A stretch of DNA of 41,212 bases from Clostridia bacterium (GCA_029061155.1 JAIDSQ010000085.1:1-41212); one strand, 5' to 3'; shown: positions 1 to 41,212, numbered from the stretch's first letter. Translations and numbers: made by a program. The notes: generated by a model not told the origin, from the sequence alone.

Positions 1-1026
1 TTAATTGATTTTTATCATAATGCAGGATTTCCCTATTCGTTTTCAATTGCGGCGGATGTTTACGATATGCTGCCCAACGATACCGATTTAAGCCCCTTCC
101 TTGAAAAGGGCTTTGCGGGTATGAACTTCGCTGTTTTAGACAGCTTAAAGGTGTACCACAACGAAAAGGACGTATACGAATCTGTGGACGCGGGTTCGCT
201 TGCAAAGTATTGCGATACTATGTTGCCGCTTTTGGACGAGTATACGACGAATACAAAGTACGCTGCCCGCGACTATTTCCTGAACGGACACGACACATTG
301 TTTTTCACGCTATTCCCTAACGCGCTTGTAAGTTACAGCGCCGTCACGGGCTGGATATTTTTCGGCAGCATCATCGCGCATGTATGCGCACTTGCAGTAA
401 TATCGATATGGAAAAAGCGGTTAAACTGGAAAAAGCTTTTGTTATCGTTTTTGATAGATTTGGCGTTTATCGCAATTACTTGCGGTCTCGGGTTCTTAAT
501 AGCAATAATCGCGTGCGCGTGCAGCGGAGTAAATTACCACATTATGTTTGTAATCGGCGTAGCGTTCGACGGAGGCTTGCTCGTAATTTTCTCGCTGCTT
601 ATGGCTGCGGCGTTTGTGCTTGCAACGCTGTTCAAAACCAAATTGGGTTTCAATAGTTCCGAAATGACTTTGGGCGGACTTTTGATAAACACTTTGCTTG
701 CGATTGTCTGCGCTGCGGTTATTTTCGGCGGAACTTATCTGTTTGTAATTCCCGTATTGCTTTATGTACTCGGCGAAGAGGTGAAACTGTTTGTCAGAAA
801 CGAAAAAATCAAAACGGGCATTACGGTTGCAATGTGCGCCGTAGCAACAGTCTTTACGCTTAGCGCATACATCTCTTTGATTTATTCTCTGTACGTGTCG
901 CTTACATTCGGCGCGCTCGGTATAATAACTGTTTTTGCAATTTTACCGCTGACAATGTGCGTTCCGCAAATATGCGGATTGTTCGAGGCGTTACCCTTTA
1001 AGCAGGAAGTCGAGGAGGCGGTATGA
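1..1026 (+). CDS. C-terminal part of an M28-like (aminopeptidase-type) membrane peptidase; truncated at left window edge
   Basis: Frame 1 is open from base 1 (LIDFYHNAGFPYSFSIAADVYDMLPNDTDLSPFLEKGFAGMNFAVLD...YHNEKDVYESVDAGSL), resembling the C-terminal end of M28 catalytic domains (N-D-[ST]-D-[LF], GxxGxxFA, YH...D), followed by several TM helices. The ORF-track start at 67 is internal. Confidence 0.6.
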   Translation, partial: LIDFYHNAGFPYSFSIAADVYDMLPNDTDLSPFLEKGFAGMNFAVLDSLKVYHNEKDVYESVDAGSLAKYCDTMLPLLDEYTTNTKYAARDYFLNGHDTLFFTLFPNALVSYSAVTGWIFFGSIIAHVCALAVISIWKKRLNWKKLLLSFLIDLAFIAITCGLGFLIAIIACACSGVNYHIMFVIGVAFDGGLLVIFSLLMAAAFVLATLFKTKLGFNSSEMTLGGLLINTLLAIVCAAVIFGGTYLFVIPVLLYVLGEEVKLFVRNEKIKTGITVAMCAVATVFTLSAYISLIYSLYVSLTFGALGIITVFAILPLTMCVPQICGLFEALPFKQEVEEAV

Positions 1027-2000
1027 AAAAGTTTTTAATTGCCATCGCTGCGGTCGGGGCTTTAATGTGCGGAGCCGCGGGCTTATCCGCCTGCGCAAAT
1101 ACAACGGAATATTCAGTCGCTTGCCAAACCTGTGAAAACGGAAGAGTGATTGTTGCCGACAATAATGTAAAAGCGGGGCAAAAGGTAATCTTAGCGGCGC
1201 ACCCGAACGCGGGCTATAAGCTTACTTCTTTTCTCTTGGACGGAGAGGTACTGGAGGGTTGCTCGTTCGTTATGCCAGAAAAAGACGTGACTGTTTCCGC
1301 AGATTTTGAGCTTATAACCTATTCTATTAACTACGTTTTGGGGGACGCCGTCCTCACCGAAAACAATCCCGATACTTATACAATCGGTAGTGAAACGCAA
1401 TTACACGCGCCTCAGAAAGAGGGGTATGAAATTTGCGGCTGGTACAGGTACTGCGTACCAACCGAATATGACTGGAATATGGAAGACTACAGGGTTACAA
1501 GCCTTGAAGGGCTTTACGGCGACCTTACCTTATACGCAAAGTACTACAATCCTCCGCACGAAATAAGCGTTGCAGACAGTGCAAACGGCTGGTGTTACAT
1601 ACAGAATTACAATTATGAGGCGTATTACGGCGAAAAGTATAACGTGGAGGTTGAGCCTGATACAGGTTACGAGTTTGACTATTTAGCCGTAAACGGCGAA
1701 CGCGTTGAGGGAACTTCGTTTATTATGCCTGCGGGCGGCGCGGAAATTACAGCGGTATTTAAACCTGTTGTATATGAAATAAACTACGTTCTTTTCGGCG
1801 GCAAAAACGCGAAAGGCAACCCGACCTCGTTTACGGTTGAGGACGGTTATATACATTTGAAAAACGCAACGAAGAGCGGTTATATGTTTATCGGTTGGTA
1901 TACGGACGAGGCAATGACCCAGCCGGTATACGGTGATTTAAACGTTTACGATTATATTGACAGCCCTTTAACTCTCTACGCATATTTTGAGAGATATTAA
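1023..2000 (+). CDS. Secreted lipoprotein with InlB/Listeria-Bacteroides-type (Flg_new) repeats
   Basis: Signal peptide with lipobox-like LSAC (MKKFLIAIAAVGALMCGAAGLSAC). Repeats GYKLTSFLLDGEVLEGCSFVMPEKDVTVSADF and GYEFDYLAVNGERVEGTSFIMPAGGAEITAVF; GYEICGWY and GYMFIGWYTDEAMTQPV. RBS GGAGG and ATGA overlap with the upstream stop. Confidence 0.8.
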   Translation: MKKFLIAIAAVGALMCGAAGLSACANTTEYSVACQTCENGRVIVADNNVKAGQKVILAAHPNAGYKLTSFLLDGEVLEGCSFVMPEKDVTVSADFELITYSINYVLGDAVLTENNPDTYTIGSETQLHAPQKEGYEICGWYRYCVPTEYDWNMEDYRVTSLEGLYGDLTLYAKYYNPPHEISVADSANGWCYIQNYNYEAYYGEKYNVEVEPDTGYEFDYLAVNGERVEGTSFIMPAGGAEITAVFKPVVYEINYVLFGGKNAKGNPTSFTVEDGYIHLKNATKSGYMFIGWYTDEAMTQPVYGDLNVYDYIDSPLTLYAYFERY

Positions 2001-2066
2001 AAACCGTATAAATGATGTACGGAAAACAGAGTTTCGGCGGGAAATCTGTTCATTACGTTTTTACTA

Positions 2067-2095
2067 TTGACAATTTTAGGCTGATTTTATATAAT
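2067..2095 (+). promoter_or_regulatory. Consensus sigma-A promoter: TTGACA-N17-TATAAT
   Basis: TTGACA 2067-2072, 17-bp spacer, TATAAT 2090-2095; upstream of the histidine kinase start at 2138. Confidence 0.8.
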
Positions 2096-2137
2096 CAGTA
2101 TGTGTATCATCATATGAATGGCGCGACGGAGTTTTAT

Positions 2138-4795
2138 ATGAGCCGTAAAGAAAAGATTACTAAAAAGCATTTCTTATCAAACCGCGGTCAACGCGTAATG
2201 TTGGTCGGCGTTATAGTTTGCGTTGTTATTTGTGCATTGTTGTTCAGTTTGCTGGGCGTGTTTATGAGTAAGAACACGAGTCACGCCGTCGATCATATTG
2301 GCGAAAAATCAATGCGTGAAATGAGCTATCAGCTTACCCAACGTTTCGAGACGGTAATGGAACAGCGCATAAGTATGATGCAAATGTTGGCGGATGACTT
2401 CGGCGCGGCGGAGACTCAGGAAGAGCGCGCGAAACTGGCAAGCAGCGCTGAGAATTGGAAGTTTAAGTATATTGCATTTATGCGCATAAACAAAGACCAT
2501 ATCGCCGAAGAAGAAGACGGAAGAACGATGGATTTCATTTCGGATAACACGTTCATTGTTACTTATTTGGTCCCGTTCAGACAGTCGGTTTTAGACGGTA
2601 ATCCCAAGATAGCCGTCGGCACCGGCACTGCGAAAGACGGCACCAAAGAGGATATCATAATGTGTTCCGTTCCCACAGACAAACACATTATGCCTAACGG
2701 TGAAAAAAGTATGGCGCTCGTCGCAGGGTTTTCCAGCGCTGATTTTATCAGTATGCTGAATATGAACTCCGAGGAAAGCAAGGATACCTCCGCATATATT
2801 ATACTTGAGGATGTGCGCGAAGACGGTGAAACTAACTCGCTGGTTTTAAAACGTGATGAAGACACCGAATACGCAAGCTTTTCCGCGTTGCTAAAAAACG
2901 AGTACGGAAGTTCGGATAATTCTATGGACGAAATTATCCGTGAATTAAACGAGTGTATGCGCAAAGACGAAGTGTATTCCAACATTATTCACGTTGAAGA
3001 TAAGCATATTCATATGTACTGCAATACATTGAGTAAGTCGGAATGGTATCTCGTAACGCTTACAAACAATTCCGAAATGAACGGCACGATAAGAGCTTTG
3101 AACAATCATTGGGTTATAATGATTGTCGTTACGGTCGCGGCAATAATCGTAATACTTGTAGGAATTTTCGCCGTTTATTACTATTTCAATAAGAAAACCC
3201 TGTTGCAGCTTGACCACGCGAGAGAGGCGGCAATTAATGCCAACAAAGCAAAGAGCGAATTTCTCTCCAATATGTCGCACGATATCCGTACGCCTATGAA
3301 TGCAATAGTCGGTATGACGTCGATTGCAACGTCTAATATAGATAACAAACAGCAGGTTCAGGATTGTCTCAAAAAGATAACGCTTTCAAGTAAGCATTTG
3401 CTTGGACTTATCAACGACGTGCTCGATATGTCTAAAATCGAAAGCGGAAAGATGACGCTCAATATGGAGAATATTTCTCTCCGCGAGATTATGGACGGAA
3501 TTGCCACTATCGTGCAGCCGCAGTTAAAGATAAAATCCCAGAAATTCGATATCTATATTCACGACATTATCAGCGAAAACGTATATTGCGACAGCGTCCG
3601 TCTTAATCAAGTGCTTTTGAATCTTTTGTCTAATGCGATTAAATTCACGCCCGAACAGGGTTCGATAGACATTGCACTCTGTCAGGAAAAATCACCGCTC
3701 GGCGAAAAATACGTACGCAATATTATTGACGTGCGCGATACGGGAATAGGAATGACGCCGCAGTTTATGGAAAAGATTTTCGAGTCATTCACCCGTGAAG
3801 ACAGTACACGCGTTCATAAGACGGAAGGTACCGGGCTTGGAATGGCGATTACAAAGTATATCGTCGACGCAATGCACGGAACAATCAACGTCGAGAGCGA
3901 ACTCGGCAAAGGCAGTCATTTCCATATCGTTCTCGACCTCGAAAAGGTGGAAACACCCGAAGAAGAAATGGTTTTGCCCGACTGGAATATGCTTGTAGTT
4001 GACGACGACGAGCAGTTATGCCGTTCGACGGTTGCATCGCTCAAAGGAATTGGTATTCGCTGTCAGTGGACGCTTTCGGGTGAAGACGCCGTTGAAAAGG
4101 CTATTAATGCGAACGGTGCGGGTGAAAAATTCGACGCTATTCTACTTGACTGGAAATTGCCCGGAATGGACGGACTTGAAACGGCGCGCAGGATTCGCAA
4201 GCAACTCGGCGATGAAATTCCTATTCTCCTCATTTCCGCATACGATTGTTCGGATATGGAAAAAGAGGCGCGCAAGGCTGGTATAAGCGGATTTATTTCC
4301 AAACCCTTATTCAAATCTACGCTGTATTACGGTTTGCGTAAGTTTACTCAGGAAAATGCGGAAAGCATTAAAGAAAATCAATCGGTATCAAAGAGTACGG
4401 ACCTGACCGACAAACATATCCTGCTTGCCGAGGACAACGACCTTAACTGGGAAATTGCCGAAATGCTATTGGAAGACGAGGGTATAAAGGTTGACAGGGC
4501 TGAAAACGGTAAGATATGCGTTGAAATGCTGAAAAATTCCGCACCAGGTACTTACGACGCAATACTGATGGATATACGTATGCCCGTTATGACGGGATAT
4601 GAGGCGACGGTTGAAATCCGCGCACTCGATCACCCCGATAAGCATTTGCCTATTATCGCAATGACGGCGGACGCTTTTGCCGACGACATGAAAAAATGTC
4701 TTGACTGCGGCATGAACGCGCATATTTCAAAGCCTATCGATATGGATTTGCTTAAATCAACGCTTTCAAAATTCCTCACAAAAGAAGACAAATAA
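2138..4795 (+). CDS. Membrane-bound hybrid sensor histidine kinase with two receiver domains
   Basis: Two TM helices flank an extracellular sensor region. HisKA H-box EFLSNMSHDIRTPMNAIVGM, N-box NQVLLNLLSNAIKFTP, G-boxes DTGIGM / GTGLGMAI. Two REC domains: VVDDDEQ...LLDWKLPGMDG...SKP and LAEDNDLNWE...MDIRMPVMTG...SKP. Start placed at ATG 2138 (GGAG RBS, MSRKEKITKK...) rather than 2012, because the consensus promoter lies between them. Confidence 0.9.
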   Translation: MSRKEKITKKHFLSNRGQRVMLVGVIVCVVICALLFSLLGVFMSKNTSHAVDHIGEKSMREMSYQLTQRFETVMEQRISMMQMLADDFGAAETQEERAKLASSAENWKFKYIAFMRINKDHIAEEEDGRTMDFISDNTFIVTYLVPFRQSVLDGNPKIAVGTGTAKDGTKEDIIMCSVPTDKHIMPNGEKSMALVAGFSSADFISMLNMNSEESKDTSAYIILEDVREDGETNSLVLKRDEDTEYASFSALLKNEYGSSDNSMDEIIRELNECMRKDEVYSNIIHVEDKHIHMYCNTLSKSEWYLVTLTNNSEMNGTIRALNNHWVIMIVVTVAAIIVILVGIFAVYYYFNKKTLLQLDHAREAAINANKAKSEFLSNMSHDIRTPMNAIVGMTSIATSNIDNKQQVQDCLKKITLSSKHLLGLINDVLDMSKIESGKMTLNMENISLREIMDGIATIVQPQLKIKSQKFDIYIHDIISENVYCDSVRLNQVLLNLLSNAIKFTPEQGSIDIALCQEKSPLGEKYVRNIIDVRDTGIGMTPQFMEKIFESFTREDSTRVHKTEGTGLGMAITKYIVDAMHGTINVESELGKGSHFHIVLDLEKVETPEEEMVLPDWNMLVVDDDEQLCRSTVASLKGIGIRCQWTLSGEDAVEKAINANGAGEKFDAILLDWKLPGMDGLETARRIRKQLGDEIPILLISAYDCSDMEKEARKAGISGFISKPLFKSTLYYGLRKFTQENAESIKENQSVSKSTDLTDKHILLAEDNDLNWEIAEMLLEDEGIKVDRAENGKICVEMLKNSAPGTYDAILMDIRMPVMTGYEATVEIRALDHPDKHLPIIAMTADAFADDMKKCLDCGMNAHISKPIDMDLLKSTLSKFLTKEDK

Positions 4796-4812
4796 TTTTA
4801 TCAACGTAAATA

Positions 4813-5382
4813 TTGAAAACTATGAAAGAGAAAAATGTTTTAGCCTCCTATGCGTTGGAGCAGTTAAAGAAAGGTAACAAAAGCTATCTCGGCGCAGTAA
4901 CGTGCAACGGTGATATTTCGCCCGAAAGGCGCAGGTACACGAGCGAGAACGGACAAGAGCCTTACGCCGTTATTGTAAGTTGTTCGGATTCAAGGGTAAT
5001 ACCCGAGAATATTTTTTCGGCGGGAATAGGAGACTTGTTCGTAATACGTGTCGCGGGCAACGTCATAGATAATAACCAGCTCGGCAGTATAGAATATGCC
5101 GTGGAGCATTTAGGCTGTAATCTTGTAGTTGTGCTCGGGCATACGGGCTGCGGCGCGGTAGGCGCGGCGGCGAAACAAAACGGAGGTTACGTAAAGTTTA
5201 TCACAGATGAAATACTGCGTGCAATCGGTATGGAAACGGACGGGATAAAGGCAAGCGTTTTAAACGTAAAGCAAAGCGTATCAAAAATTCAAAAGCTTTT
5301 GGAAAAACGTGACGGCTTGCTTGTTACAGGTGCGCTTTATCACACCGAAAGCGGTATCGTCGATTTTGATTTGAATATATAA
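4813..5382 (+). CDS. Beta-class carbonic anhydrase
   Basis: VSCSDSRVIPENIF (CxDSR zinc motif), VIRVAGNV, SIEYAVEHLGCNLVVVLGHTGCGAVGAA (HxxC zinc ligands). ATG at 4813 or 4822. Confidence 0.88.
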   Translation: MKTMKEKNVLASYALEQLKKGNKSYLGAVTCNGDISPERRRYTSENGQEPYAVIVSCSDSRVIPENIFSAGIGDLFVIRVAGNVIDNNQLGSIEYAVEHLGCNLVVVLGHTGCGAVGAAAKQNGGYVKFITDEILRAIGMETDGIKASVLNVKQSVSKIQKLLEKRDGLLVTGALYHTESGIVDFDLNI

Positions 5383-5399
5383 TGAACTGTCAGATAAAT

Positions 5400-5435
5400 C
5401 AACGCGCGGCGTTTTCCGCCGCGCGTTACCGTTTA
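5400..5435 (+). terminator. Rho-independent terminator-like hairpin
   Basis: AACGCGCGGCG-TTTTC-CGCCGCGCGTT followed by ACCGTTTATTT, just after the carbonic anhydrase. Confidence 0.65.
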
Positions 5436-5465
5436 TTTACATTATTTATTATTTTTCATATTAAA

Positions 5466-5494
5466 TTGACAAATAGCAACAAGTATGATATAAT
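5466..5494 (+). promoter_or_regulatory. Consensus sigma-A promoter: TTGACA-N17-TATAAT
   Basis: TTGACA 5466-5471, 17-bp spacer, TATAAT 5489-5494. Confidence 0.8.
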
Positions 5495-5548
5495 AAAATA
5501 CAAATTTTGCGGTTTCACTTTTTCTTTGAAACTATAAGCGGTAGGATA

Positions 5549-7852
5549 ATGGGATTTTTGCCTTTGCTAACACAAAATAATACCGACATAATTGCAACTA
5601 TCGTTGTAATTGTTGCGGCAGTAATAATAATGAGTTTTGTCGTGCTCGGTCTTGCATTGGCAGCGTATACCCATAGTAAAAAGGGACAAGCGGCTAAACA
5701 GGCAGTATCGCAAAAGACTCCTGCCAAGGCGAAACAGAAAAAGCAAGCTGCGGCTGCCTCGAATGATACTCAGTCAGGAAATACCGGCATTATGCCTCAG
5801 TTGGGATATCAGCAGCCATTATTACTTTCGGGTTGCTCAAACCTTTTGTTGCCCGCTGCAAGCGTTCCGTTAATGCTTGAGGGCGGAAGACAGCTTGCTA
5901 TTGCCGAGCATGCTGAAACCGCGGAAGAACAGGCGCCCGAAGATACCGGACTTACGCTTAAGGAAAGTATTGCCATTGCTATGGCGGCTGCCGTAAAACA
6001 TATTAATATAAATAAGAGGACCGTAGCGGCATGGCTAACTGAAAACTACGGCGAAGAAATAAAACTCAACCGTAGAAATAACAGAACGTCAACCGGCTTG
6101 CCCCTTGCCGATACTCATTACCTGATTAAAAAGGGCAAACAGAAGTGCTTTATTTACGTTTATGACTTCGACGAAGAAAGGTCGATGCTGTTGCTCCGTG
6201 CGGACGACAAAACCGCTACAGAAATTATAGAACAATATCCGTCGATAAGGAAATCCCTGTTCCCCAAATCGAACGCGGAACAGTGGTATACTCTTATCCC
6301 GAATATCGGCTTTGAAACGGAAGAGCAAATTTATAACATAATCGCGTTTATTATCGCGCGCCTTATGTTCGGTGAGGACGCGCCTGTAGTCTTTGAACCC
6401 GTGCCAGTTGAAGAACCTGCGGCGCCTGCGACTGTAATAGAGGAAGTTGCCGAAGAACCTGCAATTGATGAAGGCGATGGACTTACGCTCAAGGAAAGCA
6501 TTGCGCTTGCGGCGGCAACAATTTCAAAGCACATCAATATAAACAAGACCACAGTAGCGAAGTGGCTTACTGAAAACTACGGTGACGCTATACTGCTTAA
6601 CCGCAGGGACAACAGAACGAAGACTGGCTTGCCGCTTGCGGATACACATTACATAAACAGAAACGGCGACAAGAAGTGCTTTATCTACGTCTACGAGCTT
6701 AGCAAAGAAAAATCAATGCTGTTGCTACGTGCGGATAAGCGCACGGCAGCCGAAATAACCGGGCAGTACCCGTCGATAAAGAGATCTCTTTTCCCCAAAA
6801 CAACGCAGGAAGGCTGGTATACTTTAGTTCCCAACCTCGGTTTTGAATCTGAGGAAGAGATATACGACATAATCGCTTTGATTATAGAACGGCTTGTATT
6901 CGGCAATAAGAGCAGGTCTGTAGAGTATCTGCCGCTTGTTGAAGAGGGCCCCGAACCCGCGGTTGCCGAAGAAGAAGTTGTTGTTGAAGAGCCTGTTGAG
7001 CAACCTGCCGAAGTTGCAGAAGAAGAAGTTGCCGAAACGGCTGAAGAACCGATAGAGTTGGAGGACGAAGAAGAAGATATAGAAGAGGAAGACGAAGAAC
7101 TTCCTCCCGAGCAGGTTGACGTCGAGGTTGCGGCAAGAGGTATAACGCTTAAAGAAAGTATAGCGCTTGCCAACGCCATGGCGCAGATGAAGATAAACAA
7201 GAGTACGGTTGCAGCATGGCTTACCAAAAAGTACGGCGACTCCGTAATACTCAACCGCAGGGAAAACAGAATTAAAACGGGCTTACCGCTTCCGGATACG
7301 CACTACGTAATGCGTAACGGCAAAAAAAAGTGTTTTATCTACGTTTACGAGCTTAGTGACGATAAATCCTTCCTGTTGCTGAAAACGGACGGCATAACGG
7401 CGTCCGAGATTGCGGAAAAGAATCCTCTGTTCCTCAAATCGCGTTTCCCCAAATCCAAATACGAACAGTGGTATACACTCGTTCCCGATATCTGCTATAA
7501 GAACGCGAAGGAAGTGTTCGACGTTATCGAGCTTGTGCTTTCAAGGTTCCTTGAGCATGACGAAACCAAAGTACTTTACGAAAAGGTATATGCAAAGCGC
7601 AACGGTCACAGAAAGCCGGGCAAGAAGTTTGCCGTAAACTGCGACACGCTTGCCAAGAACTATAAAGCGGGCGAAACCGTAAATATGGAAAACCTGAAGG
7701 AAAAGGGCATTGTTCCAAAATCGGCAAAGCAGATAAAGATACTTGCGCGCGGTGCGCTCACCAAACCGCTTACTGTAATCGCCGACGACTTCTCGGCTGA
7801 GGCGGTAATGTACATAAGTAAAATAGGCGGAAATCCTATTCTTACAGATTAA
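5549..7852 (+). CDS. Membrane-anchored protein with three about 140-aa repeats and a C-terminal uL15-like domain
   Basis: N-terminal TM (IIATIVVIVAAVIIMSFVVLGLALAAY). Three repeats of [LT]LKESIA-A...INK-TVA-WLT--YG---LNRR-NR--TGLPL-DTHY...KCFIYVY...LLLR-D--TA-EI...PS--S-FPK...WYTL-P...E-YD-I separated by Glu-rich linkers. C-terminus FAVNCDTLAKNYKAGETVNMENLKEKGIVPKSAKQIKILARGALTKPLTVIADDFSAEAVMYISKIGG resembles the C-terminal part of ribosomal protein L15. The ORF track starts at TTG 5507, only a few nt after the predicted TSS; ATG 5549 is more likely. Confidence 0.75.
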   Translation: MGFLPLLTQNNTDIIATIVVIVAAVIIMSFVVLGLALAAYTHSKKGQAAKQAVSQKTPAKAKQKKQAAAASNDTQSGNTGIMPQLGYQQPLLLSGCSNLLLPAASVPLMLEGGRQLAIAEHAETAEEQAPEDTGLTLKESIAIAMAAAVKHININKRTVAAWLTENYGEEIKLNRRNNRTSTGLPLADTHYLIKKGKQKCFIYVYDFDEERSMLLLRADDKTATEIIEQYPSIRKSLFPKSNAEQWYTLIPNIGFETEEQIYNIIAFIIARLMFGEDAPVVFEPVPVEEPAAPATVIEEVAEEPAIDEGDGLTLKESIALAAATISKHININKTTVAKWLTENYGDAILLNRRDNRTKTGLPLADTHYINRNGDKKCFIYVYELSKEKSMLLLRADKRTAAEITGQYPSIKRSLFPKTTQEGWYTLVPNLGFESEEEIYDIIALIIERLVFGNKSRSVEYLPLVEEGPEPAVAEEEVVVEEPVEQPAEVAEEEVAETAEEPIELEDEEEDIEEEDEELPPEQVDVEVAARGITLKESIALANAMAQMKINKSTVAAWLTKKYGDSVILNRRENRIKTGLPLPDTHYVMRNGKKKCFIYVYELSDDKSFLLLKTDGITASEIAEKNPLFLKSRFPKSKYEQWYTLVPDICYKNAKEVFDVIELVLSRFLEHDETKVLYEKVYAKRNGHRKPGKKFAVNCDTLAKNYKAGETVNMENLKEKGIVPKSAKQIKILARGALTKPLTVIADDFSAEAVMYISKIGGNPILTD

Positions 7853-7869
7853 TAATCAGATATATAAAA

Positions 7870-7905
7870 GGGCGCGGCGTATATTACGCCGCGCCCTTAA
7901 TTTTA
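7870..7905 (+). terminator. Rho-independent terminator
   Basis: GGGCGCGGCGT-atatt-ACGCCGCGCCC followed by TTAATTTT. Confidence 0.8.
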
Positions 7906-7999
7906 TGCTGAATTTGGTAAAAAACAGCAAACGTAGTGAGTTTTGAACAAATTTTGATGCATAAAAGAGCAGTTTTTGAGAGGAAATGTCGTAAAAGCA

Positions 8000-8028
8000 T
8001 TGACTTTATGAAAAAATAGTTATATTAT
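8000..8028 (+). promoter_or_regulatory. Sigma-A promoter for the giant ORF: TTGACT-N17-TATTAT
   Basis: TTGACT 8000-8005, 17-bp spacer, TATTAT 8023-8028. Confidence 0.65.
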
Positions 8029-8087
8029 ATATATAGGTTAATAGGTAAAAAAGCAATATTATTATAAATATAGTATTCTTTTTAAGT

Positions 8088-8235
8088 AGGCGGGTTAAAG
8101 CCCCGTCAATTTTGGCACCTTTTAAAAAGGTGTCCTGTTTGGCTTGCAAAAGTGGTAATTGCGTAGACAGGAGGGTACCCTCCTGTGCGTTACAAGGTAA
8201 CGCACAAACAGTATTATAAGGATTACACGTTTCAT
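8088..8235 (+). promoter_or_regulatory. Structured 5' leader with serial hairpins upstream of the giant ORF
   Basis: GGCGGG-ttaaag-C-CCCGTC; CACCTT-ttaaa-AAGGTG; palindrome ACAGGAGGGTACCCTCCTGT (8167-8186); GTGCGTTAC-aag-GTAACGCAC (8185-8205); GTTTC-att-GAAAC. No known RNA family recognised. Confidence 0.45.
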
Positions 8236-8274
8236 TGAAACACATTACTATAAAATTATTTAAGAGAGGTAACT

Positions 8275-11200
8275 ATGAAATCTGTCAGAAGTAAGATTTT
8301 ATCAGTTGTACTGATTGCATTATTCGCAATCGTTACCGGCATTACAGGAACGTTCTTTATGAACCGCACTGTAAACGCTGCGGCTCAGAGCGAAACGCAG
8401 ACCGTATCGGAAGATACGGCATACGTGGCGCCTGACGAAGGTTCGTCCTATGCGGCGATAAACCGTCCGACTTTCTATACCGGAAGTTTGGACGAGAACG
8501 ATGATGTTAAATACACTGCTGTTCCGGGCGGTGCGTATAACACGGCGTTTACATACAGTACGACGCAGTCGCAGTATGTACAGCTTAAGGGCTACGATCC
8601 TGCGACAATGACGTACGCACTGTCAAATACCACTTACATGACGGCGGTTGAGGACGCTACGGCTAAAACTCTTACCGTTACCGTGAAGAACGGCGCGCCC
8701 GCGACAACGGCGGCGGCGCCCTATAAAATCACGGTAAAGCTCAGACCTGACGAAACGAGCGGTAACGTGGAAAATACCTGGGGTGATTTATTCCAGGATG
8801 ATAAGGTATATGAAATTGCTGTAAACAAGCTTTCTATTGACACGCCCACATTCTGGCGTGTGGTAAAGACTACTGACGAAAGCGGCACGGCAACCACAAA
8901 GGAAGAGCGCGTTACAGGCGAATATGTAAGCGTGCCTTACAGCGCTTCCGAACCCTATACCTTTAAAGTTAAGGGCTATAACGCAAATTTATTTACGCCG
9001 AGCGTTTCTCAAAACGCGGTTACTTATGTTGTAAGCGCTGACGGAACCGAAGTTACGGTAACATATCCTGCCGCCTTGACTGTCGGTACAACTAGATATT
9101 TCCGCCTGACACTTAAAGATACGTCTTCCATGGAGTGGAAGGACGGTACCGGAAGTACCGCAAGGGACTATACTATTATAGTGGAAAAGAAGGCTGTAAA
9201 AGCTCCTTCACTTGTAGACGCCGATAAGAATGCAGACCACGTAAAAACGCTCTCCTATAACGGCGGAGCGCAGACTGTTAAATTCTCACCTGCATATTCG
9301 GGCGAGCTTACGTTTACTATGCCTTCAACCGTATCGGGTGTAACCGGTAGCGGTTCCTTCGATGCAACAACGGGCGTTTTTAATGCCTTATTCACAAAAG
9401 CTGCAACCTATACAGTAACCGTATCTCTTGCTGATACCGCAAAATATATGTGGGAGGATAACGCAACCCCCAATACCGTTTACACCGTTGTAATGAACAA
9501 GGGTGTAATAAAGGACGGAGCAATCACCCTCAATTACTATGCGCATGACAGCGGCAGAACGGCGGTCAGCAAAGTTATAACCGAGGTTACCGGCGGCGGA
9601 GCAGAATTTTCCCATACGATAGAATACGAAACTAGCGACTTCTATTATTCGTTAGTCGGCGTAAACGACAGTATGATTAGCGTAAGCGGTTATTCTACAA
9701 GCTATTATCTCCGCGCAAACGGTTTTGATAATGCAACTAACCGCTATAATTTCTTTGTCGATTATTCTTATAACAGCAGTTATACAAACCCCATCGGTAC
9801 GCACTATTTCTTTATTACTCCTACAACCGATTACGCGTGGGAAAACGGCACTACCGGCACTAAGACTGTTAGCATTACCGTAAATAAAAGGGCTATAGCC
9901 GTTCCCAAGATTATCAGCGGTGAAATATCGACCGACGTAAACGTTACCGCGTCGGCAAACGGTATAAGGAGCAATAAAGATACTGAAATAGACTTCCTTT
10001 ACGACGGAACTCAGAAGAAAGCATATCTTAATAACTACGTCGGCACTATTATTCAGTATAACAGTTCAAGCCCCAGTGGCAATTACTTCACTGAAGAAGC
10101 TTACCAGGGTTCAACTCATTACTACTTCTATTATACTAATCAGGGTACGTATACTCTGTATCTCAAACTGAGCAATACATCATATTATCAGTGGGAAGAC
10201 GCGGTTACAAATACTTCAGCTACCAGAACTTACGTTATGCGTATAGTTACAAAAGCTTTAGATGATTTGGAGACTTACAATCTTGTAACGTACGGTAAGG
10301 ACAGCAGCTATGCGTCGGCAAACAGGAAACCTGTAACCATTACACAGGACGGCGTTAACTACCGTTACGTAATGGAGTATCCTCTTACTGCTCAGTACTT
10401 CGCGATAGAAGAGTTACAGGGCAATTACCTTACTGTAAACGTCAGCAACGCCAGTATTTTAGGCGCCAGAACGTGGGCTAACGACAATACTGAATATCGT
10501 TTCGACGTCACCACAAGTGCGACCGTAGCATCGCACTGGATCAGTTTTGTACCTAAAACAGGTTACGGCTGGTCGGACGGTAAAAACGATACGCGTTATC
10601 TGTATATTCAGGTGAAAAAACATATCGTTGACTTCCCCAGTATAAGCAACGGCGTATGGCTGGACGGCGAAAATTATAGGGATTATGCAGGTAATATCGT
10701 AACAGACGTTACCGGCAAGGGCATTATAAGCAAAATTAACAACGTAGATTATTATAATAAGATAACCTACGAATATAACCATGGCAACAACGTTTTCCTT
10801 TATCTTCCCTATGTTGTGGAAGACGGAATACAGTTATATATTCAGAATGACGGTTTCCGCAACAACGGCAGCTACTCGATAAGCAACTTCGATACTAATA
10901 GCGGCGGTAACGGTGTAATACGTTTTTGGTATCACGCATTACAGACGGGCAGCAATTTGGCTTATTTAAGAATTAGATTGCCCGATACTAACAGATACCA
11001 GTGGCCGGACGGTAGTACGGGAGTAGTAGCTTATTACCTTGAAATAACGGCAAGAAAGCTTACCGGTGACTTTGAGCTGCTGTATTTCGGTTCGGATTCA
11101 AACCGTTCTGATTTAAATAAGCAAGTAGTTGTAAACAAGACGCAGAATTCAAAGGACCTCAATTATACATATCATACGCCTTACAGCGACACTGCGCAGT

Positions 11201-14200
11201 ATTTTGCCGTAACTGATTTTGTCGGCTACGTCAGTTTTGCTGTTAACCACACAACTTACATAGACAATCAGGGTATCGACACTACGCGTAAATATGCAAT
11301 GTTCTATATTAAGGGCGGTCAGAACCCTTATACTTGCGTTTATACAATTACGCCGAGCTCTAACTATTGCTGGGAGGACGGCGCAACCGGCGGAAGATCG
11401 GTTACCGTTGTTGTTGATAAGATAAAGGTGGAGGCGCCTAAGCTTGCCACACCCGAAGAGGACACGTACGACCTTGCAACGGTAGACTCCACAACAACTA
11501 AGGATACAACTGTCGTAACTTATACCTACGACGGCGCTACGCATCCCATATACGTAAGCGGCTACCAGGGAACCGCGATAATAACGGCAACATTTAGTAC
11601 GGGCGCCGTAGGCGGTGTTACGGGCAGCGGACACAGCATAAGCAATAACGCGGCGGGTATATCCGTCGGTCAGTACTACTGGTATGCTAAAAACGTAGGT
11701 ATGTACACCTATACGTTCTCTTTGGCGAATACAAACAGATATGAGTGGGATGATGCCGCTGAGGGCGGCTCGGCCTCGAGAGTGTTCAGACTTCAGATTA
11801 ACAAAAAGAAGATTAATGAAGTCACCCATCCTCTCAACTATTACGGAAGCGATACCGGTTTCAGTGTAAACAATAAGCAGCAGGTAATGGACACCGTGCT
11901 TAGCGCAGGTTTGTCGTACAGCACTTATTATACGTCAAATTATTACTACTGTTTCACCCTTGACGGTTTGTATGACGTAAATCTGAAGGAAAATCTTGTA
12001 TCTGTAGCTATTCCCGCTAACACTCCTATAAACTATAATAGCAATTATATGATTAACGTCGGTGCAAACGCGACTACGGGTGAATGGCGTTTCAGAATAG
12101 ACCAGTACCATGCTACCTCCTATGGCAGTATCATAAGACAGTGTTTAATTCAATTCACGCCCACAAATAATTATTGCTGGGATGACGGTGCTACTAATGA
12201 GACGAGAAACGTTTATATCTCGATAATTAAACGCCCTGTCGACGTGCCTGAATTAAACTCATTAATTGGCGATGAGACGAATGAAGACGGCGAAGTAGAG
12301 AACAGCTACGGCGCAACTTACAATGCAACGACGCGTACCGCATATTACACCTATCAGGAAGGCGCTGATCTCGGAATGTATATCGGCGGTTACAGCGCTT
12401 TCATTACGAGAACTGCAAGCGCAGATTCTACTGTTAAGAACGAGAATAACGGCTACACGTTTACGGCTGCGAAGGTTAATACCTATACTCTGACAATGAC
12501 TGTCTCCAACACTACTTTCTACGAGTGGAATGATGACGTAAAGACAGGTAGCAGGGTATTTACAATCATAATTTCCAAGGCGAAGGTAGCAATACCCACG
12601 CTTATCTATACCGACGACGCGTACGGCACTGCCGAAAAAACAGGCGCGACGATAACCGACGGTTACAACGCGGTAGTAGAATTCAGAGCGAAAAACCATT
12701 ACTTCAACATTCTCGGATACGATAATACCAGAATGGCTGCACCCACGCTGTCAAACCCCAACAGTATGGCGGGCGGCTGGAAGTATGATTCCGACTACAA
12801 CGGCTACGTTATTTATCTTACCCAGGGCAGCGGCAACAACCGCGTCGGCAAGGTTACGTTTACGGTAAGCCCCGACGCCAACCACGAGTGGGACGTTAAA
12901 GACGGCAGTGAGGGTTCGGCGCGCCAGTTTATAATCGAAGTTAAAAAAGCAAGGATAACTCTGCCCGAATTCGAGTTTGCGGACGCAGGCTCGGGCGGTT
13001 TCACTAAAACTTTAACCTACAACGGAACCCAGCAGACGGCAACTCTTCTTAACGCATCGCAGGATTACTTTACCGTAACGAAGTCGGGTAGTTCGGCAAA
13101 CGGAGATGAGTGGCAGGTTGCTGCTAAAAAGTACTTGTTAAAGGTTACCAACGCGGGTACGTACACGCTTACCTTGGCGCCTGTCGGCAACTATGAGTGG
13201 GACGACGCCACTGCAACGGGTAACCGCATATATACGGTTATAGTCGAGCGTATGGAGCTCGAGGCACCCAAGCTTGCCTACTACGGAGCTGACGCTACTT
13301 ACGCTGCGGGCAGCCGTGTAACCGATTCTGACGTAGGCTTTATACGTGTAAATTATAACCCCAATATCCCTCAGAGCGGTTCGTACTACTTTACGTTTGA
13401 GGGTTACAGCCATATTACCAGTGCCTATTTCGATATAAGTACGAGCAACAACACAAACTACATGACTACGGCGTTTGACGACGCTAACAGCAGAATTAAA
13501 TTATCTGTAATTCATTACAGCACGGATTTAACGAGAACTGCGGGCTGGACGTTCTACTTAACGCCTAAGGCAAACTATTGCTGGAAGACGGCAAGTTCAA
13601 CCGTAGATTTTGCACAGAAATCATTTGTCGTTTACGTCGATAAGCTTGAGATAGCTCTTCCTACGGTATACGTTGAAGATGGCGACAACTTTGCAAATAA
13701 CTACAAGACGGTAACTTATAACGGACAAAACCAAAGGATTTCCTTCCTCAATTTCGCAAATTCCGGCATAACGCATACCCTTTCGCACAGCACAATGACT
13801 GTCGACTGGACTACGGAAGCGTTTGGTGAGGAACAGCCCGACGGATCGAAAGCAAAAGTATCCGTCAGAAATTTCTATGCAAAGAACGCGGCTGATTATT
13901 CAATTACGCTTTCTATTTCCAACACATCTTATTACAAGTGGGAGAATAACGCTACTAACCCTGTTTATCACCTTGTAATTGACAGACAGGAGGTGGAAAT
14001 CCCTAAATTCTACCGCCTCGACTCAAGTGACGCACCCATAACGGATCCCGACGACCCTGATTATATCCATCAGGATACAAGGCAGGCTTACGTAAGCTAC
14101 AGCACGCTTACCGGCTATAAGTTCGTGTTGCAAAATTATGCGGGCGGTACGTACTATTCTGCATCCGTCAGCGAAGCCACTTTGAAGACTGCGCTTACCG

Positions 14201-17200
14201 GTACGGATTACTTCCTTACCCTTGCCGCAGGCGTAAACCGTAAGGACTACACCCTGACGGTAACCCCCAACTCGAACTATAAGTGGAAGGGCGAAGGCTA
14301 CGACGCTAAGGTATACACAATTACCGTTCAGCAGGTTAAAGTTTCTCTTATTTCGCTTTACGACCCCATAAAGGGCGAGGTTATAGAGGGTAACAGATAT
14401 ACGGCAGTTTACAATGCTACAAATCAGAATATAGTGTTCATGCCCACTATATCAGCGGTAAATAATAACCATTTCAACTACTCTACCGACGTTATCGCAG
14501 TTTATAACACTTATGCCGGTAATGAAAGTTACAGACTTACTCCCAGTGCGGGCAGTAAGATAACCATTGACGGCGTAACGGTTGATTCGTCTTATATGGC
14601 GCAGAGTACGGTAGGTACCTACGATTACCGTGTAAGACTTATCAGTGATAACTATGTCTGGGATAACGGCAATTCATGGAATACATACAGACAGTACATT
14701 TTCGTAATTGCTCCCAAGGAAATTCCCAGACTTGAGTACTACTACAACGACGTTAAATACGATAACAACACCGTTACCGACGAATACAGCCGTACAACCC
14801 GTGCCGTTTACTGCGTAGTACCCGAAGGCAGCACGGCGGACCTTAACGAGTATTCGGTGTCTCTTAGAAATACAAGTTATTTCTCGGCAGTTCAACAGTC
14901 AACGTACGACGGCAGACCTGCATTCCTTGTCAGGGTTGCGGCGTTCGCTCCTGCTGATTACTACTTCACCATAACCACGATAAACGGAAATATTATGTGG
15001 ACGGGCGAGGGTGTAAGAACGGCAAGCGAATATCACTTCGTTGTAACTAAAGCTACGCTTGCCGAGCCTGTATTCAACCTCATCGAAAGTGCGGCAACGG
15101 ATGACGACCCCACGGCAATGAAAGATACGCCCATAGAAAGCGGTCATACCGTCGAGTATACCGGCAACTATTACCGTATCAAATTTACAGGCGCTCATTC
15201 CAGCGAGGTTTCGATAGGCGGTGTTTCCGGCGCTCCCGCATTGTCAGATGCATCAAGTACCGGCGCATCGTGGAGCAACGCTACAATGGAATGTATCCGT
15301 ACGGCGGTAAATGCAAATACCTATACTGTAAGGGTTTCCGTCAGAGACACAAACTTATATCAGTGGGCAGGCGGACTTACATACAGAGACTACACCTTTA
15401 TAATCAGCCGTAAGCAGGTAACTGCGCCTGTATATACCTTCACGGGTGGAGCGTACAACTCTTCTGACGTTCAGGTGGTTGACGGCGATACTTACAGCAC
15501 TGTATTTAACAATGCAAACCAGTTCTTCAAACTTTCCGTAGAAGAAACGGCTGCAATATCAAGCTTTGATACGGGCACAAGCAACTCAAGCTACAGGCTT
15601 ACCGCCGATTCCTCTCAGTGGGCGGCAAGTAAGTATTACTATTTCTATCAGCGGTATGTTGCAAACTACACGGTTAAAGTAAACCTTTCTTCCAACTATT
15701 GCTGGATAGGCGGCTCTACCGACCCGTTAACGTACCGTTTCAATATAACGCGTATGAGTGTTGCCGCGCCTGAATTTGACGAGGATTGGCTTATCAACAA
15801 CGGCTTTACCTATACGCTCAACGGCGATACGCTCAGCGTAGTTTACTGCAACAAGGGTGTTACAGCGCACATTAAGGGCTATGACACTAACTTAATGAAA
15901 AACGATTACTGGTGGTATCCCAACAATAATCAGAACTACAGCGGTTACAGACCCACTACAAATTCAACTGACCAGTGGATAGCGTTCAATGCAAACTGCT
16001 CATGGGTTAACAATGCAAGCTATCCTTATAAGATACAGATAGATCTTAAAGATACTGTCAACTATCAGTGGGTGGGCGGCGGTACGTCTGCTTTGATTTA
16101 CAACATGCACATAATCAAGCAGGATGTTGTTGCGCCCAATATGTATCAGGTTACCGTACAGAACGGCGAAGAAGGCGACTACGAGGTTGAAACGCTTATT
16201 TCAACCAGCCAGCTCGAAGTTACGTATGACGTCAACGGTTATGACGTAAGGATTAAGGATGTTAATAAAGATCAGGTTACTTTCGCACTCAGCGCAGTAA
16301 ACTGGAACGGAGGAAGTATTTCAGGCGTCAACCTCGCTTGGGCTGACGGCAGTACGGAAGGTAACTATCACTTAGTAACCGCCGGCACTTATACGATTTA
16401 CGTAAGACTCAGAAATACGAGCTATTTCCAGTGGGCGGGCAGCACTAATACCGACCAGAGAGTTTACACAGTCATTATAAACAGACAGGAAATTTCCCTG
16501 CCTACGCTTGAAGACGGCGTAACTCAGACGGACGGCTCGTTCAAAAAGTCCGTCGTATACGACGGCAATGCACAACCGCTTAAGATATTAACCAATTACG
16601 ACCTCACGCGTACAGGCGGTACAAACTTCTCCGACCTCGGCGACCCCGACAGGACTGTTGCCGGTTGTATAACCTATCCCGGCGCCGTTCACGTCGGCAC
16701 ATATTCGGTAATACTCGGTTTCAACGGCACGGGTAACGCAAACCTTAACTTCATTTACGCTAACGGCACGCAGACGCAAACCTTTACGCTGGAGATTACT
16801 CCTAAGCCCATCGCTGTTCCTTATATAATCAACGGCGACGGATTAGAAGATAACGGTACTGTAGACGGTACGCGCAAGACGGTAATTTACACTGCGGACA
16901 CTGCGGGCAGATCGATGCTCGTAAGAGGTTACAACGCTACCGAAATGACGTACAGCTGGAACGGTACGACTATGAGTACCTACACCGACGAGGCGCTTAA
17001 CGAGCTTATCTTAAAGGCAACCGCGCAGAACGCCGCATCGTACAGCCTGACATTCTCGCTTACGAATGACTATATGTGGCAAACGACGGGCGGGGTTGAC
17101 AGAGCAGCGAAAACCCTTACGCTGCAAATCACGCAGAAGGTAGTTTCGGCTCCTACGCCTTACATAACGGCTAACGCCGACTATATCTCCACGGTTGAAA

Positions 17201-20200
17201 ACGGCGCTACCCGCAAGGATATAAACCTCACGTTCAACGGCGAGCAGCAGGGCTTTACGGTCACCTTTGCCGAAAATGTAGAGCTTGGCGTGGGTATAAG
17301 CGGTACGGTTACGCATACAGTCGTAGACGCGTCGCAGAATCTCCATTCATATACGGCGCTGAACGCTACTTCGTACTGGGTACGTTTCTATATCTATAAT
17401 ACTACCAACTATAAGTGGGCAGACGGTCTGTCCGATACTTACAGGTATATTTACATAATAATCAAACCTAAAACGGTTTCAATCCCCACAATAGTGGCAA
17501 ACGACGAGTATGATGACAACACTTCGCGCTGGACGGGTTCGTACAAGTACGTTGATTACAACACAGGCAACCGCTATATAGTAATTGACGGCTACGACAG
17601 CAACCTGATGAATTACAGCAAAACGTCGTCGCTCAACCTGCTTGCAACTACGACGCCCGCGCCTGCAGAAGGTGAAGGCGGTGATGCTGAAACCACGACG
17701 CCTACGACGCCTGCAAAGAATTATCTCACTTTCTATGCAGTAGCGGTAAATACCTATACGGTAACGTTTACACTTTCCCATTCGTCTAACTATATCTGGG
17801 AAACAGGCAACACAAACGGTCAGAGCCTCTATCTTGTAATTAACAAGAAAGCTGTTACCGTTCCCACGATAGAGGGAGTCAACGGCAACACCAAGGAAGT
17901 CGTATTCAACGGCGCAAACCAGTCTATGGTGCTTTCGCCTTGGGATGCGAACGAAGTTCTGATGTATGATAAGACCGGCACTCTTCAGGTAAGTTCTACC
18001 AACCCCAACGAGTTCCTCGCAATGAACTACCTCAATAATACCGGCTACATGGTTCGCGTAAGACTTACCAATTACAGCAACTACCGTTGGGCGGATAACG
18101 GCGCAGACGACAGATATTACTATCTGAAAATTACGCCGCAGGCCGTAGATCTTCCCACTATAGTTGAGGAGGACGACAAGGCAACCGCAACCTACGACCA
18201 TGCAAAGGGTATAAAGACGGTAACGTTCAATACCTATTCGCAGTCCATAAAGGTCAGCGTACCTTACGGCAAGGTAAAATATCCTACATATCCTTCTGGT
18301 ATGTCTCTTAAGGACGACAGCAAGTGGGCAACCAGTAACGAGCTTGAATATCAGGCGACAAACGCAACTACTTATACGATATACTTCTATCTTGACAGTG
18401 CAAACTATAAGTGGAAGGACGACGTTGCTTACAACAATGCAAAGTCTTTACAGTTCGTAATCAACAAGATAAAAGTCAACAGACCCGCTATCGTTGTTGA
18501 AGATCTGGGAGATAACGGCACTATTGTCGGCAACCAGAAGACCGTAGAGTACACCGCGTATGCGCAGTACATGAATATTTACGCGCCCTTCGAGTTCGTT
18601 TCTCTTACAACTTACAATTCCCCCGGCAGAGATACTGACGATAACTGGAAGAAGAACGATACCCTCAACGTTTGGGCAACTAACGTTAACACATATACCT
18701 TCAGGTTCAATTTAAAGAATACGGGCAATATGGAGTGGGATAACCAGACCAACGGCTCTGTCGATATGATTTTAAAGATCGATATCAAGAGACTGTTAAT
18801 GCCCGCTATCGAGGGCTACGGCTCCAACATGACCCAGACCGTAAGCTACGAAACTGACGCGAACGGCAACCCCGTAACGCAGTATATGTATCTTACGAAT
18901 ATCGTTGACGAACATATTCTCACAGTTTCGTCCTACACGTCGTATTCCAACACTTCATACGGTACGTACCGTCTTAACTACGTATACGACGCTGAAAACC
19001 AGCGTTACGTATGCTCGGCAAACGACGTATTCTATACGACGGGTGTAAACAACTACTCCATAACAATTCACCTCGCAAATACCAACTACCGCTGGACTGA
19101 CGGTACTACGACCGATAAGACGTATAACCTCAGAATAGAGCGCAAAGCTATTGACCTTCCTGCTTACTACGAAGTTTCCGCAGGCAAGGACGATGACGGA
19201 AAGGATATCGAAATACTTTCGCCCGTCAACAGCGGAAAGGCTATTTTCGAGTACGACGGAAACGACAAAAAGGTCCGTCTTACAGGCGTACTCAACAATA
19301 TCATTAATTACAGTGATAACTCTATCGCGTCCAGCTCTAACGGCAACAAGAACGGCGACCTTCTTGAAAGCTACGATCCTAAGACAGGTACGCTTAATTA
19401 TGCGGCGTCTCACGTTTATCTCAACTATTACAGCAATACGATAGACTATCAGATTACGCTGTCGTTAAAGAACACCAAAAACTATGTCTGGAACGACGGC
19501 AACAACGGCACGGGCTATAAGTATTTCTACGTGCGCATCAACCGTAAGCAGATTACACTGCCGAGAATTGAAGGCAACACAGGTACTAATATGTACTACC
19601 TTGACGTGCCTTTCAATAACCAGCCTCAGTCGTTCACGCTTTCGGGCGTAGACCAGAACTGGATGACGGCTACGTCGTACAACACAACGACCTTCCCCAT
19701 AGAATATAAGGACGGCAACAAGCTTGTCGGCGATGCGGAAAAGGACGTAAGAGATAACTACGTTACGCTCGCTCTTAAGGATACGCTCAATACTTCCTGG
19801 ACAACGTCGTCAAGCTACGACGTAGGAAACAAAGCTTACCACTTAAGAATACAGGTCGTAAAAATGATTCTGCCTTCTGTAGTCGGCAACAACACGCAGA
19901 AGTACACTTCGGATAAGTATACCTTCCAGTACCGCGACGTATGGGATTCCGACTACATGACCTATACGCTCAACGACATAAAGAATATGTCGGCGGATTA
20001 CGACGCAGATACCAAGATTCTTACCGTCACTGTTGCAGCAAACGCGCCTATCACAAGCTATTACGTAACATTCGTTCTGAAGAATTACAACAATATGCAG
20101 TGGAACACGTCGTATGCAACAAGCAACAAGTCCGTGTATATCTACTTGCAGAAGGCGCAAGTAACTATTCCTTCGATAGTAGACAACGGCACCAGTCTTA

Positions 20201-23200
20201 AAAAGTCCGTAACTTACAGCGGTAAAGACCAGAAAATCGCGCTTAAGGACTACCTGCGTGACGTTAACGCGGACGGCACGGCTAAGTGGATGTCCTACAC
20301 GCTCACTTCAGGTCCTAAATTCAACGGCGGCGCGGGCGTATGGAACGCTAAGGACGAAACGATGGAGTTCAGTGCACAGAACGTGGCTACTTACGTAGTA
20401 AGAGTAAGCACCAATGCATTCTGTACATTCACCGACGGTTCGACCTATAAGGATTTCACTCTTGAAATCACCAAGGCAATTTACGATTCGCCCTTCTTCG
20501 TCGACGACGGCGTAGGCACGACGACTGCTACCGTAAAGACGTTTACATTCAACTTCACCGTTCAGAACGCGGTAATGAGCAACGTTATCAACGATGTCAA
20601 TATTACCGACCAGATAGTATGGTGGCGTGATATAACAAGCTATTCCAACGGTACGGCTAGCGACCACAGACTTCAGATTAAGTGGGATAAGGATTCTAAT
20701 TCCGCTACAATCGGAGCCGAGTATATCGGAACTTATTGGATAAGATTCCAGATTGCCGACAATGCTTGGGCAAATGCGCGCTGGTCAACCACGACGTCGA
20801 ATTATATCGACTACAGAATAGTAATCAACAGAGCTGTTCTCACGGTACCTACGGTCGTAAAGACGGGACTTGCAACTAACGAATCTATAAGCGGCAGATA
20901 TAAGTATTCCGTTTATAACGGCAGTTTCATCGTCGCACAGTTCAAGGATATTGATGCAACATACCTTACGTGGAAAGACCTCACCAACTATGCTGGTAAG
21001 GACGACGACCACAAGGCAGTGTTCACGTACGACGACGACACAAAGGTACTCACCTTAAAGGCTAAGTACGTTGCAACTTACACGTTCAGAGTATACTTAA
21101 AGGATATCAACAATACAAACTGGTCTGGTTACAGCGCAGGTTATAACTACACGTTCGATTTAGGACTTGTAATCAATAAGTTTAACCACGCATATCCTAC
21201 CGTAGCCTCGGGCGTAAGCACTTCGGTGACTTACACCGGAACCGATATCAACTTCACGTTACAAAACGTTGTACAGGGTACTGACAGATACGAGGTAACG
21301 CTGGGCAGCATGAAAGAAGTTTCATGGGATCAGGGCTTACTTACGTTGAGTGCAAAGGACGTCGGTACGTATACAGTAAAAGTTTCGATAATCGATACCG
21401 ATAACTCAAGCTGGACGAGTTACACCTCGCGTACTTTCAACTTTGTAATCAATAAGAAAGCGCTTTCTGCTGAATTGAAATTCTCGTCACCCGTAACTGA
21501 GGTAAACGACGCTATCGACCAGGGTTCTAACAACTGGGCGGCGGGCGTACCCGTATTCCTCAACGTAGCCATAACCGGTCTAAATCCCGTTGAAGGCGAA
21601 ACCGTAGGCATCAACGCTTACTGGTACAACAATAACAATTCGGCGGTAACGACTGCATTAACGGCGTCGGGAACCAACCGTTACGCAATTCCCACAACTT
21701 TAACAAAGGGAACGTATTACGTTGTAATTACACACGCGGCGGCTGCCGATAACTACACGCTTGGCACTTACAAGCTGAAGTTTGTAATCAACTCCGACCC
21801 TGCTAAATTTACCGAAAACGACCTTGTATGGCAGTATTCGATAGGCGGCAACAGCAAGATACAGGTAACAGGCAGTCATAATACTCCGGGCACCGCGCTT
21901 GATTTGACGTATGCGGGAGCGGCTTACCAGTTCTCTATCACGCTCAACGATATAGAATTACAGAAACTCAACGTAAGACTTGTTTCGTACAGCGGCGACA
22001 CGACTGCAACCGACTACAAAGCGGATACTTATTGCGTAAGCGTAGTTATAGGCGCATACGATTCGTCGTATTACTTCCCTCAGACAACTTACCACCTGTA
22101 CTACACTATAGCTAAAGCTAAGTTCAATATGTCGCAGGTTAAGTGGGATTACTCCGACCCGTACACCTATGACGAAACGGCTAAGAGTGTAGAAATTCTC
22201 GGCACGTCACTTCCCGCAGGGCTTACGGTAGCAAGTTACACAGGCAACACTTCTGAAACGAACGCTACCGAAGGCAAGGCAAGAGGATATACGACGGGCG
22301 TAACCTTCACGGTTTCAAGCCAGAACTACATAACACCTTTACAGTCCGATCCTTCAACCTACACCGGCGATTTCAGCTGGACGTGCGACTGGCAGATAAA
22401 CAAAGCGCCTATCGACGTGCAATGGAAACCTATCGTCAAGGTTGACGAAGACAATATGATATTCAATATCCCCGTACTTATCGACGGCGGAGAGAAAGTC
22501 ACATATTCTTACGAGAAGTGGATTGAAGACGACTCGTACGACGAGGGCGGATATTGGAAACAGACCGAAAAGGTAACCTATTCACAGGTAGAGGTAACCT
22601 ACCGCGTAACTCCTAAGCTTACCGACGGAACCTTCAGCACGGTCAACTATGCAACCAACTACAAGCTCGTTCCTTTCGAGGATCAGGGTACTGTAGCTCA
22701 CGAGTTCACAGTCGGCGGATCTCAGATTCCCGTTATGTTCAAGGTTCTTGTCAACGGCAAAACGGGCACGCAGTTCCCTTACACGGGCAGCGCATACGTG
22801 GCAACCATTTCCGTTGATCAGGACGACGAAGGCAGAATTTCCGTAGTGGATAATTCCGTAAAGGTAACTTACACAAGATTGTCGGACGGCACCAATATGG
22901 GCAGCACAGCTCCCGTAGCCGTAGGCAAATACAAGGTAGTCATAACTCTCAACTACAACATTAAAGATGCCGGCGATTCATCAAGCATCAGCAGCAAGGT
23001 TGAGGACGAGTTTGAAATTATTAAGGGCACGATCGATACTTCGATGCTTGTATGGAAAATCGACCATACCGGCGGCGTAGGCAAGTGCACTTACGACGCG
23101 GCTCAGGGCAAGTGGATTGATATCTACGGCGCTGAAGTAAGCAAGTTCGTATACGACGGCAACCCTTACAAGCTCACGCTCGAAGGTACTGATAAGCTTT

Positions 23201-26200
23201 ACGGCCTTACCATTTCTGGTTACAGCGGACTCGAGGCAACCAACAAGGGCGACTATCAGGCTAAATTCATAATGACTTACGACGCGAACAGCTGGGAAGC
23301 TCCTGATTTCCCCAACACTCTTGACTGGAGTATCTCCGTTGCGGAAATCGTACTTAACACGGCTTACTGGAACTATGCTAACGCGTTCGTATACACGCTT
23401 GAAGACGGCAGCGCGGTAACCCGCACCGTAGAACTTCAGAGCCTTCCTAAACAGCTCACCGATATGGTAACTGCGGGCACGGCAACCGTAACCTACACAG
23501 GCAACAGCGGTTCCTTGGCAGGCACATATACGGCAAAAGTAACAATTAACGTAACCAACCCCAACTACACGGTTGTATTCCCCGAAACCTTAAAGGATAC
23601 GCTCACCTGGACTATTGAACAGCGCAAGCTGACAATACCCGAAGAGAGCGGTCAGTGGACGGAGTTCGACGGCAAGTCGCACGACATTATGGTAGAGGTT
23701 TGCGGCGCGGATGCAGACTGGGCGGACTTCTACGACGTATCTATAAGGTACTCGCGTGACGGAAGTACGTACATGAACTACAGCGGTTACAAAGATGTCT
23801 TAACCGACGCTTACGACGCTTGGTTCTACGAACTTACTCTCACGATTAAGAGCAGCATAAACACCAAAAACGCAACCAACGCGGTTTGGGAGAATGAAAG
23901 CTCCGATAAACAGGTCGTTCGTTTCTCAGTCGGTAAACTTACCGTAACTGTAACGGGTTGGAAGGGCGATTACGAAAACACCACGGCTATGACCGACTAC
24001 GATGCAATCGTACAGCCCGATATGCTCGGTTACACGATAACCGACGCGGACGGCAAGGAATACACCAAAGACGAGGCTAAACTTCTCGGCGGCGGCATAA
24101 CCTTAACCGTTAAACCCTACGTTGTAAGCGCGCTTACAAACAACATCACGCTTGCTTACGTAGACGACAACAGCAAGAGCTACGACTATGTAACTCCTTA
24201 CACCGGTCTTGAATGGCTCGTAAATCCCGAATTAAAGGCTGACACCGCTGACTATGACGGCACAAAGCATACGTTCGTTATAGATAACTGGGAATACTAT
24301 TCCGATTATCTTGAATTTACAAGCATTACCGACGACGAGGGCAAGAAGATTGAAAGCGCGTCGCTCGAACAGACCAAGGCTGGAACGTACTCCGTATATC
24401 TCAAGATAAAGGATACGGCAAACGCATCGTGGAAGACCACCGACGGCACGATTGACAGAAGTAAGATAATTGAGCTTACCTTCACAATCAACGCTAAGAT
24501 GATAACCATTCCTACAATCAGCGATTACGAGTACACCGGCAGCGCAATAAATCTTGCAACCGTTCTTGACAAGTCATTTACAGACTTCGTTGAACTCAGC
24601 GGCAACGTAAGCGCAACCAACGTCGGCAAGTACGAGCTTAAGCTCAAGTTCAAGGATGCAGACAGCTGTGTATGGAACGACGGCTCGTCCGACGAAAAGT
24701 CTATAAACTGGAACGTCAACCAGAGAGTACTTTCAACTCCCGACGCGGGCGGCTGGACAGTATTCGACGGCGAAGTACACAACCTTGTTAAAGATTGCGG
24801 CTATGGCGACGACTGGAACACTTACTTTGACGTAACGGTTGAATACTCCGCAGACGGCAGTGAATTCGAGACGTTTGAAGGATACGAAACCGATAAGAAC
24901 TACACGGCTTACAAGTCGGGCGTTTATAAGATAGTATTCACTATCAAGTCGGCGCTTAACAACGGCAATGAAAACGTTGTCTGGAGCAACTTCTCAACCG
25001 AGGCGCAGACCGCTACGGTAGCAGTATCTAACTACAGCGTAACCGTAACAGGCTGGAACGCAAACAAGGAACAGTCCACAGTTAAGCTTTCCGATGGTTC
25101 AACGGCTTCGACTAAGTTCTTCGAGTACATCTTAAGAAACAGCGAAACCAATGCAATCGTAACGGTAGAAGAAGTTCTTACGGCAGGCGTAGGCAAGGGC
25201 TTCACAATAGAACTTGCAGTTAAGTCCTCGTATACAGACTTTGTAAGCATTATCTACTCCAACGATTCTTACAAAACGTATTTCTTCTCAACCGAAAAGA
25301 TTTCTATTGACAAACCCGAATTCAGATTCTCGAGTTACGAGTTCAACGCAACCGAGCGTACGTTCGAGATTGTAGACTGGGCAACCAAGTACAATAAGTA
25401 TCTTGAAATGGACCATCCCGCTGAATACTTAAAGCAGACGAATGCAGGCAACTATTCGGTAATCTTGTCCTTCAAGTCTAACTCCGTGGCCGCATGGGCG
25501 GACGGCTCTTCGGACGCTTACACTCTCAACTTCTCGATAACCGTAAAAGAAATCGTTAAGCCCGCACTTGCAAACGCGGCTTACACGGGTTCGGAAATCA
25601 ACATACTCACGCAGTACATTGCCGAATACGGCGACGACTACATTGAAATCAAGAGCGGTGATAAGTACACCGACGCAGGCAATTATAAGCTTGTATTAGG
25701 CTTAAAGTACCCCGAAAGCACCAAGTGGCAGGGCGGCGACAACTCCGACCTCACGGTCAACTGGTCAATAACCCAGACCAAGCTTGTTGCTCCCGCAGAC
25801 AGTGAAAAGTGGACGGTATTCGACGCTGCAAACCATAATCTCTTAGAGCTTTGCAACGTTCAGACAAACTGGAACAACTACTACACCGCTAAGATAGAGT
25901 ATTCTGCGGACGGCGTAACTTACAGCGACTTCAGCGGTAACGTAGGTTACAACGCAGGCAGCTACAAGCTTACGTTCCATATCAAGGACGACCTCAACCC
26001 CGACGGCGCAAGCAACGTGGTTTGGGCAAGCACCGAAAATACGGACGACGTCGAAGTAGTAATAACGGTAGCCAAACTTGAAGTCAAAGTAATCGGCTGG
26101 AACGAAAAAGCAAACGACTCCACCGTCAAGCTTGAAAGCGGCTCGTTGCCCGCAAGCGTAACAAGCTACATATTCAAGGACGCTGACGGCAAAGAGGTAA

Positions 26201-29200
26201 CCGAGGCGGAAGTACTCGCATCGGCTCAGGGCGTCAAGTTCTCCAAGGAGCTTGTAATAAGCGATACCGACAACGTAAAGGTTGAATACGAAACTGCGGG
26301 ACTTAAGAGATATTACTTTGTAATGTCCGTACACAAGATGTACATTCCTCAGCTTTCCGAAACCAGCGTGGAATATGACGGCAAGTTGCACACGTTCCTC
26401 ATCAACGACTGGGATTTATACACGAAATACGTCGAAATCACCGCTGACAGCGATAGTCTTTCTCAGCAGGATGCAAAAACGTACACAATCAAACTGCACA
26501 TTAAGGATGCTATGGTATCCACATGGCAGGACGGCAGCACGGACGACGTAACTCTTACGTTTGAAATTACCCAGATAATTGTAGACGGCAGATGGGATAC
26601 CAAGAATATGCCCAACACCTTCGTGGTAACCGGCACGTATCCCGTAGAAAACAACTCGCTTGTAAACGTAACTTATACGGATAAAGACGGCAAGACGGCT
26701 GATCCCACCAATCTTAAAGAGGGTGAAACCTATACGGCAACCGTAGCTCTGAACCGTTCTTACACGACGAACTACAAACTCGACGAAAATATCGAGCTTA
26801 CGTCAGTGTTCACAATGCCTATTAACTATACAAGGCTCAACCTTCCCACAATTAAGGATGCAACCCGTCCTTACAACGGCAAGGCTCAGACCTTCCAGAT
26901 TGGTTACTGGGCAACCACATATGTGGATTATCTTGAAATGGAAGGCAGCTTAACGCAGACCGACACAGGCAAGTATGAAGTAACGCTCACCTTCAAGGAA
27001 GGCGTTCATGCAACCTGGCAGGACGGCAGCATTGACCCCGTAACGCTCAAATTTGAAATTACGGGCGTAACCGTAAAAGCAACGTGGGATATCACGGGTG
27101 ACGCTCCCGTACTCGACACGTCGGCTACGGATTATGCAGGCGGCAAACTTCCCGAAAAGCTTATAAGCTATGTGTTCAAGGACGATAAGGGCAATGTAGC
27201 AGAGGCTAAAGATCTTGTTTCGGATACCACCTACTACGTAACCGCGTCTATAAGCGCAGACTACAGACTCAACTTCACATTCGCAAGCGACGTTCAGAAG
27301 GTATACGTATTCTTCATCCGCGACGGTAAGATTGAACCCGCACAGCTCAAAAAGCTTGAAAAGCCCACACTTCTCAGCGACAGTAAAGAGTACACGGGTG
27401 CGGAACTCACCTTCGAAATCGAGAACTGGGACACTGTTTACAAGACCTATCTCGATATAGTAGACGGCAGCTTAAAGCAGACCGACGCAGACGAATACAG
27501 CATAACCCTCCGTTTCAAGGACGGCGTTGCGGCAATCTGGTCAAGCGGCGGAATGGAAGACGTAGTTCTTAAATTCACCGTAACTCAGAGAGTGCTTAAC
27601 GGCGAATGGATATTTGAAGAAGAAGGTCTTGAACAGCCTTACTTCGACCTCGCTGAAGAAGGCTTTGAACTTCCCGAAGGCTTGCTTGAATACGTAATCA
27701 AGGATGCTGACGGAAAAGTAGTAACTGCTATCAAGGCAAACGTAACATATTACATTACAGTAAGCACAACCGATGTAAACTACAAGTTCGCAAACGGTAT
27801 CGAAACAGAGAAGGTATTCAGACTCAATACCGACAACACCCTTACGGAAGTTGTCGTTAAGAGAATGGCTCTTCCCGAGTTCGTACAGGCGTCAATAGTT
27901 TACGACGGCACGGCTCACGAATTTGAAATCGTTGACTTCGACGAAATTTCAAGTTTCGTAGAAGTTACAGGCGACAACTTAACTCAGACCAACGTAGGCA
28001 AGTACAAGGTAACCTTCCACATTAAGGACACCACTGTTTCAACGTGGGTAGGCGGCACAACGGGCGACTATTCGATTTACTTTGAAATCACCTCGAGAAC
28101 GACCGCACTTCCCGTAGCGATGCCTTCAATGGCGGATGAAAAGCTTGTTTATACAGGCTCGGAAATCACCTTTGCAATTGCAAATTGGGCTGAATCGTAT
28201 CAGGATATAATCGAACTCAGCGGCGACGACCTTACGCAGACAATCGTAGGCGAGTACAGCGTAACTCTTAAAATCAAGGATACTTCTCTCTTCATCTGGG
28301 AGAACGGCAAACTTGAAGACGTAACGCTTAAATTTGAAATCGTCAAAGCTCAGGTAGAAGGCGAGTGGCTGCTCGGTGACGACGTACCTTACTTCGCACC
28401 CGACGAAACCACGTTCGGCGCTTATCCCGAGGATATGATAGAATATACCATAACCGATAAGGACGGCAACGTAATCGACTTCAAGGATACCCAAACCTGC
28501 GTAACCTACTACATGAAGGCAACTATTGTCAACGATAACTTCGAGTTTGCTGAAGGCGTACAGACGACGTTTGCGTTCAGATATACCGAAGGCAACGTAC
28601 TGTTTGCAGTAGTAGTTCAGTTGCTTGATATGCCTGAATTCGTACAGTCTTCAATCGAGTACGACGGCGAAGAGCACACCTTCGAGGTTAAGGACTGGGC
28701 ATTCCTCGGTCAGTATCTCGAACTCAGCGGCGCAAGCCTCACTCAGACCGACGTAGGCGAATACAGCGCAACGTTCACGATTACCGATACGACTCTTGCA
28801 ACATGGCAGAATGGCACAACACGTACTGTTTCGATAAGATTCGAGATAACGGAAAGAACTTCTGGCAATACCGAGCTTGAACTTCCCGCAATGGAAACGG
28901 CAGAGTATACCTACGACGGCACTGAACACACCTTCGCAATCAAGGGCTGGGCAGATCTTGCCGACAAGGTAGAACTCAGCGGCGACAGCTTAACGCAGAC
29001 GGAAGTAGGAACTTACACGGCAACCCTCCGCATTAAGAACAGCGTTCTCTATGTATGGGCTGACGGCACCGATACCGCTACGGTAACCTTTGAAGTAAAA
29101 GCTATTCTCGTTGACGCGCAGTGGGTTTACAACGATATAGACGTGCCTTATCTTGAGGACGTAAGTCTTGATATCGTAAGGTATGAAGTAACCGACGTAA

Positions 29201-31152
29201 ACGGCAACGTTGTAGATGCTTACAATGCAGTTGAAGGCGTAAATTACTACATCACGGCATATATAACCGATTACAACTATACGTTTGCAGACGGCCTTGA
29301 AACGAGATTTGTTTACAGATTAGATTCCGAGGGAGATATTATCCCCGTTGAAAAGACGACTATAGGCGAAATTAAGTTTGTTGAATCTTCAATCGAGTAC
29401 GACGGCGAGGCTCACACGTTTGAAATCGTCGACTGGGATTACCTCAGCATTTACTTCGATATAACAGGTTCAAAGCTTACCCAGACCAGAGTCGGCAAAT
29501 ACAGCGTAACGTTAATCATAATCGATACAACGCTCGCAACATTTGAAAACAGCTCGTCGCGCAGTCTGACTCTCAGATTCGAGATAACGGAAAGAACCTC
29601 CGAAACTGTTGAGCTTGCTCTTCCCGTAATCGAAACGACAGAGTACACCTACGACGGCACTGAACACACCTTCGTAATCGAAAACTGGGCAGACCTTGAA
29701 GGCAAAGTAGAGCTTGAAGGTGACAGCTTAATTCAGACGGAAGTAGGAACTTACACGGCAACCCTCCGCATTAAGAACAGCATTCTCTATGTATGGGCTG
29801 ACGGCAGCAACACCGTAACGGTAAGCTTTACTATAAAGGCAATTCCGTTGAAGGCTGAATGGATATTCAGTAATACCGACGTTCCTTACATTTCGTTCTT
29901 AACGTCAACGGCAGTCGGTTACAGCGTAAGAAACGACATAGCGGTTCATGCGGAAGAAATGGTAAGATACGAAATTACCGACTACTACGGTAACGTAATC
30001 AATGAAGACGATACCGTTTCGGGCGTAAATTACTACATCACCGCAATCATCACCGATCCCAACTATGCGTTTGAAGAAGGATTTGAAAACAGATTCGTCT
30101 ACAGAATCAGCACGGACGGCGAAATTATCCCCGTACCCAGAACAACTATAAACGAAGTCAAGTTCGTAGCTGACACAATCACTTACGACGGCGAGGCTCA
30201 TACGTTTGAAATAGCTGACTGGAACGCGCTTGAACCTTACATTCAGGTTATCGGTTCGCTGACAAAGACGGAAATCGGTGAATACAAAGTAACCATTCAC
30301 ATTATCGATAAGACGCTTGCAACGTGGGAGAACGGCACGGCGCTTGACAAGACCATTCTCTTCCACATCATCGAAGACGCGTTAAACGTTTCGTTTGAGC
30401 ATCCTATAATCGAAATTGAAAGCAAGGAGTTCAACGGAACCGCTCAGACCTTCCAGATTTCCAACTGGGACGAACTTAAAAAGTACGTTAAGATTAAGGA
30501 AGGACTTGACGCCCTCACGCAGACCGACGTAGGCACTTACACGATAACTCTCCAGATTGAAAGCGAAAGATTCACCTGGAAGACCGACAGCGAAGAAGAC
30601 AGCACCGCAGACTTTGTACTTAAGTTCAAGATCGGTAAACGTAAGCTTGCCGGTACGTGGGACCGTTTCAATCACGTTCCTAAACTCGTACTCAGCGGCG
30701 AAGATCTTCCCGAAGATATGCTTGTTGCTGAAATCACCGACAGAAACGGCTTAGCCGTTGAAATCGAAGCTTTGGAAGTTGGCGAAACCTATCTCGTAAC
30801 CTACTCGGTAAGCGAGCAGTACGATGAAAGCTATACCCTTCCCGTCTCGATGCGCGCACAGCACTTCAGAGTAGTAACCGACGGTAACACCGACCTTCTC
30901 GACGGTTTCCCTGCAGAGCAAGAACGTGAAGAGGCTGACAACACCCTCACAAAGATTGTATTTGCAGTAGTAATCATTCTTGTATTGTTCCTTGTAACGA
31001 TAATAATTTGTTTCGTATACATAATAATTGCAAGAAAGAAAAAGGCAAAGCAGGATGCTGAAAAAGAGCAAGCTGAAAATTCCGAAGATGAAGGGTCGGA
31101 GGAAGATGAAGGTATGGACGAGGATGCTAATTCCTACGGCACGCCCAACTAA
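8275..31152 (+). CDS. Giant (7625 aa) repetitive surface protein, Ig-like/MBG-YDG-type repeats, C-terminal TM anchor
   Basis: RBS AGAGG. Signal peptide MKSVRSKILSVVLIALFAIVTGITGTFFMNRTVNAAA. Dozens of repeats with YNG/YDG...Y...A.TY...L....NY.W.DG...Y...I.K....P. C-terminal TM IVFAVVIILVLFLVTIIICFVYIII followed by a basic then acidic tail; no LPXTG-type motif. Confidence 0.85.
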   Translation: MKSVRSKILSVVLIALFAIVTGITGTFFMNRTVNAAAQSETQTVSEDTAYVAPDEGSSYAAINRPTFYTGSLDENDDVKYTAVPGGAYNTAFTYSTTQSQYVQLKGYDPATMTYALSNTTYMTAVEDATAKTLTVTVKNGAPATTAAAPYKITVKLRPDETSGNVENTWGDLFQDDKVYEIAVNKLSIDTPTFWRVVKTTDESGTATTKEERVTGEYVSVPYSASEPYTFKVKGYNANLFTPSVSQNAVTYVVSADGTEVTVTYPAALTVGTTRYFRLTLKDTSSMEWKDGTGSTARDYTIIVEKKAVKAPSLVDADKNADHVKTLSYNGGAQTVKFSPAYSGELTFTMPSTVSGVTGSGSFDATTGVFNALFTKAATYTVTVSLADTAKYMWEDNATPNTVYTVVMNKGVIKDGAITLNYYAHDSGRTAVSKVITEVTGGGAEFSHTIEYETSDFYYSLVGVNDSMISVSGYSTSYYLRANGFDNATNRYNFFVDYSYNSSYTNPIGTHYFFITPTTDYAWENGTTGTKTVSITVNKRAIAVPKIISGEISTDVNVTASANGIRSNKDTEIDFLYDGTQKKAYLNNYVGTIIQYNSSSPSGNYFTEEAYQGSTHYYFYYTNQGTYTLYLKLSNTSYYQWEDAVTNTSATRTYVMRIVTKALDDLETYNLVTYGKDSSYASANRKPVTITQDGVNYRYVMEYPLTAQYFAIEELQGNYLTVNVSNASILGARTWANDNTEYRFDVTTSATVASHWISFVPKTGYGWSDGKNDTRYLYIQVKKHIVDFPSISNGVWLDGENYRDYAGNIVTDVTGKGIISKINNVDYYNKITYEYNHGNNVFLYLPYVVEDGIQLYIQNDGFRNNGSYSISNFDTNSGGNGVIRFWYHALQTGSNLAYLRIRLPDTNRYQWPDGSTGVVAYYLEITARKLTGDFELLYFGSDSNRSDLNKQVVVNKTQNSKDLNYTYHTPYSDTAQYFAVTDFVGYVSFAVNHTTYIDNQGIDTTRKYAMFYIKGGQNPYTCVYTITPSSNYCWEDGATGGRSVTVVVDKIKVEAPKLATPEEDTYDLATVDSTTTKDTTVVTYTYDGATHPIYVSGYQGTAIITATFSTGAVGGVTGSGHSISNNAAGISVGQYYWYAKNVGMYTYTFSLANTNRYEWDDAAEGGSASRVFRLQINKKKINEVTHPLNYYGSDTGFSVNNKQQVMDTVLSAGLSYSTYYTSNYYYCFTLDGLYDVNLKENLVSVAIPANTPINYNSNYMINVGANATTGEWRFRIDQYHATSYGSIIRQCLIQFTPTNNYCWDDGATNETRNVYISIIKRPVDVPELNSLIGDETNEDGEVENSYGATYNATTRTAYYTYQEGADLGMYIGGYSAFITRTASADSTVKNENNGYTFTAAKVNTYTLTMTVSNTTFYEWNDDVKTGSRVFTIIISKAKVAIPTLIYTDDAYGTAEKTGATITDGYNAVVEFRAKNHYFNILGYDNTRMAAPTLSNPNSMAGGWKYDSDYNGYVIYLTQGSGNNRVGKVTFTVSPDANHEWDVKDGSEGSARQFIIEVKKARITLPEFEFADAGSGGFTKTLTYNGTQQTATLLNASQDYFTVTKSGSSANGDEWQVAAKKYLLKVTNAGTYTLTLAPVGNYEWDDATATGNRIYTVIVERMELEAPKLAYYGADATYAAGSRVTDSDVGFIRVNYNPNIPQSGSYYFTFEGYSHITSAYFDISTSNNTNYMTTAFDDANSRIKLSVIHYSTDLTRTAGWTFYLTPKANYCWKTASSTVDFAQKSFVVYVDKLEIALPTVYVEDGDNFANNYKTVTYNGQNQRISFLNFANSGITHTLSHSTMTVDWTTEAFGEEQPDGSKAKVSVRNFYAKNAADYSITLSISNTSYYKWENNATNPVYHLVIDRQEVEIPKFYRLDSSDAPITDPDDPDYIHQDTRQAYVSYSTLTGYKFVLQNYAGGTYYSASVSEATLKTALTGTDYFLTLAAGVNRKDYTLTVTPNSNYKWKGEGYDAKVYTITVQQVKVSLISLYDPIKGEVIEGNRYTAVYNATNQNIVFMPTISAVNNNHFNYSTDVIAVYNTYAGNESYRLTPSAGSKITIDGVTVDSSYMAQSTVGTYDYRVRLISDNYVWDNGNSWNTYRQYIFVIAPKEIPRLEYYYNDVKYDNNTVTDEYSRTTRAVYCVVPEGSTADLNEYSVSLRNTSYFSAVQQSTYDGRPAFLVRVAAFAPADYYFTITTINGNIMWTGEGVRTASEYHFVVTKATLAEPVFNLIESAATDDDPTAMKDTPIESGHTVEYTGNYYRIKFTGAHSSEVSIGGVSGAPALSDASSTGASWSNATMECIRTAVNANTYTVRVSVRDTNLYQWAGGLTYRDYTFIISRKQVTAPVYTFTGGAYNSSDVQVVDGDTYSTVFNNANQFFKLSVEETAAISSFDTGTSNSSYRLTADSSQWAASKYYYFYQRYVANYTVKVNLSSNYCWIGGSTDPLTYRFNITRMSVAAPEFDEDWLINNGFTYTLNGDTLSVVYCNKGVTAHIKGYDTNLMKNDYWWYPNNNQNYSGYRPTTNSTDQWIAFNANCSWVNNASYPYKIQIDLKDTVNYQWVGGGTSALIYNMHIIKQDVVAPNMYQVTVQNGEEGDYEVETLISTSQLEVTYDVNGYDVRIKDVNKDQVTFALSAVNWNGGSISGVNLAWADGSTEGNYHLVTAGTYTIYVRLRNTSYFQWAGSTNTDQRVYTVIINRQEISLPTLEDGVTQTDGSFKKSVVYDGNAQPLKILTNYDLTRTGGTNFSDLGDPDRTVAGCITYPGAVHVGTYSVILGFNGTGNANLNFIYANGTQTQTFTLEITPKPIAVPYIINGDGLEDNGTVDGTRKTVIYTADTAGRSMLVRGYNATEMTYSWNGTTMSTYTDEALNELILKATAQNAASYSLTFSLTNDYMWQTTGGVDRAAKTLTLQITQKVVSAPTPYITANADYISTVENGATRKDINLTFNGEQQGFTVTFAENVELGVGISGTVTHTVVDASQNLHSYTALNATSYWVRFYIYNTTNYKWADGLSDTYRYIYIIIKPKTVSIPTIVANDEYDDNTSRWTGSYKYVDYNTGNRYIVIDGYDSNLMNYSKTSSLNLLATTTPAPAEGEGGDAETTTPTTPAKNYLTFYAVAVNTYTVTFTLSHSSNYIWETGNTNGQSLYLVINKKAVTVPTIEGVNGNTKEVVFNGANQSMVLSPWDANEVLMYDKTGTLQVSSTNPNEFLAMNYLNNTGYMVRVRLTNYSNYRWADNGADDRYYYLKITPQAVDLPTIVEEDDKATATYDHAKGIKTVTFNTYSQSIKVSVPYGKVKYPTYPSGMSLKDDSKWATSNELEYQATNATTYTIYFYLDSANYKWKDDVAYNNAKSLQFVINKIKVNRPAIVVEDLGDNGTIVGNQKTVEYTAYAQYMNIYAPFEFVSLTTYNSPGRDTDDNWKKNDTLNVWATNVNTYTFRFNLKNTGNMEWDNQTNGSVDMILKIDIKRLLMPAIEGYGSNMTQTVSYETDANGNPVTQYMYLTNIVDEHILTVSSYTSYSNTSYGTYRLNYVYDAENQRYVCSANDVFYTTGVNNYSITIHLANTNYRWTDGTTTDKTYNLRIERKAIDLPAYYEVSAGKDDDGKDIEILSPVNSGKAIFEYDGNDKKVRLTGVLNNIINYSDNSIASSSNGNKNGDLLESYDPKTGTLNYAASHVYLNYYSNTIDYQITLSLKNTKNYVWNDGNNGTGYKYFYVRINRKQITLPRIEGNTGTNMYYLDVPFNNQPQSFTLSGVDQNWMTATSYNTTTFPIEYKDGNKLVGDAEKDVRDNYVTLALKDTLNTSWTTSSSYDVGNKAYHLRIQVVKMILPSVVGNNTQKYTSDKYTFQYRDVWDSDYMTYTLNDIKNMSADYDADTKILTVTVAANAPITSYYVTFVLKNYNNMQWNTSYATSNKSVYIYLQKAQVTIPSIVDNGTSLKKSVTYSGKDQKIALKDYLRDVNADGTAKWMSYTLTSGPKFNGGAGVWNAKDETMEFSAQNVATYVVRVSTNAFCTFTDGSTYKDFTLEITKAIYDSPFFVDDGVGTTTATVKTFTFNFTVQNAVMSNVINDVNITDQIVWWRDITSYSNGTASDHRLQIKWDKDSNSATIGAEYIGTYWIRFQIADNAWANARWSTTTSNYIDYRIVINRAVLTVPTVVKTGLATNESISGRYKYSVYNGSFIVAQFKDIDATYLTWKDLTNYAGKDDDHKAVFTYDDDTKVLTLKAKYVATYTFRVYLKDINNTNWSGYSAGYNYTFDLGLVINKFNHAYPTVASGVSTSVTYTGTDINFTLQNVVQGTDRYEVTLGSMKEVSWDQGLLTLSAKDVGTYTVKVSIIDTDNSSWTSYTSRTFNFVINKKALSAELKFSSPVTEVNDAIDQGSNNWAAGVPVFLNVAITGLNPVEGETVGINAYWYNNNNSAVTTALTASGTNRYAIPTTLTKGTYYVVITHAAAADNYTLGTYKLKFVINSDPAKFTENDLVWQYSIGGNSKIQVTGSHNTPGTALDLTYAGAAYQFSITLNDIELQKLNVRLVSYSGDTTATDYKADTYCVSVVIGAYDSSYYFPQTTYHLYYTIAKAKFNMSQVKWDYSDPYTYDETAKSVEILGTSLPAGLTVASYTGNTSETNATEGKARGYTTGVTFTVSSQNYITPLQSDPSTYTGDFSWTCDWQINKAPIDVQWKPIVKVDEDNMIFNIPVLIDGGEKVTYSYEKWIEDDSYDEGGYWKQTEKVTYSQVEVTYRVTPKLTDGTFSTVNYATNYKLVPFEDQGTVAHEFTVGGSQIPVMFKVLVNGKTGTQFPYTGSAYVATISVDQDDEGRISVVDNSVKVTYTRLSDGTNMGSTAPVAVGKYKVVITLNYNIKDAGDSSSISSKVEDEFEIIKGTIDTSMLVWKIDHTGGVGKCTYDAAQGKWIDIYGAEVSKFVYDGNPYKLTLEGTDKLYGLTISGYSGLEATNKGDYQAKFIMTYDANSWEAPDFPNTLDWSISVAEIVLNTAYWNYANAFVYTLEDGSAVTRTVELQSLPKQLTDMVTAGTATVTYTGNSGSLAGTYTAKVTINVTNPNYTVVFPETLKDTLTWTIEQRKLTIPEESGQWTEFDGKSHDIMVEVCGADADWADFYDVSIRYSRDGSTYMNYSGYKDVLTDAYDAWFYELTLTIKSSINTKNATNAVWENESSDKQVVRFSVGKLTVTVTGWKGDYENTTAMTDYDAIVQPDMLGYTITDADGKEYTKDEAKLLGGGITLTVKPYVVSALTNNITLAYVDDNSKSYDYVTPYTGLEWLVNPELKADTADYDGTKHTFVIDNWEYYSDYLEFTSITDDEGKKIESASLEQTKAGTYSVYLKIKDTANASWKTTDGTIDRSKIIELTFTINAKMITIPTISDYEYTGSAINLATVLDKSFTDFVELSGNVSATNVGKYELKLKFKDADSCVWNDGSSDEKSINWNVNQRVLSTPDAGGWTVFDGEVHNLVKDCGYGDDWNTYFDVTVEYSADGSEFETFEGYETDKNYTAYKSGVYKIVFTIKSALNNGNENVVWSNFSTEAQTATVAVSNYSVTVTGWNANKEQSTVKLSDGSTASTKFFEYILRNSETNAIVTVEEVLTAGVGKGFTIELAVKSSYTDFVSIIYSNDSYKTYFFSTEKISIDKPEFRFSSYEFNATERTFEIVDWATKYNKYLEMDHPAEYLKQTNAGNYSVILSFKSNSVAAWADGSSDAYTLNFSITVKEIVKPALANAAYTGSEINILTQYIAEYGDDYIEIKSGDKYTDAGNYKLVLGLKYPESTKWQGGDNSDLTVNWSITQTKLVAPADSEKWTVFDAANHNLLELCNVQTNWNNYYTAKIEYSADGVTYSDFSGNVGYNAGSYKLTFHIKDDLNPDGASNVVWASTENTDDVEVVITVAKLEVKVIGWNEKANDSTVKLESGSLPASVTSYIFKDADGKEVTEAEVLASAQGVKFSKELVISDTDNVKVEYETAGLKRYYFVMSVHKMYIPQLSETSVEYDGKLHTFLINDWDLYTKYVEITADSDSLSQQDAKTYTIKLHIKDAMVSTWQDGSTDDVTLTFEITQIIVDGRWDTKNMPNTFVVTGTYPVENNSLVNVTYTDKDGKTADPTNLKEGETYTATVALNRSYTTNYKLDENIELTSVFTMPINYTRLNLPTIKDATRPYNGKAQTFQIGYWATTYVDYLEMEGSLTQTDTGKYEVTLTFKEGVHATWQDGSIDPVTLKFEITGVTVKATWDITGDAPVLDTSATDYAGGKLPEKLISYVFKDDKGNVAEAKDLVSDTTYYVTASISADYRLNFTFASDVQKVYVFFIRDGKIEPAQLKKLEKPTLLSDSKEYTGAELTFEIENWDTVYKTYLDIVDGSLKQTDADEYSITLRFKDGVAAIWSSGGMEDVVLKFTVTQRVLNGEWIFEEEGLEQPYFDLAEEGFELPEGLLEYVIKDADGKVVTAIKANVTYYITVSTTDVNYKFANGIETEKVFRLNTDNTLTEVVVKRMALPEFVQASIVYDGTAHEFEIVDFDEISSFVEVTGDNLTQTNVGKYKVTFHIKDTTVSTWVGGTTGDYSIYFEITSRTTALPVAMPSMADEKLVYTGSEITFAIANWAESYQDIIELSGDDLTQTIVGEYSVTLKIKDTSLFIWENGKLEDVTLKFEIVKAQVEGEWLLGDDVPYFAPDETTFGAYPEDMIEYTITDKDGNVIDFKDTQTCVTYYMKATIVNDNFEFAEGVQTTFAFRYTEGNVLFAVVVQLLDMPEFVQSSIEYDGEEHTFEVKDWAFLGQYLELSGASLTQTDVGEYSATFTITDTTLATWQNGTTRTVSIRFEITERTSGNTELELPAMETAEYTYDGTEHTFAIKGWADLADKVELSGDSLTQTEVGTYTATLRIKNSVLYVWADGTDTATVTFEVKAILVDAQWVYNDIDVPYLEDVSLDIVRYEVTDVNGNVVDAYNAVEGVNYYITAYITDYNYTFADGLETRFVYRLDSEGDIIPVEKTTIGEIKFVESSIEYDGEAHTFEIVDWDYLSIYFDITGSKLTQTRVGKYSVTLIIIDTTLATFENSSSRSLTLRFEITERTSETVELALPVIETTEYTYDGTEHTFVIENWADLEGKVELEGDSLIQTEVGTYTATLRIKNSILYVWADGSNTVTVSFTIKAIPLKAEWIFSNTDVPYISFLTSTAVGYSVRNDIAVHAEEMVRYEITDYYGNVINEDDTVSGVNYYITAIITDPNYAFEEGFENRFVYRISTDGEIIPVPRTTINEVKFVADTITYDGEAHTFEIADWNALEPYIQVIGSLTKTEIGEYKVTIHIIDKTLATWENGTALDKTILFHIIEDALNVSFEHPIIEIESKEFNGTAQTFQISNWDELKKYVKIKEGLDALTQTDVGTYTITLQIESERFTWKTDSEEDSTADFVLKFKIGKRKLAGTWDRFNHVPKLVLSGEDLPEDMLVAEITDRNGLAVEIEALEVGETYLVTYSVSEQYDESYTLPVSMRAQHFRVVTDGNTDLLDGFPAEQEREEADNTLTKIVFAVVIILVLFLVTIIICFVYIIIARKKKAKQDAEKEQAENSEDEGSEEDEGMDEDANSYGTPN
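28657..30132 (+). repeat. Near-identical tandem supra-repeat (period about 738 bp / 246 aa) inside the giant ORF
   Basis: The blocks starting at about 28657 and 29395 share long near-identical stretches (TACGACGGCACTGAACACACCTTCG; CAGACGGAAGTAGGAACTTACACGGCAACCCTCCGCATTAAGAACAGC; TCTCTATGTATGGGCTGACGGCA) at constant offset 738. A more diverged third unit begins at about 30180. Confidence 0.8.
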
Positions 31153-31190
31153 TAATTAGCGCATTAAGCGTTAAAATACCCCAACAACAG

Positions 31191-31219
31191 TGCGGGGCGC
31201 GGTTAAACCGCGCCCCGCA
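31191..31219 (+). terminator. Rho-independent terminator-like hairpin after the giant ORF
   Basis: TGCGGGGCGCGGTT-aa-ACCGCGCCCCGCA followed by TTTATG. Confidence 0.75.
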
Positions 31220-31233
31220 TTTATGTATATGAA

Positions 31234-31269
31234 TAATATGGAAAATTCACCTAATATGGAAAATTCACC
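31234..31269 (+). repeat. Two tandem perfect 18-bp direct repeats upstream of the M60 gene
   Basis: TAATATGGAAAATTCACC at 31234-31251 and 31252-31269. Confidence 0.85.
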
Positions 31270-31296
31270 GTGTTTTTAGTTTATATAATCATTAAT

Positions 31297-31325
31297 TTGA
31301 CTTTTTGACTATAATCATATAAAAT
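31297..31325 (+). promoter_or_regulatory. Putative promoter TTGACT-N17-TAAAAT
   Basis: Located 40-70 bp upstream of ATG 31365, directly after the tandem 18-bp repeats. Confidence 0.5.
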
Positions 31326-31364
31326 ATAAAATGTTATTTCATATAATTTCAAGGATGTTTATTT

Positions 31365-34300
31365 ATGAAAAGAAAGAAAAATTTATTAGCCGTTGCAAGT
31401 TGCGCGCTTGCGGCGTTGATTACTTTCGGTGTTGTCGGTTGTAAAAAAGATGATAATACCTATAACCCGACAGGACCCACATCACCTACGGAATCGACGG
31501 AAACGGTTTCAGTTAAAAACGGAAATGCCACCGAGATTACCGGCGGTTATGAAAAGGGTACTGCGCGTTCAACGCAGACGGCCGAGTATCTTGGCGCGGT
31601 TGACCATATAGTCAAACCCGTAGAAGGCGTATATGACGAACATGAAACTTACGGAGTAAGGGTATATCCCACTTACGGCAAAGTTTTAAAAGGTTATACT
31701 GCAGAAGAGAGAAACGGGCTTATGAAAGAAAGCCACGCGCTTGCTCCTTCGCCCACGTGGAAGTCTTTGGGCATTTACAATGCAATCGACTCCGAGGGTT
31801 ATCTTTTAAAGAACGGTCAGCGTATTCCCTACAACGCAAACGACGGTTCCGATGATGATGAAGAGGACGAGACAGGCGAAATCATTTCGGGCGGACTTGA
31901 GGAAGAAAGCGGCGAGACACAGGAAGAGGGTTCAACGACCGTCAACAAGCAGTATAATCAGCAATACAGAATGTTGTATAAACACACTGCGGCTCTCACT
32001 CATTTCGGAGGCGGACTTTCAGACGACGAACCGCGTATCGTCAAAAAGATTACGGCTTTAACGCATGCAAAGCTCGAATCGACAACAATCACAGGATTAT
32101 ACGCCCCCGCCGGTGAAGTTGTTAAATTCGAAATGTCGCTCAGCGACTATAAATCCGCAGGCGGACTCAGAGTTCTTATAGGACAGAATTATAACCTGTC
32201 CCAGCACGTTTCAATGGAAGTTTCGGGAAACGGCATTAAAGGTACGGGTCTGAACCGTATGCCGGATATACTCAGTATATTCCAGTATAACGACAAGACG
32301 GGCGCCGTATACAAGGACGGCGATACCGTTACGTTCTACGTCGGCTCATTCTTCGGCGGGCCTATCTATTTCCGTCCCATAAGCAACAGCGTCGAACGCA
32401 AAATTACCGTAACTATTTCAGGCGCTGTAAAATATCAGCACTTCATTCTCGGTTCAACCACTCCCGAAGAGTACGAGTTCAACAAAAATACGACCGCACC
32501 TTATTTCGATCTGGAAGTATTTGACTCCGTTCGTTTCACAACTCATAAATTTGCAGCCTCCGGCGGGCTTGCCCTTAAAGATTTCACATACGAAAACTGC
32601 ACGGACGCGGCTGTTCTGTGGGATAAGATTGCTGAAGTTTCAACCCGTGTAAGGTGGAACGGACTTTCGGGTGCGAGCGCTCCCGTATACGTCATCGGCG
32701 ACTGCTACATAGCGGCGGGCGCGGCGTTTGCGAACCCCGGAAGAAACGGCGTTGTCTGCCCTCCCAGCTGGCTTGCGGAAGCTCTCAATTACAACAGAAT
32801 GGTCAACAGCGGAAGCTGGGGCACCATGCACGAGTATAACCACTGCTGGCAGGGTTACGGCCTCAAAAACAGCGGCGAAGTCGGCAACAATGCGGTTACG
32901 CTCCTGTCGTATTCGCTCTATACGAGAATTTCTCAAAGCAGAACGGCGGCTCCCGGCTGGAATAACGGAGCATGGAACAGATTTACAGACCCTTCAAAAT
33001 CGCTTGGCGAACTTTTAAGCTTAGGTGCGAACGGAAGTATCCGCGAGGATTTGTCTGTATATGCAACTCTTATACATAATATCGGTCAGGATGCGTTTAT
33101 AGGCGCGGCGAAGGGCGGTAAGGACAGCGGTGCGAACGTTTACTTCAACAACCTCGTAAATTCCACACATCTCGATATGACCTACTACTTTAACGATGTA
33201 CTTCATCTCGGCGTAGGTTCCGCAAGAGGAATTTCGCAGGAAACGGCGGACGCGGTAAAGGCTAAAAACTATCCTATGTTCGTGCCCGTAGCCTCCGTAT
33301 ATCAGGTTGGCAGAAGTATAATTAAGGACGGTACAAAACAGTACATAACCACCGCACAGCCTTTCACTTACGGCAGCGGCGCGTTCACGATGGACTTCAA
33401 CAATAAAAACAATTTCAAGGCAGGTACTTTCGCAAGCAAGGCGCTGGTTATACCCGACGGTTTTACGGCAAAGGTCGTAAGCGTTACACAGCCCAAGAGC
33501 GGTAAGGTGGAATTGCTTGAAAACAATCAGGTAAAATACACCCCTCAGAACAGCGAGGACGGACTGTATTCGGGCAACTTCAGAGTAACGCTAAGCATTA
33601 CGAAGGACGACGGCGCTTTCAAAGTTGACAACGTTGACCTTGTTATAAACCTTAAACAGCAAACCAATACCGCATTGGACAGAACTACTTACGTTTACAG
33701 CGACGAGTCCATAGTACCCTCAACGGACGCCGTTTATAATGCGTCAACCAAGGCATTTGATTTCGGCAGTTACAGCACAACCGAAACAAAGAAAAACGTC
33801 TGCACGCAGGAAACCAATACTCAGATATGGCAGGCAGGTTGGAATTACGACGACGCTACGTACAATAAAGACAGTAAGAATTACAGAGTAATGCCTGTAA
33901 ACAAAACCTTGCAGACTATGGAAGGCGTAATGTATCTCTCCAAAGCAGGAGATTACCGTTTCACGCTTAAAGGCAGGGGCAAAGCGACTCTTTATCTGTC
34001 ATACGATAACGGTGCAACTTGGGAAAATGCGCTTACGATAAACAGACCGAGCGGTAACGCATACATAGATTCCGAATATTCCGCACATACGTTTACAACA
34101 GACCGTAACTATGTTTATTTCAAGGTTGTGCTTTTGGTGACAAAAGAGAACGACTTCTTCGGTGTAGGTATAGCTTCAAAACAGGCAGACGGAACTTTCT
34201 CTGCATTTGCCAATGCAAAGGATGCAATTACAAACCCCGGTGTACACAAAGCAATTACAGAAGAATCGGGTAAGAAGTTCCAAACGGAATACCGCTACCA

Positions 34301-35198
34301 AAATGTGTATTCGTATTCGTGCATCGGCAATGATGTTGTTCCCGTTACCGAAAACAAGCTTATTTCCATAACTCATGAACCTTGGGACGAAACAAGGTTA
34401 GCCGATTTCCTGTTCGACGGAAAATCCGACACTTATTATCATAGTAAAAAAGGTGTTGCTATAACCTCAGATAAGCCGTTCGAGCTTGTAGTTGACCTCG
34501 GTTCTCTGCGTAAAGTAAATACTGTTACTTTCAACGGATACACCGGTAAAACAAACAATAACGGTATGGTTAAAACGTTTAAACTGTACGGAAGTAAAGA
34601 TAAAGTAACTTATTCACAGTTAACCGAAAAGACAGATAATCCTACAGGTTCTAAGGTTGAAGTAAGTTTTGACGAGGCTGAAATAAGATACTATAAGCTT
34701 GTCGTTACAGATACTTACAGCGGCAATCATTACTTCGCAATGAACAGCATTGTATTCTCGAGAAAGGCTGCTTTTGAAAACGGAAAAATGGTGTCGCCCC
34801 ACGATTTATCCGTGAAGTATACGGGCAGTGAATGGGCGACCAAAAACGTTCTTTGCGATTACGGTATCATTTATACCGCGGGCGCAGGCGCCTCTGTAGA
34901 ATACACTTTCACCGGTTCAAGGGTTGCTTACTTTGCGGATAAATCCGACGAATACGGCACGGTTGATATCTATATAGACGGAAAACTTGTCGCTTCCGAC
35001 GTCAGCCTTTCCGCAGGTAATAGCAACGCTCAGATTACCGAAACGCTTTACAATCCGTTCGGTGAATCGAATGCTACAAAAGCGGGTTCGCTTGCCTATA
35101 TATATGCCGAAGAGGCGCTTTCAAGCGGTGAACACGTATTGAAAATTGTCGGCAAGAGCGGAACTTTCAACGTTGATGCGTTCGCTTACTGGGGCTAA
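31365..35198 (+). CDS. M60-like (enhancin/mucinase-type) metallopeptidase lipoprotein with discoidin-like (F5/8 type C) domain
   Basis: Lipoprotein signal (LAALITFGVVGCKKDD). HEXXH motif in GTMHEYNHCWQGYG followed by GEVGNNAVTLLSYSLYTRIS, characteristic of M60-like peptidases. C-terminal ITHEPWDETRLADFLFDGKSDTYYHS...FELVVDLGSLRKVNTVTFNGYTG discoidin-like domain. RBS AAGGATG. Confidence 0.85.
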   Translation: MKRKKNLLAVASCALAALITFGVVGCKKDDNTYNPTGPTSPTESTETVSVKNGNATEITGGYEKGTARSTQTAEYLGAVDHIVKPVEGVYDEHETYGVRVYPTYGKVLKGYTAEERNGLMKESHALAPSPTWKSLGIYNAIDSEGYLLKNGQRIPYNANDGSDDDEEDETGEIISGGLEEESGETQEEGSTTVNKQYNQQYRMLYKHTAALTHFGGGLSDDEPRIVKKITALTHAKLESTTITGLYAPAGEVVKFEMSLSDYKSAGGLRVLIGQNYNLSQHVSMEVSGNGIKGTGLNRMPDILSIFQYNDKTGAVYKDGDTVTFYVGSFFGGPIYFRPISNSVERKITVTISGAVKYQHFILGSTTPEEYEFNKNTTAPYFDLEVFDSVRFTTHKFAASGGLALKDFTYENCTDAAVLWDKIAEVSTRVRWNGLSGASAPVYVIGDCYIAAGAAFANPGRNGVVCPPSWLAEALNYNRMVNSGSWGTMHEYNHCWQGYGLKNSGEVGNNAVTLLSYSLYTRISQSRTAAPGWNNGAWNRFTDPSKSLGELLSLGANGSIREDLSVYATLIHNIGQDAFIGAAKGGKDSGANVYFNNLVNSTHLDMTYYFNDVLHLGVGSARGISQETADAVKAKNYPMFVPVASVYQVGRSIIKDGTKQYITTAQPFTYGSGAFTMDFNNKNNFKAGTFASKALVIPDGFTAKVVSVTQPKSGKVELLENNQVKYTPQNSEDGLYSGNFRVTLSITKDDGAFKVDNVDLVINLKQQTNTALDRTTYVYSDESIVPSTDAVYNASTKAFDFGSYSTTETKKNVCTQETNTQIWQAGWNYDDATYNKDSKNYRVMPVNKTLQTMEGVMYLSKAGDYRFTLKGRGKATLYLSYDNGATWENALTINRPSGNAYIDSEYSAHTFTTDRNYVYFKVVLLVTKENDFFGVGIASKQADGTFSAFANAKDAITNPGVHKAITEESGKKFQTEYRYQNVYSYSCIGNDVVPVTENKLISITHEPWDETRLADFLFDGKSDTYYHSKKGVAITSDKPFELVVDLGSLRKVNTVTFNGYTGKTNNNGMVKTFKLYGSKDKVTYSQLTEKTDNPTGSKVEVSFDEAEIRYYKLVVTDTYSGNHYFAMNSIVFSRKAAFENGKMVSPHDLSVKYTGSEWATKNVLCDYGIIYTAGAGASVEYTFTGSRVAYFADKSDEYGTVDIYIDGKLVASDVSLSAGNSNAQITETLYNPFGESNATKAGSLAYIYAEEALSSGEHVLKIVGKSGTFNVDAFAYWG

Positions 35199-35218
35199 GA
35201 TATAACACAAATAAAAAG

Positions 35219-35247
35219 CGGGGCTTTTAATTAAGTCCCGTTTTTTT
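35219..35247 (+). terminator. Rho-independent terminator
   Basis: CGGGGCTT-ttaatt-AAGTCCCG with poly-T (TTTTTTT). Confidence 0.85.
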
Positions 35248-35327
35248 ATGAAAAAGCATAACGAAAAATTTTATTCGGAAATTTTGTGCGGGCGGCAGCA
35301 TAAAATATAAAAAGGAGATTTTATATT

Positions 35328-35564
35328 ATGCTTGATAAGAATACACCCCCTGCAGCGGAACCCGCGGCAAAACAACCCACAGCAGAAGAAATATGCGGCT
35401 CGACGAACATTCTTGATACCGTACATTTAAAGAATCTCGTGGAAGATCTTGCAAGACTTTACGGCACGTCCGTATCAACCAAGGTTGCCAAAGACAGTAA
35501 GATAGCGGCAGAAAAGAGACTTATCGAAGCTATTCGCGCCAATCTCGACCGCTACCAAGGTTAA
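35328..35564 (+). CDS. Small (78 aa) hypothetical protein
   Basis: Strong AAAGGAG RBS, bracketed by two terminators; translation MLDKNTPPAAEPAAKQPTAEEICGSTNILDTVHLKNLVEDLARLYG... Confidence 0.65.
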   Translation: MLDKNTPPAAEPAAKQPTAEEICGSTNILDTVHLKNLVEDLARLYGTSVSTKVAKDSKIAAEKRLIEAIRANLDRYQG

Positions 35565-35580
35565 GTAAAACAAAATTAAA

Positions 35581-35616
35581 TCGGGTTCGGGAAATTTCCC
35601 GAACCCGATTTTTATT
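35581..35616. terminator. Bidirectional rho-independent terminator
   Basis: TCGGGTTCGGG-aaattt-CCCGAACCCGA with TTTTTATTTT; A-rich on the opposite side. Confidence 0.8.
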
Positions 35617-35626
35617 TTAATTATTC

Positions 35627-35701
35627 TTATTTTGTCATAGCTTCCTGAACTGCAACCGCAACTGCAACGGTTGCGCCAACCATCGGGTTGTTGCCCTGCA
35701 A
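35627..35701 (-). pseudogene. 3'-terminal fragment of a GGGtGRT-family-like gene (...QGNNPMVGATVAVAVAVQEAMTK*)
   Basis: Reverse-strand translation QGNNPMVGATVAVAVAVQEAMTK-stop; recognised from memory as resembling the C-terminus of GGGtGRT proteins. Homology is lost at about 35700, where the sequence becomes AT-rich. Confidence 0.55.
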
Positions 35702-35963
35702 AAATAGCTGTTATCATTTGTTTTAAAATGTTTTAAAAAAGCCCAATTTATCTTACAGAAAGGCAGTTTTCTGTAAACATACAAGCCCAATTTGTACCAA
35801 TTCGTATTTATCCGTTTTTATCTATATATTACTGAAATGTGGACACAGCGTGGACACGGAAGCATTTTCTGCCCTATGGTACCCATCACATAAAAAACAA
35901 CCCTATGGTTGAAGAAAATAAATTTATTACGACAAAACAAATTAGTTTATAATAAGAATTTCG

Positions 35964-36848
35964 TTATAGTTTATTTCTGTAATTAAATTTTTTAAGAACC
36001 TGCTTTTTTCTAGCTGTTGTGACTTCGGTATAAATTTGGGTAGTGGCAACGCTTGCGTGACCTAAAATTTCCTGAACAGAGCGCAAATCGGCGCCGTTCG
36101 CAAGCAGGTTGGTAGCAAAAGTATGGCGCAGATAGTGCGGAGTGGATTTTGTATTTATCTGCGCTTTTTTTACATATTTTTTATAAATATCCTCAATCCC
36201 GTGAATTGTAATGGGTTGTCCGTATCTGTTGACAAAAAGATAATTGCAATCCGCCTTTTTGCGCTCTTTCAAAAGGGTTTTAAGCCTGTCCCATGTGGTA
36301 GGGGAAGATATGTAAATAAGACGTTGTTTTCTGCCTTTACCGTGAATTAACAGCGTCCGCTCACTTGAAATTATGTCGTCGATAGTAATGGAAGCGGCTT
36401 CGCCTATTCTTATTCCCGTGCTTATCAGTAAATCCATTAAAGCTGCGTCACGGATAAATTCTTTCTGCGCAAAGGAAGAAAGAGAAGAGGCATCAGTGTC
36501 AAAGCATTTAAGTATTTTGCTTATTTCCATTACCGTCAAAGTTTTCGGAAGTTTTCTTTCCTGCTTAAATCTGAATTTAAGTTTTTTAAAAGGTGAAGTT
36601 TCAATTATTTCTGTGTCAATCAAATAATTATAAAAATTTTTAAGAGTTATAATCTTTCTTCTTATAGAGGTATCTTTAAGTTTTAATTCAATGTTTAAAT
36701 GTGAAATAAAAGCGCAGATATCTGGTTGAAGAATATTGTTTTCAAAATTGAAAAACTGATTCAGGTCGCTTGTATAGGCTGCTAAAGTTTTTTGTGATAA
36801 GTTTTTAGTTGCTTGCAGATAGTTTATAAAATGAGATAAATAGTTCAT
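35964..36848 (-). CDS. Tyrosine recombinase/integrase (XerC/D-like)
   Basis: SAM-like N-terminal domain, then the catalytic set: STGIRIGEA (R), HGKGRKQR (K), HYLRHTFATNLL (HxxR), LGHASVATTQIYTEV (H...Y). Confidence 0.93.
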   Translation of the reverse strand: MNYLSHFINYLQATKNLSQKTLAAYTSDLNQFFNFENNILQPDICAFISHLNIELKLKDTSIRRKIITLKNFYNYLIDTEIIETSPFKKLKFRFKQERKLPKTLTVMEISKILKCFDTDASSLSSFAQKEFIRDAALMDLLISTGIRIGEAASITIDDIISSERTLLIHGKGRKQRLIYISSPTTWDRLKTLLKERKKADCNYLFVNRYGQPITIHGIEDIYKKYVKKAQINTKSTPHYLRHTFATNLLANGADLRSVQEILGHASVATTQIYTEVTTARKKQVLKKFNYRNKL

Positions 36849-36910
36849 AAATACTCCGATAAATTTTCAGTAATAAAAATTATATCAGAATTTAAAAATA
36901 TTTTTGCTAA

Positions 36911-36942
36911 TTTTGTCACATTTTGCAGATTTAGCTTGTCTT
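36911..36942 (+). promoter_or_regulatory. Putative promoter/operator motif TTTTGTCACA-N15-TTGTCTT upstream of the invertible cassette
   Basis: Same motif with identical spacing recurs at 40768-40799 upstream of the partial Abi-like ORF. TTGTCT could serve as -35 with a downstream TATATA-like -10 at about 36960. Confidence 0.5.
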
Positions 36943-36995
36943 AAATATATAAGTATATTTATATAACAAAGAAAATAGCTTTAAATTTTATATAA

Positions 36996-37030
36996 AATAA
37001 CTAAGAATTATACGAGGGAAATTTGTGAAA
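36996..37030 (+). repeat. Left arm of perfect 35-bp inverted repeat (contains RBS, GTG start, second codon)
   Basis: AATAACTAAGAATTATACGAGGGAAATTTGTGAAA; exact reverse complement at 40346-40380. Confidence 0.97.
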
Positions 37031-39325
37031 GCTCTCAATGAAGCGGTAAGCGATAAAATAATGGAATGTCTTAATAATTGTCGCACTGTAAATATAAGAA
37101 TTCCTGCAAACGAATCGTTTGCAGGTTATCCTTTTTTACCTAAATACAAGCTTTACTGTTATAATGAAAAGCAAAAGAAATTGTATGCGACTTCTCCTAA
37201 AATCGCCCCTATATTAAAAATACTGGCTTGGCTTATTACTGTTGTAATGTTCATCATCGACTGTATTGTTCTTTTACCTATTTCTTTAAACACGGTGGCT
37301 TCTCTTTCTTTTGAATTAATAGAAAACGGTTTGTCTTTTTTTAATAAGGACAAGACTTACGATATTGAATTTCTTGATGCCTTATCAAAATATTTCAGAT
37401 TTAAAAGAAAACCTTATAAGAAATTCAAAAAATTAAAAAAAGTATTTTATATATACTTTGAAAACGAGCCTTTAAAAGAAACTTACAATTCAATACTTTT
37501 ACTTTGTGAATTAATTAATACCAAAAGAATTGCCGATTCTGCCGTAGTAATCGTATCTAAGACAACTTTAAATGAGCCGTCCCAATGCATTTTACGATTA
37601 GAAAATAATGAAGAAGATAATAGTTTTATTTATGACTTTAACTCCGATATTCTTGGATATATCCGTAACGAACAATACGAAAATGCTACCGATGCAATTC
37701 GCAAAATGCTTAACGATAAAGGAATAAATAATTTAGTTGAATTTGAGTTTGTAATGCAGTGTCTTGCCTTTTGTTATAAAAACCTTGGCGTAAACGAATT
37801 TAAAAGACAATTCTCTGATTTCAATATCGCGGTTGATTATCATATCAATGCTGCCAAACGAAATAAGTTTGTTAAGTCAAGCGGGCTTGATGCAAACTTC
37901 TTAAACTTTTGCTATAATTGTCTGTTGACATACTACCATAACAGATCGGCTATTAGCAATGATAATTTTGACACTGTTTTTATAAATATAGTTAAAAAAA
38001 TAAAAGATGCACTCATTTCAAAAAACGAATATTTTTCGGCTGCGCGGCTTTTTGCCAAATTCGCATCTGCGGAAGATGCGGCAGATAACTATATTATTGC
38101 TTTTTTACATAATGAATTTATTAAAAGTACAGTTAACGATGAGTGCTACAATATTATTAATTCTTATGTTTCGACGTCACCCCGCGCAAAATTGTTTATC
38201 AATCTTTATAAACTCAATGAAGAAGAAGTGCCTGATGCCAATAAGGTCGAAGCTATTGTAAACCATATATGCGAAAATAAAGAATTAATTCCTGTCCTTC
38301 GTCTCTGCTTTTACTATTATGCTGTTAATTCAATATATAAAAGCGACAGATGTTCTGATAAATTTCTTAAAGCTTATAGAACAGCTTACGACGAAATCGA
38401 TTCCAGTGAATCGCTCAAATGTATTTTTGGTGCGCAGTTTCTACTTCTTTATACAACTGTTGAAGACGAAACACTGCACTCTAAATATGCTAAAACTGTA
38501 TCTCAAATGCTCAATTTTGTGCTCGAAAAAAGTGAGTTTTTGTCTGACAAAAAAACTTATCTAAAGATATGCCGTTCTTTGAACGGCCTTCGCTTAGACT
38601 GCTTCAGCGATAATCTGAATAAGATGACTGCAATGGAAAATGAGGCAAAGCGCTACGTTAAAGAGCAAATTTACTATTATATTAATTTAGGTGCTACATA
38701 CGCATTCAGAAGTAATTCAGCATCGGACGATTATAAATCGGCAATTTCCTCCTACAACAAAATAAAACGCTTAGTAAATAAAAATGTTCCATTATGTGTT
38801 AAAGCGTCATATTTTAACAATTTGACCGTTTTCGAATATTTAAACGCCCCTTCAAAAGAAACGGCGAAAAAAGCATATATAAAACTTAATAATTATGTAA
38901 CGGCACAATATGGCAGCAGTGTTATTACGGAAGAGCGTCGTCATTTAGCTATTAATATTTTAATATTCGCCATTTTAGGTGATTCACCTGAACAGACCAT
39001 TACAAATCTTTTCGACAATACGGCAACAATTATAGAAAGCGACAATTACTTCAAATTTTACTTTCATCAAGTAAAATATTTATATGCTGCATTACACGGC
39101 AAGTCTATACAAATTGATAAAACTCAAGACAGCGTGTTTTTTACAAATAAAAAATCATTCTTTGAACAAAAATATGAGGTTATGAATAACGTCGCATTAA
39201 ATGGAGGCGCCACTTTATCAGAGTTAAATTGCATACTGAAAGAAAAACTTAGCTTGTTTAAAAAAGACTATGAATATTTTAAACGTCCAGATTTATTTAG
39301 TCTTGTCGAAAGATGGTATGAGTAA
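37025..39325 (+). CDS. Membrane protein with large helical (TPR-like) region; expression-competent ORF in this orientation
   Basis: GTG start inside the left inverted repeat with GAGGG RBS. Hydrophobic segment ILKILAWLITVVMFIIDCIVLLPISL, then a long Tyr/Leu-rich all-helical region. No recognised family. Confidence 0.85.
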   Translation: MKALNEAVSDKIMECLNNCRTVNIRIPANESFAGYPFLPKYKLYCYNEKQKKLYATSPKIAPILKILAWLITVVMFIIDCIVLLPISLNTVASLSFELIENGLSFFNKDKTYDIEFLDALSKYFRFKRKPYKKFKKLKKVFYIYFENEPLKETYNSILLLCELINTKRIADSAVVIVSKTTLNEPSQCILRLENNEEDNSFIYDFNSDILGYIRNEQYENATDAIRKMLNDKGINNLVEFEFVMQCLAFCYKNLGVNEFKRQFSDFNIAVDYHINAAKRNKFVKSSGLDANFLNFCYNCLLTYYHNRSAISNDNFDTVFINIVKKIKDALISKNEYFSAARLFAKFASAEDAADNYIIAFLHNEFIKSTVNDECYNIINSYVSTSPRAKLFINLYKLNEEEVPDANKVEAIVNHICENKELIPVLRLCFYYYAVNSIYKSDRCSDKFLKAYRTAYDEIDSSESLKCIFGAQFLLLYTTVEDETLHSKYAKTVSQMLNFVLEKSEFLSDKKTYLKICRSLNGLRLDCFSDNLNKMTAMENEAKRYVKEQIYYYINLGATYAFRSNSASDDYKSAISSYNKIKRLVNKNVPLCVKASYFNNLTVFEYLNAPSKETAKKAYIKLNNYVTAQYGSSVITEERRHLAINILIFAILGDSPEQTITNLFDNTATIIESDNYFKFYFHQVKYLYAALHGKSIQIDKTQDSVFFTNKKSFFEQKYEVMNNVALNGGATLSELNCILKEKLSLFKKDYEYFKRPDLFSLVERWYE

Positions 39326-40351
39326 CTTGTTTAACAGTAAAATTAAATAAATCGTACGGTCATCGTTATTAATAAATTTAATAGAAAGATTTGCCGAGCT
39401 ACATTTTGAAATGGTAGGATTAGGAGTAATATCAAAAAGGTAAGCTTTATCTCCGCTTACAATAAAATCAAAGCGACCAACAGAATCAAATCTTAGGATT
39501 GAATAAGCCTTTTTTGCTTGTTCTATGATTAAATTTGAAAGATTATTGTTATATATTTCAAAATCATAATTATCGTTTGCCACTGTTACGTAATCCAAAT
39601 AATCATTATCCTTTAATATTTTAACCGGCGGCGCAGCAAAAATATTACCATTCCATGGAAGAATCGTACATTCAACTTCTGTCCCTTCAATAAATTCTTC
39701 CAATATAACGGTCTTATATTCACTTATTGCGCTTCTAACTAAGGAAACAATATTTTTGAATTGTTGCGAGCTGTCGAATTTCTTTATTCCAATACTTGCG
39801 GATTCACTATTAGGTTTGAGTAAAATTTTATTATATTTACTAATAAAATTTTTAATAAGCGCCTCATTCACATCAGTAAGAAATAAACGTTGAGGCATTC
39901 TTATATTGGATTGTAGCAAATCATGCATCAATCTTTTGTTACCCCCTAAAAAGGAAGACGACGAATTAGAAGATATATTTATAAAACCATAATATTCGCA
40001 CAAAAGAGGAATTAAACAACGACGTCCAGCACCACTAAGATTTTGCGCCATTGAATAAACATAAACATTGTGATATTGTTTTTTTAGTTCTGGAGCTAGC
40101 GAAATAAACTCATCCTCACTGTCAAAAGAATATAAGCGCAAGTTATTTATTGCATGAAACGCATCTTCAATAAGTGCAATTTCATCTTCATATACACATT
40201 CGGAAATATGTAAATCGTCGTTAGATGTCTTCGCAATAGAATTGTATACAAAAACAATACAACTATCATCAAAATTTAAATTATTACTTTTTAAATACTC
40301 AAGTTTTGCAGTATATTCATCTTTTATTTGTTTTTCATCGGTGATTTTCAC
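39293..40351 (-). CDS. ATP-grasp protein, D-Ala-D-Ala ligase-like; second ORF of the invertible cassette
   Basis: GTG start inside the right inverted repeat. KILLKPNSESASIGIKKF, VILEEFIEGTEVECTILPWNG, SVGRFDFIVSGDKAYLFDITPNPTIS match the ATP-grasp layout of the Ddl family. Overlaps the 3' end of 37025-39325 by 33 bp, tail to tail. Confidence 0.85.
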   Translation of the reverse strand: MKITDEKQIKDEYTAKLEYLKSNNLNFDDSCIVFVYNSIAKTSNDDLHISECVYEDEIALIEDAFHAINNLRLYSFDSEDEFISLAPELKKQYHNVYVYSMAQNLSGAGRRCLIPLLCEYYGFINISSNSSSSFLGGNKRLMHDLLQSNIRMPQRLFLTDVNEALIKNFISKYNKILLKPNSESASIGIKKFDSSQQFKNIVSLVRSAISEYKTVILEEFIEGTEVECTILPWNGNIFAAPPVKILKDNDYLDYVTVANDNYDFEIYNNNLSNLIIEQAKKAYSILRFDSVGRFDFIVSGDKAYLFDITPNPTISKCSSANLSIKFINNDDRTIYLILLLNKLLIPSFDKTK

Positions 40352-40380
40352 AAATTTCCCTCGTATAATTCTTAGTTATT
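40346..40380 (-). repeat. Right arm of perfect 35-bp inverted repeat (contains RBS, GTG start, second codon on minus strand)
   Basis: TTTCACAAATTTCCCTCGTATAATTCTTAGTTATT, reverse complement of 36996-37030. Confidence 0.97.
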
Positions 40381-40400
40381 GAAGGAAAAAAGAAATTAAT

Positions 40401-40441
40401 AAAACGATGTCAAATTAATAATTACGCTTTGACATCGTTTT
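40401..40441. terminator. Bidirectional terminator-like hairpin just outside the right inverted repeat
   Basis: AAAACGATGTCAAA-ttaataattacgc-TTTGACATCGTTTT. Confidence 0.65.
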
Positions 40442-40443
40442 AC

Positions 40444-40487
40444 AAGCAAATTAGGCGGCATCTTATAAATTGCCACCTAATCTGCTT
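40444..40487. other. Imperfect long hairpin
   Basis: AAGCAAATTAGGCGGCA-tcttataaat-TGCCACCTAATCTGCTT (two mismatches). Confidence 0.6.
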
Positions 40488-40767
40488 TTCATGCGAAATC
40501 TAATACAGAATCTGTTTGATGAAAAACAAACGCATAGTGGTGTTTCAGCCGGAAGTCGAGCCCAAAATTGAGCCTTATGAGTTCTCAATAATTATAAAAA
40601 TATTATTTTAATTGTTTCACATATTTCAAGTTATTGAATTATTTAATATTTAGCGTTCTGTGCATTATTTTTTCTATTTGACTACCATAAAGTAACTTTC
40701 GTAACGAGTTTATACCAAATATTTAAAGTATTTTAAGTTCATAATTTGAAACTAATTCTTTGTAGTA

Positions 40768-40799
40768 TTTTGTCACAAATTTTTTATTTATATTGTCTT
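40768..40799 (+). promoter_or_regulatory. Second copy of the TTTTGTCACA-N15-TTGTCTT motif
   Basis: Identical blocks and spacing to 36911-36942; upstream of the ORF at 40914. Confidence 0.5.
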
Positions 40800-40845
40800 T
40801 ATAATATATTTGTCTTATTTTATTGCATGTGTGATAAATGAAAAG

Positions 40846-40875
40846 CAGCCAACAAAAGAACAAAAAGTTGGCTGT
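40846..40875 (+). other. Leader hairpin upstream of the partial Abi-like ORF
   Basis: CAGCCAAC-aaaagaacaaaaa-GTTGGCTG. It lies inside a possible short ORF starting ATG 40838 (MKSSQQKNKKLAVHTG...). Confidence 0.4.
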
Positions 40876-40913
40876 GCATACAGGGGTAGAAAAATTTACT
40901 TATGAGGTAAAAA

Positions 40914-41212
40914 GTGCTGAACGACGACATCGATTTTAAAATGTTATTTCCGCTGATGACTTTTGAAAGTGACGAAGAATATACTTGTCAGAAATATTTG
41001 AAGACGCGAGGCTTATATCTTTATAAACAGGTTTATGATGCGTTGGTTAAGTGGACACCCAATGTTAATGAAATTAAATATCATCAGTTTTCAAATTTAA
41101 TTCGCTATGATAAAGGAATACGCGATAAACTATATATTTATCTGGCTGCGGCGGAAGAGTATCTGAGAAATATTATTTTTGATGAAATTGAGATAGATAA
41201 AAAACTAAAGGA
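40914..41212 (+). CDS. Partial ORF running off the right edge; possible Abi-like protein
   Basis: GAGG RBS, GTG start: MLNDDIDFKMLFPLMTFESDEEYTCQKYLKTRGLYLYKQVYDALVKWTPNVNEIKYHQFSNLIRYDKGIRDKLYIYLAAAEEYLRNIIFDEIEIDKKLK. YDKGIRDKLYIYLAAAEEYLRN resembles the YD..LR..L......E..LR segment of Abi_2 proteins. Open to the end of the window. Confidence 0.45.
   Translation, partial: MLNDDIDFKMLFPLMTFESDEEYTCQKYLKTRGLYLYKQVYDALVKWTPNVNEIKYHQFSNLIRYDKGIRDKLYIYLAAAEEYLRNIIFDEIEIDKKLK

Follow-up and report, generated by a model that had tools for sequence, protein, structure and literature searches.

Two convergent open reading frames encoding unrelated proteins are enclosed, in the 41,212-nt stretch of gut Clostridia DNA that was analysed here (the window), by a perfect inverted repeat that supplies each of them with its ribosome-binding site and start codon. 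This arrangement raises the question of whether the enclosed segment inverts, so that one gene or the other is placed behind the same fixed flank, and of what kind of gene pair would be handled in this manner. The first-pass annotation had proposed an either/or switch of this sort; it missed a recombinase gene just outside the left arm of the repeat and the membership of the cassette in a widespread class of loci.

The repeat, its two ORFs and the adjacent recombinase

The left arm (36996-37030, plus strand) and the right arm (40346-40380, minus strand) are complementary at 35 of 35 positions and are 3315 nt apart. A chance origin is excluded because the expectation of a 35-bp match in 41 kb is about 1e-11 by hand estimate; no other spaced inverted repeat with perfect arms of at least 18 bp was found in the 41,212-nt window. 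The outer end of each arm is a core site (36996-37012 on the left, 40364-40380 on the right) with the sequence AATAA-CTAAGAA-TTATA, of which the last base is atypical and all 17 positions are identical between the two arms. Further inward, the left arm contains a GAGGG ribosome-binding site (37014-37018) and the GTG start codon of ORF A (37025-37027) with AAA as the second codon, and the right arm holds the ribosome-binding site and start of ORF B; both ORFs open with ...GAGGGAAATTT followed by GTG-AAA within their arms. Immediately outside the shared sequence the arms diverge into unrelated flanks. In all of these respects (the perfect repeat around two convergent ORFs, the Shine-Dalgarno sequence, GTG and AAA carried by each arm, and the abrupt divergence) the original description of the locus was borne out. 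ORF A (37025-39325, plus strand, GTG start) encodes 766 amino acids and ORF B (39293-40351, minus strand, GTG start) encodes 352; their 3′ ends overlap by 33 nt. In the sequenced orientation ORF A lies behind the fixed recombinase-side flank and ORF B is distal.

The recombinase gene (35964-36848, minus strand) lies 148 bp outside the left arm, reads away from the cassette, and encodes a XerC/D-type tyrosine recombinase of 294 amino acids that is the proposed invertase. The protein matches Pfam Phage_integrase (2.1e-40) and the XerD structure 1a0p (1.7e-30). The R..K..HxxR..H..Y blocks are aligned in the latter match, both matches cover the catalytic blocks, and these are intact, in keeping with a cognate enzyme at the locus. 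It falls below the NCBIfam equivalog cut-offs for the XerC/XerD chromosome dimer resolvases, scoring 238.7 bits against a cut-off of 335 and 233.3 bits against one of 330. An origin as a phage or prophage module was likewise considered and is unsupported: a search of IMG/VR with the recombinase returned only two relatives, at 31-33% identity, and no close relatives on viral contigs. Orthologues with 71-85% identity are present in about 17 of 94 same-genus genomes, relatives with about 50% identity in five more of the 94, and in many genomes orthologues with 71-87% identity adjoin the same site. The genome from which the window derives has two further, more distant recombinase matches. The position and intact catalytic blocks of the neighbouring recombinase suggest that it is the enzyme that catalyses inversion of the cassette.

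The first-pass characterization of the two proteins also holds. ORF A has a single strong membrane segment, around residue 66, and the remainder is almost all helix; the predicted structure is a low-confidence model (pLDDT 39.5) with helical secondary structure, and profile searches gave no family match. ORF B is an ATP-grasp protein (Pfam Dala_Dala_lig_C, 1.4e-16). Because its match to the NCBIfam Ddl model (3e-22) reaches 79 bits against a curated cut-off of 310, ORF B is, as judged from its sequence, a relative of D-Ala-D-Ala ligases and not a housekeeping Ddl. When the ATP-grasp proteins of related cassettes were aligned, CRxDxR-like and DINxxPT-like motifs were found to be kept in most members; the versions of these motifs in ORF B are GRFDF and DITPNPT. 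Neither ORF of the window matched any PADLOC model, those for Thoeris included; the window pair is not a Thoeris system.

Related loci and the contents of their cassettes

Upstream of most same-genus orthologues of the recombinase is the motif AATAACTnnnnATTATT, usually followed by a ribosome-binding site and, from genome to genome, by different genes. The combination of motif and ribosome-binding site was found in 14 of the 94 same-genus genomes, and a reversed control pattern in none. When 85,462 species genomes were scanned, 80 more loci were found, nearly all of them in Clostridia or other Bacillota, including Anaerocaecibacter muris of the family Pumilibacteraceae. Many loci have the complete anatomy, consisting of a recombinase gene and two convergent genes between inverted sites, the nearer of which is usually 60-230 bp from the recombinase gene. 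Comparison of 27 complete cassettes gave a core site AATAA-N7-TTATT in which the two outer pentamers show hardly any variation and the 7-nt spacer is variable. The two sites of a pair have the same spacer in 27 of 27 cassettes; of 351 comparisons between loci only 10 showed a shared spacer, and 19 different spacers occur in all. Spacers that are matched within a locus and variable between loci are expected of the overlap region of a tyrosine recombinase. Two or three loci of this kind, with different spacers, occur together in some genomes, among them G026 and the DVIU01 genome. In 26 of 28 convergent pairs the 3′ ends of the two genes overlap, so that transcription through one gene would continue in antisense direction into its partner. 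Judging from the distribution and shared architecture of these sequences, the locus represents a general system in Bacillota and is not a one-off feature of the window.

The genes within the cassettes cluster into co-inherited pairs. Thoeris consists of ThsA, a SIR2-STALD protein, and ThsB, a TIR protein, and five cassettes are of this type (L124, L130, L151, L156 and L167; ThsA matches from 1.4e-142 to 4e-58). In L151, L156 and L167 the TIR partner matches ThsB (down to 4e-19), and in L124 and L130 the partner of ThsA matches only generic TIR or PDC-S66 models. Other cassettes pair a TIR-TM protein with a P-loop kinase-like protein (L182, L087), a glycosyltransferase with a CAP12/Pycsar-like TIR protein (L197, L183), TIR-STAND with SHMT (L171), TIR-TPR with ATP-grasp and radical SAM (L181), AAA-Mrr with a carbamoyltransferase (L127), or a P-loop membrane protein with a GNAT-SHMT fusion (L117, L190, L195), to which L198 and L203 were assigned by position and size. 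Most of the non-Thoeris cassettes encode proteins without an assigned system.

The window belongs to an ATP-grasp group, in which a Ddl-like ATP-grasp protein is accompanied by a large partner of about 560 or 770-800 amino acids. These partners are diverse, some having an N-terminal P-loop and others, including that of the window, having none. The supposition that all of the large partners form one family was rejected, as ORF A matches neither the P-loop family of 777-800 amino acids nor the 560-residue family. Weak matches to P0001 in G025 and G032 were discarded; they fall on an unrelated protein of about 804 amino acids that looks like AdhE. The 560-residue partner was not found outside the cassette context in 388 genomes of the class, in a search run without a positive control.

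The first-pass annotation had regarded the two proteins of the window as alternative protein identities. As a choice between two genes this description stands, and it is the notion of alternative identities that has to be revised: because the gene-pair families travel together and five of the cassettes are Thoeris, ORF A and ORF B probably encode the partners of a single conflict or defence module rather than alternative surface identities. By the same comparison, the window pair may be tentatively annotated as a two-component defence/conflict module.

Predicted expression, probable inversion and replacement of the cassettes

The fixed recombinase-side flank of the window (36849-36995, plus strand) contains the predicted divergent promoter region. 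When the corresponding flanks of relatives are aligned, TTGAAA or TTGCAA-N17-TAAAAT is found 6-9 nt before the site, and an inward promoter of the form TTG[A/C]AA-N17-TA..AT with its -10 box at that distance is present in 14 of 43 relatives, compared to none after shuffling. In the window and in G027 this conserved element is split by an insertion of about 85 nt; no consensus promoter was found in the window's own recombinase-side flank, and because of the insertion none is assigned to it. Promoter scores of the distal flanks are at chance level. Of 21 distal flanks, 7, including that of the window, have a terminator-like hairpin that faces the cassette (0.35 expected), and none of 21 recombinase-side flanks has one. 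The distal hairpin of the window (40399-40443; -18.5 kcal/mol, z = -6.3), with a 16-bp stem, a loop of 13 and A/T-flanking on both sides, is absent from the terminator list under a stricter loop limit; it is a predicted bidirectional terminator that would insulate the distal gene. The placement of these signals suggests that transcription enters the cassette from the recombinase side, that the distal gene is expressed weakly or not at all, and that only one ORF is expressed at a time.

If the cassettes invert within populations, contigs might be expected to break near them. Of 78 contigs carrying a recombinase gene, 27 end within 250 nt upstream of it, compared to 1.24 expected from random ends; among contigs of at least 50 kb the count is 10 of 34, compared to 0.08 expected. 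Mixed orientation is the simplest cause of contig ends in this position, and other repeats could be responsible for part of the breakage. In genome G026, contigs C4 (from the recombinase side) and C30 (from the distal side) both run through the site into the same ORF. Their common tract is 76 nt, comprising the site and 59 nt that lead into the ORF, and outside the site the two flanks have a single base in common. No other copy of the start of this ORF was found in that genome; a second copy elsewhere could mimic such a double junction, and the observation comes from a single genome. A second flank junction was also looked for at G026:C10 and G057:C14, and was not found at either.

Comparison between genomes is a further indication of inversion. 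The first-pass annotation had suggested that both orientations be sought in other genomes, and related pairs of four types were found in opposite orientations: Thoeris (L130 and L156), ATP-grasp (L142 and L162), TIR-kinase (L182 and L087) and GNAT-SHMT (L117 and L195). ThsA adjoins the recombinase gene in L124, L130, L151 and L167, and ThsB does so in L156; the ATP-grasp gene adjoins it in L142, L143, L176 and L180, and the partner of the ATP-grasp gene in the window, L129 and L162. These observations of both orientations come from relatives, the cassette of the window being seen in a single orientation in its own assembly. The invertible either/or gene switch that was originally proposed is therefore supported by the adjacent recombinase, the matched spacers, the assembly breaks at the site, the junctions in G026 and the relatives in both orientations; the part of the proposal concerning expression of one gene only is read from the placement of promoters and terminators.

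The contents of the slot have also been exchanged. Loci L181 and L183, from different assemblies, are 94.1% identical over 4.9 kb of left flank and 95.5% identical over 3.1 kb of right flank; both alignments stop at the sites, the interiors are unrelated and the spacers differ. L142/L143 and L176/L190 show the same pattern on shorter flanks. Cassettes without an adjacent recombinase gene were found at L180 (820-4645), L197, L198 and L203. On the recombinase tree, the type of content changes 14 times, compared to a mean of 14.0 when content is shuffled. Replacement was seen in relatives, the window's own slot not being among them; from these alignments, it appears that the slot is conserved in relatives while cassettes are replaced. 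Exchange driven by the recombinase and homologous recombination within the flanks would look alike in such alignments.

It is therefore worth asking whether the repeats primarily delimit a mobile or exchangeable element, within which the recombinase captures or swaps two-gene cassettes in the manner of a minimal integron or RMCE, with inversion as a by-product. The 94-95% identity of the L181 and L183 flanks up to the sites around unrelated interiors, the independence of content from the recombinase tree and the orphan cassettes would all fit. However, mobility alone leaves unexplained why inverted sites with ribosome-binding sites and start codons are located exactly at the switch point, and the finding that spacers match in every pair but seldom from one locus to another favours inversion over exchange between cassettes; as an account of the whole system, this reading is unlikely. 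Far less probable is that each gene is constantly expressed from its own flank, the repeat being no more than a ribosome-binding region homogenised without recombination. Convergent genes can each have promoters and the ribosome-binding regions of the two arms are indeed identical, but the adjacent recombinase, the palindromic core upstream of the ribosome-binding site, the matched spacers, both junctions in G026 and the lack of a promoter signal in distal flanks all argue against such an arrangement. That the inverted repeat was created by misjoined reads can be dismissed almost entirely: the assembly is fragmented (180 contigs), but independent assemblies show this anatomy again, and some of the contigs involved reach several hundred kb.

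The reading that we favour, and hold to be likely, is a site-specific inversion switch that flips an exchangeable gene pair so that each cell makes mainly one protein, the pair in the window being a proposed defence or conflict module. In each arm the recombinase would recognise the core site, AATAA-N7-TTATT, and strand exchange within the 7-nt spacer would flip the 3.4-kb segment. Transcription would proceed from the fixed recombinase-side flank into the cassette; with a ribosome-binding site and start codon travelling with each gene, the ORF beside the recombinase would be translated, and the other would lie antisense downstream, shielded by the distal terminator from outside transcription. 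Each cell would contain mainly one of the two proteins and the population would be mixed. The linked gene pairs would be exchangeable modules in a slot tended by the recombinase, many of them with anti-phage or conflict functions, and the window pair would be a two-component module whose partners are not simultaneously expressed at full level.

The Thoeris cassettes present a puzzle for such a switch. ThsB makes a signal that activates ThsA, and therefore a strict either/or state of Thoeris would be inert: systems of this type need sensor and effector together, yet only one of them sits behind the promoter here. Either a potentially toxic immunity is kept disarmed by inversion and armed in a subpopulation, or the current picture is incomplete. 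These cassettes may generally be expressed leakily or in a time-shared manner, and two readings were considered, time-sharing by frequent flipping and the deliberate disarming of part of the population. If flipping is frequent and the proteins are long-lived, most cells would hold both, and inversion would set their ratio or the fraction of cells that is unarmed. The uselessness of Thoeris cassettes with only one protein ever present favours time-sharing, as do the very common assembly breaks at the site, which suggest frequent mixing; on the other hand, terminators and antisense overlap look suited to excluding the distal gene, and time-sharing is considered somewhat improbable.

It is plausible that the slot constitutes a new class of immune locus. 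The more specific proposal that it is an undescribed class in which a recombinase-kept slot flips an interchangeable two-gene cassette, the partners alternating and the armed state being transient or confined to part of the population, is offered tentatively, its likelihood falling a little short of even. A recombinase gene next to a pair of AATAA-N7-TTATT sites is a simple marker for new two-gene immune or conflict systems, and the slot can account for one class of assembly breaks in genomes of gut Clostridia. It is also a source of natural, compact either/or gene switches.

Comparison with known systems

The literature, incompletely covered, contained precedents for either/or inversion and none for invertible Thoeris or for exchangeable two-gene immune cassettes. 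Thoeris genes are usually co-directional neighbours, in contrast to the five Thoeris cassettes among the relatives, in which ThsA and its TIR partner are convergent within an invertible segment. The tail-fibre switch of phage Mu (gin, S/U), the shufflon of R64 (Rci, pilV) and the pilin switch of Moraxella (piv, tfpQ/I) resemble the present family in that a recombinase determines which coding sequence is placed behind a single fixed start of expression; they produce variants of one protein, usually differing at the C-terminus, whereas the cassettes of the window family alternate whole unrelated proteins that have their own start codons.

A connection between recombinases and phage defence has been reported before. 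In Streptococcus pneumoniae, the tyrosine recombinase PsrA inverts type I restriction specificity loci (PMC4948785, PMC7096588), and so alters a protein related to phage defence, as may happen here; the hsdS genes, however, are recombined into variants of one specificity subunit, whereas in the window family two unrelated partner genes alternate. A 2025 paper noted that recombinases often adjoin anti-phage genes, with function unknown (PMC12529663). Within Clostridia, site-specific recombination at short inverted repeats is also found in the invertible switches of Clostridioides difficile (for RecV, PMC7446863); these switches are 154-230 bp long, mostly intergenic, and control neighbouring genes (PMC5903667), and unlike the segments of the window family they contain no alternative gene pair.

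The alternating expression of two neighbouring, different ORFs through inversion is shared with Ureaplasma parvum, in which inversion at short inverted repeats alternates UU172 with UU171 and mba with UU376 (PMC3047005), and a mediating role of tyrosine recombinases has been proposed (PMC3599477). In Ureaplasma, the promoter and an N-terminal part move between fixed genes and the switched products are surface antigens; in the window family, by contrast, it is the two genes that would move behind a fixed flank, and the locus combines immune or conflict genes with a recombinase.

Recombinase-side flanks

Alignment of the flanks on the recombinase side showed that approximately 85 nt have been inserted at 36903-36980 of the window, separating the conserved promoter halves; the same insertion (TTTGTCACATTTTG...TTGTCT) is present in the related genome G027 and is possibly regulatory. 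The flanks of four related loci (L176, L180, L182 and L190) contain a separate inverted repeat, CTCCTCGAAATTTT...AATTTCGAGGAG, positioned between the recombinase gene and the site, which is perhaps an operator controlling the recombinase in this clade.

Extended arms and cassettes without an adjacent recombinase

The repeat arms of L180 (7031-7094/9827-9890) and L190 (4516-4573/9840-9897) are 58-64 bp long, well beyond the 17-bp core, and the genes behind them are unrelated. Crossover at the core alone would not maintain identity of the inner arms, which therefore requires gene conversion or selection. Complete invertible cassettes with no recombinase directly adjacent (L180 820-4645, L197 114-2394, L198 7308-11368, L203 7716-11779) may be orphans acted on in trans.

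Other genes of the window

A Flg_new/InlB-type repeat protein (1023-2000, +) precedes a hybrid histidine kinase with response-regulator domains (2012-4795, +), both recognized by domain matches. A single ORF of 7625 aa (8275-31152, +), neither half of which matched Pfam at 1e-5, probably encodes a giant surface or adhesion protein. It is followed by a mucin-protease-like protein of 1277 aa (31365-35198, +) with Peptidase_M60 and F5/8-type C domains. The start of an ORF truncated by the contig end (40914-41212, +; 99 aa present) had no match in family searches.

A Thoeris cassette

In L124, a cassette that pairs the Thoeris anti-phage protein ThsA with a generic TIR partner, a second ThsA-like frame (1181-2391), broken into two overlapping ORFs, lies upstream of the TIR gene.
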